DNA from: Pseudohongiella sp. O18
Lineage (GTDB): Bacteria > Pseudomonadota > Gammaproteobacteria > Pseudomonadales > Pseudohongiellaceae
Direction: 5' to 3'
NCBI RefSeq assembly: GCF_021729085.1
Contig: NZ_JAJSAR010000002.1
Coordinates: forward strand, 310,001-374,000
Length of the DNA stretch: 64,000 nt
Each line of letters opens with the position of its first letter. Position 1 is the stretch's first letter. A model generated the notes under the pieces. That model saw only the letters and a list, made by a program, of their open reading frames with translations, did no database searches and had not been told where the DNA came from. The translations under genes were made by a program, and so were the position numbers. Below are positions 1 to 64,000 of this stretch, piece after piece.

Positions 1-959
1 CTCGCGAATACATTCTTGAGCGCGTCAATGTTTTTGTCGTTGATGCCCTGATAGGCATGGCGTTGACCACGGCGCTGCGTTATCTGTACCGAAGTGTTTG
101 GGATCGGCCGGTGTATGTCCGTTTTCTGGCGGTGATGCTTGGCTGCTGGCTGGCCTCGCAGGCCTGGCGACCCATCAAGGTGCTGATTACCGATTCCGAT
201 TTTGGCGCCAGTGTGGATCTGACCGGTTATGGCTGGAACACGTTCAGCAACTGGCTGCCGATATCCATGTCACTGCTGCTGTTGTGGAGCATGCTGTACT
301 TCATGATGAAGTATTATCAGCTGTTCCATTACGAGCGCGAAAAAAGTCTGCGCTCAGAGTCTCTGGCGCACGAAGCACAGCTGCGCATGCTGCGCTATCA
401 GCTCAATCCACACTTTCTGTTTAATACACTCAATGCCATCTCGACGCTGATTCTGGTGCAGTCGACCGACCAGGCCAATGCGATGGTGACCCGTCTCAGC
501 AAGTTCCTGCGTTACTCACTGGAGCACGACCCTCTGGACAAAGTCACGCTTGAGCATGAGCTGGCCAGCGTTAACCTGTATCTCGATATAGAAAAGGTCC
601 GTTTTGAAGAACGCCTGCGGGTTGAATATGATCTGGCCGCTAGCGTCCGTCAGGCACTGGTACCCAGCATGCTGCTGCAGCCGATGGTCGAAAACTCCAT
701 CAAATACGCCATTGCACGTCACGAAAATGGCGGTACCATCTGGATCAGCGCGTCGCCGTGTGATCGCAATAAGCTGTGTATTACGGTCGCCGACGATGGC
801 CCCGGTGCCGTGGGCGATCCGACGTCCATTGGGGTAGGATTAAAAAATATCCGTGACAGATTGCAGGAGATTTACGGTGACGAGCACCAGTTTCTGTTCT
901 CTCCACAGGATCCAAAAGGATTTAAGGTAACGGTAGTGATTCCCTATGAAACCAGATAA
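1..959 (+). CDS. Sensor histidine kinase, LytS/AlgZ type (5' end outside window)
   Basis: This is a membrane histidine kinase that should phosphorylate the response regulator encoded immediately downstream. The frame is open from base 3, so the gene very likely begins before the window; the first in-window ATG is at 57. Counting from that ATG, hydrophobic segments lie at about 21-36 and 67-85. The His_kinase motif QLNPHFLFN carries the phosphoacceptor histidine near residue 119. The ATPase part shows an N-box (MVENSIKYA), a DDGPGA G1 box near 246-251 and a GVGLKNIRDRL G2 box. The stop overlaps the next gene by 14 bases, so the pair is translationally coupled. The arrangement resembles AlgZ(FimS)/AlgR; the signal sensed cannot be read from the sequence. 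Confidence 0.88.
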   Translation, partial: REYILERVNVFVVDALIGMALTTALRYLYRSVWDRPVYVRFLAVMLGCWLASQAWRPIKVLITDSDFGASVDLTGYGWNTFSNWLPISMSLLLLWSMLYFMMKYYQLFHYEREKSLRSESLAHEAQLRMLRYQLNPHFLFNTLNAISTLILVQSTDQANAMVTRLSKFLRYSLEHDPLDKVTLEHELASVNLYLDIEKVRFEERLRVEYDLAASVRQALVPSMLLQPMVENSIKYAIARHENGGTIWISASPCDRNKLCITVADDGPGAVGDPTSIGVGLKNIRDRLQEIYGDEHQFLFSPQDPKGFKVTVVIPYETR

Positions 960-1767
960 TTCCAAACAGTTGATACGTGCCCTGGTTGTTGATGATGAGG
1001 CTCTGGCCAGGCAGGGTCTGGAACTGCGTCTTGCTGACATCGACGGCGTCGAAGTCGTCGGCAGTTGTCAGAATGGTCGCGAAGCACTGGAGATGATCGC
1101 CGAAAAGGAACCCGATCTGATGTTTCTGGATATTCAGATGCCGGGTATGACGGGTTTCGACGTGGTTGAGCAGCTTCAGCAGGATAATATGCCGCTGATT
1201 GTGTTTGTGACGGCCTATGACGAGTACGCGGTGAATGCCTTTGACATTCACGCGGTCGATTATCTGTTAAAACCCATCGAAGTCGAGCGTTTGCAGCAGG
1301 CTGTCAACAAAGTGCGGGAGCGCCTGGATCATGGGCGCGACGATCAGGAGAAACGCCAGCTTCTGGATATTGTTATCAGTCTGACGGGCAAGTCGGAACA
1401 GGCCATCGTTGAGCTGATGAGCAGCGGCAATCCGATGATGCGTTATGGCGAAAAACTGGCAATCAAGGACGGTTCATCCACGACCTTTGTATCGGTGCGC
1501 GATATTGACTGGATTGATGCTGCCGGCGATTACATGTGTGTACATGTGAAAGGCGATACGCTGATCATGCGTACGACCATGAAAGAACTTGAATCACAAC
1601 TCGACCCAGGCGTATTTCAACGTGTTCACCGCTCCACGATCGTCAATCTTGATCGGGTAGAGAAAGTGTCCTCACATATCAATGGCGAGTTCCATCTGAC
1701 CCTGAGCTGCGGTACCTCGCTGAAAATGAGCCGCAGCTACAAAGACAAGGTCAAACACTTCTTTTGA
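946..1767 (+). CDS. LytTR-family response regulator (AlgR/LytR type)
   Basis: This 273-residue regulator has an N-terminal receiver domain (about 11-127) with acidic residues VVDDE, phosphoacceptor Asp62 in LDIQMPG and the conserved Lys109 in LLKP. A linker follows, then a C-terminal LytTR DNA-binding domain (about 165-273) with the typical DIDWIDAAGDY and RVHRSTIVNL segments. It starts inside the end of the kinase gene (14-base overlap), which marks them as a cognate pair. Members of this family activate promoters with paired direct repeats. Its target genes are unknown here, and no such repeat was identified next to it. Confidence 0.93.
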   Translation: MKPDNSKQLIRALVVDDEALARQGLELRLADIDGVEVVGSCQNGREALEMIAEKEPDLMFLDIQMPGMTGFDVVEQLQQDNMPLIVFVTAYDEYAVNAFDIHAVDYLLKPIEVERLQQAVNKVRERLDHGRDDQEKRQLLDIVISLTGKSEQAIVELMSSGNPMMRYGEKLAIKDGSSTTFVSVRDIDWIDAAGDYMCVHVKGDTLIMRTTMKELESQLDPGVFQRVHRSTIVNLDRVEKVSSHINGEFHLTLSCGTSLKMSRSYKDKVKHFF

Positions 1768-1793
1768 TGCCAGTCTGAGCTGATTTACGCCTG

Positions 1794-2270
1794 TCATCCT
1801 TTCAGATGTGTCAGGGGCAGGGCCGTGGTATCAAGTACTTTGCGCATGATGAAGCTGGAGTGGACATCGGCAACTCCCTCAATACGGGTCAGGGTGTTGA
1901 GCAGGAACTCCTGATAATAGTCCATATCCGGCACCACCACTTTTAACTGATAATCTGCCGATTGTCCGGTGATCAGCAGGCATTCGATGACTTCAGGGTG
2001 TTTCAGGATCTCGGACTCGAATCGCTCAAAGCGATCCGGTGTGTGGCGATCCATGCTTACCTGCACCAGCGCGCTGAGTTTAAGGCCAAGGGCAGAGGCG
2101 CTGAGGATGGTGGACTGACGTTCTATCAGGCCCTCATCCTGCATCCGTTTAACGCGGCGTGCGCAAGGGGTTGCCGACAGGCCAACACGCTCTGCCAGTT
2201 CCAGATTGGTAATGGCGCCGTCTCGCTGCAGTTCCTGAAGAATTCGTCGATCCAGCTTGTCTAAATCCAT
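1794..2270 (-). CDS. Lrp/AsnC-family transcriptional regulator
   Basis: This 158-residue protein has an N-terminal winged helix-turn-helix (LDKLDRRILQELQRDG, then a LAERVGLSATPCARRVKRM recognition region) and a C-terminal RAM/AsnC ligand-binding domain. The ATG at 2270 was chosen because it gives the usual family length; the frame stays open to 2375 but those 35 residues are not Lrp-like. It is divergent from leuA across a 377-base AT-rich region. Regulation of leuA or of itself by leucine or another amino acid is a plausible inference, but the effector is not known. Confidence 0.9.
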   Translation of the reverse strand: MDLDKLDRRILQELQRDGAITNLELAERVGLSATPCARRVKRMQDEGLIERQSTILSASALGLKLSALVQVSMDRHTPDRFERFESEILKHPEVIECLLITGQSADYQLKVVVPDMDYYQEFLLNTLTRIEGVADVHSSFIMRKVLDTTALPLTHLKG

Positions 2271-2647
2271 GGTATTTCGCTTTACTTGGTGAATATATCC
2301 ACAATAAATCATAATTGTAGTTATAAAGTCCAATAATATCGAAATATGGCGTAAATTAGTGGTGGAATCACTCAAGGCATCCGACTATTCTATGCAACAT
2401 CCGGCCGAACATGATTCGGAGTCCAACCCAGACAGAATGATCCTTCTGTCGGGTGCCAGGCCAGATGGGCAGTGATGGAGTCGAAGCTTAAACAGAGCGC
2501 CGCTCAGCCACACTGACATCCTGACGCCACCAGCGTCAGTTCGCCTGCCGGAACAGGGCACGGACCCAGTAAGATGGATTTCACACTGGTAGCAACAGCA
2601 ACGGGCAATCGCGTCAAGCGTTAGAAGAAAGCAACTGGAGTCACCGC
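2271..2647. promoter_or_regulatory. Divergent lrp-like/leuA control region with two hairpins
   Basis: This 377-base region holds no convincing gene. The half next to the regulator (about 2280-2350) is AT-rich and probably carries the promoters. The half next to leuA contains two strong inverted repeats. One is at 2426-2454, with arms ACCCAGACAGAA and TTCTGTCGGGT pairing with one bulged A around a 6-base loop. The other is a perfect 7-base-pair stem CTGACGC/GCGTCAG at 2521-2539. Neither is followed by a T-tract, so they look like leader RNA structure rather than terminators. Confidence 0.5.
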
Positions 2648-4333
2648 ATGTCGGAACACAATCGATTCGATCATCGTAAATACCCTGCATTCACACCTGT
2701 GGGTCTTAAGGACCGTAGCTGGCCGGATCAGGTGATCACAACTGCGCCTCGCTGGTGCAGTGTGGATCTGCGCGATGGCAATCAGGCCCTGATTGAGCCA
2801 ATGTCAGTAGCGCAGAAAAAACAGATGTTCGACCTGTTGCTGGAGATAGGATTCAAGGAAATTGAAGTAGGATTTCCTTCAGCGTCACAGCCCGACTTCG
2901 ATTTCGTTCGTCATCTGATCGAAGAAGACCGCATTCCCGATGATGTGACGGTGCAGGTGCTGACCCAGGCTCGGCCTGAACTGATCGCACGCACCTATGA
3001 GGCATTGAAAGGTGTCAAGCGTGCGATTGTCCATGTCTATAACTCGACCTCGGTAGTACAGCGTCAGAAAGTATTCAAAACCGACAAGCAGGGCATTATT
3101 GATATCGCAGTCCGCGGGGCCAGCGAAGTTAAACGTCACGCGGCTCTTAATCCAGAAACCGAGTGGGTATTTCAATACTCGCCCGAAAGTTTTACCGGTA
3201 CCGAGGTCGACTTCGCAGTGGATGTCTGTAATGCCGTCATTGATGTGTGGCAACCGACCCCCGACTCACCCTGTATCATCAATCTGCCGGCCACTGTTGA
3301 AATGGCAACGCCCAATGTGTTCGCCGATCAGATTGAGCTGTTCTGCCGCAAGGTAGACCGGCGCGACTCGGTCATTGTCAGTCTGCACACCCACAATGAC
3401 CGTGGTTGTGCAGTCGCCGCTGCCGAGCTCGGCGTAATGGCAGGGGCAGATCGTATTGAAGGTACCTTGCTGGGCAACGGCGAGCGCACCGGCAATATGG
3501 ATATCATCACCATGGCGATGAATCTGTACAGCCAGGGTGTCGACCCGCGTCTGGATTTCAGCGACATGGACAAGATCTGCACCGTCAGCAAAGCCTGTAC
3601 ACAGATCGATGTGCATCCGCGCCAACCCTATGCTGGAGATCTGGTGTTCACTGCATTCTCAGGCAGCCATCAGGATGCCATCAAGAAATGTCTCGACCTG
3701 TATAAAGAAGGCGAAACCTGGGAGATTGCCTACCTGCCGATAGACCCGCGGGATCTCGGCCGTACCTACCAGGATGTGATTCGGGTCAACAGTCAGTCAG
3801 GCAAGGGCGGCGTCGCTTACGTGCTGCAGAGCAAGTTTGGTTTCAATCTGCCGCGCTGGCTGCAGATTGATTTCAGCCGGGTGGTGCAGAAGGAGGCGGA
3901 AACATCCGGCCAGGAGATTGCGCCGGACAAGATCTGGACCTTGTTCAAGGACACCTACCTGAGCAGTCATCAGGATGTACAGCTGCAAAATTTTAAATTT
4001 GAAAAAGTGGGCGATCGCGAACGCTTTAAGGCGGTACTGAACTGCTTTGACAAGGAGCTGGATATTGAAGGTGAAGGCGACGGTGTTGTTGATGCATTCG
4101 TTGAAGCCATCAAAAAAGCCACCGACATTGATTTCGAAATCATGGAATACGGTGAGCACGCTCTGGGTCAGGGTGCTGATGCTGAGGCGGTTACCTACAT
4201 TCAATTGAAGAATGGTCTGGAGCGTTACACTGGTGTGGCCATCAGTCGGGACATTGTCAGCTCCTCGCTCAATGCGCTGCTGCGTGCTGCCGGTCAACTG
4301 ATTGACGAAGCGCGGCAACGCAACGCTGCCTGA
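2648..4333 (+). CDS. leuA: 2-isopropylmalate synthase (type 2, LeuA)
   Basis: LeuA condenses 2-oxoisovalerate with acetyl-CoA, the first committed step of leucine biosynthesis. The 561-residue length and the sequence CSVDLRDGNQAL near residue 36 fit the long fungal/pseudomonad-type IPMS. The TIM-barrel shows the metal-binding SLHTHNDRG motif, followed by GNGERTGN. The C-terminal part (about residue 430 onward) is the LeuA allosteric domain that mediates leucine feedback inhibition. ATG 2648 follows a GGAG at suitable distance. The gene is monocistronic between a long leader and an intrinsic terminator at 4365-4400. Confidence 0.97.
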   Translation: MSEHNRFDHRKYPAFTPVGLKDRSWPDQVITTAPRWCSVDLRDGNQALIEPMSVAQKKQMFDLLLEIGFKEIEVGFPSASQPDFDFVRHLIEEDRIPDDVTVQVLTQARPELIARTYEALKGVKRAIVHVYNSTSVVQRQKVFKTDKQGIIDIAVRGASEVKRHAALNPETEWVFQYSPESFTGTEVDFAVDVCNAVIDVWQPTPDSPCIINLPATVEMATPNVFADQIELFCRKVDRRDSVIVSLHTHNDRGCAVAAAELGVMAGADRIEGTLLGNGERTGNMDIITMAMNLYSQGVDPRLDFSDMDKICTVSKACTQIDVHPRQPYAGDLVFTAFSGSHQDAIKKCLDLYKEGETWEIAYLPIDPRDLGRTYQDVIRVNSQSGKGGVAYVLQSKFGFNLPRWLQIDFSRVVQKEAETSGQEIAPDKIWTLFKDTYLSSHQDVQLQNFKFEKVGDRERFKAVLNCFDKELDIEGEGDGVVDAFVEAIKKATDIDFEIMEYGEHALGQGADAEAVTYIQLKNGLERYTGVAISRDIVSSSLNALLRAAGQLIDEARQRNAA

Positions 4334-4364
4334 AATTTACCGGGCTCTTTGCCCTTTTAAACAG

Positions 4365-4400
4365 ACGCCCGTGGTGCTATTCGTTGCCGCGGGCGTTTTT
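4365..4400 (+). terminator. Intrinsic terminator after leuA
   Basis: Arms ACGCCCGTGG (4365-4374) and CCGCGGGCGT (4387-4396) form a 10-base-pair stem with one G-U pair and a 12-base loop. The stem is followed directly by a run of T to 4400. It closes the leuA transcript 31 bases after the stop codon. Confidence 0.85.
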
Positions 4401-4531
4401 GTATGTACACAGCCTTGCGGTTCAGTCCGGCAGGGCATCATCACTGTTCATTGCATGCCAGTTCGTAGCATACTTCTCTCCGGCACAAGCCAAACTTTTT
4501 CTTCCTCCACTGCGACCAATCCAGCAGGCAC

Positions 4532-5107
4532 ATGAAACAGACAATCCAAGACACTAGTGATGAGGTTCTCATTGCTGCCGCGCTGAACGGCTCGCTGACA
4601 GCCTGGAATGCACTGGTTCGCCGCCATGAAAGGCAGGTGTACAACTTCAGTTTGCGGTTTACCGGCAATCCGGACGACGCCAGGGATCTGATGCAGGAAG
4701 TGTTTCTGGGTCTGTATCGCAACCTGGAGAACTTTCGCGGCCAGTCACAACTGACTACCTGGCTGTTTCGCATAGGCCACAACAAGGCGGTTGATATGGC
4801 CAGGCGGCGGCAGGCTGGACCTGTTGTGACGACGCTGGATGATGAGGTGCATGCCGAAGTGCCTCAGGCAGATGATGAAGCTGAGCTTCCGGATCGTCAC
4901 TTGCAGGAGCAACAGAGTAACGCTCGCATCCAGCGTGTGTTGCAGCAACTGCCAGTTGAACAGCGCCTGGTTGTGGAGCTGAAAATTTTTCAGGAACTGA
5001 CGTTTGATGATATTGCCGAGATTGAGTCTATTTCCGCCAACACGGCAAAAACGCGCTTCTACGCGGCCTTGAAGAAACTGAAATCCTTACTGGAGAGCAC
5101 GCCATGA
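4532..5107 (+). CDS. ECF-type RNA polymerase sigma factor
   Basis: This 191-residue sigma-70-family protein contains only regions 2 and 4. Region 2 lies at about 28-92 (RHERQVYNFSLRF, DARDLMQEVFLGLYRNLENF, TWLFRIGHNKAVDMARRR). Region 4 lies at about 130-188 (LQQLPVEQRLVVELKIFQEL, then a helix-turn-helix FDDIAEIESISANTAKTRFYAALKKLK). Its stop overlaps the start of the zinc-finger anti-sigma gene by 4 bases (ATGA), the usual sigma/anti-sigma coupling. It should direct a small envelope-stress-type regulon, perhaps including its own operon; no autoregulated promoter could be assigned with confidence in 4401-4531. Confidence 0.93.
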   Translation: MKQTIQDTSDEVLIAAALNGSLTAWNALVRRHERQVYNFSLRFTGNPDDARDLMQEVFLGLYRNLENFRGQSQLTTWLFRIGHNKAVDMARRRQAGPVVTTLDDEVHAEVPQADDEAELPDRHLQEQQSNARIQRVLQQLPVEQRLVVELKIFQELTFDDIAEIESISANTAKTRFYAALKKLKSLLESTP

Positions 5108-5787
5108 GCTGTGATCAGACCCCCCATTTAATCGCCGACTATTTCGACGATCATGCGGATGCGGCACGCCGGCAGCAAATTGACCAGCATTTGCTGGGCT
5201 GCGCTGACTGTCAGCAGGCGGTTCACGAGCTGTCACCGGCGGCAGTCATGCTTGCGCAATGGCGCGATGAGCCAGTGCCGCAGTGGAAACCTGCCAGGAT
5301 CATGCAGCAGGATAAAGGTATGGCGTCGTCGCCGAATAGTCGGCATGACGAGGGCGGTCAACGACCGGCCGCTGAATCTGCCGGCCGGGCGCGCTGGTTG
5401 CAGTGGGGGCCACTGGCGGCGTCGCTGGTCATGGCCGTCGCGGTCGTGTTCCAGGTGCAGATCAACGTAAATGACCAGGGCTGGCAGCTGAGTTTTGTGG
5501 GCAGAGATGGCGCAACGATGCAGACTCAGTCTCTCGACAACTATCTGGCCGATTTTGCCGAGCAGCAACAGCTCGCCAATCAGCAGATGGTAGAACAGGC
5601 CCTGGCACAGTTCGGCGAAACCAGTGCCGACAGTCTGGTTCAGCTTGTGCAGTACATCGAACAACAGCGCGAGCAGGACATGCGCCAGATGGAGGCTGGA
5701 TTCAGGCAGCTATTGAACCGCAATTACCAGACAGTCAATTCCGTGCAGCAGCTGGCATCGTTTGTTCAGTATCAGGAGGCTCAGTAA
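5104..5787 (+). CDS. Zinc-finger anti-sigma factor (membrane-anchored)
   Basis: This 227-residue protein has an N-terminal putative zinc finger of the ZAS/zf-HC2 type: His, three residues, Cys, two residues, Cys (HLLGCADC, about 28-35). A charged linker follows, then one predicted membrane helix at about 98-116 (WLQWGPLAASLVMAVAVVF) and a Gln-rich C-terminal part that would lie in the periplasm. It starts inside the sigma gene and its TAA overlaps the next ATG by one base, so the three genes form one unit. The inferred role is to hold the cognate sigma factor at the inner membrane until a signal is sensed. Confidence 0.85.
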   Translation: MSCDQTPHLIADYFDDHADAARRQQIDQHLLGCADCQQAVHELSPAAVMLAQWRDEPVPQWKPARIMQQDKGMASSPNSRHDEGGQRPAAESAGRARWLQWGPLAASLVMAVAVVFQVQINVNDQGWQLSFVGRDGATMQTQSLDNYLADFAEQQQLANQQMVEQALAQFGETSADSLVQLVQYIEQQREQDMRQMEAGFRQLLNRNYQTVNSVQQLASFVQYQEAQ

Positions 5788-6854
5788 TGGAACCTATCTT
5801 GCGACGGCCTTTGACATCGGTGGCCCTGCTGGCGGCGCTGACTCTGACTGCTGGCAGCATCGCGGCACAAAACTCTCAGGATGTCGCAGCTGGTCATGAC
5901 ATGCGTCGCCCGGTTGACGTGTTCAGTGGTGTGCTTCGCGAAAGTCTCGACCTGAACCAGCGTCAGGGAATCTTCAGCCCCCGCAATGGTGATGTCACCG
6001 GGCGATATCTGCAGGGGCAGGGCGTAGTGTTGCAGGTGACCACGCCATTGCAGCGCGGTGGTTGGCCCGAGGCATCCATGGACACGCTCAGTCAGTCGCT
6101 TAGCGAGCTTGGTGAACAGCTGGGTGTCATGCTGGAGCGCGGCGTTGTCGAGCGTCCCGACTTCGAGGCAGTGCGTGATGCCATGGCGCTCAGCCTGCGC
6201 ACCGATGAGGTGGCACAGTTCTATCGGGGGCGTCTGCAGGCATTGTCGTCATTCGAGTTTGAGCCTGCCATTCAGCGCTCTCTGTCGGAGGCGGCAACCG
6301 TGGTGCAGCAACTGCAGCAGGCTGAGCTACTGGATGCTGATGCGGTTCGGGCAATTGCCAGTGAGCTTTCGTCCCTGCGGGCAGAACTGAACACCCAGCT
6401 GGACCGGGCCATGCAACTGCGCGACGCAGTGCGCGAAGAGGCAGTGCAGGCGCAGGCGCTGCCAGATGACGCCACGCTGGAGCGCTGGCAGTCCATGCGT
6501 GAAGAAATTGAACAGCAGATGCTGGCGCTGGCTGAACGGTCACAACAGCAGATGGCCGAGTTGCGACAGCGACAGCAGGCACTGCGTGATCAGCAGCAGC
6601 AACAGTGGCAGCGCGATCTGGCTGCATTCGAGCAGCGACTGTTTGGCACTGTGTGCGATTATGCTGCTGGCCTCAGGCAGCTGCCGTCCGGTGAACACCT
6701 CAGCCTGGTTCTGGTTGGCACAGGGCAGCAGTTGGATAGTGGTGAGCGGCTGGATCGTATCCATGTCATCGATCAGCAGGACCTGCAGCGATGCCAGCAG
6801 GGCGAGTTGACCGGTGAAGCCCTGGCGCAGCGGGCATTGACCTACGACTATTGA
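5787..6854 (+). CDS. Exported coiled-coil protein of unknown function, third gene of the ECF operon
   Basis: The family is not recognised. The 355-residue product begins with a clear signal peptide (hydrophobic stretch about 10-27, likely cleaved near SIAA/QN). The middle and later part (about 140-285) is rich in Gln, Glu, Leu and Arg and looks like a long alpha-helical coiled coil. A short C-terminal region with two cysteines follows. It overlaps the anti-sigma stop by one base (TAATG), so co-expression with the ECF pair is strongly implied. A periplasmic sensor, co-regulator or effector of the sigma/anti-sigma switch is an inference only. Confidence 0.75.
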   Translation: MEPILRRPLTSVALLAALTLTAGSIAAQNSQDVAAGHDMRRPVDVFSGVLRESLDLNQRQGIFSPRNGDVTGRYLQGQGVVLQVTTPLQRGGWPEASMDTLSQSLSELGEQLGVMLERGVVERPDFEAVRDAMALSLRTDEVAQFYRGRLQALSSFEFEPAIQRSLSEAATVVQQLQQAELLDADAVRAIASELSSLRAELNTQLDRAMQLRDAVREEAVQAQALPDDATLERWQSMREEIEQQMLALAERSQQQMAELRQRQQALRDQQQQQWQRDLAAFEQRLFGTVCDYAAGLRQLPSGEHLSLVLVGTGQQLDSGERLDRIHVIDQQDLQRCQQGELTGEALAQRALTYDY

Positions 6855-7013
6855 CGCAGAAGTACTCGATGAATTGAGCTCAGGCGCTGTTAGCCGCCAG
6901 AGTAATCTTATAGAATGGAATCACGCAGCGTTTTCTCGCTGACGCAATAACAATAAGCCCTGATGCAAGGAGTCCTCCACAGCATGGGGGCGCTGCACAA
7001 CAAGGAGAATAAA

Positions 7014-7400
7014 ATGGAATGCCCGAAATGTAATGCCAAAATGATAGAGCGATCTGTTGAGGTGCTGCATGGCACCGTCGTGATCGATCAGTGTTCCGGT
7101 TGTCAGGGCCTGTGGTTTGACAACGGTGAGGCAGAGCAGCTTAAAAAGTCCTGGATGTCTGATTTTCTGGACAGTGGCGATCCACGTGTAGGCAAAACTT
7201 ACAATCGAGTCCGTGATATTCAGTGCCCGCGCTGCGGCAAATCCATGCAGAAGCTGAACGATCGCAAACAGCCCCACCTTGAATACGAGGCCTGCGAAGA
7301 GCATGGCATGTTCATGGATGCCGGAGAATTTACCGACTACAAACACGAAACCCTGATGGATATCTTCAAGGGTGTGATCGCAGCGATCCGTCGTCGCTAA
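7014..7400 (+). CDS. zf-TFIIB domain protein (double zinc ribbon)
   Basis: This is a 128-residue small zinc-ribbon protein. An N-terminal ribbon has CPKC followed by CSGCQGLWFDNGE, typical of the zf-TFIIB family. A second CPRC lies near residue 67 and is followed by CEEHGMFMDAGEF. The ATG at 7014 was chosen because GGAG lies 7 bases upstream and because it puts CPKC at the very start, as in relatives; the frame could open at 6963 but without a good ribosome site. It ends exactly where the convergent PHP gene ends. Biochemical function is unknown for the family. Confidence 0.85.
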   Translation: MECPKCNAKMIERSVEVLHGTVVIDQCSGCQGLWFDNGEAEQLKKSWMSDFLDSGDPRVGKTYNRVRDIQCPRCGKSMQKLNDRKQPHLEYEACEEHGMFMDAGEFTDYKHETLMDIFKGVIAAIRRR

Positions 7401-8267
7401 TCAGTCTTCAGCCGCGGGTCTGGCGAATTGTGTCCATCTTGGATGTCGCCAGATCCCCTGGTCCCTGCATATCTCGGGTAAGCGTCTCACCTTGCCCAGA
7501 TCCATCCACGTGTGCTCGGGTGAGTGGAAGTCTGAGCCGACAGTGGCCCACAGCTTCCGATCAGCGGCAATGACCGACAGATTTTTGAGCATGTCCTGGT
7601 TGAGGTTCGAGTAGCTGACCTCCAGGGCGTCGCCACCCACGTCAACAAACTCATCAATGAGTCGTCGAAATTTGGGGCGGCTTAGCGGGTAACGATCCGG
7701 GTGTGCTAGCGCTGCGACGCCGCCCGCAGCCTGAATCGCCTCGACTGCTTCTGATATTGAGCACCACTCTGCCGGCACGTACGCGCGTCCGCGCTTGGCC
7801 AGGTATTTGCTGAAGGCCTGCTGCTTGCTTTTGACAACACCCTGATGCACCAGAAACTCTGCCACATGTACGCGGCTTACCGCAGTGCAGCCCAGTGACT
7901 GCAGCCAGGTCTGCAGGCCACAGTGGCCGGCACGCTCAAGCTGAATACCAATCTTCGCAGCGCGTTCCTGCCGTCGTTGCTGCTGTTGTGCCAGCAGCTC
8001 AGAGAGCGTGGCGTTGTTGATATCCACCATCAGGCCAAGAACATGCACCTCCTGGTTGTCCCAGCGTGTGGAAATCTCTGTGCCGGGGATGATATCCAGC
8101 TGATCCGGTACATCCACCGCACCCGATGCAATCTGCAGGTGGGCATCCACACAGTCATGGTCTGTAATGGCCAATTGCTGGATGCCAAGCGATGAGGCGC
8201 GTTGCAGCAGCGTGGCGGTATCCAGATGGCCGTCAGAAAAGCGGGTATGTGAGTGCAGATCTATCAT
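7401..8267 (-). CDS. PHP-domain phosphoesterase (YciV/TrpH-like)
   Basis: This 288-residue protein opens with the PHP metal-binding signature DLHSHTRFSDG and continues with AITDHDCVDAH, PGTEIST and HVLGLMVD. Later metal ligands appear in ALAHPDRY and VGSDFHSPEH. Characterised relatives are 3',5'-nucleotide bisphosphate phosphatases that also trim RNA 5' ends (E. coli YciV, RNase AM), acting in the cytoplasm. The gene runs opposite to the zinc-ribbon gene and divergently from iscR. Assignment to the family is firm; the exact substrate is inferred. Confidence 0.88.
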   Translation of the reverse strand: MIDLHSHTRFSDGHLDTATLLQRASSLGIQQLAITDHDCVDAHLQIASGAVDVPDQLDIIPGTEISTRWDNQEVHVLGLMVDINNATLSELLAQQQQRRQERAAKIGIQLERAGHCGLQTWLQSLGCTAVSRVHVAEFLVHQGVVKSKQQAFSKYLAKRGRAYVPAEWCSISEAVEAIQAAGGVAALAHPDRYPLSRPKFRRLIDEFVDVGGDALEVSYSNLNQDMLKNLSVIAADRKLWATVGSDFHSPEHTWMDLGKVRRLPEICRDQGIWRHPRWTQFARPAAED

Positions 8268-8316
8268 GGCGTGCAGACTACGCCAGCTGCTGGCCGGTGT
8301 AAACGCTCCCGGCCGA

Positions 8317-8349
8317 ATAGTTGATTAAATTACTGTGGTATTCCATAAT
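8317..8349 (+). promoter_or_regulatory. iscR promoter with IscR type-1 operator
   Basis: A candidate sigma-70 promoter has -35 TTGATT at 8321-8326 and -10 CATAAT at 8344-8349, with a 17-base spacer. The 25 bases at 8317-8341 match the published type-1 IscR consensus (ATASYYGACTR..., palindromic) at 21 positions by hand count. The operator covers the -35 element, which fits autorepression by [2Fe-2S]-IscR as known in E. coli. Confidence 0.75.
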
Positions 8350-8392
8350 CGTCAAACAGCTGGCTACCCATTCTTTATGGATTTTTTAGCGT

Positions 8393-8866
8393 ATGCGACT
8401 GACCACAAAAGGCCGCTATGCCGTGACCGCTATGTTGGATCTGGCTATCCATGCGGGTCGCGAGCCGGTGACCTTATCGGACATTTCAATGCGGCAGGAC
8501 ATTTCTTTGTCCTACCTTGAGCAGCTTTTCGCCCGCCTGCGGCGGCGTGAACTGGTGCAAAGCGTGCGCGGCCCCGGTGGTGGTTACCGACTCGGGCGCA
8601 GCACCGCCGATATCGCAGTCGTGGATATCATCGACGCTGTGGATGAGTCGGTTGACGCCACTCGTTGTCAGGGGCAGGGCAACTGCCAGCAGGGCGAGAT
8701 CTGTCTCACACATCATCTGTGGGAGGATCTGAGTCAGCAGATTCACACGTTTCTGGGCGGTATCAGTCTGGCCGACCTGATGAGCCGTCATGACGTTCAA
8801 CGCATAGCCGACAGTCAGGATGAACGGCGGGAAGTGATCGTTCGCGACATGCGCCTGTCGTCCTGA
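8393..8866 (+). CDS. iscR: Fe-S cluster assembly regulator IscR
   Basis: This 157-residue Rrf2-family regulator has an N-terminal winged helix ([18 protein letters not shown]) and the three cysteines that ligate the [2Fe-2S] cluster, Cys92, Cys98 and Cys104, with His107. These are the same positions as in E. coli IscR. It is expected to sense cellular Fe-S status, repress its own promoter through the type-1 site at 8317-8341 when holo, and act on other promoters when apo. iscS follows after 37 bases. The rest of the isc operon is missing here, so its regulon must lie partly elsewhere, for example at a suf operon (inference). Confidence 0.96.
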
Positions 8867-8903
8867 TATCAGCTTGTAATCAGGGTTGTATTCAGGAGAG
8901 TTG

Positions 8904-10070
8904 ATGAAATTACCCGTCTATCTGGACTACGCCGCCACTACCCCTGTTGATCCCAGGGTAGCCGAGCGCATGGCTAAATGCCTGACGCTGGATGGTCAAT
9001 TCGGCAATCCCGCCTCACGTGCGCATCTGTTTGGCTGGCAGGCAGAAGAAGTTGTCGAAAACGCCCGCCGCGATGTGGCAGATCTGCTGCACTGTGACCC
9101 TCGTGAGATTGTCTGGACCTCGGGCGCCACTGAGGCAGACAACCTCGCCATCAAGGGTGTGGCGCAGTTTCATGCCGATCGCGGCAAACACATCATTACC
9201 TCTGCCATCGAACACAAAGCCGTCCTGGACAGCTGTCGATACCTGGAAACTCTTGGTTTTGAGGTCAGCTACCTGAAGTCTGACAACACCGGGCGCATTG
9301 AGCCGGCGGCCCTGGCTGAGGCCATTCGCCCGGATACCATCCTGGTGTCGCTGATGCACGTCAACAACGAGCTGGGAACGGCCAACGATGTTAATGCTCT
9401 GGGTGAGGTTTGCAGAAGTAAAGGCGTTATATTTCATGTGGATGCGGCACAAAGCGCGGGTAAGCTGCCAATAGACCTGGGCCAGATGCCCATCGATCTG
9501 TTGTCGCTGTCGGCGCACAAGATTTACGGGCCCAAAGGTATTGGCGCGCTGTATGTGCGTCGTGAGCCCAGGGTCGATCTGGTCGCGCAGATTCACGGTG
9601 GTGGCCATGAGCGGGGTATGCGCTCGGGCACGCTGCCGACGCATCAGATTGCCGGCATGGGTGATGCCTTCCGGTATGCTGCAGCAGAACTGGAGGCAGA
9701 TCACCGCCGCCTCACGGCGCTGCGCAAACGGTTTCTTGAAGGGCTGTCGAAGCTGGATGGCTGGAAGCTTAACGGTCATCCGGAGCAGCATGCACCCGGC
9801 ATCATCAATGTCGCATTTTCCGATGTGGACGGTGAGTCACTGCTGATGGCGCTGCGTGGCATCGCCGTATCGTCCGGCTCTGCCTGCATGTCGGCGACCA
9901 TGGAGCCTTCCTATGTGTTGCGTGGCATAGGCGTACCTGACGAGCTGGCCCAGGCGGCGCTGCGCTTCTCGGTAGGACGCTTCAGTACCGAACAGGACAT
10001 CGATACGGCCATCGCAGCCGTGCTGGAAATGGTGCCTCGTCTCAGAGCTGTAGAATTACAGCCACGATAA
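8904..10070 (+). CDS. iscS: Cysteine desulfurase IscS (short C-terminus)
   Basis: IscS is the PLP enzyme that takes sulfur from cysteine for Fe-S clusters and tRNA thiolation. The start [21 protein letters not shown] matches E. coli IscS and has AGGAGA just upstream, so ATG 8904 is preferred over 8886. PLP-binding Lys206 ([10 protein letters not shown]) and catalytic Cys328 (SSGSACMSA) are at E. coli positions. The protein ends at residue 388 ([10 protein letters not shown]) and lacks the roughly 16-residue conserved tail of the 404-residue E. coli enzyme, a region involved in IscU binding. The next gene is ndk, not iscU. Confidence 0.95.
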
Positions 10071-10074
10071 CCAG

Positions 10075-10080
10075 TATAAT
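10075..10080 (+). promoter_or_regulatory. Candidate -10 element upstream of ndk
   Basis: A perfect TATAAT lies 52 bases before the ndk start and 4 bases after the iscS stop. No -35 at standard spacing matches well, so this is a possible internal promoter that would separate ndk-rlmN expression from iscRS control. Confidence 0.4.
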
Positions 10081-10132
10081 GCGCGCCTTTTATACACGCG
10101 ACTTAAGACGCGAAATGCTGTGGAGCTGAACA

Positions 10133-10561
10133 ATGGCAACTGAACGTACATTATCAATCATCAAACCTGATGCAGTCGGCAAAAATGTGATCGGCGAGAT
10201 CTACTCCCGATTCGAGAAAGCCGGCCTGCGCATCGTTGCTGCCAAGATGGTGCAACTGACCGACGAGAGCGCTGGCGGTTTCTACGCCGAGCACAAAGAG
10301 CGCGGATTCTTCAAGGATCTGATCGCGTTCATGACCTCTGGCCCGGTCATGGTTCAGGTGCTGGAAGGTGAAGGCGCAGTGGCCATGAACCGCGAGCTGA
10401 TGGGTGCCACCAACCCTGCAGAAGCCAAGCCAGGTACCATTCGTGCTGATTTCGCCAAATCCATCGATGCCAATGCCGTGCACGGTTCCGATTCTGCACA
10501 GTCTGCGGCGCGCGAAATCGCCTACTTTTTCAATGACTCAGAGATCTGCCCGCGCGGCTGA
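10133..10561 (+). CDS. ndk: Nucleoside diphosphate kinase
   Basis: This 142-residue cytoplasmic kinase transfers the gamma phosphate between nucleotides through a phosphohistidine. [12 protein letters not shown] at the N-terminus and the active-site motif NAVHGSDSA (His near 117) are diagnostic. Length is standard. GTGGAGC lies upstream of the ATG. It heads the conserved order ndk-rlmN-rodZ-ispG-hisS and directly follows iscS after a 62-base gap that may hold its own promoter. Confidence 0.98.
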
Positions 10562-10596
10562 TTAGCAGCGGCACTGAGCGATCCGGGAAATCACTG

Positions 10597-11757
10597 ATGA
10601 GCGAAACGGTCACTAAAACCAATCTTTTGGGACTCAGCCTGCCCAAGCTGCAGGCTTACTTTGTCTCCATGGATGAGAAACCGTTTCGTGCCGTGCAGGT
10701 GATGAAGTGGATACACCAGCGTGGTGTCACCGACTTTGATGCGATGACAGACATCAGCAAGAGTCTGCGCGACAAACTCAAGACCAACGCGGAGATCCGC
10801 CTGCCAAACGTTGTTCAGGAATACCTGTCCAGCGACGGCTGTTATAAATGGATCGTTCAGGTTGCCAGTGGCAGCCGGGTGGAAACAGTCTATATTCCTG
10901 AGGCTGGTCGAGCTACGCTGTGCATTTCTTCTCAGGCAGGGTGTACGCTGGACTGCAGTTTCTGCGCAACCGGCAAACAGGGCTTTAACAGTAACCTGAC
11001 CACGGCAGAGATCATCGGTCAGCTTTGGTGGGCCAATCACCGTCTCAATGGTTTTGCCGAACCTCGCGCAGGCGCCGGTAAAAGCAATCGGGCGGTCAGC
11101 AATATTGTCATGATGGGCATGGGTGAACCTCTGCTCAATTTCGACAATGTCATGGATGCACTGCATCTGATGATGGAAGACAATGCCTACGGTCTGTCCA
11201 AGCGTCGTGTTACGGTCAGCACCGCAGGTGTTGTCCCTGCCATTGACCGAATGAAAGATTATACCGATGCATCGCTGGCCATTTCGCTGCACGCACCCAA
11301 TGACGAGCTGCGCAACCAGATTGTGCCGGTTAACAAAAAATACCCTATCCGGGAACTTCTGCGCAGTGTTAAGGACTATATGGCTAGTCTGCCGGATAAA
11401 CGGGTACCGGTTGTTGAGTACACGCTGATCGCCGGCGTCAACGATCATCGTCAGCACGCCAGAGAGCTGGCGGCGTTGCTGAAGGACTTTCCCTGCAAGA
11501 TCAATCTCATCCCGTTTAATCCGTTTGAGCAGTCGGATTACCGTCGGCCAAGCAATTCGTCGGTCAACACGTTCAGGGAAATCCTGCAACAGGCTGACTA
11601 CACTGTTACAGTGCGAACCACGCGTGGCGACGACATAGGTGCGGCCTGTGGTCAGCTGGTTGGCGAAGTGGCTGACCAGACCAAGCGAAGTGCACGTTAC
11701 CGCAAAGCGGCCGAGTTATCGGCCGCCAATCGGCTGGATGTGCACAACGTAATCTGA
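10597..11757 (+). CDS. rlmN: 23S rRNA (A2503-C2)/tRNA (A37-C2) methyltransferase RlmN
   Basis: This 386-residue radical-SAM enzyme methylates 23S rRNA A2503 and certain tRNAs at A37. The cluster motif CTLDCSFC gives Cys116, Cys120 and Cys123. The [10 protein letters not shown] motif is also present. The C-terminal GAACGQL holds the cysteine that carries the methyl/protein-RNA adduct. In Pseudomonas pilF(pilW) follows rlmN; here it is absent and rodZ comes next. Confidence 0.97.
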
Positions 11758-11840
11758 CAACTGATCGCACGCCGGTGCAGGTATCAGGTCAGGCGCCGAG
11801 CTAACATGGTTCTCAATAAACAGGTCCCAAATAGGATTCA

Positions 11841-12710
11841 ATGAATACACACGACGAAACATCGGATCAATCCGGTCTGTCTGAAGAGCAGGTCGAGCCA
11901 CCATCCTCGGCTCCCGCCCAGACGCCCGGCAATCTGCTGAGAACGCAGCGTGAAACGCTGGAGCTGTCTCTGAAGCAGGTATCCGAACAATTGAATCTGA
12001 CCATGCATTACATCAATTGCATGGAATCCGATAGCTACGACAAGCTGCCGGGTGATGTGTTCGTAAAGGGATATATCCGCAGCTATTCGCGCGTGCTGCA
12101 GCTCGACCCAGAGCAGATGATCGAGCTATACAATGAATTCACCAATAAAAAGGCTGCCCGTAAAGAAGAAGCCATCAAGCGCTACACGCGGCGGCGTCGT
12201 GACAAAAACCGGCCATGGATTATCGTCTCTGGCATAGCTTTTGTGGTGATGGCAGTCGCGTTGTGGTTCATCAATCAGAGCGATGAGACACCGCCTGTCG
12301 ACAATGCCCTGATGGATGAGGCCGTGCGCAATGCGGTCAACGAAACTGAAGTGGGCAATGCCCTGATTGAAGATCAGCCAATAGATGAAGTGCCGGTGTT
12401 CAACAGCCCGGTAGAGCCGGAAGCGGCCAGTGACGCGTCAGTCATGGCTCTGGCATGGCCAGGCTCTGACGAACTGGAGATCATCTTCAGCGACGAAAGC
12501 TGGGTAGAGCTGGAGCACCGTGGCGGTGAAGAAAATTATCAGGATACCCACCAGCAGGGTGAAAAACTAAAGATCACCGGCACCGCGCCATTTTTATTGA
12601 ATCTTGGCAACGCCAGAGCCGCGTCGGTTGTTTATAATGGTCGCGCGCTGGATATCAGCAATAACATTCGCAGTGATGACTCGGCCCGACTGAGTGTGGG
12701 GATGCAGTAA
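11841..12710 (+). CDS. rodZ: Cytoskeletal protein RodZ
   Basis: This 289-residue bitopic membrane protein links MreB to the cell-wall elongation machinery. It has an N-terminal helix-turn-helix domain of the HTH_25 type (about 31-95, [22 protein letters not shown] through [12 protein letters not shown]). A basic juxtamembrane stretch ([12 protein letters not shown]) precedes one membrane helix (about 129-146), and an acidic linker leads to a C-terminal DUF4115 domain in the periplasm. It sits immediately before ispG, as in E. coli and Pseudomonas. RodA, a partner in elongation, is encoded about 10 kb away. Confidence 0.93.
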
Positions 12711-12711
12711 C

Positions 12712-13839
12712 ATGATGAGTGAATCGCCAATCAAACGCCGCAAAAGCCGCCAGATCATGGTGGGGCGTGTGCCTGTGGGTGGTGGTGCTCCGATTTCCGT
12801 TCAGAGCATGACCAATACGGAAACCTGTGACGTGGACGCCACCGTAGCCCAGATTCAACGGCTGGCCAATGTAGGTGCTGACATCGTCAGGGTCTCGGTG
12901 CCCAGCATGGAAGCGGCCGAAGCCTTCCGCCAGATCCGGGCTCGTGTAGACCTGCCACTGGTGGCGGATATTCATTTCGACTACAAGATCGCGCTGAAGG
13001 TCGCCGAATATGGCGTTGACTGCCTGCGCATCAATCCCGGCAATATTGGCAGCGAAAAGCGCATCCGGGCAGTCATAGACGCTGCGCGCGACAAGGGCAT
13101 TCCGCTGCGCATCGGTGTTAATGCCGGCTCTCTGGGCAAGACGCTGTTGCGCAAGTACAAAGAACCGACTGCCGACGCCATGGTGGAATCGGCTCTGACG
13201 CAGATCGACATTCTCGACAAACTTGATTTCCAGGACTTCAAGATCAGTCTGAAGGCATCGGAAATATTCATGACCCTGCAGGCATACCGCACACTGGCCA
13301 GCCAGATTGAACAGCCTCTGCATCTTGGCATCACTGAGGCGGGCGGTCTGCGCTCTGGCACCGTCAAGTCGGCAATCGGTCTGGGTGCACTGTTGATGGA
13401 CGGCATCGGCGATACCATCCGCATCTCGCTGGCGGCCGATCCCGTGGAAGAAATTCGCGTCGGCTTCGATATTCTCAAGAGCCTGGGGCTGCGCAGCAAA
13501 GGCGTCAATCTTGTGGCCTGTCCCAGTTGCTCACGGCAGAACTTTGATGTCATTGGTGTCGTGAATCAGCTTGAAGCCCGGCTTGAGGACATTATTACGC
13601 CCGTGGATGTTGCGGTCATCGGCTGTATCGTTAATGGACCGGGCGAAGCCAAAGTGGCAGAGATCGGCCTGACCGGTGCCAGCCCCAACAACCTGGCCTA
13701 TATCGATGGCAAGCCGCACCACAAGGTGGACAATGCGACCCTGGTGGATGAACTTGAGGCCATGGTGCGGGCGCGAGTGGCAGAGAAACTCAGGGCCGAG
13801 GCAGAGCAGGCGCCGGCAGGCATCATCGCTCGCGGCTGA
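12712..13839 (+). CDS. ispG: 4-hydroxy-3-methylbut-2-en-1-yl diphosphate synthase (flavodoxin)
   Basis: IspG reduces MEcPP to HMBPP, the penultimate step of the MEP isoprenoid pathway. The 375-residue product has an N-terminal TIM-barrel ([20 protein letters not shown]) and C-terminal 4Fe-4S ligands: two cysteines in ACPSCSRQ and a third in [10 protein letters not shown]. The start at 12712 lies one base after the rodZ stop and has a GGGG-type site; an upstream GTG at 12694 overlaps rodZ and is less likely. It needs Fe-S clusters, which is notable next to the reduced isc locus. Confidence 0.97.
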
Positions 13840-13873
13840 TGAGCAGACTGGACAAGGAGTCGCTGGAAAATCT

Positions 13874-15166
13874 ATGAGCAAGATCCAGGCAATTCGCGGG
13901 ATGAACGACATACTCCCCGCAGACACGGCATTGTGGCAATACATTGAGCAGGTGGTCTCGCAGATCGTCCAGGGCTACGGATATCGCGAGATTCGATTCC
14001 CGGTGCTGGAGCAGACCCAGCTTTTCAAACGCTCTATCGGCGAAGTGACCGATATCGTTGAAAAGGAGATGTACACCTTTACCGATCGCAATGGCGATGA
14101 ACTCAGTCTGCGCCCTGAAGGCACCGCTGGCTGTGTACGCGCCGCCGAGCAGCACGGCCTGCTGTACAACCAGCAACAGCGCCTCTGGTATCGTGGTCCG
14201 ATGTTCCGCCATGAACGTCCGCAGAAGGGACGGTACCGTCAGTTTCATCAGGTAGGTGTCGAAGCCTTTGGCATGACCGGCCCGGATATTGATGCCGAGA
14301 TCATTCTGGTATCTGCCGCGCTGTGGCGTGCACTGGGTCTGCAGCATGCTGTCAGGCTGGAAATCAACAATATCGGCACTTCAGAAGATCGCAAAGCCTA
14401 TGGCGCGGCGCTGAAAGCCTTCCTGCTGTCACATGAAGCCCAGCTTGATGAAGACAGTCAGCGGCGACTGCACAGCAATCCCCTGCGCATTCTGGACAGC
14501 AAAGTGCCCCAGACACAGACGATCCTGGCAGATGCTCCTAAACTGTCTGAGTATGTTGCGGAAGAAACAGCGGTTCATTATCAGACACTTAAATCGCTGC
14601 TGGATGCCAACGGCGTGGCCTATACTGAGAACCCCAGGCTGGTGCGCGGGCTGGATTACTACAATAATCTGGTTTTCGAATGGATAACGGATGAGCTGGG
14701 TGCCCAGGGCACGGTCTGCGCTGGTGGTCGTTATGACTCGCTGGTCGCGCAGCTGGGTGGGCGTGGTACGCCGGCTGTAGGCCTGGCCTTTGGTATGGAG
14801 CGCCTGGTGCTGCTGCTGCAGAGCGCTGGCGAAGTGCCTGCCTCCCTGATGCAGCCGCTGGATGTCTATCTGCTGGGCTCAGAGGGAGTGCCGCAGTCCG
14901 CGCTGATGATGCTGGCGGAATCACTGCGGCGGCAATTGCCCAGACTCAGGCTGGCAATGCATTGTGGCGGCGGCAAGTTCAACAGCCAGCTGAAGAAAGC
15001 ATATAATAGCGGCGCCAGTGCAGCTGTCATCATTGATGCAGTAGAAGGTGATGGGCTTTCGGCACGGCTGCGACGACTGGACGATGCCGGCGATACCTTT
15101 GAGCTGGATGAAGCTGGTCTGCTGGTCGCCCTGCGCCGCCTGGCCACGCCAGACGCAAGCGCTTGA
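13874..15166 (+). CDS. hisS: Histidine--tRNA ligase
   Basis: This class II aminoacyl-tRNA synthetase charges tRNA-His. The 430-residue product begins [15 protein letters not shown], as in E. coli. It carries motif 2 ([22 protein letters not shown]), the histidine-specific LVRGLDYYN and motif 3 (GLAFGMERL). A C-terminal anticodon-binding domain follows. The long open frame back to 13676 overlaps ispG and was rejected as start. It stands 34 bases after ispG in the conserved operon. Confidence 0.97.
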
Positions 15167-15262
15167 CAGCAGGATAACGGTAGGACACGATGCCTGCCTT
15201 AAATTGAGTATGCCCGCACTGCGAAGCAGTGGGGTCGGATTGGATTGGACAGGAGCTGGTTT

Positions 15263-15931
15263 GTGGCTTTAAGTGCAGCAGAAGAAGAAACCCTCGAATC
15301 GCTAAAGCGCTGGTGGCATGAAAGTGGCCGCCTGCTGGCTCTGGGAATAGCAGTGGTCGCCGCCGTTTATTTCGGCTGGCAGTTCTGGCAGAGCAGTCAA
15401 CAATCGGCCGCTGCAGAAGCGTCCGCTGTCTACGACCGCCTGTCGACTCTGGCGGTCACCAACCCGGGTGAACTGATACCGGCTGAAGGACACGACGAAA
15501 TCCGTCAACTGACAGCAGAGCTGAAGAACGAACACAGCAGCAGCGTCTATGCACTTTACGGTGCGCTGTTTGCGGCCCGGCTTGCGGTCGAAACGGATGA
15601 TCTTGCCACCGCACGCCAGGAGCTGGAATGGCTGCTGGCTAACACACAGAGCGGCATGTTCAACAGCACCGAGCCAACCCTGATCCGGCTGGCACAGCTG
15701 CGTCTTGGACAGGTCATGCTGGCCAGTGGCGAAACAGATGAAGCCCTGGCGCTGATCAGTACTGTTGACGGCCAGGCTCTGCAATCCGAATTTGACGAGT
15801 TGCGCGGTGACATTTACCTGGCGCAGGGCAATCATGAACAGGCACTGGCGGCTTACGAGTCTGCCCAGGGCGCTGGCAACATGAGCCCGGTGTTGCAGAT
15901 GAAAATGTCCGAACTGCAGGGCAGCCGTTGA
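15263..15931 (+). CDS. yfgM: YfgM-type SecYEG-associated TPR protein
   Basis: This 222-residue inner-membrane protein has a short cytosolic N-terminus (ALSAAEEETLESLKRWWHESG), one membrane helix (about 25-42) and a periplasmic tetratricopeptide-like domain. E. coli YfgM is an ancillary subunit of the Sec translocon that works with the chaperone PpiD. The GTG at 15263 was chosen because AGGAG lies 7 bases upstream; TTG 15245 is an alternative. Position between hisS and bamB matches E. coli. Confidence 0.9.
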   Translation: MALSAAEEETLESLKRWWHESGRLLALGIAVVAAVYFGWQFWQSSQQSAAAEASAVYDRLSTLAVTNPGELIPAEGHDEIRQLTAELKNEHSSSVYALYGALFAARLAVETDDLATARQELEWLLANTQSGMFNSTEPTLIRLAQLRLGQVMLASGETDEALALISTVDGQALQSEFDELRGDIYLAQGNHEQALAAYESAQGAGNMSPVLQMKMSELQGSR

Positions 15932-15959
15932 TTAATCCATCGATTCAGGCCATCAGACT

Positions 15960-17108
15960 ATGACCCAAGCCATAAAGCTGGCGCTGTTGCTTACGCTTGC
16001 CGGAGTGATCAGTGCCTGCAGTCTTTTCTCTGACGACGAGACCGAACAACCGCGTGAACTGACTGACATCAATGAGCAGTTTGAGCTCGAACGTGTCTGG
16101 TCAGTCAATGTTGGCGATGGTCAGGGTGAGGGCTACAACCGTCTGGCACCCGCCATTGATGGTCAGAACATTTATGCGGCCAGTGCCGATGGCACAGTGA
16201 TGGCGATCAATAAGGAGACAGGGCGCGTACTGTGGCGCGAGCGCACTGATCTGCCGATTACCGGTGGCGTTGGCGCAGCTTCTGGCTTGGTACTGGTGGG
16301 AACACTGGACGCCCGCGTGGTGGCCTTTAATCAGAGTTCCGGTGAACAGATGTGGACCACTGCGGCGACCAGCGAAGTCCTGGCCGCACCCCAGACTGAC
16401 GGCCTGCGCGTAGTTGTCCAGACCATTGATGGGCGGTTGATTGGTTACGATGCACGCGATGGTGAGCGACTGTGGATTTACGAGAACACGGTGCCGGCTC
16501 TGTCACTGCGTGGCACCAGTAAGCCGCTGATCACCGGTAATCGGGTGATTGCCGGCTTTGCCAACGGCCTGATTGCGGCAGTGGATATAACCAATGGCAA
16601 CCTGCTCTGGGAAGAGCGTGTCGCCATTCCGCAGGGGCGGTACGATATTGAACGGATCATAGACATCGACGGTAACCCGACGCTGTTTGGTGGTATCGTG
16701 TATGTCAGCAGCTTTCAGGGTAACCTGATGGGACTGGATGTACAGACAGGTCGTATCGTCTGGGGTATGGCAGGCTCCAGTTACAATGCACTGGCACTGG
16801 GCCTCGGCAATATTTACTGGGTCGATGCCAACAGCCATGTGTTTGCCGTACAGAACAATTCCGAGCGAACTGTCTGGGAAAACGACGATTTGCGACTGCG
16901 CAAAGTGAACAGCCCGGTAACGTTCAACAACTACCTGGCGGTCGGTGACTTTGAGGGTTACCTGCACGTGCTGTCACAGATCGATGGCCAGATAGTTGCC
17001 CGTACACGCATTGATCGATCAGGTATTCGCGGCGAAATTATCTCCGAAGGCCGCAACCTTTACGTATTTACAAACAGCGGGCGTCTTAGCGCCTTACGCC
17101 TGCCTTGA
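15960..17108 (+). CDS. bamB: Outer membrane protein assembly factor BamB
   Basis: This 382-residue lipoprotein of the BAM complex helps insert beta-barrel proteins into the outer membrane. The signal ends in a lipobox VISAC with the lipidated cysteine at residue 20. The rest is an eight-bladed PQQ-type beta-propeller with repeated blade motifs of the form GRVLWRERT, GERLWIYE and GRIVWGMAG. It lies between yfgM and der as in other gammaproteobacteria. Confidence 0.96.
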   Translation: MTQAIKLALLLTLAGVISACSLFSDDETEQPRELTDINEQFELERVWSVNVGDGQGEGYNRLAPAIDGQNIYAASADGTVMAINKETGRVLWRERTDLPITGGVGAASGLVLVGTLDARVVAFNQSSGEQMWTTAATSEVLAAPQTDGLRVVVQTIDGRLIGYDARDGERLWIYENTVPALSLRGTSKPLITGNRVIAGFANGLIAAVDITNGNLLWEERVAIPQGRYDIERIIDIDGNPTLFGGIVYVSSFQGNLMGLDVQTGRIVWGMAGSSYNALALGLGNIYWVDANSHVFAVQNNSERTVWENDDLRLRKVNSPVTFNNYLAVGDFEGYLHVLSQIDGQIVARTRIDRSGIRGEIISEGRNLYVFTNSGRLSALRLP

Positions 17109-17112
17109 TTCC

Positions 17113-17135
17113 AGGGCCTGTGTCTGACAGGCCCT
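17113..17135. other. Strong hairpin between bamB and der
   Basis: A perfect 9-base-pair stem AGGGCCTGT/ACAGGCCCT with a 5-base loop fills half of the 47-base gap. There is no T-tract on the plus strand, so a processing or mRNA-stability element is as likely as a weak terminator. Confidence 0.45.
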
Positions 17136-17155
17136 GACTTGCATCTGGAAATCTT

Positions 17156-18616
17156 ATGAAGCCCGTTATCGCCCTGGTGGGTCGCCCCAATGTGGGTAAG
17201 TCCACGCTGTTCAATCGACTGACTCGCAGTCGTGATGCCCTGGTTGCCGATTTTCCCGGGCTTACCCGTGATCGCAAGTACGGTGAGGGTAAAGGCGCCA
17301 GTAAACCCTATATAGTTATCGACACCGGTGGTCTGGAAGGTGGCGAGCAGGGCATCGATTTTGCCATGGCATCGCAGTCACTGCTGGCCATGGAAGAGGC
17401 CGATGTTGTGCTGTTGCTGGTGGACGGACGGGCAGGGCTGAATCCGGCTGATATTCAGATCGTCGAGCACCTGCGCAAACTCGACAAGCCAGCTTGCCTG
17501 GTAGTCAACAAGGTCGACGGCATTGACGAGAACGTAGCCCTTGGGGATTTCTACGGGCTTGGCATGGAGCAGATATATCCGGTCACTGCCTCACAGGGGC
17601 GCGGTGTCAGCAAGCTGATCGAATCGGTGCTGGAGCGTTTTCCTGAGCCTCTGTCTGAAGAAGAGCGCGTCGAAGAAGGCATCCGCATTGCCATTGCCGG
17701 ACGTCCCAATGTCGGCAAGTCCACGCTGGTCAACCGCATGCTGGGTGAGGAGCGGGTGGTCGTGTTCGACATGCCTGGCACTACACGTGACAGTATTTAC
17801 ATTCCTTTCGAACGGCACGGTAAACGTTATACGCTGATTGATACGGCGGGTATCCGTCGCCGTGGCAGAACGCACGAAACGGTGGAAAAGTTTTCAGTCG
17901 TTAAATCGCTGACAGCTATTCAGGATGCCAATGTCGTCGTACTGGTTATTGATGCTCGAGACGGCATCGTCGAGCAGGATCTGCATTTGCTCGGTTACGT
18001 GTTGGACGCCGGGCGGGCCCTGGTGATCGCCCTGAATAAATGGGACGGCATGGACACCGAGCAGAAGGAACGCATCAAGAGTGACATCCGGCGCCGTTTC
18101 TCCTTCGTGGATTTTGCCGCCATTCATTTCATCTCTGCCCTGCATGGCACTGGAGTTGGCGATCTGTACAAGTCCATTGAAAAAGCCTACGAGTCCGCGA
18201 AACGGCAATTAAGCACCAACCAGCTGACCCGGATTCTGCAGGATGCGGTAACCGATCATGCACCGCCAATGGTCAATGGTCGTCGCATCAAAATGAAATA
18301 CGCCCATGCGGGTGGTCAGAATCCGCCGATCATCGTGATTCACGGCAAGCAGACCGACAAGCTGCCTGACCATTACAAGCGCTATCTGGAGAAAACATTC
18401 CGGGAAGTGCTGAAGCTGGAGGGCACACCTGTTCGCATCGAACTGCGCAGTGATGCCAATCCATATACACAGCACGAGCAGGGTATGACCCCGCAGCAGG
18501 TTGCCCAGAAACGCCGAATTGCCAAAAACCGCGCGCAGGGCGGAACACACGCGGATGAACGCAAGACTCCGCGCCGTCGACCTGCTGGTCCCGGCGGTGG
18601 TCGAAAGAGCTCCTGA
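17156..18616 (+). CDS. der: Ribosome biogenesis GTPase Der (EngA)
   Basis: This 486-residue GTPase has two tandem G domains and is needed for 50S subunit maturation. Both P-loops read [10 protein letters not shown](F/V)NR (starting at residues 8 and about 182). NKVD and NKWD motifs are present, followed by a C-terminal KH-like domain (about 360-440) and a basic tail rich in Arg and Gly. It closes the conserved ndk-to-der block. Confidence 0.97.
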
Positions 18617-18649
18617 TATCAAAACCCTGACGTGCGGCTGGAGCAACGC

Positions 18650-19921
18650 ATGCCTATCAGTAAAACAGCCCGTTTGAACCTGTCAGCTGTCATATTGCTG
18701 ACACTGGTCGCCTGTAGTGAGGACCCGGCGCATTTGCAGCCGACCGGCTTTTCTGTGTCGGCGCCTGAGCTTGCTACACCCTTTGATCAATACCTGGAAC
18801 AAAGCCGCACACAGGTCAGTTCTGCGCTGCAGCGAACCTTTACTGAAGATCAGCTTCCGTTTGGCGAGACTTATTCGCTGGCTGAGGTGGCAGCAATGCG
18901 CAGTCCCTACCAGCTGGAGAGCCGCTCCGGCTGCGCGCCCGGACAACGCCCGATAGGGTTTTTGCTGTTGCACGGGCTCAGTGATTCACCCTATTTGCTG
19001 TCCGCGATGGCCCGCGATCTGGTCGCAGCCGATAATTGCGCCGTAGCGCGTGCGCTGCTGCTGCCCGGTCACGGGACGGCACCTGGCGATCTGGCACAGG
19101 CCACCCGGCGCGACTGGCAGCAGGCGGCACGTTATGGCGTCGAATCGTTTGCAGGCGAGGTTGATTCCTTGACTGTGGTGGGGTATTCAGCAGGCGCCAC
19201 GCTGGCGATCGATCTCCTCAATCGACAACGTGAATCCGGCAATGTCATTGATCAGCAGGTCGACTCGTTGATCCTGATGTCACCAGCGCTGGGGCTGCCG
19301 GGATTTACGGTGCGGCTATCTCCGTATCTGGGCTGGCTTGTCCGTTGGACGGGCATTGAACAGGAACGCGATGCGGCCAAGTATGAATCCTTTTCCGTGC
19401 CTGCTGGCGGCCAATTCTATCGGCTTCTGCAGGAACTTGAGTGGCAGCAATGGCAGCCCCTCGACGTCCCCGTGATGATGGTCGTCAGCGATGCCGACGA
19501 AACCGTGAGTGTGCCGGATGCGGCGCAGTTTTTCTGTCAGCAGCTCAGTCCTGAATCGCGGCAGCTGCTGTGGTATGACTCGGCCGCCCTGCAGGCACCC
19601 GACTGCAGCGGTGTTACTCGAGTTGATGTCAGTGCTAATGACTATCGTGTGCGAAGCCTGTCACATGTGGGTCTGACGCTGCCGCCAGACGATCCACACT
19701 ATGGTTTTCAGGGTTATTACCGCCAGTGTCTGCACTACGCGGCTGAGACCGAACAGCGACAGCAATGCCAGCAGGATGATGACAGCAGCATTTTTGCCGA
19801 GCGGCATCTGCTCGAATCGCTGGGCATCGAACAGCCGGGTACCCTGCTGCGTCGAACCACCTTTAACCCGTTTTATGATGATATGATGAGTCGAATCCTG
19901 CGTTTCCTTGGTCAGGAATAA
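18650..19921 (+). CDS. Alpha/beta-hydrolase lipoprotein
   Basis: This 423-residue protein has a lipoprotein signal peptide with lipobox LVAC (Cys22), so it is probably anchored in the envelope. The fold is alpha/beta hydrolase of the serine aminopeptidase/monoglyceride lipase-like group. It has the oxyanion segment LLLHGLSDSPY, nucleophile Ser180 in GYSAG, an acid candidate in VSDADETVS and a histidine candidate in SHVGLT. ATG 18650 has GGAG 6 bases upstream; the GTG at 18632 is less likely. The substrate is unknown; an esterase or lipase role is inferred. Confidence 0.82.
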   Translation: MPISKTARLNLSAVILLTLVACSEDPAHLQPTGFSVSAPELATPFDQYLEQSRTQVSSALQRTFTEDQLPFGETYSLAEVAAMRSPYQLESRSGCAPGQRPIGFLLLHGLSDSPYLLSAMARDLVAADNCAVARALLLPGHGTAPGDLAQATRRDWQQAARYGVESFAGEVDSLTVVGYSAGATLAIDLLNRQRESGNVIDQQVDSLILMSPALGLPGFTVRLSPYLGWLVRWTGIEQERDAAKYESFSVPAGGQFYRLLQELEWQQWQPLDVPVMMVVSDADETVSVPDAAQFFCQQLSPESRQLLWYDSAALQAPDCSGVTRVDVSANDYRVRSLSHVGLTLPPDDPHYGFQGYYRQCLHYAAETEQRQQCQQDDDSSIFAERHLLESLGIEQPGTLLRRTTFNPFYDDMMSRILRFLGQE

Positions 19922-19954
19922 CAGGAAACAGCAATAAACACGGGATAAAACGAC

Positions 19955-20974
19955 ATGAGTCAGTCCAGCGTCTGGCACGATTGCGGTTTCAAGATTGCCT
20001 GTATCGATACCGGGCTGTTCCGTGACGGTCTGGCAGCCTGCTATCTCATCGAACATGATGGCGAAGCAGCACTGGTGGATACCGGCACTCGCAACAGTCT
20101 GCCCAGAATCATGCAGACACTGGCTGATCACAATATCTCACCGGAGCAGGTGCGCTGGATTATGCCCACGCACGTACATCTGGATCATGCCGGTGGTGCC
20201 GGTGCGCTGATGGTTGAAATGCCAGAGGCGACGCTGGTCGTTCATGAGCGCGGTGCCCGCCATATGATAACGCCGGAGAAACTGCAGGCCGGATCAATGG
20301 CCGTGTACGGCGAAGAGGCCTACGATGCCGCGTTTGGTCAGCTGGTCCCGGTGCCCGCGCAGCGAGTCTGTATTGCCGCGGATGGTGACAGTTTTGACCT
20401 TGGCTCGCGGCGATTGCAGACGCTGAACACGGCTGGCCATGCGCGCCACCATTACGTGGTATGGGATGAACACAGCAGTGGACTGTTCACCGGCGACACA
20501 TTCGGCGTCAGCTATCCGGAGCTGAACACTGGCCGTGGCAGCCGTTTTATCTTTCCACCCAGTACACCAGTGCAGTTTGACCCGGCTGCCTGGCATGAAT
20601 CACTGAACCGCCTGATGAAGCTGCCTGTAGAGCGGGTATTTCTGACGCATTTTGGGATGCACGAACAGCCCGCCGAGCTGGCAGCGCTATTGCACGAACA
20701 AATAGATGTCTATGTCAATCTGGCGCGTCAGATCGGCGCCGAATTCAGTCGCAGGCTTGATGAGGTGGATAGCGATGCTGAGGCGCTGGCCGATGCCATG
20801 CAGCGCCGCCTTCAGTCGCGTCTCATGCAGCACAGTCTGGATGAACTGGCGGCCCGTCAGTGCACGGTACCGCCGTCCGTCATCCGCCAGAAGCTGGCAG
20901 GCGATATGCAGCTCAATGCGCAGGGACTACTGCACTGGCTGGCGCAGTCAGTTCCTCACGGCTCTGGCGGCTAA
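19955..20974 (+). CDS. Metallo-beta-lactamase-fold hydrolase
   Basis: This 339-residue protein has the metal-binding motif THVHLDHAGG (His73, His75, Asp77, His78) and later ligands in GHARHH, TGDTFG and LTHFG. The extended C-terminal helical part fits MBL-fold proteins of the glyoxalase-II-like or YflN-like groups rather than true beta-lactamases. It lacks a signal peptide, so it is cytoplasmic. Its stop overlaps the convergent DoxX stop. The substrate is not deducible. Confidence 0.85.
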   Translation: MSQSSVWHDCGFKIACIDTGLFRDGLAACYLIEHDGEAALVDTGTRNSLPRIMQTLADHNISPEQVRWIMPTHVHLDHAGGAGALMVEMPEATLVVHERGARHMITPEKLQAGSMAVYGEEAYDAAFGQLVPVPAQRVCIAADGDSFDLGSRRLQTLNTAGHARHHYVVWDEHSSGLFTGDTFGVSYPELNTGRGSRFIFPPSTPVQFDPAAWHESLNRLMKLPVERVFLTHFGMHEQPAELAALLHEQIDVYVNLARQIGAEFSRRLDEVDSDAEALADAMQRRLQSRLMQHSLDELAARQCTVPPSVIRQKLAGDMQLNAQGLLHWLAQSVPHGSGG

Positions 20975-21411
20975 CGCTGGCCGCGGATCAGAGAGTCGAC
21001 GCTGAGCTTGCCAGGTCCGAAAGCAAACAGAACAAAAAAGACCACGAAGTACATCGCCGCCAGTTCACCATTGTTCAGCGTCGGAAACCAGGCCGGATGG
21101 GCTGTCGCATAGGCCATGACCATCAGCAGGGCACACAGTCCTGCCGACAGACGACTGAACAGGCCCAGCACCAGCAGTGCGCCGCCGAATACCTCAATCA
21201 CGCCGGCGATCCACAGCATGTTGACCATCAGGTCGATGCCGAAAAAGTCCATGCCGCCAAGCACTGGCTGCGCATTGTCGCCAAACAGTTTTGGCCAGCC
21301 ATGAGTCATGAACATCAATGCCGCCAGTATCCGCATGATGGTCCACGACAGGGTCTGACAGTTATCTGCGATTGCATTAAAAAGTCTTTCCAGAGATTTG
21401 CCAATTGCCAT
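20971..21411 (-). CDS. DoxX-family membrane protein
   Basis: This 146-residue protein has four predicted membrane helices and the DoxX features RILAALMFMTHGWPKLFG near residue 27 and GVIEVFGGALLVLGLFSR near 75. Family members are linked to quinone or thiol redox chemistry in the inner membrane but most are uncharacterised. It is convergent with the MBL-fold gene and apparently monocistronic. Confidence 0.85.
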   Translation of the reverse strand: MAIGKSLERLFNAIADNCQTLSWTIMRILAALMFMTHGWPKLFGDNAQPVLGGMDFFGIDLMVNMLWIAGVIEVFGGALLVLGLFSRLSAGLCALLMVMAYATAHPAWFPTLNNGELAAMYFVVFFVLFAFGPGKLSVDSLIRGQR

Positions 21412-21463
21412 TGTTCAGGTTCCTTGAGAGCTTGTTGTAGTCGCTGTTACTGAAGTCAACGGT

Positions 21464-21498
21464 GGGACATGCATGTCCCGTCCTGCTCGCAGCGAGCA
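21464..21498. repeat. Paired palindromes, REP-like
   Basis: A perfect 16-base palindrome GGGACATGCATGTCCC (21464-21479) is followed 4 bases later by a 6-base-pair hairpin TGCTCG-CAG-CGAGCA (21484-21498). The layout of two adjacent hairpins in an intergenic gap resembles REP-type elements mobilised by RAYT transposases. No second copy was noticed in this window. Confidence 0.4.
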
Positions 21499-21564
21499 TA
21501 GACTTAATCCCGGCAATGGGCTACCCTTTTTCGATTGATTGACGCCTCAGGATTATCGACACGC

Positions 21565-22710
21565 ATGGCCGAGCTGCTGCGCCGCTTTACCAATCCCCGA
21601 TTTGATCTCAGCCCTCAGGAACGCACGCTGGCATGGCGTCTGCACCTGGATCTGCCGTTGCTGACCGCATTGCTGATGCTCAGCCTGCTGGGCATGGTCG
21701 TGCTGTATAGCGCCTCGGGTGAAGATATGGGTTCGGTAGTCAGGCAGGGCGTTCGTCTGGGCGTCGGCTTCACGGCATTGCTGATCATTGCGCAGTTGCC
21801 GCCCCGCACCTTCCACTACTGGGCAGTTCCGCTATTTGCTGCGGGCGTTGTGCTGCTGATTCTGGTGCTGTTTTTTGGTTCGATACGCAATGGCGCACAG
21901 CGCTGGCTGGCCATCCCCGGGCTGGGCCTGTTTCAGCCCTCGGAGATCATGAAACTGGCCTTGCCCATCATGGTGGCCTGGTACTTCAGCAAACGCAGCC
22001 TGCCACCGCGCTATACCGATATCCTGATCGCGCTGGTAATTGTTGGTATACCCAGTGCGCTGATCGCCAACCAGCCCGACCTGGGAACAGCAATTCTGGT
22101 TGGCATGGCTGGCATCATTGTGCTGTTCTTCGCCGGTATATCCTGGCGTATCGTCTCATCGGCAGTAATCGCCGCCATGGTGGCAGCTCCATTGATGTAT
22201 ATGTTTGTCCTCGAACCGTATCAGCGCCGCCGCGTCGATACCCTGTTCAATCCTGAAGCTGACCCGCTGGGCGCCGGCTGGAACATTATCCAGTCAAAAA
22301 TAGCCATCGGCTCTGGCGGGCTGTTTGGCAAAGGCTGGCTCAACGGCACCCAGTCACGGCTCGACTTTTTGCCGGAATCATCAACCGACTTCATCCTGGC
22401 GGTCATCGGTGAAGAGTTTGGATTCCTGGGTATCGCCATTTTGCTGGCGCTTTACATGTTCATTGTCGGGCGTAGCATGTTTATTGCCTGGCAGGCCCGC
22501 GAAACCTTCTCCAGATTGCTGGGCATCAGCCTGGGACTGACCTTCTGTATCTATGTAGTAGTGAACATGGGTATGGTGTCCGGCCTGTTGCCGGTGGTTG
22601 GTGTTCCGTTGCCGCTGGTGAGCTATGGTGGTACCTCTGCGGTGACGCTGCTGGTCGGATTCGGCATTCTGATGTCTATTCATACCCATCGCCGCCTGCT
22701 GCCTCCCTGA
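21565..22710 (+). CDS. rodA: Rod-shape peptidoglycan glycosyltransferase RodA
   Basis: RodA is the SEDS-family polymerase that works with PBP2 to build lateral cell wall. The 381-residue product has about ten membrane helices, the PDLGTAILVG region with the catalytic-type Asp, and the C-terminal GLLPVVGVPLPLVSYGGTS signature of SEDS proteins. The start could be ATG 21565 or TTG 21535; neither has a strong ribosome site (AGGA lies 12 bases before the ATG). Unlike in many relatives, no penicillin-binding protein gene is next to it. Confidence 0.93.
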   Translation: MAELLRRFTNPRFDLSPQERTLAWRLHLDLPLLTALLMLSLLGMVVLYSASGEDMGSVVRQGVRLGVGFTALLIIAQLPPRTFHYWAVPLFAAGVVLLILVLFFGSIRNGAQRWLAIPGLGLFQPSEIMKLALPIMVAWYFSKRSLPPRYTDILIALVIVGIPSALIANQPDLGTAILVGMAGIIVLFFAGISWRIVSSAVIAAMVAAPLMYMFVLEPYQRRRVDTLFNPEADPLGAGWNIIQSKIAIGSGGLFGKGWLNGTQSRLDFLPESSTDFILAVIGEEFGFLGIAILLALYMFIVGRSMFIAWQARETFSRLLGISLGLTFCIYVVVNMGMVSGLLPVVGVPLPLVSYGGTSAVTLLVGFGILMSIHTHRRLLPP

Positions 22711-22806
22711 TACTTCTTCAGGCGCTCGATTTTTCTCAAGTTTTTGTTCCCGTCTGCCGTTATGTAATTGTGACAACGATTAATTGCAGGGGAGCAAGGT
22801 GTCGTT

Positions 22807-24474
22807 ATGATTTCGAATGTAAAGCTGCCAGCCATGCCCGTTCTGGGGCTGATGGCGATTCAGTTCGTGTTGTTTGTGTCAGGTATTTTGCTGTTTGAAG
22901 GTGGAGCTATGTGGCTGGTGCTGGCACTGGCGACACTGGGTCTGGCGCTGACCGGCATGCTGATGAGACCGGGCAGCACAGCGGTATCCGACGAATTGCT
23001 GCAGGTGTTGCGAACCGTGAACGAGGCACAGGGTGATCTGTCTCTGCGCATGCGTGAATCGGGTGATGCGCGCAGCGTTGAGACAGCGAAACTGTTCAAC
23101 CAGTTTATGGAGCGATTGCGCGCTGCGCTGGAAGATCTGCGCAACCACAGTATCCGGGTAACGCTGACCTCTGCTCAGGGGCGCAAGATTGCCGAGCAGG
23201 CCAGTGTCGATGCCGGCAAGCAGGAAGACTATTCCGAGATCATCTATAACTCCAGCGAAGAAACGGCAACGGCGATCGAGCAGCTGTCCCGCTGGACAAG
23301 CAATATTGCCGATCTGAACTCGCGCAATCTGACCACTGCCAAGCAGGCTGTCGGTGAATTGCAGCAGGCGAATCGTCAGATCAGCGGCGTCGGCGACATG
23401 ATGCAGCAGTTCCATGGCACCGTGGCGCAGCTGGAAAGCACATCAGAAAATATTCGTGTCATCCTTAGTACCGTTCAGGGCTTTGCAGCACAGACCAACA
23501 TGCTGGCGCTAAACGCTGCCATCGAAGCAGCCAGGGCGGGGGAACAGGGTCGAGGATTTGCAGTCGTGGCCGATGAAGTGCGGGACCTGGCCGTAAAAGT
23601 TCGGGGTTCCGCCGATGAAATTGGTGCCCTGCTTGAAGACATGATTGCCGTTGTGTCCCAGACCTCTACTGGCACCGAAAAAATGATCAGCGAGACAGCG
23701 CTGGCACGAACCTCAATCGACAAATCTGCCAATGACTTCCATCAGATGATGGACGGCTTTGAATCGAGTCAGGCTGACCTGCTGCAGGCCAGCTCCGCCG
23801 CGGAGCAACTATCCGTCAACAACAACGACATTCGTAGCCGCAGCCATGAAATACGTGATCTGGGTCATCGCATCCGCAAGGACATGGAACAGAACAACGC
23901 GCAGACACATGAACTGCTCGATTCTACCGACAAAGCGCTGCACAAATTATGTCAGTTCCGGATAGGGCGAGGTGAACTTGAGGAAGTGCTGGAGATTCTG
24001 GAACATCGACGTGACCAGATTGAACCGGCGCTGGCCACCCTGCAGCGCAGTGGCGTAAATATGTTTGACCGTGATCACAAGCCGATTGACGGCACCAATC
24101 CGATCAAATATGACGTTTCCTATGCCAGAGCTTTTCAGAAAGCATGTCAGCATTTTATCGATCAGTGGGCGAGTGAACAGGACGGTTCGCTTTACTGTCT
24201 GCCATTGGACAGCAAGGGCTATGTGGCGATTCACCGCAGTGAGCTGTCCCAGGAGCCGACAGGCGATCCGAAAATCGATCTGGCCAAGAGCCGGCATATG
24301 CGTTTCTTCCAGAATCGCGATATTCCGTACATGGGTCGTTTCCGTCTGCAGAGCTACCTGCGCGACACCGGCGAGGTGATGTTCAACCTGTCGGTGCCGA
24401 TCCATATTGATGGCAAGTACTGGGGCGGCCTGTTCCTGGGATTGCCGGCCGCCCGTCTGGGTCTGGATCTGTAA
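22807..24474 (+). CDS. Methyl-accepting chemotaxis protein with C-terminal sensory domain
   Basis: This 555-residue chemoreceptor has two closely spaced membrane helices (about 12-30 and 34-53) with only a few residues between them, so there is no periplasmic ligand domain. A HAMP-like stretch and coiled coil follow. The conserved signalling tip lies at about 225-265 ([20 protein letters not shown] and [12 protein letters not shown]). The C-terminal 170 residues ([12 protein letters not shown] through [27 protein letters not shown]) form a soluble Cache/PAS-like module known from other cytoplasmic-sensing receptors. The ligand is unknown. It is flanked by rodA and a convergent DsbA-like gene. 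Confidence 0.9.
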
Positions 24475-24486
24475 TTTGCGTCAGCC

Positions 24487-25182
24487 TTACTCGCTGGCGC
24501 TGTTGACCAGGGCAATCATGTCGACCGGGTTTTGTGGTACCGGCACCTGGCGCCCATTCACAAACAGCGACGGCGTTGATCGCACACCTGCCCGGGTACC
24601 GCCACGCTGATCATTGCGCACTTTCTGCAATAGCGTATCGTCCTGCATATCCTGGTGAGCCTGTTCGACATCCAGATCAAGCTGCTCGAGGTACCCATCA
24701 AATTCCGCCTCAACAGAAGCCAGGCCTGACCAGTAGGCCTGATTCATGAACAGCAGGTCATACATTTCCCAGAACTTGCCCTGGCGTCCGGCAGCCTCAG
24801 AGTAGAGTGCCGCAGTCCAGGCAAATGGATGCGTGGTGGTCAATGGATAGTGCCGGAACACCAACTGCACATCGCTGGCAATTCGTGGCCAGGCCTGACT
24901 CATGACACGGTGCTCGGTGGCGCAGGCAGGACACTGAAAGTCTGCGTAGACCACCAGCGTGGTGTCGGCCTCAGGGTTGCCGCGCACATGGTCTGTCGGT
25001 CCGATTTCATCTGGCGGATAGACTTCACCCTGGCCCATCAAACCGTACAACACGCCAATCAATATCAGAGGCACGAGGATAACCAGTGCCAGACGGGTCA
25101 GGTTTTTCTGCAGGGCTGCTTTTTTCTCGGCCGCCTGTTGTTTTTGTTCGCGAATCAGCCGCTGCTGTTCCCGTTTATTCAT
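24487..25182 (-). CDS. Membrane-anchored DsbA-like thioredoxin-fold protein
   Basis: This 231-residue protein has a basic cytosolic N-terminus (MNKREQQRLIREQKQQ), one membrane helix (about 29-49) and a periplasmic thioredoxin domain. The redox motif is CPAC (Cys84, Cys87) in YADFQCPACATEH, and a cis-Pro loop follows in VRSTPSLFVNGR. The ATG at 25182 has GGAGGA 5 bases upstream and overlaps the end of xseA by 8 bases, so the two are coupled. It probably oxidises or isomerises periplasmic disulfides; the exact role is unknown. Confidence 0.88.
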   Translation of the reverse strand: MNKREQQRLIREQKQQAAEKKAALQKNLTRLALVILVPLILIGVLYGLMGQGEVYPPDEIGPTDHVRGNPEADTTLVVYADFQCPACATEHRVMSQAWPRIASDVQLVFRHYPLTTTHPFAWTAALYSEAAGRQGKFWEMYDLLFMNQAYWSGLASVEAEFDGYLEQLDLDVEQAHQDMQDDTLLQKVRNDQRGGTRAGVRSTPSLFVNGRQVPVPQNPVDMIALVNSASE

Positions 25183-26440
25183 TGAGTCCTCCGTTGTCCG
25201 TATTGCGATTGACCGCTCTGGTTTCACTGATGATTTCGCCGTCTGCCAGTCGGGTTGTCAGCACGTCCCCCACAGAAACTGCTGCGACACTGGTGATCAG
25301 CGACCCGTCGTCCCGACGCGTGATGCTATAACCTCTTTGCAGGGTCTGCAATGGACTGATGGCGTCCAGATTGCGCGCCAGCATGTGCAGTGAGGTACGC
25401 TTTTGCTGCAGGAGTCGACTGATCGAGCGGCCCAGGCGATGCTCGAGCTGATCCAGACGCTGCGCCTGATCCTGCAGGCGCCGCCCGGGGTGCTGTAGAC
25501 GTCGTTGCAGCCATTCCAGTTGCTGCTGGCGCTGGCTTATTTGCCCCTGCATGGTCCGCACCAGGCGGGACTGAAGATTCTGTAAGCGCTGCAGCAGCGC
25601 CTGCTGGTCGGGGCTGAGCAGTTCAGCAGCAGCCGATGGTGTCGGTGCGCGCACGTCAGCAACAAAGTCAGCAATACTGACATCGGTTTCGTGGCCAACG
25701 GCGCTGACCACGGGCAGCTCACTGCTGGCTATCGCTCTTGCCACGGCTTCTTCATTAAACGCCTGCAGGTCTTCCAGTGATCCGCCGCCGCGCGCCAGCG
25801 TAATCACATCCAGACCCAGCTCCATGGCCAGACGATTCGCATCGGCAATTGCCCTGATGATGGCAGCGGGGGCATCCTGGCCCTGCACAGGGACAGGGAA
25901 CACGGTTACCTGCATGGCCGGGTAGCGGCGCTGGAACACGCTGAGAATATCGCGGATGACAGCGCCGGTCGGGGAGGTGATGACGGCAACGTGACGACAG
26001 GGTTCCGGCAGCGGGCGTTTGCGGGCACTGGCGAACAGGCCTTCCGCGTTGAGTTTGGCCTTGAGGGCATCAAAGGCTTTTTGCAGCGCGCCGGCGCCGG
26101 CATCCTGCAGTGACTCCAGAATCAGCTGATAGTCGCCACGCCCCTCGTACAGACTGACCTTGCCCTTGACGATGACCTGCATGCCATTGCTCGGCCGGAA
26201 GCGAACGCCAATATTGCGGTTGCGAAACATGGCACAACGCACCTGGGCCTGGCCGTCTTTAAGCGTAAGATACCAGTGTCCGGATGACGGCACTGACAGA
26301 TTGGAGATCTCGCCTTCGACCATGACGGCCGGGAAACACTCTTCCAGCAGGCCACGCGCCAGCCGGTTGAGAGTGCTGACACTGAGCACGGTGTTATCCA
26401 GGGAAGCGGTCGGGGAGGCGTCAAAAGAGTCATTGATCAT
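25175..26440 (-). CDS. xseA: Exodeoxyribonuclease VII large subunit
   Basis: XseA with XseB degrades single-stranded DNA in both directions. The 421-residue protein has an N-terminal OB-fold (VSTLNRLARGLLEECFPAVMVEGEISNLSVPSSGHWYLTLKD), a catalytic core with VITSPTGAVIRDI, LARGGGSLEDLQAFNEE and SAVGHETDVSIADFVADVRAPTPSAAAE, and a long coiled coil (about 280-360). It is divergent from guaB, as in E. coli. Confidence 0.96.
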   Translation of the reverse strand: MINDSFDASPTASLDNTVLSVSTLNRLARGLLEECFPAVMVEGEISNLSVPSSGHWYLTLKDGQAQVRCAMFRNRNIGVRFRPSNGMQVIVKGKVSLYEGRGDYQLILESLQDAGAGALQKAFDALKAKLNAEGLFASARKRPLPEPCRHVAVITSPTGAVIRDILSVFQRRYPAMQVTVFPVPVQGQDAPAAIIRAIADANRLAMELGLDVITLARGGGSLEDLQAFNEEAVARAIASSELPVVSAVGHETDVSIADFVADVRAPTPSAAAELLSPDQQALLQRLQNLQSRLVRTMQGQISQRQQQLEWLQRRLQHPGRRLQDQAQRLDQLEHRLGRSISRLLQQKRTSLHMLARNLDAISPLQTLQRGYSITRRDDGSLITSVAAVSVGDVLTTRLADGEIISETRAVNRNTDNGGLNE

Positions 26441-26448
26441 TGCCGCAG

Positions 26449-26477
26449 TTTACCTCAGGGACTGTGATCTGTATAAT
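26449..26477 (+). promoter_or_regulatory. guaB promoter
   Basis: A -35 TTTACC (26449-26454) and a perfect -10 TATAAT (26472-26477) are separated by 17 bases, 27 bases before the guaB start, in the short divergent gap with xseA. Confidence 0.7.
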
Positions 26478-26498
26478 CGCGTTTTTGTGGATAGGTGA

Positions 26499-27974
<1,476 letters not shown>

Positions 27975-28009
27975 AGCGGTCGCGATTCTAATGAACGCTT
28001 GTATTTCAT

Positions 28010-28041
28010 CACCGTCGTCAGAGCCCTGGCGGCGGTGTTTT
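28010..28041 (+). terminator. Terminator-like hairpin between guaB and guaA
   Basis: Arms CACCGTCGTCAG (28010-28021) and CTGGCGGCGGTG (28026-28037) form a 12-base-pair stem with two G-U pairs and a 4-base loop AGCC, followed by TTTT. It lies 38 bases before the guaA start. It may be a partial terminator or attenuator that lowers guaA relative to guaB. Confidence 0.55.
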
Positions 28042-28079
28042 ACTTATCAGGCAATGCCAATTCAGGAAATCCAGTTGTC

Positions 28080-29660
28080 ATGACCCAGCAAAACATTCAC
28101 AGCCAGAAAATCCTCATTCTTGACTTTGGATCACAGTACACGCAGTTGATAGCCCGCCGCGTTCGTGAGCTGGGTGTGTATTGTGAGATATGGGACCATC
28201 AGTGCACTGAGGAAGAGGTGCGCAATTTTGCCGCGCAGGGCATCATCCTGTCCGGAGGTCCGGAAACAGCAACTCTGGCCGACTCTCCGCAGGCTGCAAA
28301 ATACCTGTTTACATTAAACGTACCGTTGCTGGGTATCTGCTACGGCATGCAGACCATGGCCGAACAGCTGGGCGGTAAGGTCGAGGCGTCGGACAAGTCC
28401 GAGTTTGGTTACGCCGAAGTCAATCTGCCAGCTCCCGGTGCGTTGTTTGACGGCATCGAGGACCGCATCCTGACCGATGGCACGGCTCAACTTGATGTGT
28501 GGATGAGCCACGGCGACAAGGTCGTCAAACTGCCACCGGACTTTGTGGTAACGGCCGAAACCAGCAGCGCACCGATTGCCGGCATGGCGAACGAAGAGAA
28601 GCGCTTCTATGGCGTCCAGTTCCACCCGGAAGTGACGCACACCTCGCAGGGTAAACGTATTCTGGAACGCTTTGTGCGTCAAATCTGTGGCTGCGACGCT
28701 CTGTGGACCTCTGCCAATATTATTGAAGATGCCATCCGCACTGTACGTGAACAGGTAGGCAGCGATCACGTGCTGCTTGGTCTCTCTGGAGGTGTGGATT
28801 CCTCTGTCGTTGCAGCACTGCTGCATCAGGCCATCGGTGAGCAGCTGACCTGTGTGTTTGTTGACAACGGTCTGCTGCGTCTCAACGAAGGTGACCAGGT
28901 TATGGCGACCTTTGCCGAAAACATGGGCGTCAAGGTCATTCGTGTTGACGCGGAGGAGCAATTCCTGAGCCGCCTGGCCGGCGTCAACGACCCGGAGAAA
29001 AAGCGCAAGATCATCGGCAATACCTTTATAGATGTATTTGATGCCGAAGCTGCCAAGATACCCAATGTGAAGTGGCTGGCGCAGGGAACGATCTATCCGG
29101 ATGTCATTGAATCCGCCGGATCACGCACCGGCAAGGCGCATGTCATCAAATCACACCACAATGTTGGTGGTCTGCCGGAAGACATGGCACTGAAGCTGAT
29201 TGAACCACTGCGCGAGCTGTTCAAGGACGAAGTGCGCCAGATCGGCCTTGAACTGGGCCTGCCCTACGACATGGTTTACCGCCACCCGTTCCCCGGCCCG
29301 GGCCTGGGTGTCCGTGTGCTTGGCGAAGTCAAACACGAGTACTGCGAAGTGTTGCGCCGGGCCGACGCAATTTTCATCGAAGAGCTGCACAAAGCTGACT
29401 GGTACCACAAGACCAGTCAGGCCTTTGCCGTGTTCCTGCCGGTCAAATCAGTGGGCGTGGTTGGCGACGGTCGTCGTTATTCCTGGGTCATTGGCCTGCG
29501 TGCAGTCGAAACCATCGACTTCATGACAGCCCGTTGGGCGCACCTGCCCTATGAGCTGCTGGAAACAGTCAGCAACCGCATCATCAATGAAATCGCGGAT
29601 GTCTCGCGGGTGACTTACGACGTGTCGTCCAAGCCGCCGGCGACGATTGAGTGGGAGTAG
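28080..29660 (+). CDS. guaA: GMP synthase (glutamine-hydrolysing)
   Basis: GuaA aminates XMP to GMP. The 526-residue enzyme has an N-terminal class I glutamine amidotransferase ([26 protein letters not shown], nucleophile in GICYGMQ, catalytic HPE in FHPEVTHT). An ATP-pyrophosphatase domain with the PP-loop SGGVDSS and a C-terminal dimerisation domain ending PPATIEWE follow. The ATG at 28080 matches E. coli; the longer open frame from 27999 covers the intergenic hairpin and is not used. Confidence 0.98.
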
Positions 29661-29677
29661 GGGCAGGGCAGGCGACT

Positions 29678-29710
29678 CGATTAATAGCGGCCATAAGCCG
29701 CTATTAATCG
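29678..29710. terminator. Hairpin between convergent guaA and terB-like genes
   Basis: A perfect 14-base-pair stem CGATTAATAGCGGC/GCCGCTATTAATCG encloses the loop CATAA. It stands 17 bases after guaA and 45 bases from the end of the opposing gene. Only interrupted T-runs follow, so bidirectional termination is likely but not canonical. Confidence 0.6.
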
Positions 29711-29755
29711 GTGCCTTGTTGTTCAGGGCTCAGGTTCAAGCCTTGTTCATGCTGC

Positions 29756-30196
29756 TCAGAGGTCGTCAGCAGAGAGCAGGCCAGCGATTTCCGCCGGGGT
29801 AGCGCGAAGGGCCATGACGACCTGATTGAAGAAATCTACTTCACCGTAGCGGATCTCATCGTCACTGCGGATGACATCAGCCAGTGAGCTGATAATCGCC
29901 ACGCGTTCACTTTCGGTCAGTTTCTTGGTGGCCTTGGACAGATAGCGTACCAGGGGCTGCGATTCAAAAAGCTCTGAAGAGGCTGCGGTGAGGATGTCGG
30001 CGCGGCTGAATTCCTCGCCGATCTGCTCTTTGAGCACCGATTTCACTTTTGCTATCTCTACAGACTCGATGTTGGAGTCAACACGAATAGCCCGCGCCAG
30101 GACCATGAGCAGGACTTCCTGAAAGAGTTCTTGCTTTTGACTGGAACTTCCATTGCTGATCAGGTTGCGAATGGAATCAAAATTGATAATGCTCAT
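29756..30196 (-). CDS. TerB-like protein
   Basis: This 146-residue all-helical acidic protein without signal peptide resembles the TerB/DjlA-N family: LMVLARAIRVDSNIESVEIAKVKSVLKEQ and IISSLADVIRSDDEIRYGEVDFFNQVVMAL are the two characteristic repeats with acidic pairs. The family is named for tellurite resistance, but single TerB-like genes are widespread and their job is unknown. No other ter gene is nearby. Confidence 0.75.
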   Translation of the reverse strand: MSIINFDSIRNLISNGSSSQKQELFQEVLLMVLARAIRVDSNIESVEIAKVKSVLKEQIGEEFSRADILTAASSELFESQPLVRYLSKATKKLTESERVAIISSLADVIRSDDEIRYGEVDFFNQVVMALRATPAEIAGLLSADDL

Positions 30197-30438
30197 GCTG
30201 GCTCCGTCTGGATCTTGTTTTTAATTAATTAAGTACCTTCTGACATGGGGCTTGCCTGCTCCATGGAAAACAGCAGACTAATAAGAATCTGCGCTGCTGT
30301 CCATATTAAGCCTTTCTTGAAAAGCGTTCCAGTTGGGAGTTGAGCGCAATTTTTTGCACTTCATCCCGCAGCCCATACTAATTCCCCTGCCACAGTTGTA
30401 GAGTCTTGCTTCCAATACCGAATTGTTTAGGGGGATGT
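30197..30438. other. Intergenic region between terB-like gene and esterase
   Basis: This 242-base divergent gap is AT-rich near 30220-30235 (AATTAATTAA). It probably contains both promoters, but no well-spaced pair of elements could be assigned. No gene was found in it. Confidence 0.3.
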
Positions 30439-31488
30439 ATGTTAAGAAGAAGCATGGCAGTCCGGCTAAATCACGTGCTGGCCGCACTGGGATTGTTAGC
30501 CTTGTCCCACACGGCCTCGGCCGCAGATGTACTTGGTGTCACCTGCCAGACGCCGCCACCGGTGCATTGCGCCGACGGTGACTGTGCCAGCAAAACGGCA
30601 GTGCCTGGCAATGTCATCGAGACTGACAGCGGCAGGGAATACTTTCTCGATTATCCATGCGACCTGCAGCCAGGGGAAGAAGTCACGTTCATCCTGAATA
30701 TTCATGGTGCCGGTTCCATCGGCAACTGGCAGCGCCATTACTTCCCGGCTATGGACTACAAAGATTCCCATCGTCTTGTGGTAGCCACGCCTACTGCCGC
30801 TGGTTCGGCAAACATGGGTGGCGGCAGTGGCGTGCGGGTGTGGGCACCACAAACGGATGATGCTCACCTGCAGGCCATCACCGAGCAGGTCATTGAAGCC
30901 TTTGGCGCCGAGAACATCCGCGCCTTCTGGCTGGCCGGCCACAGCCAGGGCGGTATGACCTCGCGTCGCCTTGTCTGCACCGACTTCTTTGCGGACAAAG
31001 TCGACGGCATGCTCAGTCTGTCGGGTGGTCGTATCGGCCAGGCACCCTTTGTGGATAACTTTGGACCTCCTATGGCAGACGGTACACCTCCACCTTCACG
31101 CCCACGTGGAATGGCGGAAGAGACGCTGCCCAACTGCGACTTCTCCCATATTTTTGCGATTGGAGAGTATGAGATTGAATCGCTGCCCGACAGCTCGCCC
31201 TGGGCACAGCGCTATCAGTGTGATGCCCGTGAGCAAACGCAGGTCATTGATACCGAACCAGGCTGGGTCTATGACAGCGGACGCGCTGGCTTCCCTGTAT
31301 GGGGCATGGAGGCACGTCCAGGAACAGCGGCTGTTTACGAATACCCGAATTGCGAGAATGGCCGGGTGGTTGCCGATGTGGTGCGGCTGAACAAAGGTCA
31401 CACCGAAGGGCTCGAGCCAAATGTCACTGAGCGCATTGTTGAGCTGATTGTTTCAGCCAGTGGTGGCAAGATCCAGTCATCGCAATAA
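30439..31488 (+). CDS. Secreted alpha/beta-hydrolase (PHB depolymerase/feruloyl esterase-like)
   Basis: This 349-residue protein has a clear signal peptide cleaved near TASA/AD (about residue 28). The alpha/beta-hydrolase core has an oxyanion HGAG near 89-92, nucleophile Ser169 in GHSQG and a C-terminal histidine candidate in LNKGHTEGLEP. Several cysteine pairs (for example TCQTPPPVHCADGDC) suggest disulfides in an extracytoplasmic enzyme. The layout resembles poly(3-hydroxybutyrate) depolymerases and feruloyl esterases; the substrate is not established. ATG 30439 follows AGGGGG. Confidence 0.78.
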   Translation: MLRRSMAVRLNHVLAALGLLALSHTASAADVLGVTCQTPPPVHCADGDCASKTAVPGNVIETDSGREYFLDYPCDLQPGEEVTFILNIHGAGSIGNWQRHYFPAMDYKDSHRLVVATPTAAGSANMGGGSGVRVWAPQTDDAHLQAITEQVIEAFGAENIRAFWLAGHSQGGMTSRRLVCTDFFADKVDGMLSLSGGRIGQAPFVDNFGPPMADGTPPPSRPRGMAEETLPNCDFSHIFAIGEYEIESLPDSSPWAQRYQCDAREQTQVIDTEPGWVYDSGRAGFPVWGMEARPGTAAVYEYPNCENGRVVADVVRLNKGHTEGLEPNVTERIVELIVSASGGKIQSSQ

Positions 31489-31651
31489 CTGCTCTCTGTC
31501 ACCGGCGCGGCTGATGTCTGTTCGGCACCAGCCGTGCCAGACCGTTCAGATTCTCCTTTTTGCCGAAACCGCTCGTGTCCGCAGGTCGTAATAAGGTAAC
31601 CTTCGCCATGCGAATGATACCCAAATGACCTTAATGCAGAAGGAGAACACC

Positions 31652-32230
31652 ATGCTTCGTCAATCGCTCTCGGCTATCGTACTGTTGGCCGGATTGCTTA
31701 TTGGCTCCTCAGCCATGGCCCAGTGGACGCTGGACAACGACCAGTCCAAGCTGAGCTTTGTAACCATCAAGGCCGACCATGTCGCCGAAGTTCACACCTT
31801 TGATCGGCTCGCCGGCAGCATCAATGCCTCGGGCGAAGTCAGCATCACCATCGAGCTGGCCAGCATCAATTCCCTGATCCCTATCCGTGACGAGCGCATG
31901 CAGGCCATGCTGTTCGAAACCAATCTGTTCCCTGAAGCCATGGTCAGTGGCTCGGTTGATATCGCCGATCTGCGCGCGATGGAGCCGGGTGAATCCCGTG
32001 CCTTGACGCTGGATGTGTCGCTTGATCTGCGCGGCGACGCCCGTGACTATCCAGCGGAAATTCTGGTGACGCGAACCCAGAACGGTGTTGTGGCTTCAAC
32101 ACTGAAACCAATTCTGGTGACAGCGGATAATCATACCCTGGCTGCCGGTGTTGAAGCTCTGCGCGAAATCGCGGGTCTGCCCAGCATTTCCCGGGCAGTG
32201 CCGGTGAGCTTTACCGTCGTATTTGAATAA
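31652..32230 (+). CDS. YceI-family periplasmic protein
   Basis: This 192-residue protein has a signal peptide cleaved after AMA (about 23) and the YceI lipocalin-like start WTLDNDQSKLSFVTIKADHVAEVHTF, with a C-terminal VPVSFTVVFE. YceI proteins bind isoprenoid lipids in the periplasm. ATG 31652 has GGAG 6 bases upstream and is preferred to 31625. A 12-base-pair hairpin follows the stop at 32251-32276. Confidence 0.88.
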   Translation: MLRQSLSAIVLLAGLLIGSSAMAQWTLDNDQSKLSFVTIKADHVAEVHTFDRLAGSINASGEVSITIELASINSLIPIRDERMQAMLFETNLFPEAMVSGSVDIADLRAMEPGESRALTLDVSLDLRGDARDYPAEILVTRTQNGVVASTLKPILVTADNHTLAAGVEALREIAGLPSISRAVPVSFTVVFE

Positions 32231-32250
32231 GCTGCTTTAATCCGGAGTTT

Positions 32251-32276
32251 CCTCCGCGGCAGGACTGCTGCGGAGG
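32251..32276. other. GC-rich hairpin after yceI-like gene
   Basis: Arms CCTCCGCGGCAG and CTGCTGCGGAGG pair over 12 positions with one G-U pair and a very short loop. There is no T-tract, so a role in termination or mRNA 3'-end stability is only possible. Confidence 0.4.
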
Positions 32277-32564
32277 CGACACATCCATTGTGCTTGCCGA
32301 TAGCGCTAGTACCATCCCTGTTCATGAATCAATCCGATCGCGGTCGTGCAGGGTTGTCACCAGATCGGAATCAAACACCCGAGACGTTAAGAACGTTTCA
32401 TGACGACCTCCTTCATTTCTTTTCGCTTCCTGGCTTGGATTTCAGCCGCCACTCGCCGCAACCATGCGACGGCAGGTGGAGGATTTTCTGACACGCTTAC
32501 TTTGGTTGGCAGGGAACAGGCGGCCAAGTTTCCTGGGCTCGGCACATTTGCTTGTGAAAATACA
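32277..32564. other. Gene-free stretch before the TonB receptor promoter
   Basis: Part of a 429-base intergenic region. Short open frames here have no good ribosome sites or recognisable products. Nothing was identified before the Fur-like box at 32565. Confidence 0.4.
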
Positions 32565-32609
32565 AATGAGAATGATTCGCTTTACAGTTAATGTTTGTGC
32601 TGCTATATT
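32565..32609 (+). promoter_or_regulatory. Fur-like box and promoter of the TonB receptor gene
   Basis: AATGAGAATGATTCGC (32565-32580) matches 12 of 16 positions of the 3' part of the Fur consensus. Directly after it come -35 TTTACA (32581-32586) and -10 TATATT (32604-32609) with a 17-base spacer, each matching 5 of 6 consensus bases. Fur bound here would block the promoter under iron sufficiency. Confidence 0.65.
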
Positions 32610-32659
32610 TCGCGACATTCTTGTTCATGTATTAATCGTTACTCAGGTGTGCCGCCCCA

Positions 32660-34792
32660 ATGAAAACTATCTCTGCCAACCGAACTGCAGCTCTCATTCC
32701 TTTGCTCAGCGGATTTTCCCTGCTGCCCCTTCACTCGGCCATAGCGGCTCAGGATGAGCCTGCATTCCAGGAAGAAATCATCATCACCAGCATCCGAGCC
32801 GACCGTAACAGCCGCGGCGCCACCGGTCTGGATCTGGATGTGGCAGAGACGCCGCAGTCACTGACCATTCTGGATACCGAGACGCTGGAGAGCTTTGGTC
32901 TGGAAGACATCAACAGCATGCTGAAGCTGACGACTGGCGTGAATGTGGATTCATCCGAGACAGATCGTACCTATTACAACGCGCGTGGATTCGATATCAC
33001 CAGCATGCACGTGGATGGCGTCGGTATGCCGTTTGGTGAACTGGTGGTGGGTGATATTGATACCGCAATCTATGAAAAAGTCGAAATCATCCGTGGTTCC
33101 AACGGACTGATTACCGGGCTTGGCAACCCGTCAGGCACCATCAATTATGTCCGCAAGCGTCCAGGCAATGAATTTGCCATGAGCACACGCCTGACAGTAG
33201 GGCGCTGGGATACCCGACGTGCCGAGTTCGATATTTCTACGCCGCTGGTCGAATCCGGGCGCTGGGCCGCCCGTTTTGTGGGTGTCGCCCAGGATGGCGA
33301 AAGCTGGCTGAACAACTATGCCAATGACCGCGCGGTGGGTTCGCTGGTCATTGACGGTCAGATTGGCAATTCAGTCACAGTAGCGCTGGGTTATACGCGC
33401 CAGGACAACAACAGCGACGCACCGTTGTGGGGTGCATCGCCGATGATCTACAGCAATGGCCAGCAACTGGATTTTGATGTTTCGACCTCAACTGCCATGG
33501 AATGGTCCTACTGGGACACTTTGTCAGAGCGTTCCTTTGTCGAACTCGGCTGGCAGCTGGCTGATGACTGGCGTGTCGAAAGTTCAGTGACGCATATTGA
33601 TTACGCTGACAATTCCGAAGTGTTCTACGTCTACTCCAACACTGGCCTGGATGCCGACACCGGGCTGGGCATGCTCAGCTACCCCGGCAAGTTTGACGCC
33701 AGCGAAGAGTCATTGATCTGGGATACCTCACTGCAGGGCAGTTTTCAGGCCTTCGACCGCGAGCACGAACTAAATCTGGGTGTCAGCCTGGCTGACCAGG
33801 ATTCAGGTTCCCTGGACCATACTGCACTAAGCGGTTTCCAGGCCATGCCGGCATTCCCTGGCTGGCAGGGTAACGAAGTGGCGCGCCCAAGCTGGGATAC
33901 GCCCTATCAGGCGGCTGAGGAAGACACTCAACTGAACCGGCTCTACGGCTCGCTGCTGCTGTCGATGACAGATCGCTTCAAAGTGATTCTGGGCGTGAAC
34001 GTGGTGGACTATGAAAATCGTGGCGTCAGCTGGGGTGTTTCCACAGACTCTGACGAAGATGGCAGCAGCCCTTACGTCGGATTCACCTGGGAACTGCTGG
34101 ACAGCCTGAATCTTTACGCCAGCTACAGTGACATATACCAGCCGCAGTATTACCTGGACATGGATCTGCAGCCGCTGGGTTCAGCGGAAGGCAAAAGTTA
34201 TGAGGCGGGCCTGAAAAAGCAGTTTGATTCCTCATGGCTTGCCACGGTGGCAGTATTCAAGACTGAGCAGGAAAACCTGCAGGAATTCGTCCGTTACGGC
34301 GACGGTGACGGTATCGACGATACTGATTACAGCGACGATTTTGATTTTGCCATGTATCGCGGTATCAGCGTCGACTCCACCGGTATCGAGCTGGAAGTTT
34401 CCGGTGAAGTGGCTGAGGGACTGCGGCTGCAGGCCGGTTATACCTATCTGCAGCTGGAAGATCCCAATGGCGATGAGACGCGCACATTCATTCCGCGCAA
34501 TACCTTCAAGATGCTGGCCGACTGGCGTCCGGTATGGCAACAGCGCCTGGCGCTTGGACTGGCCGCGCGCTGGCAGGATGACATCTATTTTGACTCTGCC
34601 TACGGGCGCATCAGTCAGGATGCCTATGCGGTCATTGGCGGCTATGCGCGCTATGACGTGAGCGAGTCGCTGGCGGTCTCTCTGAACGTAGACAATGCCC
34701 TGGATGAGAAGTATCTGAGCTCGGTCAAGTTTGAGCAGTCATATTACGCAGCACCGCAGAACTACAGTGTTTCGCTGGATTGGCAATTCTGA
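32660..34792 (+). CDS. TonB-dependent siderophore receptor
   Basis: This 710-residue outer-membrane receptor is for ferric siderophore import. It has a signal peptide (cleavage near AIAA/QD), a plug domain (about 55-160, VAETPQSLTILDTETLES through RGSNGLITGLGNPSGTINYVRKRP) and a 22-strand barrel ending in an aromatic residue (SVSLDWQF). The pattern is closest to the FhuE/FpvA/FecA-like ferric-siderophore group. The Fur-like box upstream and the PepSY membrane gene downstream support an iron role. The siderophore cannot be named. Confidence 0.92.
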   Translation: MKTISANRTAALIPLLSGFSLLPLHSAIAAQDEPAFQEEIIITSIRADRNSRGATGLDLDVAETPQSLTILDTETLESFGLEDINSMLKLTTGVNVDSSETDRTYYNARGFDITSMHVDGVGMPFGELVVGDIDTAIYEKVEIIRGSNGLITGLGNPSGTINYVRKRPGNEFAMSTRLTVGRWDTRRAEFDISTPLVESGRWAARFVGVAQDGESWLNNYANDRAVGSLVIDGQIGNSVTVALGYTRQDNNSDAPLWGASPMIYSNGQQLDFDVSTSTAMEWSYWDTLSERSFVELGWQLADDWRVESSVTHIDYADNSEVFYVYSNTGLDADTGLGMLSYPGKFDASEESLIWDTSLQGSFQAFDREHELNLGVSLADQDSGSLDHTALSGFQAMPAFPGWQGNEVARPSWDTPYQAAEEDTQLNRLYGSLLLSMTDRFKVILGVNVVDYENRGVSWGVSTDSDEDGSSPYVGFTWELLDSLNLYASYSDIYQPQYYLDMDLQPLGSAEGKSYEAGLKKQFDSSWLATVAVFKTEQENLQEFVRYGDGDGIDDTDYSDDFDFAMYRGISVDSTGIELEVSGEVAEGLRLQAGYTYLQLEDPNGDETRTFIPRNTFKMLADWRPVWQQRLALGLAARWQDDIYFDSAYGRISQDAYAVIGGYARYDVSESLAVSLNVDNALDEKYLSSVKFEQSYYAAPQNYSVSLDWQF

Positions 34793-34832
34793 CAAACCGG
34801 CCCTGTTAGCATATTAAGCGGAGTGCATTGAC

Positions 34833-35948
34833 GTGAACAAACTTCTATTCAAAGTACACAGTTACCTGGCGCTTCTCGCCGTCGTGCCAATTCTCATTGT
34901 TTGTGTGACCGGCAGTATTCTGGTCTTCAAACATGAAATTGATTCTCTGCTTAGAGGGGAGCTTGTTCGCGTCGAGCCTCAGTCGCAGCGTATGCCACTG
35001 GATTCGCTGCTGGCGTCGGTCAATCAGGCGCACCCTGACTACGAAGCGGTTGGCTGGACCCTGTTCCAGGATCCTGGCCGCGCCGATCAGATGTACGTCA
35101 TGGAAAAAGGCACCAGCGACTGGTCGTATGTTTTCCTCAACCAGTACACAGGTCAGGTGCTGCAGGAACCGCAGCTCTACGATCAGTTTCTGACCGACTG
35201 GCTGCTGGAGCTGCACTTCAATTTTCTGCTCCATGATGCCGGGATGCTGGTGACATCGTTCTTCGCTGCCATTTTAATGCTGTTGGGTTTGACGGGGCTT
35301 TACCTGCACCGCAAATTCTGGAAGAACTTCTTTACGCTGCGCTGGAAAAGCCGGCTGGTTGTTTACTTCAGTGACATGCACAAACTGGTCGGTGTCATCG
35401 CATCGCCGGTGCTGATCATACTGGCCTTCACCGGTATCTGGTGGAACGTCGTGGCATACCTGTATGAGATGCAGGAGCATGCGGACGGCAGTGAGCACCA
35501 CGTCATGGTTGACCGTCTCTATGGGGAGCAGGTCTCATTTGATGCGATTGTTGCATCAGCTGAGCAACGGATAGCTGGTTTTGAGGCAACCTATCTGACC
35601 CTGCCGTACGAGCCCGGCGTTGATATCCAGGTCTGGGGTGACGTGCCTACCGGCAATATTCTGACCAGTGAGTATGCCAGTGTGGTGACCTTTGATGAGC
35701 TCAGTGGCGATTGGCTGTCTACCTATGACATCCGTGAAGCCACCACCGGCGCGGTTATTGTCGACAGTTACCGGCGACTGCATTTCGGCGACTTTGCAGG
35801 CCTGCTGTCAAAAGCGCTGTGGGCATTGCTGGGTCTGTCGCCGGTACTGTTGTCAGTTACCGGTCTGACCCTGTGGTGGAAACGTCGCAGCCAGCGTCAG
35901 CGCGCCCGTGAAAAGCGACGTGAGAAACTCGAGCTGGCAAACGCCTGA
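34833..35948 (+). CDS. PepSY-associated membrane protein (PiuB-like)
   Basis: This 371-residue inner-membrane protein has helices at about 11-33, 140-165, 188-212 and 335-355, and PepSY_TM features (KVHSYLALLAVVPILIVCVTGSILVF, DMHKLVGVIASPVLIILAFTGIWWN, SKALWALLGLSPVLLSVTGLTLWWKRR). Members linked to TonB receptors are thought to reduce ferric siderophores in the periplasm. It starts with GTG 34833 after GGAG, 40 bases from the receptor stop, so it is likely co-transcribed. Confidence 0.87.
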   Translation: MNKLLFKVHSYLALLAVVPILIVCVTGSILVFKHEIDSLLRGELVRVEPQSQRMPLDSLLASVNQAHPDYEAVGWTLFQDPGRADQMYVMEKGTSDWSYVFLNQYTGQVLQEPQLYDQFLTDWLLELHFNFLLHDAGMLVTSFFAAILMLLGLTGLYLHRKFWKNFFTLRWKSRLVVYFSDMHKLVGVIASPVLIILAFTGIWWNVVAYLYEMQEHADGSEHHVMVDRLYGEQVSFDAIVASAEQRIAGFEATYLTLPYEPGVDIQVWGDVPTGNILTSEYASVVTFDELSGDWLSTYDIREATTGAVIVDSYRRLHFGDFAGLLSKALWALLGLSPVLLSVTGLTLWWKRRSQRQRAREKRREKLELANA

Positions 35949-35963
35949 GAGCAGAATGCAATC

Positions 35964-37958
35964 TCAGTTTGAGAGAGCTGCCTGAATACCTGGTTCGGGG
36001 CGCCGCGAGGCGCCCCAACTGCTTTCCACCATCGATATCACATCGTTCAGCTCCTGCTCGCTGACATCTGCCAACGCCCCGTGTTCGAGTGGATCGTAAT
36101 GGAAGATGTAGAGGCGTGACGCAAACTCGGCAAACGACAGCGATGACTCGCCAAACCGTTCCCCGTGGCCGGCCGTGCTGACCTTCACACCATTACCCCA
36201 GTCCTGTCCGCTGTCATTATTCGGATTAAAAAAGTACACCCGCGTTGTTCCCTGGGGATCCACGGTAGCTCGAATGATGGTGATGGCATGCCAGCCAATG
36301 AATCGCGCGGCGCTGTCGGTGACGGCAATGCCAGCAGGTTGCGGATGAATCAGCGGCTGATTGCCGTTGTACCCGGGGTGGTAGTGCGCGTAAAAGTGTC
36401 GATAGAAACTTTCCAGCTCATGCAGATGGCCGGTGCCGACATCAACATTGATTCGGAAACCGCGTCCGGTCCACCAGCCGTGGAACTCGGGATTGATCCA
36501 CTGGTGCGGATCACCATCGCGACCAATGCAGTGGCGGCCCATTTCCGCGTATATTCTGTCCAGGTGTGGTACCACAAGCAGAGAAACAGGATCGAGGTCC
36601 AGCGGCAGCGTCTGCGCGACACCACTCAGGCTCTCTCGTGATGAAATGGATTTACCCTCAAAGTGCATGACAATTTCATCATCGCGGGCAGCCCAGGTCA
36701 CCATCTGCAGTAGATAGTCCGGATCGTTGTATGACCACATCGACAGGGCGCGCGCTGACTGGCAGGTGGGGTTGTTACCCTGCCCAACACCCAGCGGCAG
36801 GCCCAGCATACAAAGCACTCCTTCCATTAGCCGGGCCCGATGCGGAACCGCGTCGCCAAACGCTGCTGACAGACGCGCCTTCGACCATGGCGCGAGTTCC
36901 AGACCCAGCTGACGCCACAAGGCGGGTGCTACCGGTGGCTGATAGAAAATACCGCGCTCCAGCGTCAGTGCCAGTCCATAGATACCCTGGGCAGTTTCTG
37001 GAAACAGGCAGTCGTCAATAATGCTGTGCACCAGGTCACGAAAACACAGCAGGCAGTCGCGCCCGGTTGCAGAAAGACCCAGGGCTTCGGCAAGCAACTG
37101 ATCGCCATGCTGGGCCACCTGTTTCAAAAGGACAGCGTGATAGGGCGATACCAGTCCGGTGTCGTGCATGGCACGGGCAAAACCGGTTGCCTCATACTGC
37201 AAGGCCGTGGTGTCCATGGATTCCAGTCGTTGCTGATACACTTCGACGCCGGGATCTTCATGACAGGCCTGCGTCGGGCCGAACAGTGCGCTGACCAGGC
37301 GGTTGGCACCCTGGCCGCTGCTGCCCAGATCTATGTCGGGGTTGGCCTGGCACAGGCTGATCTGTGTGATCATCTGTTTGACAGGATCGACCTGAATAGG
37401 TCGCTGTTGAAGGATGCGCCAGATTTCGTTGATCAGCTCATCAATGATGTGTTCAAAGCCGATGCGAGACGCCAGATGCTGCAGCAGAAGGCTGGGAATC
37501 AGCGCCAGACGACCCTGTGTTTCGCGCTCGGACTCGCCTACTGAGCCGAACAGAATTGGCAGGTTCAGAGCCAGGACCTGGGTCAGAAAATGCTTTGCAG
37601 CCACCGCGCTCAAGGAGGAGTGCTGGTAGCGCGATTTGGCCACAGCCAGCATGCGCAGTTCGCTCAAGGCCTCAATGACCAGCAGAGTGGCATCACTGCC
37701 ACGCAGTGACTGCCCACTCAGTGAAGGTACCAGGATCGCCGGCTGCGCCCAGTCCGAGCCTTCAAACACACCAGCCTCTTCCAGTGCTTCGGCACGCTCC
37801 TCGATCGCCGCGCAGCCACCTGGTTGCTGCAACACGCGACGCGCAAGGTCGATGACCGGCTGTAGCCGTGTGGGTTTGGAAAAATCCGGAGCGCGCGCCA
37901 GTTGTAGGATGGCCGCATCCAGTTTTTGCAGCAAACCTGTCATTAAATCGTCCGACAA
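35964..37958 (-). CDS. Unrecognised 664-residue protein with papain-like Cys/His/Asn pattern
   Basis: No family was recognised. The N-terminal 370 residues look alpha-helical. From about 385 the sequence changes character: GQGNNPTCQSARAL (Gln393, Cys399), GWHAITII (His557) and RVYFFNPNNDSGQDWG (Asn578) follow the order oxyanion Gln, nucleophile Cys, general-base His, orienting Asn seen in papain-fold peptidases and transglutaminase-like enzymes. There is no signal peptide. TTG 37958 has GGAG 8 bases upstream; ATG 37943 is the alternative start. It lies 27 bases after an ATP-grasp ligase gene on the same strand, so the two probably act together. A cysteine peptidase or amidase role is inference from the motif order only. 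Confidence 0.6.
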   Translation of the reverse strand: MSDDLMTGLLQKLDAAILQLARAPDFSKPTRLQPVIDLARRVLQQPGGCAAIEERAEALEEAGVFEGSDWAQPAILVPSLSGQSLRGSDATLLVIEALSELRMLAVAKSRYQHSSLSAVAAKHFLTQVLALNLPILFGSVGESERETQGRLALIPSLLLQHLASRIGFEHIIDELINEIWRILQQRPIQVDPVKQMITQISLCQANPDIDLGSSGQGANRLVSALFGPTQACHEDPGVEVYQQRLESMDTTALQYEATGFARAMHDTGLVSPYHAVLLKQVAQHGDQLLAEALGLSATGRDCLLCFRDLVHSIIDDCLFPETAQGIYGLALTLERGIFYQPPVAPALWRQLGLELAPWSKARLSAAFGDAVPHRARLMEGVLCMLGLPLGVGQGNNPTCQSARALSMWSYNDPDYLLQMVTWAARDDEIVMHFEGKSISSRESLSGVAQTLPLDLDPVSLLVVPHLDRIYAEMGRHCIGRDGDPHQWINPEFHGWWTGRGFRINVDVGTGHLHELESFYRHFYAHYHPGYNGNQPLIHPQPAGIAVTDSAARFIGWHAITIIRATVDPQGTTRVYFFNPNNDSGQDWGNGVKVSTAGHGERFGESSLSFAEFASRLYIFHYDPLEHGALADVSEQELNDVISMVESSWGASRRPEPGIQAALSN

Positions 37959-37985
37959 GTCGATATCTCCCGCGGGTCCTGCCTG

Positions 37986-39209
37986 CTAGATGTAATAGTC
38001 CAGCTCTTCCTGAGCCTTCAGTGTGTCATGCAGCTTCTGTGCATCCTCACCCCGAAAGTACACCAGTCCCCAGTGTGTGCCAAACGCTGTGCGCTTGGTG
38101 ACGGTTTCTTCCAACGGTGGTGTCAGCTCGTGAGACTCAAAGTAGGGGTTGTTGTCCACCTCTTCGGGGATGACCAGCTGGCTGACCACGCGTCGTCGTG
38201 GATAGACACCAAAACAGCCGGCGTAACCATCGGCGTCCTCGACTTCTTTCGGGAAAAACGCCTTAACTTCTTCTGCGGTGGTCTTGGGGTCGAATACCAG
38301 CATGCTGGCCTGATAGGCGTTGAAGCCATACACGCGTTCAAGCAGTTCGAATACCTTGAAACCCGGTGGGCGGTAAGCCACCTCGCCAAAGTACATTTCG
38401 CCATCACTGGTGACGAAGTATTCCGGGTGAATCAGGCCAAATTCAATGTCGAAGGCCTTGATCAGCTTCTCGATCTGGGCGCGAATCTGTGGACGGTATT
38501 TCTCGAGTTCCGGTGAGGCTGGCACAAATACCGAGTAGCCAAGTGTTACATACTCAGAGATGTTCAGGAATACGATCTTGCCGTTGTGGATCCAGGCCTC
38601 AACCGCAAACTCCCAGCCATCCAGATGGGATTCCATCAACACCGGAAATTCCTCATCGGGAATGGAGTCGACCTCATCGGGGGTACGAATTACACGATGC
38701 CCCAGGCAGCCTGCCTTGTCGAAAGCTTTTAAGTGAATCGGATCGTTGGGGTCGCCGTCCAGTTTCAGCAGAGTCTGATTGACGCGTTTCAGAAAACGAA
38801 CCACATCTTCCTTGTCGTGTGCCTCTTCGAAAATGCCGACGCGAATGCCGCCCAGCTGCGCCCTGCGTTTCATCAGTGCCTTGTCACGTAGCAGCAGAGA
38901 CTGTCCATACAGGCGCGGGTTGTCCAGCAGTACCGAGTTTATGGCACCAGCCCACTCGACAGTTTCCTCATACAGGGGGATGGCAATATCGACACCCATT
39001 TCCTTCAGGGTCTCAGCGATCTCCATGGATCGGTCATTCAGTCTTTCAAAGTTCCAGGACAGATAGGGAATATTGTGTTTCTCACAGTATTCCTCGGCCC
39101 AGTCAGGAGCGACCACGACATAGCGGCGATCAAACGTTTCTGCCGCCTCTACAGCGTTCAGGCTCCAACCCAGTAGCGCGATATACCCTTTGTTTGGGTC
39201 TTTCTTCAT
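37986..39209 (-). CDS. ATP-grasp carboxylate-amine ligase-like protein
   Basis: This 407-residue ATP-grasp protein has an N-terminal pre-ATP-grasp fold (GYIALLGWSLNAVEAAETF) and a central ATP-binding part with VLMESHLDGWEFAVEAWIHNGK (about 190-211). The metal/nucleotide segment GLIHPEYFVTSDGEMYFGEVAYRPPG (258-283) resembles the HxE...E.N.RPGG pattern of carboxylate-amine ligases. The family joins an activated carboxylate to an amine, as in D-Ala-D-Ala ligase, BacD or glutathione synthetase; the substrates here are unknown. The partner gene downstream has a papain-like motif set, so a ligase/hydrolase pair acting on a peptide or amide is a reasonable hypothesis. Confidence 0.8.
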   Translation of the reverse strand: MKKDPNKGYIALLGWSLNAVEAAETFDRRYVVVAPDWAEEYCEKHNIPYLSWNFERLNDRSMEIAETLKEMGVDIAIPLYEETVEWAGAINSVLLDNPRLYGQSLLLRDKALMKRRAQLGGIRVGIFEEAHDKEDVVRFLKRVNQTLLKLDGDPNDPIHLKAFDKAGCLGHRVIRTPDEVDSIPDEEFPVLMESHLDGWEFAVEAWIHNGKIVFLNISEYVTLGYSVFVPASPELEKYRPQIRAQIEKLIKAFDIEFGLIHPEYFVTSDGEMYFGEVAYRPPGFKVFELLERVYGFNAYQASMLVFDPKTTAEEVKAFFPKEVEDADGYAGCFGVYPRRRVVSQLVIPEEVDNNPYFESHELTPPLEETVTKRTAFGTHWGLVYFRGEDAQKLHDTLKAQEELDYYI

Positions 39210-39358
39210 GCCAATACCTTACCCTTTATGCCAGCAGCTGCCGGCATTTCACTTTGAATTTCAATGATTTCGGAAACCACTGTACCTTAGTTGGCAGTCA
39301 GTTGCACGGTGCCTGGTGGCACAGATAAGCCCGGAATCAGGCGAAGCTTGGGTAGAAG

Positions 39359-39676
39359 TTAGCGCGTTGACAGCAGTCCGCGGCGACGAAACCAGATTTC
39401 CAAAGGCAGTGTCACCAGGGGGGGAATGGCCGCGAGCAGGGCGAGCAGACTCATCTGCCAGGACCAGCGCAGGCGCGCGCTGCAGTAGACACATACGATC
39501 ACATAGATGATGAACGCACCGCCATGCAGGCGGCCAAACAGCCACACTCCCAGGTCGGTGGTTTCGGTGACGTATTTCAGAAACATGCCCACCAGCAGAC
39601 CGGCCCAGGTGAGGGCCTCAAAAAGTGCGACGACTGAAAACAGTCTGCCTGCCGGGGACAATGGAAGATGGGTCAT
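39359..39676 (-). CDS. DUF3817 membrane protein
   Basis: This 105-residue protein has three membrane helices and the DUF3817 pattern SVVALFEALTWAGLLVGMFLKYV followed by GRLHGGAFIIYVIVCV. The function of the family is unknown. It lies 149 bases upstream of the ATP-grasp gene on the same strand, which is far enough that co-transcription is uncertain. Confidence 0.82.
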   Translation of the reverse strand: MTHLPLSPAGRLFSVVALFEALTWAGLLVGMFLKYVTETTDLGVWLFGRLHGGAFIIYVIVCVYCSARLRWSWQMSLLALLAAIPPLVTLPLEIWFRRRGLLSTR

Positions 39677-39786
39677 GAGGGCTGATACTCAGAATGCGGA
39701 AACAAGCGCGCCATTATGCCGGTGCGTGCTTGCCGGATCAACGCCGCCTGACAGCAGGCAACGAACTGGCCGGCACCCGTAACTAC

Positions 39787-39815
39787 TGCACACAGGCCGC
39801 TCCTGACGGTATAAT
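39787..39815 (+). promoter_or_regulatory. ilvD promoter
   Basis: -35 TGCACA (39787-39792) and a perfect -10 TATAAT (39810-39815) are separated by 17 bases, 45 bases before the ilvD ATG. Confidence 0.6.
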
Positions 39816-39860
39816 CGCCGGCTTTTAAGCACGGACGAGATATCAGCCAGGAGTTCAGTC

Positions 39861-41717
39861 ATGCCCGCTTACCGTTCCAAGACCTCAACCGCCGGCCGCA
39901 ACATGGCTGGTGCCCGTTCGCTCTGGCGTGCCACTGGCATGAAAGACGAGGATTTCAGCAAACCCATTATTGCGATTGCGAACTCCTTTACGCAGTTTGT
40001 ACCGGGGCACGTGCATCTGAAGGATCTGGGCCAGCTGGTGGCGCGTGAGATCGAAGCGGCGGGTGGTGTCGCGAAAGAATTCAATACAATCGCGGTCGAC
40101 GATGGCATCGCCATGGGGCACGATGGCATGCTGTATTCACTGCCCAGTCGCGACATCATTGCCGATTCGGTGGAGTACATGGTCAACGCCCACTGCGCCG
40201 ATGCTCTGGTATGTATCTCGAACTGCGACAAGATCACCCCCGGCATGCTGATGGCCGCCATGCGTCTGAATATCCCAGTGATCTTTGTATCCGGTGGACC
40301 GATGGAGGCCGGCAAGGTGCAGCTGGCACGTCCGGAAACCCAGACCATCGAGATTCGTAAACTGGACCTGATTGACGCCATGGTCATGGCCGCCGACGAC
40401 AAAGTGTCGGATGCCGAACTGGCAGAAGTCGAACGCTCTGCCTGTCCGACCTGCGGCTCCTGTTCCGGCATGTTCACTGCCAATTCCATGAACTGTCTGA
40501 CTGAAGCACTGGGCTTGTCCCTGCCTGGCAATGGCACAGTGGTGGCTACGCATGCTGACCGTGAAAAACTGTTCCGCCAGGCAGGTCGCCAGGTTGTGGA
40601 ACTGTGCCGCAAGTACTACGAGCAGGAGGACGCCTCTGTGCTGCCGCGCTCTGTTGGTTTCAAGGCCTTCGAAAATGCCATCGCGCTGGATATTGCCATG
40701 GGCGGTTCCACCAATACCATTCTGCACCTGCTGGCGATTGCGCAGGAAGCCGAAATTGATTTCACCATGGCGGATATCGATCGCATGTCGCGTGATCTGC
40801 CGCAACTGTGCAAAGTGGCGCCGAATACCAACAAGTACCACATTGAGGATGTTCACCGTGCCGGTGGTATCATGGCCATCCTGGGCGAGCTTGACCGTGC
40901 AGGTAAGCTGCACACCGATGTGCCAACTGTCCATGCGCCTACCATGAAGGATGCGCTGGATCAGTGGGATATCGCCCGCAACCCCAGTGAAGAAGTGAAA
41001 ACCTTTTATATGGCAGGACCGGGTGGCATTCCGACCCAGGTCGCCTTCAGTCAGGACGCGCGCTGGGAGAGTCTGGACACTGACAGAGCCCAGGGCTGTA
41101 TCCGTTCCTACGAGAATGCCTTCAGCAAAGAAGGGGGACTGGCGGTTCTTTTTGGCAACCTGGCAGAGAACGGCTGTGTGGTCAAAACGGCTGGCGTCGA
41201 TGACAGCCTGATGGTATTCGAAGGGCCGGCTCATGTGGTGGAAAGCCAGGATGAGGCGGTACGCAACATCCTCGATGACAAGGTCAAAGCCGGTGACGTG
41301 GTTGTGGTTCGCTACGAGGGTCCAAAAGGCGGGCCTGGCATGCAGGAAATGCTGTACCCGACCAGCTACATCAAGTCCAAGGGCCTCGGCAAAGCCTGCG
41401 CGCTGCTGACCGATGGGCGCTTCTCCGGGGGTACATCCGGTCTGTCTATAGGCCACTGTTCGCCTGAGGCTGCGGCCGGCGGCAATATCGGTCTGGTGCG
41501 CAACGGTGATCGTATCCGCATTGACATCCCCAACCGGCGCATCGACATGCTGGTCAGTGATGAGGATCTGGCGGCACGCCGTGCCGAACAGGACACGCTG
41601 GGCTGGAAACCCGCCGAGCCGCGGCCGCGCAAGGTCTCGGCGGCGCTGAAGGCCTACGCCATGCTGGCGACCAGTGCTGACCGTGGGGCTGTCCGTAATC
41701 TGGAGCTGCTCGACTGA
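39861..41717 (+). CDS. ilvD: Dihydroxy-acid dehydratase
   Basis: IlvD dehydrates dihydroxy-acids to 2-oxoacids in isoleucine and valine synthesis, supplying the 2-oxoisovalerate used by LeuA. The 618-residue length and [26 protein letters not shown] match the E. coli-type enzyme. Fe-S ligands are in [12 protein letters not shown] and [18 protein letters not shown]. It is an Fe-S enzyme with its own promoter and no linked ilv genes. Confidence 0.98.
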
Positions 41718-41793
41718 GCAGGCCGTATTGGTGACAGACATGCCTGGCTGCGCTAAGGTGTCAGGCCCATACTTGATGTATCAGGAGTGGATT

Positions 41794-42612
41794 ATGCGTT
41801 TGCAGACATTGAATTTGACCGCCGCTGTTTCGCTGGCACTGTTTTCGGTATCAGCCGTTCAGGCCGATGACGCACAGCGGCTGCAGGAACTGATTACCGC
41901 AGATCATCGCGACCCGGCGAATATCGAGCGCAATCAGTACCGAAACCCGGTTGAGACGCTGCAGTTCTTCGGCATCGAATCCGACATGACAGTTGTTGAG
42001 GTATTGCCGGGCGGCGGCTGGTACACAGAAATTCTGGCACCGTTTCTGAAAGAGAACGGTACTTACTACGCAGCCCATTTCTCACCGACCTCGGGAATTT
42101 CCTATCAGCCACCCATGCTGGAGCGCTACCGCCAGAAACTGGCCAATCACAATGAGATCTACGATGAAGTTATTGTGACCCGGCTGCATCCACCAGCTGA
42201 TACCGAAATCGCTCCGGCGGGCTCGGCAGACATGGTGCTGACCTTCCGCAATGTGCACAACTGGATCATGGCCGGGACGCAGGAAGAGCACTTCGAAGCC
42301 TTTTATCGGGCCCTCAAACCGGGCGGTGTTCTGGGTGTGGTCGAGCACCGCGCGCCAGAAGGCAGTGGCATGGATGTGATGGAAACCACCGGTTATGTGA
42401 CCGAGGCGTATACCATCGAGCTGGCACAGGCAGCGGGTTTCTATCTGGAAGAAAAATCGGAAATCAATGCCAACCCGCTTGATACTGCAGACCATCCGTC
42501 TGGCGTCTGGACGCTGCCGCCAACGCTGCGGCTGGGCGATGAGAACCGTGATACTTACCTGGCGATTGGCGAAAGCGATCGTATGACGCTGAAATTCAGA
42601 AAGCCGGAGTAA
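41794..42612 (+). CDS. Exported class I SAM-methyltransferase-like protein
   Basis: This 272-residue protein has a signal peptide (hydrophobic core about 8-20, cleavage near VQA/DD) followed by a Rossmann methyltransferase fold. The SAM-binding motif I region reads MTVVEVLPGGGWYTEILAPFL, and later motifs are MVLTFRNVHNW and LKPGGVLGVVEHRAP. ATG 41794 has AGGAG 6 bases upstream; the frame is open further upstream without a ribosome site. Export is odd because SAM is not known in the periplasm, so the fold may bind another ligand. A strong terminator follows. Confidence 0.8.
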   Translation: MRLQTLNLTAAVSLALFSVSAVQADDAQRLQELITADHRDPANIERNQYRNPVETLQFFGIESDMTVVEVLPGGGWYTEILAPFLKENGTYYAAHFSPTSGISYQPPMLERYRQKLANHNEIYDEVIVTRLHPPADTEIAPAGSADMVLTFRNVHNWIMAGTQEEHFEAFYRALKPGGVLGVVEHRAPEGSGMDVMETTGYVTEAYTIELAQAAGFYLEEKSEINANPLDTADHPSGVWTLPPTLRLGDENRDTYLAIGESDRMTLKFRKPE

Positions 42613-42623
42613 TACCGAAATTG

Positions 42624-42655
42624 AAAAAGCCCGCCAATCTGGCGGGCTTTTTTTT
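42624..42655. terminator. Intrinsic terminator between convergent genes
   Basis: AAAAAGCCCGCC (42624-42635) and GGCGGGCTTTTT pair perfectly around the loop AATCT, and the T-run continues to 42655. The A-rich left side means it can also serve the opposing glutaredoxin-MauE gene. Confidence 0.95.
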
Positions 42656-42699
42656 GCCACCTGAAATTGTAGGCAGCACTAACACAGCAGCTTTAGTCA

Positions 42700-43467
42700 T
42701 TAAACATTGTGCAAAGCAGCGCGGGCAATCATCCAGATACCCATGCCCATCATCATGAGATTTTCGGTCAATGAAACAAAGCCAAGTGGCACCTTGCTGT
42801 CCCCGCCAACGCAGGCGCACTTAAGGGACCGCTTGTCGATATACACGGCTTTAAAAACTGAGGCGGCGCCAACACTACCGATAAACAGCGCGACCGGTGC
42901 TGAAATCCAGACCAGCGCCCCTGCAATCATCAGCAAACCAGCCAGCGTTTCCCCAAAAGGGTAGAGGTAGGCGTATCCAACATAACGCTGCGCCAATAAA
43001 TCATAATTGAGAAACATGCTGGAGAAGGCTTCGACATCCTTGAGTTTTTGGAGTCCCAGCAGCGTCATTGCGCCTGCCACAAACCATTCAAGTGTTCGTC
43101 CGGTAATCACAGAACCTGCTGTGGCCCAGCTGATGGATAGTGCCATCAGTGCGGCGACGAGAAAGAGCGCGATGACTGGCCGGTAGCTGAGCCCCTCGTC
43201 TTCGGCAGATGCTTTGCCAAAATACTGGCGCAGGGATTCATAACCGCCGATGCGTTCTCCATCGATGAAGGTCTGTGGTGTGGTATCCACATCGTGTTTC
43301 TTTTTAAACGATTCAACTTCCTGTCGTGATCGCAGTTTGTGATCCTCTACCTGGTAACCCTGGCGTCGTAACAGATAACGGGATTTCAATCCAAATGGGC
43401 ACAGGTGCCCGGGCATGTCCATGCGATACAGTGTTGCATTTCTATTGGCAGTCGTTTCGTTTGTCAT
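42700..43467 (-). CDS. Glutaredoxin-MauE fusion protein
   Basis: This 255-residue fusion has an N-terminal glutaredoxin domain (about 11-85) with redox site CPFG (Cys23, single cysteine) and cis-Pro in TTPQTFIDGERIGGYESL. It is followed by a four-helix MauE/DoxX-like membrane domain (about 97-250) carrying Cys217 and Cys219 in SLKCACVGG. MauE is needed for disulfide formation in methylamine dehydrogenase; the fusion suggests electron transfer from a cytosolic glutaredoxin to the membrane domain. No mau genes are nearby, so the target is unknown. Confidence 0.85.
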   Translation of the reverse strand: MTNETTANRNATLYRMDMPGHLCPFGLKSRYLLRRQGYQVEDHKLRSRQEVESFKKKHDVDTTPQTFIDGERIGGYESLRQYFGKASAEDEGLSYRPVIALFLVAALMALSISWATAGSVITGRTLEWFVAGAMTLLGLQKLKDVEAFSSMFLNYDLLAQRYVGYAYLYPFGETLAGLLMIAGALVWISAPVALFIGSVGAASVFKAVYIDKRSLKCACVGGDSKVPLGFVSLTENLMMMGMGIWMIARAALHNV

Positions 43468-43498
43468 GGCACCTCATAAAACTAATTGGGTACTCTTG

Positions 43499-43515
43499 TG
43501 ACTGTCATACAGTCA
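43499..43515. promoter_or_regulatory. Palindrome in the divergent promoter region
   Basis: TGACTGT-CAT-ACAGTCA is a perfect 7-base inverted repeat 32 bases upstream of the glutaredoxin-MauE start and 83 bases before the DUF2254 start. It could be an operator for one or both genes; no regulator is assigned. Confidence 0.35.
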
Positions 43516-43597
43516 ATGAGTTCCACCAGGTTTCTTGCTCCTTCACTCTTTTTGACATACCTTCAGCATTATTCACAAAAATTCAGGCTGATAGCTT

Positions 43598-44917
43598 ATG
43601 CCACGTTGGCAATGGGTGCTGATGCACCTTATCAGGCGGCTTTGGGTGCGGGCTACTCTGCTTGGCGGGCTGGGTGTGGCAGCGGCGATGATTGCCACCA
43701 CAGCTGATACGCTCATCCCCTTCAGTTTTCCGTTCACCATCGAGGCGGAATCGATTGATCGCATACTTAATATCCTTGCGACAAGCATGCTGGCGGTTAC
43801 GACATTTTCACTGAGTGTCATGGTGAGCGCCTATGGAGCCGCATCCACCAATGTCACACCACGGGCCATAAAACTGCTGACTGAGGACCATACCACGCAG
43901 AATGTCCTGTCTGCGTTTGTAGGCTCATTCCTTTTCAGTGTTGTGGGCATTATTGCGCTGCAGGTTGGCGCCTACGGCGATCAGGGCCGTATTCTGCTGT
44001 TTGCCGTCACGCTGGGTGTGCTGGCACTGGTCGTCATTTCGCTGTTGCGCTGGATCGATCACCTGACAAGGTTCGGGCGTGTTGGCGAAACTACTGCGCA
44101 GGTCGAGCAGGCAACGCGACGTGCCATGGATGAGTATCTGCGCGAGCCCTGCCTGGGAGGACAGCCGCGCATTGATGCAGATCTCGCCGACGTCGATACG
44201 GCTGCGCAGGTGTGCGCTTCACGCATTGGATATGTCCAGCATATCGACATGTCTGCGTTAACCGAATGCTGCGAAAAAATGTCCGTCAGAATTTTCCTGT
44301 CCGTTGTTCCAGGTGCCTTCGTTTACAAAGGTGCTGTGCTGGGCTGGTTTGAGTGTGACAACAGCAGCGAAGTTGACTCCGCTGCGCTGAGCGCTGCCAT
44401 CTGTGATGCAATAACTATTGACGATGATCGCAGCTTTGATCAGGATCCCCGGTTTGGTCTGGCGGTGCTCAGCGAAATTGCCTGTCGCGCTCTGTCGCCC
44501 GGCGTCAACGACCCTGGCACCGCGATTGATGTAATTGGACGGCAGACGCGGCTACTGTCACGGTGGGCCGAAGGGTCCTCGTCGACAGACACTGGCTCAG
44601 CCAGTGCCAGCTCACCAAGATATCCCCGCGTCTACATTCCGACGCTTGACACAGCAGACCTGTTTGAAGATTCGTTCATGCTGATTGCCCGCGACGGTGC
44701 GGCGCATGTCGAGATCCAGTTGCGCCTGCAAAAAGCCTTGCGGGCGCTGGGAGAACTGGGCGATGCCCCGTTTCGGGAAGCGGCCAGCAAACAGTCTCTG
44801 CTCGCGCGTGATCGTGCCATGCAGGCACTCACTCTGGAGGCTGATCGCGAACGGGTTCTGGCCGTGCTTGAAACACCCGCCGAGCATGGGCAGCCATCGG
44901 CACACGATAAACAGTGA
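43598..44917 (+). CDS. DUF2254 membrane protein
   Basis: This 439-residue protein has four N-terminal membrane helices (about 17-37, 58-78, 105-125, 131-149) and a large cytosolic domain. The segments LATSMLAVTTFSLSVMVSAYGAASTNVTPRA and the later LSPGVNDPGTAIDVI are characteristic of DUF2254. Function is unknown. tadA begins 30 bases downstream on the same strand. Confidence 0.88.
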   Translation: MPRWQWVLMHLIRRLWVRATLLGGLGVAAAMIATTADTLIPFSFPFTIEAESIDRILNILATSMLAVTTFSLSVMVSAYGAASTNVTPRAIKLLTEDHTTQNVLSAFVGSFLFSVVGIIALQVGAYGDQGRILLFAVTLGVLALVVISLLRWIDHLTRFGRVGETTAQVEQATRRAMDEYLREPCLGGQPRIDADLADVDTAAQVCASRIGYVQHIDMSALTECCEKMSVRIFLSVVPGAFVYKGAVLGWFECDNSSEVDSAALSAAICDAITIDDDRSFDQDPRFGLAVLSEIACRALSPGVNDPGTAIDVIGRQTRLLSRWAEGSSSTDTGSASASSPRYPRVYIPTLDTADLFEDSFMLIARDGAAHVEIQLRLQKALRALGELGDAPFREAASKQSLLARDRAMQALTLEADRERVLAVLETPAEHGQPSAHDKQ

Positions 44918-44947
44918 AACAAACGATGCAGGCAGCAGGGGGGCGCC

Positions 44948-45457
44948 ATGGCAGAAAACAGCGATCCAGATAAGCAGGCAGCCATAGAGTTGCTGGCGCC
45001 AGCGCAGCGCGAAGATCATTTCTGGATGGAGCAGGCTCTGCTTCTGGCTGACCAGGCTGCCCAGGTGAACGAAGTGCCGGTTGGAGCGGTTGTGGTGTAT
45101 CAGGGTGCGATTATAGGGCACGGCTTCAACCAGCCCCGGCGCAGTCACGATCCCACCGCTCATGCGGAGATCATGGCCCTGCGTGAAGCCAGTCGCAGAC
45201 TTGGTAACTATCGTCTGCCTGACTGTAGCCTCTATGTGACAATCGAGCCCTGTACCATGTGCTTCGGCGCCATTATTCATGCTCGCATAGCGCGGCTTGT
45301 ATACGGAGCCGAGGAGCCTCGCTATGGCGCCGTTGTCAGTGGTCAGCGCCTGCTGGCGCAGGGTCAGTATAACCACAAGTTAGCGGTGACAGCAGGGGTA
45401 CTTGCTGAGCCCAGCGCCGAGCGGATGCGCCGGTTTTTCCGCGAGCGCCGTCGCTAA
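44948..45457 (+). CDS. tadA: tRNA-specific adenosine deaminase TadA
   Basis: TadA converts A34 to inosine in tRNA-Arg(ACG). The 169-residue enzyme has the zinc and catalytic residues of the CDA fold: HAEIMAL (His72, Glu74) and PCTMC (Cys102, Cys105). The N-terminal substrate segment EVPVGAVVV is also present. purL follows after a 153-base gap with a probable promoter. Confidence 0.96.
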   Translation: MAENSDPDKQAAIELLAPAQREDHFWMEQALLLADQAAQVNEVPVGAVVVYQGAIIGHGFNQPRRSHDPTAHAEIMALREASRRLGNYRLPDCSLYVTIEPCTMCFGAIIHARIARLVYGAEEPRYGAVVSGQRLLAQGQYNHKLAVTAGVLAEPSAERMRRFFRERRR

Positions 45458-45526
45458 GCCCTCCGATTAGCCAGCCCAGAAGCCACCATATGGTGACAAT
45501 AGTCTGATTTTTCAGGGCGACTCCTG

Positions 45527-45532
45527 TATAAT
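45527..45532 (+). promoter_or_regulatory. Candidate -10 element of the purL promoter
   Basis: A perfect TATAAT lies 78 bases before the purL start. The -35 at standard spacing (CTGATT region near 45504) is weak. No clear PurR operator was seen. Confidence 0.45.
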
Positions 45533-45610
45533 CGTCGCACCCGAATGCCGGCGCGTCTGTGTCCGGTAACCTGCATCCCTGACCACCAACTTGTAAGGCT
45601 ATCTGACACA

Positions 45611-48600
45611 ATGCTAGTTCTTCCCGGCAGCACCGCTCATTCCGACTTCAGACTTCGCAAACTGCTCCGCGGCGTTCAGCAGGACCTGCCAGCAGTAACG
45701 GCAATTCACTCGCGATTTGTCCATCTGGTTGACTGTGACGCACCCATAGCAAGCGAGCAGCTGGAGATTCTGGGGCAGTTACTTGCCTATGGCGACATGG
45801 CAGAAGAAACGCAGGGCAGTGCCCAGGGCGTGTACCGGCTGGTTGTGCCGCGCCCGGGCACCATTTCACCCTGGTCGAGCAAGGCGACTGACATTGTCCG
45901 CAATTGTGGTCTGAAAGACGTTGCGCGCCTGGAGCGCGGCATTGAGTGGCATGTCACGGTCGAAGGCTCGCTTAGCGATGATGAGCTGAAACTGCTCGAT
46001 ACCCACCTGCACGACAAGATGACCCAGGCCGTCCTGAATGAAGTGGAGCAGGCCGCTCAGCTGTTTACCCACGCCGAGCCGGCCGCCATGGCGCAGGTTG
46101 ATGTGCTGGGCAAGGGCCGTCAGGCGCTGGTGAACGCCAATCGTGAGCTCGGTCTGGCGCTGGCAGATGATGAAATCGATTATCTGGTGGATGCCTTCAC
46201 CAGGCTTGGCCGAAATCCCAACGATGTAGAGCTGATGATGTTTGCGCAGGCCAATTCCGAGCATTGCCGGCACAAGATATTTAACGCCAGCTGGACTATC
46301 GATGGCATAGATCAGGATCTGTCGCTGTTTGCCATGATCCGCAACACGCACGCCAAATCTCCGGACAACGTTCTGTCTGCCTACAAGGACAATGCGGCCG
46401 TCATGAGTGGCAGCGTTGCGGGGCGTTTTTTCCCGCAGCCGCTCACACATGAATACACCTACACAGAGGAACCCATCCACATTCTGATGAAAGTGGAGAC
46501 ACATAATCATCCGACCGCCATCGCGCCATTCCCGGGTGCGGCAACCGGCAGCGGTGGTGAAATCCGCGACGAAGGTGCTACCGGCACAGGCGCCAAACCC
46601 AAAGCGGGCCTGTGCGGGTTCAGCGTGTCCAATCTTCGCATACCGGCATTGCCACAGCCCTGGGAGGAAGATTTCGGTCGCCCGGCGCACATCGTCTCGG
46701 CGCTGGATATCATGCTGGAAGGACCGATTGGTGCGGCAGCCTTCAATAACGAATTTGGCCGGCCCAATCTCTGCGGTTATTTCCGTACCTATGAGGAGTC
46801 GGTGCCTGCGGTAGATGGCAACGAAGTCCGTGGTTACCACAAGCCCATCATGATTGCTGGTGGTATCGGCAACATTCGTGAGTCACATGTGCAGAAGCAG
46901 CCCTTTGCGCCAGGCGCTAAACTGATCGTGCTGGGCGGTCCGGCAATGCTGATCGGACTCGGTGGTGGTGCGGCCTCGTCGATGGCAGCCGGATCCGGCA
47001 GTGCCGATCTGGATTTTGCCTCAGTGCAGCGCGAAAACCCGGAAATCGAACGTCGCTGCCAGGAAGTTATCGATCGCTGCTGGCAGATGGGCGACAACAA
47101 TCCGATTGCCTTCATTCACGACGTCGGTGCCGGTGGCCTGTCCAATGCGCTGCCCGAGCTGGTTAAAGACGGCGAGCGTGGTGGTCGTTTTGAACTGCGT
47201 CAGGTGCCGAACGCGGAATCAGGCATGTCGCCATTGGAAATCTGGTGTAACGAAGCACAGGAGCGTTATGTACTGGCGGTGATGCCCGATCGTCTGGCCG
47301 ACTTCGAAGCCATCTGCAAGCGAGAACGTTGCCCCTTCGCGGTAGTGGGTGAGGCGACTGAAGAGAAACATATTGCGCTGGACGACAGCCACTTCGGCAA
47401 TCGTCCGATTGACCTGCCGATGTCGGTGCTGTTTGGCAAACCCCCGCGTATGCACCGCGATGTGCGCAGCGAGACGGTACGCACCGTGGGACTGGATACG
47501 GCCCAGATTGAGCTCGATGATGCGCTTGAGCGGGTGTTGAGTCTTCCAGCAGTCGCCAGCAAGAATTTCCTGATTACCATTGGTGACCGCACCGTAACCG
47601 GTCTGGTGTCACGCGACCAGATGGTTGGGCCCTGGCAGGTACCGGTGGCTGATGCCGCCGTGACAGCCGCCTCTTTCGACAGCTATGCCGGTGAAGCCAT
47701 GGCCATGGGCGAGCGAACGCCGATCGCACTGCTGGATGCGCCCGCATCAGGCCGCATGGCGGTTGCTGAGGCCATCACCAATATCGCCTCGGCCAGCATC
47801 AGAGACATACGTGATATCAAACTGTCGGCGAACTGGATGGTGGCGGCCGGCCACACCGGAGAGGATGCGCGCCTGTACGAGACCGTTCGCGCAGTCGGTA
47901 TGGAGCTGTGCCCGGCGCTGGGTATCTGTATTCCGGTAGGCAAGGACTCAATGTCCATGCGCACGGTCTGGAAGGAAAACGGCGAGGCAAAGAGCAACAC
48001 CGCGCCGTTGTCATTGATAGTGTCGGCCTTTGCGCCAGTACAGGATGTACGCAGGACCATCACCCCACAGCTGCGGCTGGAGCGAGGCGATACCGAGCTG
48101 CTGTTGCTGGATCTGGGACGTGGCCGCAACCGCATGGGCGGCTCGGCACTGGCGCAGGTTTACCGCGAGCTCGGTGAAACACCAGCCGACCTGGACAGTC
48201 CTGACGATCTGAAAAACTTCTTTGGTCTGATCCAGCAGCTTAACGCCGACGGCCTGCTGCTGGCCTATCACGACCGCTCTGATGGCGGTCTGATCACGAC
48301 ATTGCTGGAGATGGCGTTTGCGGGACACTGTGGTCTGGATATTCAGTTGGCGGAGCTGCTCTCCTCGGATCAGGACGTTCAACCCACCGAGATAGACGTG
48401 CTGTTCAACGAAGAACCAGGCGCAGTACTGCAGGTGTCTTCGGCGCAGCTGAATCAGGTTATCAGCCTGGTCGAAGAGTTTGGCCTGTCCGACTGTGCCT
48501 GCGTACTCGGCCGGCCGGTCGCTGGCGACCAGATCCGCATTTTCAATTCAGGTCGTCTGCTGCTCGACACCACACGGACACATTGCCAGCAGGTCTGGGC

Positions 48601-49531
48601 CCGCACCAGTTACGAAATGCAGGCCTTGCGGGACAATCCGGAGTGTGCCGAGCAGGAATACGAACGCCTTGCTGACAAAAAAGACCCGGGCCTGCATGCA
48701 CGCCTCAGCTTTGATGTGAACGAGAATATTTCTGCGCCATTTATCAATACCGGCGTACGTCCTGCCGTAGCGGTCCTGCGTGAGCAGGGCGTCAACGGTC
48801 ATGTTGAAATGGCAGCGGCGTTTGATCGTGCCGGCCTCAAGGCAGTTGATGTGCACATGAGCGATCTGCTCAGCGGCGCCGTTGCTCTGGATGCGTTCAA
48901 CGTATTGGCCGCCTGCGGCGGCTTCTCATACGGCGACGTGCTGGGAGCCGGCGGTGGCTGGGCCAAGTCTGTGCTGTTTAATGAACCACTGCGACGCCAG
49001 TTTGAGGCCTTCTTCAAACGAGACAACACACTGTCGCTGGGCATCTGTAACGGCTGTCAGATGATGTCATTGCTGCACGAGCTGATCCCGGGCGCAGAGA
49101 ACTGGCCGCGCTTCGAACGCAATCGCTCTGAGCAGTTTGAGGCTCGTGTCAGTCTGCTGAAGGTTCCCGATTCACCCTCGGTGTTTTTCGCCGGCATGAA
49201 AGACTCTGTATTCCCGGTTGCCGTGGCGCATGGAGAAGGGCGGGCGCAGTTCGCTGACGCCACCCAGCGCGCGCAGCTGAAGGCCGCATCAGGCATCGCC
49301 GCTGCCTACGTGGACAATTATGGTGAAGTGACGGAGCATTACCCAGAGAACCCTAACGGTTCGCCAGCCGGCATTGCCGGAGTCTGCAGCCGCGATGGAC
49401 GTGTGACAATCATGATGCCGCACCCGGAGCGTGTGTTCCGTGCCGTACAGAACTCATGGCATCCGGCGGAGTGGCAGGAAGACGCCCCGACGCTGAGAAT
49501 GTTCCGCAACGCCCGAGCCTGGTTGAAGTAA
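45611..49531 (+). CDS. purL: Phosphoribosylformylglycinamidine synthase
   Basis: PurL converts FGAR to FGAM in purine synthesis. The 1306-residue single-chain form typical of gammaproteobacteria has an N-terminal PurS-like domain, two AIRS-like ATP-binding domains ([16 protein letters not shown]-type region, then [27 protein letters not shown]), and a C-terminal glutamine amidotransferase with nucleophile in [10 protein letters not shown] and [12 protein letters not shown] 45611 gives the start [14 protein letters not shown] seen in relatives; the frame opens earlier at 45545. Confidence 0.98.
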
Positions 49532-49842
49532 TGCTGAAACTGACTTTTTACGTGCCCGAGTCCCATCTTGAAACGGTCAAGCAGGCTGTGTTCGAGGCGG
49601 GTGCGGGCCGTATTGGCGATTATGACAGCTGTTGCTGGCAGGTCGCCGGTCAGGGCCAGTTCCGGCCACTGGATGGTGCCAATCCCTTTATCGGTTCGCA
49701 GGGTGCGCTGGAGACGGTCAGTGAGTATCGTGTGGAGATGATTTGTACGGAAACCTGTATTGAGGCGGTCATCCAGGCACTGAAAGCGTCGCACCCCTAC
49801 GAAGAGCCCGCCTACGATGTCGTGGCGCTGTTGCCATACTGA
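49531..49842 (+). CDS. NIF3/YqfO-like small protein
   Basis: This 103-residue protein matches the stand-alone middle domain found in YqfO/NIF3 proteins: KLTFYVPESHLETVKQAVFEAGAGRIGDYDSCCWQ and the C-terminal HPYEEPAYDVV. The fold is PII/CutA-like. Its ATG overlaps the purL stop by one base (TAATG), which implies coupled translation with purL. Function is unknown. Confidence 0.87.
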   Translation: MLKLTFYVPESHLETVKQAVFEAGAGRIGDYDSCCWQVAGQGQFRPLDGANPFIGSQGALETVSEYRVEMICTETCIEAVIQALKASHPYEEPAYDVVALLPY

Positions 49843-50148
49843 CGGATTAGCTGAATACATTCATCCCCATCTTATGACGCTTTGTCGCAGTTGCGACACA
49901 ATTTGTTGCAGATTCTAAGTCAGGTGACGTAAGATCGGCCCCGAGTAGCGACAAGACTACCATCAAGGGAACGCAAGCCGAGCCATGTACATAATGCGCC
50001 AAGCTAGGCAAAGCCCGCCATGCAGGGAGCTCAAGGATAAAGAGCGGTTCTTCCGGCCGCTGGGTAAATGGAAATTACACGCAGGATGCGAGCAGGACGC
50101 AAACGGCCGCGCAGGGACGCAAAGGCCAACTGCCTGGAATACAACCTT
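49843..50148. other. Gene-free convergent gap with palindrome and three ACGCAA motifs
   Basis: This 306-base gap lies between convergent genes. It holds a 7-base-pair inverted repeat TGTCGCA-GT-TGCGACA at 49883-49898, close enough to serve as a weak terminator. Three related motifs follow: GGGAACGCAAGCC (49967-49979), AGGACGCAAACGGCC (50094-50108) and AGGGACGCAAAGGCC (50113-50127). Several short hairpins are possible around them (for example GTAG/CTAC, AGCGG/CCGCT and GTAA/TTAC). An unannotated structured RNA is possible; no family was confirmed. Confidence 0.35.
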
Positions 50149-50727
50149 TCAGCCCTGGCTGATCAACTGAATATCCGCCTTTCTTTCTGGCGAATACCTC
50201 ACATCAAACATTCTCACTGGATAGTGCTGTTTGCGTCTATCCTCGAAGTACAGCTCCAGCGTCTTTCGAACGACGGCAAAGGCTATGTTGTCCCAGGGCA
50301 CTTCGTGCTCTCTGAACAGTTTAACTTCCAGGCTTTCCTCACCGGGGTCGAAGTCCAGGCTGGCGAGGTCCGCGCGGAAAAACACATACACCTGATTGAT
50401 GACCGGCAGATTAAACAGGGCATACAGGCTGTCTGAGGGCAGTTGCAGCGCGGCACCAGCTTCCTCGTGGGTTTCCCGGATGGCGCCTTCCAGAGTCGTC
50501 TCACCATTCTCCAGAAAGCCCGCAGGCAGCGTCCAATAGCCTTTGCGGGGTTCTATGGCCCGTCGGCAAAGCAGCACCTGATCCTGCCACACTGGCAGGG
50601 TGCCCACTACATTGTTGGGGTTCTGATAATAAACTTTGTCACAGGGGATGCAGCAATAACGCAGCTTGTCATCGCCGGGCGGTATGTGATGAGTTATCGG
50701 GCCGGCGCATTGAGGGCAAAATTTCAT
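50149..50727 (-). CDS. Nudix hydrolase with N-terminal zinc ribbon
   Basis: This 192-residue protein has a zinc ribbon formed by CPQC (Cys4, Cys7) and CCIPC (Cys26, Cys29), then a Nudix domain. The Nudix box GFLENGETTLEGAIRETHEEAGA starts near residue 70 and has all catalytic Gly and Glu positions. Similar zinc-ribbon Nudix proteins include NADH pyrophosphatase-like and ADP-ribose hydrolases; the substrate here is not known. It is the last gene of the leftward psp-side cluster. Confidence 0.87.
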   Translation of the reverse strand: MKFCPQCAGPITHHIPPGDDKLRYCCIPCDKVYYQNPNNVVGTLPVWQDQVLLCRRAIEPRKGYWTLPAGFLENGETTLEGAIRETHEEAGAALQLPSDSLYALFNLPVINQVYVFFRADLASLDFDPGEESLEVKLFREHEVPWDNIAFAVVRKTLELYFEDRRKQHYPVRMFDVRYSPERKADIQLISQG

Positions 50728-50770
50728 GAAATATCAGGCAGTAACCGTTGACGCTGAATTGGCGGCACGC

Positions 50771-51136
50771 TCAGTGTCTGGTAGGCGTGCCGGGTGTATC
50801 GCTTTGCCTTCTGGCAGCAGAATCGAGGGGCAGAATATCAGCTTTCGGACCGTTTTGTCTCGCTTTGACAGCGTCGATCGGGTTGTTGAGGCAGAAGTTA
50901 AGTTCGGAGAACGAGTCCTGCATCATGTTGGAAAGTTTCAGGAAGGCGGCAGTCGGGTTGCCTGCGCGGCGCAGCTCCATGTTGATTCTGAACTGCAGTC
51001 CGGCCAGGCGGCGCTGAGTGTCGGAAGAGGCCGAAGCGACCAGTTCCGAGGTCAGCTTGTTGCGCAGCCGGTCCAGTGCATCGGGGTCGTCCCGATGCAT
51101 GGCAAGCAAGGTATCGAAGTCCGGCAGTTTTGCCAT
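50771..51136 (-). CDS. DUF3135 protein
   Basis: This 121-residue cytosolic protein shows the DUF3135 pattern FDTLLAMHRDDPDALDRLRNKL, then FRINMELRRAGNPTAAFLKLSNMMQDSFSEL. The function is unknown. It lies 6 bases after pspC on the same strand, so it is probably part of the psp transcript. Confidence 0.82.
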   Translation of the reverse strand: MAKLPDFDTLLAMHRDDPDALDRLRNKLTSELVASASSDTQRRLAGLQFRINMELRRAGNPTAAFLKLSNMMQDSFSELNFCLNNPIDAVKARQNGPKADILPLDSAARRQSDTPGTPTRH

Positions 51137-51142
51137 GGTCGA

Positions 51143-51889
51143 TCAGATCCTGTTGATTTCACAATGCAACCGGAACTGCTTGGATGTGATAAACGCTTCA
51201 ACTTCCTGTAAGCGCTGCTCTGTGGCTCGCAGATTGTTGACGCAATCATCAACACTGGCTTTGTGTCGCGCAGCTTCTGCGGCTCTATCCTGAGTTCTCT
51301 GGGTGCCCTGAGTTCCTTTTTTACTTACTTTGGGCTCCTTGTCAAGCACAATCCAGAGGATCACATAGGCCCAGAGCGTCAGCCCCCCCACGATAAACAG
51401 CGACAGGAAGGTGATCAGACGTACCAGAAAGGTACTGATACCCAGGTAATCTGCAACTCCTGCGCAGACACCGGCAATGCGCACATTGCGTCTGCTGCGG
51501 TAGAAAGGGCGCTTAAGGTTGAATCGACCTGTCCCTGGAGCCTCCTCTGCGGGCTCGCTTTCTACCGAGTCGTCAGCGGGCCGGTAGCCCGCTTCGCGTT
51601 CAGCTTCGCGCATGACTGATTCCGTGTCATCGCGCTTGCGGGAGATTGCCGCCTTCAGGCGGGCAGGTCGCTCCTCATCTTCGATCAGCCAGTACAGCAG
51701 GAAGTAGGCGATCAGCAGAATCGGAGAGACCAGACAGGCAATCAGGTAGATAACACGAACCAGCGCCGCCGGTACTTCCAGGTATCGTGCAAATCCCGCG
51801 CAGACACCCAGCAGTTTTCGGTTTTCCCGGTCCAGCGCCAGTTTCGGGCGAGGGCGGGTGAAAGCGCCTTGATCATTTGGATTGCTCAT
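51143..51889 (-). CDS. pspC: PspC protein with two PspC domains
   Basis: PspC is an inner-membrane partner of PspB that relays envelope stress to PspA. This version is 248 residues, about twice E. coli length, with two PspC modules. The first is at about 20-70 (RENRKLLGVCAGFARYLEVPAALVRVIYLI) and the second at about 127-183 (RRNVRIAGVCAGVADYLGISTFLVRLITF). They are joined by an acidic linker and followed by a coiled-coil tail (about 200-240). It overlaps pspB by 17 bases. Confidence 0.87.
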   Translation of the reverse strand: MSNPNDQGAFTRPRPKLALDRENRKLLGVCAGFARYLEVPAALVRVIYLIACLVSPILLIAYFLLYWLIEDEERPARLKAAISRKRDDTESVMREAEREAGYRPADDSVESEPAEEAPGTGRFNLKRPFYRSRRNVRIAGVCAGVADYLGISTFLVRLITFLSLFIVGGLTLWAYVILWIVLDKEPKVSKKGTQGTQRTQDRAAEAARHKASVDDCVNNLRATEQRLQEVEAFITSKQFRLHCEINRI

Positions 51890-52109
51890 GCTGTTCCCTC
51901 CAGCCCGGCACCTCAGCGTCGAGTATCGCTTCCAGCGTGTCGATACGCTGATTCATCGTATCCGCCAACTTACTCAGCTCATTCAGTGTGTAGGTCTGAG
52001 CGGCAGCCGGCAATTGCTTCTCCTTGCGCCGGTACAGCAGAACCACCCAGATTGTCACGAATGTGCCGCCAATGGAGACGAGCGCTATGACAAATTCAAA
52101 GAATTCCAT
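51873..52109 (-). CDS. pspB: Phage shock protein B
   Basis: This 78-residue protein has one N-terminal membrane helix (about 5-26, FVIALVSIGGTFVTIWVVLLYRR) and a C-terminal coiled coil (TLNELSKLADTMNQRIDTLEAIL) ending near PGWRE, matching PspB. It senses inner-membrane stress with PspC. It is 12 bases after pspA and overlaps pspC. Confidence 0.87.
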   Translation of the reverse strand: MEFFEFVIALVSIGGTFVTIWVVLLYRRKEKQLPAAAQTYTLNELSKLADTMNQRIDTLEAILDAEVPGWREQHEQSK

Positions 52110-52121
52110 GACCGGGGTCCT

Positions 52122-52781
52122 TTACTGTTTGTTCAGTTTGGCTTTGATGCTTTCCAGCTCCTGATCGATCTTTTCCCGATTTGCCAGCTCTTCAAACTCA
52201 TCGGCAAGGCCACGTTGTTTGATGTTCATGCTGTCTACCTGGCCTTCCATCAGGTCGATCTTGCGCTCGTAATACTCGAACTTGTTCATGGCGCTGTCAA
52301 TACTGGTGCTGTGCAGCTTTTGATTGATATCAACGCGTGACTGAGCGGCACTAGTACGCATCAGCAGAGTCTTCTGACGCGCGCGGGCATCAGTCAGTTT
52401 GGCCTGCAGCTGTTCAATCTCGGTGCTGAGCTTATCCAGCGTGTCATCCAGCTTGACCAGTTCGCTTTCCAGCATTGTGATGGTTGTGTGAACAGAGGAC
52501 TTTTCGACCAGTGCCGCCCGGGCCAGATCTTCACGATCCTTGCCCAGTGCCAATTCGGCCTTGGCTTCCCAGTCGGCGGCCTGACGACGCAACTGCTCAA
52601 TACGACGATTGACGGTTTTCTTTTCGGCGATCACTTTGGCGGTGTTGCTGCGCACCTCCACCAAGGTCTCTTCCATTTCCTGAATCATCATGCGGATCAT
52701 TTTCTCCGGATTCTCAGCTTTATCCAGAATGGCGCTGATGTTGGAGTTAATGATGTCGCTCAAGCGTGAGAAGATACCCAT
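52122..52781 (-). CDS. pspA: Phage shock protein A
   Basis: PspA is an ESCRT-III/Vipp1-family coiled-coil protein that binds PspF in unstressed cells and protects the inner membrane when released. The 219-residue product begins MGIFSRLSDIINSNISAILDKAENPEKMIRMMIQEMEETLVEVRS, including the amphipathic N-terminal helix, and is helical throughout. It is transcribed from the sigma-54 promoter at 52854-52869. Confidence 0.96.
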   Translation of the reverse strand: MGIFSRLSDIINSNISAILDKAENPEKMIRMMIQEMEETLVEVRSNTAKVIAEKKTVNRRIEQLRRQAADWEAKAELALGKDREDLARAALVEKSSVHTTITMLESELVKLDDTLDKLSTEIEQLQAKLTDARARQKTLLMRTSAAQSRVDINQKLHSTSIDSAMNKFEYYERKIDLMEGQVDSMNIKQRGLADEFEELANREKIDQELESIKAKLNKQ

Positions 52782-52853
52782 ATTGTCTTACCTCTGAAAT
52801 AGTGTTGGTGTTTCAGTGCATCCTTGGGTGCGACTGTGTTCCATACTGTGGTG

Positions 52854-52869
52854 AGCAGGTTCTGTGCCA
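52854..52869 (-). promoter_or_regulatory. Sigma-54 promoter of the pspABC operon
   Basis: On the minus strand TGGCACAGAACCTGCT matches 10 of 12 conserved positions of the sigma-54 consensus, with GG and GC at -24/-12 spacing. It points toward pspA, 73 bases away. Confidence 0.85.
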
Positions 52870-53030
52870 GTTTTTGAAAATAACAATATCTCATTGAAAT
52901 ATAAGAATATAAATATTTTCTACGGGTACTAAGTTGTTTGCTCTATTGGTTGTTTGAGTCAATAAGTGGTATTTTTCGCGACATGTTGGTCTGAGCTTGA
53001 TTTCAGGCCATAAGAAACAGGAGAGTTTCG
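52870..53030. promoter_or_regulatory. Candidate enhancer region between pspA and pspF
   Basis: Upstream of the sigma-54 promoter there is an AT-rich bend-prone stretch (about 52876-52921) that could bind IHF. Beyond it are two copies of GTTGTTTG (52933-52940 and 52949-52956) spaced 16 bases apart. PspF enhancer sites are expected here from E. coli; the repeats are candidates only. Confidence 0.4.
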
Positions 53031-54086
53031 GTGTCTGACGATATTTCCCTTCCGCGTATGATAGGCGAATCTGCCTGTTTTCTGGAAATGCAGGAGCACG
53101 TCTCGCAGGTTGCGCCGCTTAATAAGCCGGTTTTGATCGTGGGTGAGCGGGGCACAGGTAAGGAGTTGATTGCAGCGCGTCTGCACTATCTCTCCAGCCG
53201 TTGGCAAAACAACTTCCTTAAAATCAATTGTGCGGCCCTCAGTGAGTCTTTGCTTGAGGCGCAGCTGTTTGGTCACGAAAGTGGCGCCTTTACGGGTGCC
53301 ACCGGTCAGCGCAAAGGTTTTTTCGAGCGTGCTGATGGCGGTACACTGTTCCTCGACGAGCTGGCCAATACCTCGATGATGGTACAGGAGAAGATCCTGC
53401 GCGTGATCGAATATGGTGAGTTTGAGCGCCTCGGTGGCAATCAGACCCTGACCGTGGACGTACGGCTTATAGCAGCCACCAATGAGGACCTGCCGGCACT
53501 GGGAAGGGCCGGCAAATTCCGTGAAGACCTGATCGATCGTCTGTCATTCGATGTCATCACCTTGCCGCCGCTGCGTGCCCGATCCGACGATATCATCGTG
53601 CTGGCCGAGCACTTTGCGGTAGCCATGGTAAAAGAGCTGGGGCTGGACTACTTTGCCGGTTTCACTGACAGCGTCATTCAGCAGATGCTCAAATACAGCT
53701 GGCCCGGCAATATCCGCGAGCTTAAGAATGTTGTTGAGCGTGCGGTCTATCAGCATCCCGGGAAAACGGTCAGCCGTCTGGTATTTAACCCCTTTGAATC
53801 TCCCTACCGACCCACGGTGTCGCCAGTGCGTGCGGCACAATCCAGTGGTGATGAACCCATGCCGGCTGTGACGGACACCGCGTCAGCGCCTGCACCAGCA
53901 GCAAACATTGCCGGCTGGAATGCTGAGCCGCTGGATTTCAGGCAGCACATGCAGGACTACGAGACAGACATGCTGAAAAAAGCGCTGGAACACTGCCAGT
54001 TTAATCAGCGCAAGACAGCAGAGTTTCTTAACCTGAGCTATCACCAGTTGCGCGGTTATCTCAGGAAGTACGATCTGATTTCCTGA
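53031..54086 (+). CDS. pspF: Psp operon transcriptional activator PspF
   Basis: PspF is an enhancer-binding AAA+ activator of sigma-54. The 351-residue protein has no N-terminal receiver domain, as in E. coli PspF, and starts almost directly with the AAA+ domain: Walker A GERGTGKE (38-45), the sigma-54 contact loop GAFTGA (85-90), Walker B GGTLFLDEL. A linker and a C-terminal Fis-type helix-turn-helix (FNQRKTAEFLNLSYHQLRGYLRKY) follow. GTG start after GGAGAG. It is divergent from pspA. Confidence 0.94.
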   Translation: MSDDISLPRMIGESACFLEMQEHVSQVAPLNKPVLIVGERGTGKELIAARLHYLSSRWQNNFLKINCAALSESLLEAQLFGHESGAFTGATGQRKGFFERADGGTLFLDELANTSMMVQEKILRVIEYGEFERLGGNQTLTVDVRLIAATNEDLPALGRAGKFREDLIDRLSFDVITLPPLRARSDDIIVLAEHFAVAMVKELGLDYFAGFTDSVIQQMLKYSWPGNIRELKNVVERAVYQHPGKTVSRLVFNPFESPYRPTVSPVRAAQSSGDEPMPAVTDTASAPAPAANIAGWNAEPLDFRQHMQDYETDMLKKALEHCQFNQRKTAEFLNLSYHQLRGYLRKYDLIS

Positions 54087-54136
54087 AAGTTAAGGCGGGA
54101 AAAACATGAGGGTTCAGTTGCTGGCCGGATTGCGGA

Positions 54137-54919
54137 ATGTCTATTGATCTGTGGCTTGTTCCTGAGCCGGACATGACACTGCAGCAGTTGCAGGAGATGT
54201 CTGCCGGGCTGCTCAGCGAAGATGAGCAAAAGCGTTTTGACAGTCAGCGGCTACCCAAAGGACAGTTCACCTTTCTGCATACGCGGGTGGCATTACGCAA
54301 ATTACTGAGTCACTACTGGCCCGCTGTTGAGCCGGGTGCCTGGCGATTCAGGCGCTCACATCACGGTAAACCCTTTGTATCCGCACCGCCCGGTGTTGTT
54401 CCGACCTCCGGCTCCTACAATCTGACCCACGCCGACGGCATGCTGGCCATTGCGGTGTGCGACAGTGGCGAAGTGGGGGTCGATATCGAGCCGCAAACAC
54501 GCGAGGTGGATGCGCTGGCATTGGCAAAGCGCTTCTTTACCAATGAAGAATTTCAGCTGCTCAACAGCTGTGCGGCCGACATCAGGCAGTCACTTTTCCT
54601 GGAAATCTGGACACTCAAGGAGGCCTGCGTGAAAGCCTGTGGCATGGGGCTGGCACATGCGCTGCGACACTTTTCTTTTGACCCGCTCGCGGCGGAAGGT
54701 CTGGCCATGACTTTGCACAAGCCGATACAGTCGGCACCTGAATCAGGCGTGGATCACTGGCAGGTATGGTCTGGGATACATGGCGCTTTTCGTCTGGGTC
54801 TGGCGTGCCAGATGAGCGCGGCTGACATCAGTGCGCAGTCGCTGACCGTGCAGGGTTTCGATATTGTCTCCGGTGTACAGACGGCGCAATGGCAGCAGCA
54901 GCGCCGCGCCAGTATCTGA
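54137..54919 (+). CDS. 4'-phosphopantetheinyl transferase (Sfp type)
   Basis: This 260-residue enzyme transfers the phosphopantetheine arm of CoA to carrier proteins. Diagnostic motifs are GVDIEP (114-119, metal-binding Asp and Glu) and WTLKEACVKACG (158-169). The length and pseudodimer layout match the broad-specificity Sfp/HetI group used for non-ribosomal peptide, polyketide or lipid carrier proteins rather than AcpS. No such synthase lies in this window. Confidence 0.92.
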   Translation: MSIDLWLVPEPDMTLQQLQEMSAGLLSEDEQKRFDSQRLPKGQFTFLHTRVALRKLLSHYWPAVEPGAWRFRRSHHGKPFVSAPPGVVPTSGSYNLTHADGMLAIAVCDSGEVGVDIEPQTREVDALALAKRFFTNEEFQLLNSCAADIRQSLFLEIWTLKEACVKACGMGLAHALRHFSFDPLAAEGLAMTLHKPIQSAPESGVDHWQVWSGIHGAFRLGLACQMSAADISAQSLTVQGFDIVSGVQTAQWQQQRRASI

Positions 54920-54930
54920 AGTCAGGCAGC

Positions 54931-56220
54931 TCAGCCGTCTGTCTCGTTGGCCTGTTCGGCCGGTTCGGCTCGCCACATGCGTACCGTCTTGATCACGTTG
55001 TCCTTGACCTGAACGATCTCCGCAAAATACTCACCAATCTGGATGCCGATGGCTGAATCCGGGATGGACTCCAGCGTTTCCATCAACAGGCCGTTCAGCG
55101 TCTTGGCATTGGTGGTATCCAGTTCCCAGCCAAGAATGCGATTGATATCGCGCAGCGTGGCCGTGCCGTCTATCAGATAGGTGCCGTCGTCCTGCGGGTG
55201 AACGTCCTGGCTGCTGTCGGCCACATCAGTCGTGAATTCACCCACAATTTCTTCCAGAATATCTTCCAGGGTAATGATGCCTTTGACGTCACCATACTCA
55301 TCAACAACAAAGGCCATGCGTTTGCGATGACGCTGAAAGTTGAACAGCTGTGTATGCAGCGGCGTGCTTTCCGGAATGAAGTAGGCCGGGTCAAGTTCGT
55401 TGCTGATATCGTCCTTGGTAATTTCATTGGACTGCGCCAGTCGGGCAATGCTGCGCATATGCAGCACGCCAATGACATTGTCGATTTCCTTGCTGTACAC
55501 CGGCAGACGGGTGTGCTGTGCGGTGCCAATCAGCAGCAGAATGTCGTCCAGGTCATCATCCATGTTGATGCCGGTGATCTCACTGCGGGGCACCAGAATG
55601 TCGTTCACTGTGACCTTCTCCAGGTCCAGCACATTCAGTAGCATGCCCTGGCCCTGGGCCGGAATCAGCTGTGCTGATTCGTGCACCACGGTGCGCAGCT
55701 CTTCAGGACTGAGCTGGTGATCTGCAGAAGATTCGGCTTTGATGCCAAAGGCGCGAATCAACAGGTGAGAGACGCGGTTGGCCATCCACACCAGCGGATA
55801 CAGTAACTTCAGAAGCAGCACCAGCAGCAGACTGGACGGATAGGCAATGCGCTCCGGATGCAGGGCGGCGATGGTTTTTGGTGTGATTTCAGCAAAAATC
55901 AGGATCAGCAGTGTCATGACAATCGTGGTCAGCACGGTTTCCGGATTGCCGAACAATTGAATGGCAATGGACGTGGCGATCGACGCAGACAGCAGATTGA
56001 CGAAATTGTTGCCGATCAGGATCACTCCCAGCAGTTTGTCAGGCGCCTCCAGCAGGCGGCTGACCCGCTGCGCGCCAGCGTGTTTTTGCCGCACCAGGTG
56101 CTTCAGTCGATAACGGTTCAGCGACATCATGCTCGTTTCCGAGCTTGAGAAGTAAGCTGAAGCGAAAATCAGAAAAACCAGCAGACCAGTGAGAATGGGA
56201 ACCGATGAGTCTCCGTCCAT
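54931..56220 (-). CDS. CorB/CorC-like CNNM transporter with CBS domains
   Basis: This 429-residue membrane protein has an N-terminal DUF21/CNNM domain with about four helices (to residue 145), including the FSSSETSMMSLNRYRLKHL and IGNNFVNLLSASIAT motifs. A CBS pair (about 205-330) and a C-terminal CorC_HlyC domain (about 345-425) follow. Relatives (YfjD, CorB) are linked to magnesium or cobalt homeostasis. It is 6 bases after ypjD on the same strand; both are divergent from ffh, as in Pseudomonas. Confidence 0.92.
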   Translation of the reverse strand: MDGDSSVPILTGLLVFLIFASAYFSSSETSMMSLNRYRLKHLVRQKHAGAQRVSRLLEAPDKLLGVILIGNNFVNLLSASIATSIAIQLFGNPETVLTTIVMTLLILIFAEITPKTIAALHPERIAYPSSLLLVLLLKLLYPLVWMANRVSHLLIRAFGIKAESSADHQLSPEELRTVVHESAQLIPAQGQGMLLNVLDLEKVTVNDILVPRSEITGINMDDDLDDILLLIGTAQHTRLPVYSKEIDNVIGVLHMRSIARLAQSNEITKDDISNELDPAYFIPESTPLHTQLFNFQRHRKRMAFVVDEYGDVKGIITLEDILEEIVGEFTTDVADSSQDVHPQDDGTYLIDGTATLRDINRILGWELDTTNAKTLNGLLMETLESIPDSAIGIQIGEYFAEIVQVKDNVIKTVRMWRAEPAEQANETDG

Positions 56221-56226
56221 CAGTGC

Positions 56227-57033
56227 CTAACCTCCGAGGATGAATTCGATGACAATCTTTGAGCCATAAAAACCCAGCAGCAACAGGGCAAACCCGGCCA
56301 GGGTGCCCTTGATGGCCGTGTTCCCGCGCCAGCCAAGACGATACCGGCCCCACAACAGCACCGAGAACACCGTCCAGGCCAGCACCGAGAAGACTGTCTT
56401 GTGCGGCAGTCCCTGAGCCATCAGGTCATCAACAAACATGAAGCCTGCGGCAATGGCCAGCGTCAACAGTACCTGGGCAATCCACAACAGTTCAAACAGC
56501 AGTTTTTCCATATCCTGCAGTGGCGGGAAGCGTCGGATCACGGCTGATGCATGCTGATGTCTCAGATTGTAGTTCTGGAAGGCCAGAAAAGCGGCCTGCA
56601 GCGACGCCAGTGCAAACAGGCTGTAAGCCAGTATCGATAGCAGGACATGCGCGGCCAGACCGGAGGTCAGTTGCTGTGCTGGGTAGTCGCTGTCGATCAG
56701 CAGGGACAGCATTAGCGTCACTGCTGCCAGCGGGAAGACCCACAGCACAATGATGGCCAGTGGTCTGCGCAGGTTGGTGATCATGGCAAGCAGGGCGATG
56801 GCAGCCAGAATCAGAGTGCTCACCTGCACAATGCCAAAATGGTAACCGTCTGGACGCACAACCAGCAGCCAGGCACTTATGCCATGCAGCGCTATTGCAG
56901 CGAGCCCGGTAGCGGCCACAGCTGGACCGGCCTTGATGCGGGCGTTCTGGGTCCGGATGGCGTGACTCTGAAAGCTCAGGCTGGCAATGTACAGCACGAT
57001 GGCAGCAATGCCTGACAGCGTCGAAATGGGCAT
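56227..57033 (-). CDS. ypjD: CcsA/YpjD-family cytochrome c assembly-like membrane protein
   Basis: This 268-residue integral membrane protein has about eight helices and the CcsA/YpjD pattern, including HVLLSILAYSLFALASLQAAFLAFQNYNLR and LLWIAQVLLTLAIAAGFMF. E. coli YpjD sits beside ffh in the same arrangement and is not essential for cytochrome c. ATG 57033 was chosen; TTG 57045 is an alternative but too close to the AGGA. Confidence 0.88.
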   Translation of the reverse strand: MPISTLSGIAAIVLYIASLSFQSHAIRTQNARIKAGPAVAATGLAAIALHGISAWLLVVRPDGYHFGIVQVSTLILAAIALLAMITNLRRPLAIIVLWVFPLAAVTLMLSLLIDSDYPAQQLTSGLAAHVLLSILAYSLFALASLQAAFLAFQNYNLRHQHASAVIRRFPPLQDMEKLLFELLWIAQVLLTLAIAAGFMFVDDLMAQGLPHKTVFSVLAWTVFSVLLWGRYRLGWRGNTAIKGTLAGFALLLLGFYGSKIVIEFILGG

Positions 57034-57187
57034 GAAAGCAGACAAATCCTTGTTATTGGTAATCGCTCAAGCGGGCGGGTCTGAAGGGCTCAGCCCGCAT
57101 GTTGTCGGCAGAGTGTCGCATAACTGTCCAAGGCGTTGAAGCATTTTTTGGCTTGCCACGTGAGCCCGGAGCTCTGCCTGACGGCTA

Positions 57188-57216
57188 TTGTAGCGGGCGC
57201 GCATCAAGGGGATAAT
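57188..57216 (+). promoter_or_regulatory. ffh promoter
   Basis: -35 TTGTAG (57188-57193) and -10 GATAAT (57211-57216) are separated by 17 bases, 46 bases before the ffh ATG. Confidence 0.5.
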
Positions 57217-57261
57217 ACGCGCCATTATTTACGATATACCAGTTTCCGAGGTCTATTGACT

Positions 57262-58644
57262 ATGTTTGACAGCTTAACCGAACGGCTCTCCGGTGCCCTG
57301 CGCAAGATCAGTGGCAAGGCGACGCTGACGGAAAACAACATTGAAGAGGCGCTGCGTGAGGTAAGACGTGCGCTGCTTGAGGCGGATGTTGCGCTGCCTG
57401 TGGTCAAGGACTTCATCGAGCGGGTCAAGCTGCGCGCTGTCGGACAGGAGGTCTCCAAGAGCCTGAGTCCGGGTCAGGCCTTCATCAAGATCGTGCAGGC
57501 CGAGCTGGAAGCGGTCATGGGCGTGGCCAACGAAAAACTGGACCTGTCTGCCCAGCCGCCCGCCATCGTCCTGATGGCAGGTCTGCAGGGTGCGGGTAAA
57601 ACCACTACTGTCGCCAAACTGGCGCGCCTTCTGAAAAACGATCAGAAAAAATCGGTAATGGTGGTCAGCGCCGACGTTTATCGTCCCGCCGCGATCGCAC
57701 AGCTGGAGACCCTGGCCAAAGAAGTTGGCGTCAAGTTCTTCCCGTCAGATATCTCACAGAAGCCGGAAGACATTGCCCAGGCAGCGGTCAAGGAAGCGCG
57801 CAAGGCATTTGTTGATGTGCTGCTGGTGGATACCGCTGGTCGCCTCGCCATCGATGGCGAGATGATGGACGAGATCAGCCGTCTGCACCGCACACTGAAC
57901 CCGATTGAAACCCTGTTTGTGGTTGATGCCATGACTGGTCAGGACGCGGCAGTCACAGCCAAGGCCTTCAGCGACGCTCTGCCACTGACTGGTGTGGTGC
58001 TGACCAAGGCAGACGGTGATTCCCGCGGTGGTGCCGCGCTGTCCGTACGCCAGGTCACCGGCAAGCCGATCAAGTTTATTGGTATGGGCGAGAAGATTGA
58101 CGCGCTGGAGCCGTTCTATCCAGACCGTATCGCCTCTCGAATACTGGGCATGGGTGACCTGCTGTCGCTGATCGAAGAAGCTGAACGTAAGGTCGACCGC
58201 AGCAAGGCAGAGAAGCTGGCTGGCAAATTCCAGAAGGGCAAGGGCTTTGACCTTGAGGATTTTCGCGAACAGCTGCAGCAGATGAAGAATATGGGTGGTA
58301 TGGCCAGCATCATGGACAAGATGCCTGGCATGGGCGCCTTGCCGCCTGGCGCAGCCGCCAAGGTGGATGAAAAGCAGTTCAGTCGCATGGAGGCCATCAT
58401 CAACTCCATGACGCCCAAGGAGCGGCGCAACCCGGATGCCCTCAATGGATCGCGCAAGCGGCGTATCTGTCAGGGCTCTGGCACACAGATTCAGGATCTG
58501 AACCGTCTGCTGAAGCAGCACAAACAAATGCAGAAAATGATGAAGAAAATGAAGAGCGGCGCGCTGGCCAATATGATGCGTGGCCTGGGCGGTATGCGGG
58601 GGCCAGGAGGCTTCCCGGGTGCTGGTGGTCCACCGCGATTCTGA
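57262..58644 (+). CDS. ffh: Signal recognition particle protein Ffh
   Basis: Ffh binds 4.5S RNA and signal sequences and delivers nascent membrane proteins to FtsY. The 460-residue protein has an N domain (MFDSLTERLSGALRKISGK), a G domain (P-loop GLQGAGKT at 107-114, DTAGRL, TKADGDSRGG) and a methionine-rich M domain (MKNMGGMASIMDKMPGM, later KQMQKMMKKMKS) with the RNA-binding GSGTQIQDLNRLLKQ. The ATG at 57262 matches family N-termini. Confidence 0.97.
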   Translation: MFDSLTERLSGALRKISGKATLTENNIEEALREVRRALLEADVALPVVKDFIERVKLRAVGQEVSKSLSPGQAFIKIVQAELEAVMGVANEKLDLSAQPPAIVLMAGLQGAGKTTTVAKLARLLKNDQKKSVMVVSADVYRPAAIAQLETLAKEVGVKFFPSDISQKPEDIAQAAVKEARKAFVDVLLVDTAGRLAIDGEMMDEISRLHRTLNPIETLFVVDAMTGQDAAVTAKAFSDALPLTGVVLTKADGDSRGGAALSVRQVTGKPIKFIGMGEKIDALEPFYPDRIASRILGMGDLLSLIEEAERKVDRSKAEKLAGKFQKGKGFDLEDFREQLQQMKNMGGMASIMDKMPGMGALPPGAAAKVDEKQFSRMEAIINSMTPKERRNPDALNGSRKRRICQGSGTQIQDLNRLLKQHKQMQKMMKKMKSGALANMMRGLGGMRGPGGFPGAGGPPRF

Positions 58645-58715
58645 CAACTGATCCAACAGTCTGGCCGCAGTGTGAAAAAAACCAAAGTTTTCTTCCCTCT
58701 GGCGGCCAATTCGCT

Positions 58716-58721
58716 TAGAAT
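58716..58721 (+). promoter_or_regulatory. Candidate -10 element for the rpsP operon
   Basis: TAGAAT lies 73 bases before rpsP in the 149-base gap after ffh. The -35 at 17 bases (TTCCCT) is weak. It would start the rpsP-rimM-trmD-rplS transcript. Confidence 0.4.
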
Positions 58722-58793
58722 ACCGCACTTTTTCCGGCACTGTGTCGGGAATACTCTGTTTTCGTACGAAGCTAACATTAGGAAATGTAGTCT

Positions 58794-59054
58794 ATGGTCA
58801 CAATCCGACTGGCTCGCGGCGGCGCCAAGAAAAAGCCTTTCTATCACATCACGGTAACTGATTCGCGTAATGCGCGTGACGGCCGTTTCATCGAGCGCGT
58901 TGGGTTCTTCAACCCGGTAGCGCGTGGTAACGAGGAGCGTCTGCGTATCGATCTGGACCGTGTAAAGCACTGGGAAGGCCAGGGCGCACAGGCCAGCGAG
59001 CGTGTAGCTGAGCTGATCAAGCAGGCGAGCGCGGCCGCCAGCACTCAGGCCTGA
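58794..59054 (+). CDS. rpsP: 30S ribosomal protein S16
   Basis: This 86-residue protein of the small subunit is recognised by [41 protein letters not shown]. First gene of the classic rpsP-rimM-trmD-rplS operon. Length is usual. Confidence 0.98.
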
Positions 59055-59068
59055 TAGCCGGAGTTGCA

Positions 59069-59605
59069 TTGGCAGCGTTATCTGCAGACCGGATCTGTCT
59101 GGGGCGCATAGGTGCGCCCTACGGCATCAAGGGTTGGGTCAAGCTGATTTCATTTACTCAGCCACGCGATAACCTGCTTGAGTACAAAACGTTTTACGTA
59201 ACATGTCAGGGGCTTGAGAAACAGCTCGACATGGATGCTGGTAAACCGCACGGCAAAGGGCTGGTAGGGCACTTTGTTGGTTACGACACGCCGGAAGCGG
59301 CGCGTGAACTGACCAATGTGGAGCTCTATGTGCAGGCCGATGCCTTGCCGGATCTGTCAGAAGACGATTATTACTGGCACGAATTGATAGGCCTGCGGGT
59401 TGAGAATACGGCGAGGCAGTGCCTCGGCAAAGTCAGCAACCTGCTGGAGACCGGCGCCAACGACGTGCTGGTGGTAGATGCCAGCGCTGACAGCATTGAT
59501 GATGTGCAGCGGCTGATTCCCTGGCTGCCCGACAACGTTGTGGTCAAGGTGGATCGAACGGCTGGCGTCATTGTGGTGGACTGGGGCGCTGACTACCTGC
59601 TTTAA
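59069..59605 (+). CDS. rimM: Ribosome maturation factor RimM
   Basis: RimM assists 30S 3'-domain assembly. The 178-residue protein has an N-terminal RimM barrel (CLGRIGAPYGIKGWVKLISFTQP) and a C-terminal PRC-barrel (DYYWHELIGLRVEN). It starts with TTG 59069, with GGAG 5 bases upstream and only 14 bases after rpsP; no closer ATG exists. Confidence 0.96.
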   Translation: MAALSADRICLGRIGAPYGIKGWVKLISFTQPRDNLLEYKTFYVTCQGLEKQLDMDAGKPHGKGLVGHFVGYDTPEAARELTNVELYVQADALPDLSEDDYYWHELIGLRVENTARQCLGKVSNLLETGANDVLVVDASADSIDDVQRLIPWLPDNVVVKVDRTAGVIVVDWGADYLL

Positions 59606-59629
59606 GAGTGCCACCGGGAAGGCGTCGCC

Positions 59630-60385
59630 ATGAAAGTTGCAATCGTGACACTGTTTCCGGACATGTTCACCGCGGTGACCGACTACGGCATCACCGGCCG
59701 CGCGTGTCGCAACGGGCTGCTGGACCTGAAGTGCTGGAATCCACGTGATTTCACCACCGACAGGCACCGCACAGTTGATGACAAGCCGTTTGGCGGCGGC
59801 GCCGGCATGTTGATGAAGACCGAGCCGCTGTGTCAGGCCATCGACGCAGCCACGGCCTGGCATGACAGTCGGCCGACGGTGATCTACCTGTCGCCTCAGG
59901 GGCGCAGGCTGGACCAGGCAGGTGTTGAATCACTGGCTGGTCGGACGAATTTGATATTGGTTTGCGGGCGCTATCAGGGCATCGATGAGCGAGTACTGCA
60001 AACCCGGATTGACGAGGAATGGTCGGTAGGCGACTACGTCCTCAGTGGCGGTGAATTACCCGCCATGGTGATGCTGGATGCAGTGATCCGGTATCTGCCG
60101 GGAGCCCTTGGCAACGAGGACTCTGCAGGTCTGGATTCATTTGCTGCGGTTGAGGGTGGTGCCGGATTGCTGGACTGTCCGCGCTACACCAGGCCTCAGG
60201 CCTTTGCCGGGATGGATGTTCCGGCGGTACTTACCGGCGGCAATCACCAGGAAATTCGACGCTGGCAGTTAAAACAGCGTCTGGGAAGAACATGGTTGAA
60301 GCGGCCTGATCTGCTCGAATCGCGGCAATTGACCGACGAGCAGCGGGTTTTGTTAAACGAATTTATCAGTGAATCTGGTGCCTGA
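59630..60385 (+). CDS. trmD: tRNA (guanine37-N1)-methyltransferase
   Basis: TrmD methylates G37 of tRNAs and prevents frameshifting. The 251-residue SPOUT enzyme shows the start [38 protein letters not shown] and the knot region [11 protein letters not shown] and [17 protein letters not shown]. Third gene of the operon. Confidence 0.98.
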
Positions 60386-60427
60386 CTGCCGTGACGGTAG
60401 CAAGGTATCAATAATGGGAGTGCGGCA

Positions 60428-60793
60428 ATGAGCAACAGCAAATACATTGAAATGATCGAAAAAGAGCAAATGAACAAGGAAATCCCGGAATTCAGCCCGG
60501 GTGATACCGTTGTTGTTCAGGTAAAGATCAAGGAAGGCGATCGTGAGCGTCTGCAGGCTTTTGAAGGCGTTGTCATCGGTATCCGTAACCGTGGTCTGAA
60601 CTCTGCCTTCACTGTCCGCAAGATCTCTCACGGCGTGGGCGTTGAGCGTACATTCCAGACCTACAGCCCGCTGGTAGACAGCATTGCCGTCAAGCGTCGT
60701 GGTGACGTTCGTCAGGCCAAACTGTACTACTTGCGCGAACTGTCTGGTCGTGCTGCCCGTATTACAGAAAAGCTGGACAAAAAAGTCAGCTGA
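60428..60793 (+). CDS. rplS: 50S ribosomal protein L19
   Basis: This 121-residue protein is recognised by [30 protein letters not shown] and [17 protein letters not shown]. It ends the operon and is followed by an intrinsic terminator with a UUCG loop. Confidence 0.98.
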
Positions 60794-60862
60794 TCTCTGC
60801 CGGCCAGCGCGCCGATCTGCCGGGTGTCACAGCCTGTGGCACAAAGATGCAGAAAAATGCAG

Positions 60863-60892
60863 AAAAAAGGGGCTTTCGAGCCCCTTTTTTTT
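60863..60892 (+). terminator. Intrinsic terminator after rplS
   Basis: GGGGCT (60869-60874) and AGCCCC (60879-60884) pair around a TTCG tetraloop, flanked by a run of A on the left and eight T on the right (60885-60892). Confidence 0.95.
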
Positions 60893-60963
60893 GGCCCGTA
60901 GTGCCGCTCATGGTAAAGTCTTGTGTATCTGTTACTCGCTCTAAATGGCTGTGGAGAATCTCT

Positions 60964-61740
60964 ATGAAGTTGTCATCTAAGCTGAATGGCGCATTGCGTT
61001 GGGCACAGCTGGCGGCTGTGTCTTTGACCTTTGTCGCTGGCAGCGCCACGGCTGCGGAAACCCCGGACTGGGCCGTCGAGTTGACCAACACCCTCAATAC
61101 CAGCCTGGGCGCTGTCAGCCAGGGCCAGTTGCAGGTGCGCCAGGTCAATGAGACGCCAATGGAAGGCATCTACGAAGTCATCATGAGTTCGGGCGAGATT
61201 CTGCATACCAACCGCTCCGGGCAGTTCCTGATGACCGGTGAGCTGTATATGACCCGGCCCGAGGGGCTGGTCAATCTGACTGCAGAGACACGCAAAGGCC
61301 AAACCGCGGACCTGATCGCCAATATGGCTGAAGAGGACATGATCATCTTCAGCCCGGAGAGTGACCCGCTCGCGACCATTACCGTGTTCACTGATGTTGA
61401 TTGCACTTTCTGCCGACGCCTGCATGGTGATATCGAGGCGATCAATGAGCGTGGCATTGAGGTGCGCTATGTAGCCTATCCGCGTGGCGGACGGCAGTCG
61501 GAAGCCTATCCCAAGATGATTTCGGTGTGGTGTGCCAGTGATCGCAAGCGTGCGCTGACGCAGGCCAAAAACGGACAGAATCTGCCGGCGCTGGAATGTC
61601 AGAATCCGGTGATCAGCCAGCACACGATTGGCAATCAGATAGGTATCTCCGGAACGCCCGCGATTGTGCTGCAGGATGGCACCGTGATCCCCGGTTATAT
61701 GGAAGTTGACCGCCTCGCGGCTACCGTTCTGGGCCAGTAA
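60964..61740 (+). CDS. dsbC: Periplasmic thiol:disulfide interchange protein DsbC
   Basis: This 258-residue protein has a signal peptide (cleavage near ATA/AE, residue 30). The N-terminal dimerisation domain contains GIYEVIMSSGEILHTNRSGQFLMTGELY. The thioredoxin domain has redox site CTFC (Cys147, Cys150) in FTDVDCTFCRRLH and cis-Pro in ISGTPAIVLQDG. DsbC isomerises wrong disulfides. The ATG at 60964 is preferred over the longer frame from 60847, which runs through the terminator. dsbC-hom-thrC is the Pseudomonas order. Confidence 0.93.
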   Translation: MKLSSKLNGALRWAQLAAVSLTFVAGSATAAETPDWAVELTNTLNTSLGAVSQGQLQVRQVNETPMEGIYEVIMSSGEILHTNRSGQFLMTGELYMTRPEGLVNLTAETRKGQTADLIANMAEEDMIIFSPESDPLATITVFTDVDCTFCRRLHGDIEAINERGIEVRYVAYPRGGRQSEAYPKMISVWCASDRKRALTQAKNGQNLPALECQNPVISQHTIGNQIGISGTPAIVLQDGTVIPGYMEVDRLAATVLGQ

Positions 61741-61791
61741 TACGTCACTTACAATCGACGTATCATTTATACAGATACATTTGTTTTACCC

Positions 61792-61820
61792 GACACGAAC
61801 TGGATTCGTGTCTTTTTTTT
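61792..61820 (+). terminator. Intrinsic terminator between dsbC and hom
   Basis: GACACGAA (61792-61799) and TTCGTGTC (61805-61812) form a perfect 8-base-pair stem with loop CTGGA and are followed by eight T (61813-61820). It lies only 4 bases before the hom ribosome site, so it may also work as an attenuator for hom. Confidence 0.9.
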
Positions 61821-61834
61821 GATGTGAGGAAATT

Positions 61835-63178
61835 GTGAGTCAGGATACGAAGAATCAACAGTTGCGAATCGGTATCTGCGGACTGGGTACTGTCGGTGGT
61901 GGCACGTACCACTTGTTGCAGGCCAAGAGAAAGGAAATCACGCGCCGTGTTGGCATGGACCTGGATATCATCCACGTTGCAACTCGCAATCCTGATCCGG
62001 CATTAAAAAAAGACAACATCAAAGTCAGTAAGGATGTGTTCGACGTTGCCAAAAACCCCGACGTCGACATCGTTGTGGAGTTGATCGGTGGTTTCGATCC
62101 AGCGCTGGAACTGGTGCTTTACGCCATCGAGAATGGCAAACATGTAGTGACAGCCAACAAGGCACTGATCGCAGTGCACGGCAACACCATTTTTGAGGCA
62201 GCCCGGAAGAAGGGCGTGGTTGTTGCCTACGAAAGCGCTGTCGCCGGTGGCATTCCCATCATCAAGGCGCTGCGTGAAGGTCTCGCCGCGAATTCCATCC
62301 AGTGGCTGGCCGGTATCATCAACGGCACCAGCAACTTTATTCTCACCGAGATGGGGGAGCGCAAGCGCGACTTCCCTGAGGTGTTGAAAGAAGCACAGCA
62401 GCTTGGCTACGCCGAAGCCGATCCGACCTTCGACATCGAAGGTATCGACGCCGCACACAAGCTGGCCATTCTGGCCTCCAATGCCTTTGGTATCGCCCTT
62501 GAGTTCGATCGTGTTTTCACTGAGGGCATCAGTCACATCACGACCGCAGACATTGAGTACGCCGATGAGCTGGGTTACCGCATCAAGCACCTGGGCATAA
62601 CACGTATTACAGAGAGTGGCGTAGAGCTGCGCGTCCATCCAACGCTGATCTCCCAGGATACGCTGATCGCCAATGTAAACGGCGTCATGAACGCTGTTGT
62701 GGTCAAGGGCGATTCCTCCGGCAGCACGCTCTATTACGGTGCCGGCGCCGGCGCCGAAGCCACTGCCTCATCGGTAGTGGCCGACATCATTGATATTGCA
62801 CGCGCATGGCGCGAGGAACGTTCGAGCTCAGTGGTGCCACCGCTGGCCTTCAACAATCTGCGCAATGATCTGCGCATACTCGACATCAGCGAGATTGAGT
62901 CCGAGTACTACCTGCGCATTCCTGCGCGTGACAAGGTGGGTGTCATGGCCAAGATATCCCAGGTGCTGACCAATTACGGCATCAACATTGAGGCCGTCAT
63001 CCAGAAAGAGCCACATGGCGAGGATGCCGATAAAGGAATAGTGCCGGTTGTCATTCTGACCAGCCGCATCAAGGAAGAAGTGATGGACGTCGCCCAGGGT
63101 GTTATCGAAGGGCTTGATGAAGTGGGTGCAAAAATTATCCGCATCCGCGTAGAACAATTTGATGGCGAGAACAACTGA
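61835..63178 (+). CDS. hom: Homoserine dehydrogenase
   Basis: Hom reduces aspartate semialdehyde to homoserine for threonine and methionine synthesis. The 447-residue protein has the NAD(P)-binding GICGLGTVGGG, the substrate region AGIINGTSNFILTEM and EADPTFDIEGIDAAHKLAILA, and a C-terminal ACT domain (about 360-440) for threonine feedback. It is a stand-alone enzyme, not fused to aspartokinase. GTG start after TGAGGA. thrC starts 1 base after its stop. Confidence 0.97.
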   Translation: MSQDTKNQQLRIGICGLGTVGGGTYHLLQAKRKEITRRVGMDLDIIHVATRNPDPALKKDNIKVSKDVFDVAKNPDVDIVVELIGGFDPALELVLYAIENGKHVVTANKALIAVHGNTIFEAARKKGVVVAYESAVAGGIPIIKALREGLAANSIQWLAGIINGTSNFILTEMGERKRDFPEVLKEAQQLGYAEADPTFDIEGIDAAHKLAILASNAFGIALEFDRVFTEGISHITTADIEYADELGYRIKHLGITRITESGVELRVHPTLISQDTLIANVNGVMNAVVVKGDSSGSTLYYGAGAGAEATASSVVADIIDIARAWREERSSSVVPPLAFNNLRNDLRILDISEIESEYYLRIPARDKVGVMAKISQVLTNYGINIEAVIQKEPHGEDADKGIVPVVILTSRIKEEVMDVAQGVIEGLDEVGAKIIRIRVEQFDGENN

Positions 63179-63179
63179 C

Positions 63180-64000
63180 ATGAAATACATCAGCACCCGC
63201 GGCAAGTCTCCCGCCTGCACTTTTGAACAAGTGCTGCTGACCGGTCTGGCACCTGATGGTGGACTTTATGTGCCGGAAACACTGCCAGTATTCAGTCATG
63301 AGGAAATCGCCTCCTGGGCTGGTCTGAGCTACGACAAACTGGCTTTTAAGGTCATCAAACCGTTTGTTAATGGCGAGATACCGGACGATGTGCTGCAGGA
63401 TATCATCGAGCAGAGCTATGCCGGTTTTTCCCACAAGGCGATTGCGCCACTGCGTATGCTGGGCGTCAATGAGTGGGTCCTGGAACTCTACTGCGGCCCG
63501 ACGCTGGCCTTCAAGGACTTTGCCCTGCAATTGCTGGGCAGACTGCTGGATCATGTGCTGACCCGCGATAACAAAAAAGTGGCCGTACTGGGTGCGACCT
63601 CGGGTGATACCGGCTCTGCTGCGCTGGAAGGCTGCCGTCACTGCGCCAATATCGACCTGTTTATTCTGCACCCGCATCAGCGCGTGTCAGAGGTGCAGCG
63701 CCGACAGATGACCACCATCCCTGGCGAGAATGTGCACAATATAGCCGTCAAAGGTAATTTTGATGACTGCCAGCGCATCGTCAAGGCGGCCTTTGGTAAC
63801 CAGTCCTTCCTGCCCGATGGCCGACAGCTGGTGGCGGTGAACTCCATCAACTGGGCGCGCATCATGGCGCAGATTGTCTATTACTTCTATGCCTCGCTGA
63901 ATCTGGGTGGTCCACTGCGTCCGGTTTCGTTCTCGGTACCAACCGGCAACTTTGGTGACATTTATGCGGGCTACCTGGCACGCCAGATGGGGCTGCCGGT
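63180..64000 (+). CDS. thrC: Threonine synthase (3' end outside window)
   Basis: ThrC converts O-phosphohomoserine to threonine with PLP. 273 codons are visible and the frame is still open at the window end. The start MKYISTRGKSPACTFEQVLLTGLAPDGGLYVPE, the PLP-lysine motif FKDFALQ and the ATSGDTGSAA loop are diagnostic. It follows hom after one base, so the two are co-translated. Confidence 0.97.
   Translation, partial: MKYISTRGKSPACTFEQVLLTGLAPDGGLYVPETLPVFSHEEIASWAGLSYDKLAFKVIKPFVNGEIPDDVLQDIIEQSYAGFSHKAIAPLRMLGVNEWVLELYCGPTLAFKDFALQLLGRLLDHVLTRDNKKVAVLGATSGDTGSAALEGCRHCANIDLFILHPHQRVSEVQRRQMTTIPGENVHNIAVKGNFDDCQRIVKAAFGNQSFLPDGRQLVAVNSINWARIMAQIVYYFYASLNLGGPLRPVSFSVPTGNFGDIYAGYLARQMGLP

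Follow-up and report, generated by a model that had tools for sequence, protein, structure and literature searches.

A conserved gene pair of an ATP-grasp ligase and a calpain-like cysteine protein co-occurs with ectoine synthase and may belong to undescribed salt-stress chemistry

ATP-grasp ligases that work alongside a papain-fold or peptidase partner are a known kind of enzyme pair. In butirosin biosynthesis, the ATP-grasp ligase BtrJ works with the papain-fold acyl transferase BtrH; in glutathionylspermidine synthetase/amidase, an ATP-grasp enzyme and a cysteine amidase of the CHAP domain type make and cleave one and the same amide; and the genes for N-acetylglutaminylglutamine amide (NAGGN) bring together an ATP-grasp ligase and a peptidase in an osmolyte system. 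The gene pair reported here is unlike BtrJ/BtrH in having no carrier protein beside it in the window, and unlike glutathionylspermidine synthetase/amidase in consisting of two genes and in having a calpain-like domain rather than a CHAP domain. Its ligase is 14-16% identical to the L-amino-acid (dipeptide) ligases BL00235, RizA and BacD/YwfE and, unlike these, is paired with a cysteine enzyme. In the calpain core (peptidase family C2) the residues Gln, Cys, His and Asn are spaced 6/157/24, and the second protein of the pair comes close to this order and spacing with Gln-6-Cys-158-His-21-Asn; unlike calpain, its N-terminal part is helical and about 380 residues long, and it is without a Pfam calpain match. 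Three features make the pair look new: the large helical part of the calpain-like partner, the presence in most genomes of a third member that is HDAC-like, and a link to ectoine.

The pair is located in a window of 64,000 nucleotides from Pseudohongiella sp. O18 (contig NZ_JAJSAR010000002.1, positions 310,001 to 374,000 of the forward strand), which is the whole stretch of DNA that was analysed. The open reading frames of the two genes (Table 1) agree with the positions and the 27-base gap given by the first-pass annotation, which was made from the letters alone, and the good ribosome site that it had noted for the 664-residue gene corresponds to a GGGAG located 8 bases 5' of the TTG start. 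The residues it had picked out, Gln393, Cys399 (NNPTCQSA), His557 (GWHAI) and Asn578 (FFNPN), were checked and are correctly placed. These reading frames are not chance, since 580 of 594 stretches among the matches listed in a contig search encode a relative, several stretches per locus being possible. It had also been claimed that no resistance, transport or carrier gene adjoins the pair. As regards resistance and carrier genes this is borne out, because the neighbours are the PepSY_TM and TonB receptor genes on one side and the DUF3817 and ilvD genes on the other; as regards transport in the wide sense it is not, a TonB receptor gene being present on the other strand, one gene off. The TonB-dependent receptor and the PepSY_TM protein that follows it (window 32660-35948) look like an ordinary iron-uptake pair, convergent with the ligase/cysteine pair. 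Elsewhere in the window, a 255-aa protein (42700-43467) has an N-terminal part that is glutaredoxin-like by eye, joined to a MauE-type domain, and a 1328-aa ORF lies on the + strand at 45545-49531.

Table 1. Features of the ligase/cysteine-protein locus and its neighbours, in window positions
Feature	Position	Strand	Remarks
ATP-grasp ligase gene	37986-39209	-	407 aa, ATG start; L-amino-acid-ligase-like fold
Cysteine-protein gene	35964-37958	-	664 aa, TTG start; helical N-terminal part and calpain-like C-terminal domain; without named family
Calpain-like catalytic domain	36090-36878	-	residues 361-623 of the 664-aa protein
Gln393, candidate oxyanion-hole residue	36780-36782	-	invariant, 41/41 rows
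Cys399, candidate nucleophile, start of helix 399-411	36762-36764	-	invariant, 41/41 rows; DSSP of model
His557, on strand 553-566	36288-36290	-	invariant, 41/41 rows; DSSP of model
Asn578, right after strand 572-577	36225-36227	-	invariant, 41/41 rows; DSSP of model
PepSY_TM gene	ends 35948		convergent with the pair, on its downstream side
DUF3817 gene	39359-39676	-	same strand as the pair, on its upstream side
ilvD	beyond DUF3817 gene	+	upstream side of the pair

Conservation was assessed in alignments of 41 rows for the cysteine protein and 38 rows for the ligase, picked from 50 representatives each of 122 and 103 sequences, respectively. The first-pass annotation had proposed a papain-like active site and had named the conservation of its residues in homologues, together with a structure prediction, as the means of checking it. 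Cys399, His557 and Asn578, as well as Gln393, are all invariant in the alignment, where identity between the window protein and each of the remaining 40 rows is 40-80%. The structure model of the 664-aa protein (pLDDT 88.8, pTM 0.80) has a predicted papain-like fold in the C-terminal domain, residues 361-623, with calpain cores nearest at a modest score; these occupy rows 1-14 of the structure search with this domain, where identity is 8-14%, and no transglutaminase is present among the best 50 rows. As expected of clan CA, the Cys of the model is at the start of a helix, the His on a strand, the Asn after the next strand and the Gln upstream of the Cys, and the CysPc core fold of calpain family C2 is recognisable at the level of the model. 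The curated calpain sequence model gave no match, and neither the calpain nor the papain family was found in Pfam at E ≤ 10 for the 41 members; hence the protein is named calpain-like here, and not calpain. At the same threshold the 41 homologues returned nine weak Pfam families, with PqqD the best at 0.011. The 664-aa protein itself matched nothing in Pfam or NCBIfam (E ≤ 1) or in PHROGs or PADLOC (E ≤ 0.1), and single-sequence and profile searches of the PDB gave weak unrelated matches alone (best E 0.51 and 0.25). The viral structure library had no match at E ≤ 0.001, with papain-type viral proteins at ranks 2, 4 and 7, and phages and viral contigs contained no match to the protein. Mean column identity in the helical N-terminal part is 0.53-0.71, and a transmembrane-like stretch is absent from both window proteins (highest 19-residue hydropathy 1.39 and 1.32). 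As to the calcium-binding residues of the calpain core, bacterial homologues are without these sites according to PMC4631099.

Over its whole length the ligase is predicted to have a fold nearest to ligases of free amino acids (L-amino-acid ligases). The residues H261-P262-E263, E276 and R280 are invariant in the 38-row alignment, and we take E263, E276 and R280 to be the metal/phosphate residues (Glu, Glu, Arg) of ATP-grasp L-amino-acid ligases. Against curated families, the ligase scored 26.9 bits with PF13535 (cut-off 27) and 27.4 bits with PRK07206 (cut-off 302).

A survey of genomes for conserved pairing, which had been suggested at the outset, found the two genes to be neighbours in most named loci and to co-occur without exception in three samples of genomes. 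At least 80 distinct named loci of the cysteine protein were kept, 69-97% identical, mostly from Halomonas and related genera and also from Ectothiorhodospiraceae, Guyparkeria, Methylonatrum and others. In 76 of the 80, a ligase match on the same strand lies immediately upstream, at a distance of 25-342 bases (median 88), which is measured from match end to match start and overstates the true gap a little. At L074 the ligase match is partial, on the opposite strand and some 7.5 kb distant, and L023 has no ligase match in the stretch examined. Degraded ligase remnants were observed right upstream of a full-length cysteine-protein gene at L062:7625-7938 and L078:7819-7938. In distant lineages the two genes are often head to head. 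Both genes are present in 13 of 369 genomes of the class, 8 of 299 of the phylum and 12 of 56 relatives, the genomes being identical for each protein, and no genome with one gene of the pair alone was found in any of these samples, with presence called at E ≤ 1e-3 (cysteine protein) and E ≤ 1e-30 (ligase). The three samples overlap, and their union amounts to 29 pair genomes, all from the window's own phylum. Co-occurrence extends to a genome (G342) in which the genes are separated, located on one contig at 764 kb and 821 kb.

The cysteine protein is encoded more than once in several genomes, with five full-length copies in G053 and three in G003, and some copies are without a ligase in the surroundings examined. 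In G003, two tandem cysteine-protein genes are head to head with one ligase (L129:5338-11214). Two genomes of one genus, G053 and G577, contain solitary copies whose surroundings (L127:7025-12841 and L132:7279-11868) include a GCS2-like carboxylate-amine ligase and an AstE/AspA-like hydrolase, possibly another amide-forming/amide-cleaving pair; of these, the L132 copies were tested against Pfam. Memo, metallo-beta-lactamase-fold and FabH-like proteins are also encoded near the solitary copies in one or other of these genomes.

Ectoine is a salt-protectant, and Halomonas and its relatives are used for its production. A match to ectoine synthase (ectC, PF06339) was obtained in 57 of the 369 class genomes, in 53 of them above the curated cut-off, and all 13 pair-bearing class genomes are among these 53. 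Among the relatives ectC was found in 26 of 56, including 12 of 12 that bear the pair, and it is present in all 24 distinct pair genomes tested out of the 29 known (G434, G495, G542, G577 and G596 were outside the ectC search). In all 13 pair genomes in which ectB was searched, it scored above the cut-off. Of the 57 class genomes that match ectC, 44 lack the pair, as do 40 of the 53 above cut-off, so that the pair is an accessory of the ectoine pathway at most. Within the window's genus ectC is present in 13 of 15 genomes and the pair in 8, so the sample of relatives says little at genus level.

In two lineages (G314 and G036) a gene of the ectABC cluster, ectC, stands beside the pair, in its own gene string. 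In the window's genome ectBC is far from the pair, and distances of 150-320 kb separate the ectoine genes, the pair and the HDAC-like gene. The gene order in G314 is cysteine protein, HDAC-like protein, ligase and ectC, and in G036 it is ligase, cysteine protein and, one base on, an ectC that is cut by the contig end. On another contig of G036, a MarR-type gene, an EctA-like gene (both identified from translations by eye) and ectB are followed by a saccharopine-dehydrogenase-like gene and not by ectC; the genome search found one ectC in G036, which is the copy beside the pair. The ectC copies of both lineages score above the cut-off of the ectoine synthase model and appear to retain the three metal ligands reported by PMC6344544, the positions having been matched by hand on the alignment. 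In G053, ectC (L215:8688-9086; C10:1139702) likewise stands apart, about 61 kb from ectB (C10:1201145). A review on ectoine (PMC5924519) describes what solitary EctC proteins do as unresolved.

A third gene encodes an HDAC-like amidohydrolase. It is an immediate neighbour of the pair in four lineages (G596, G401, G314 and G235) and is four called genes from a ligase in G542. Across 40 loci of 15 families, where neighbouring genes were called by codon usage and the calls are rough, the recurrent sensible neighbours beside the pair are this gene (five families) and ectC (two); other genes recur in two or three families at varying distances, as judged by eye and by Pfam for part of them. Two copies of the protein scored 302.7 and 318.1 bits with PF00850, and its best PDB sequence matches are HDAC6 and then bacterial HDAC-like hydrolases. 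Among the 57 class genomes that match ectC, an orthologue (≥ 320 bits) is present in 12 of the 13 that bear the pair and in none of the 44 that lack it; in 4 of these 44 the ectC match is below the curated cut-off. Scores were 323-875 bits in the 12, just 197 bits in G215, and 212 bits at most or none in the pair-less genomes; the 320-bit line was drawn after the gap between 323 and 212 bits had been seen. For this split Fisher's test gives 1.8e-11, the genomes not being independent. A search of the relatives at E ≤ 1e-60 found the orthologue in 6 of the 12 that bear the pair and in none of the 44 others, of which 14 have ectC (Fisher 0.004 against these 14, for genomes that are again not independent). 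It is present in 17 of the 24 pair genomes tested, including that of the window, where it lies outside the window (G000:C2:496990-498078). Ten named loci have a weaker HDAC match (33-42%) at a distance of 2-6 kb from the pair, which was not regarded as the orthologue.

From the letters alone, the first-pass annotation had inferred that the pair may make and cleave, or modify, an amide-linked product. We tentatively propose, with somewhat less than even confidence, that the two enzymes form a core, joined in most pair-bearing genomes by the HDAC-like third, which makes and breaks an amide of a small amino-acid-derived molecule in ectoine-based osmoadaptation. Judging by its fold and conserved residues, the ATP-grasp enzyme would convert a carboxylate to an acyl phosphate, to be coupled to an amine in the style of L-amino-acid ligases. 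In the calpain-like protein, the invariant residues and the fold suggest that Cys399, His557 and Asn578 with Gln393 would form a thioacyl intermediate, from which the product would be hydrolysed or transferred, and the HDAC-like enzyme may take an N-acyl group off the substrate or product. Overall, the simplest reading would be that a small molecule with an amide link is synthesised, and its turnover controlled, as part of adaptation to salt, and the module is best read as cytosolic.

Alternatively, no common pathway might link the pair to the HDAC-like and ectoine genes, all of them being separate salt-habitat genes, as the 44 of 57 ectC-match class genomes without the pair and the 150-320 kb between the genes in the window's genome would allow. 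We consider this unlikely: ectC adjoins the pair in two lineages, in G036 away from ectB, and among genomes that match ectC, both in the class and in the sample of relatives, the HDAC orthologue goes with the pair. Because all the genomes compared in this way have an ectC match, salt habitat by itself explains the HDAC link poorly.

Slightly less likely again, in our view, is a system directed at proteins, in which the ligase would add an amino acid or peptide to proteins under salt stress, the calpain-like protein would cleave or trim them and the HDAC-like enzyme would deacylate lysines. Calpains are endopeptidases, according to PMC4631099, the N-terminal helical part, about 380 residues long, could bind a protein, and HDAC6 leads the PDB matches of the HDAC-like partner, followed by bacterial HDAC-like hydrolases; however, the ligase fold is nearest to ligases of free amino acids, and no carrier or tag gene is present beside the pair in the window. 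ATP-grasp and papain-fold proteins also meet in natural-product and defence systems. A peptide natural-product or defence module, such as graspetide-like maturation or an anti-phage system, is nevertheless highly improbable, for although BtrH, named papain-like in PMC2922099, offers a related context, there is no PADLOC or PHROGs match at E ≤ 0.1 and no match in phages or viral contigs, the one plasmid record is a 1.8-Mb Halomonas replicon, and the 27-base gap leaves no room for a precursor gene between the two genes.

No paper on the pair was among those listed by full-text literature searches, judged by titles and the starts of abstracts, a nameless family being hard to find by words. In the accessible text of a survey of papain-like proteins (PMC10318531), 'ATP-grasp' occurs once, in the reference list, and no word starting with 'halo' occurs; likewise, 'Halomonas' is absent from that of two papers on bacterial calpains (PMC4631099 and PMC9380684), and no word starting with 'ligase' or 'peptidase' occurs in that of the ectoine review (PMC5924519).

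To return to the preferred reading, in which an amide of a small molecule is made and broken, an unlikely form of it is an undescribed three-enzyme branch of ectoine metabolism. Here the ligase would couple diaminobutyrate, N-acetyl-diaminobutyrate or ectoine to a further amino acid, and trimming or recycling of the product would fall to the calpain-like protein and the HDAC-like enzyme. If true, this would imply a new compatible solute, or a stored and releasable form of an ectoine precursor. The pair may also bear on those ectC genes that stand apart from ectAB. The co-occurrence of the pair with ectC is a hint that some salt-stress chemistry is still undescribed. A family found at no fewer than 80 distinct named loci, without a Pfam or NCBIfam match, always co-occurs in the sampled genomes with a strongly conserved, predicted amide-forming enzyme. 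Its co-occurrence with the ligase, and the nesting of the pair among genomes with ectoine synthase, therefore make it a candidate lead into the salt-stress chemistry of Halomonas and its relatives.
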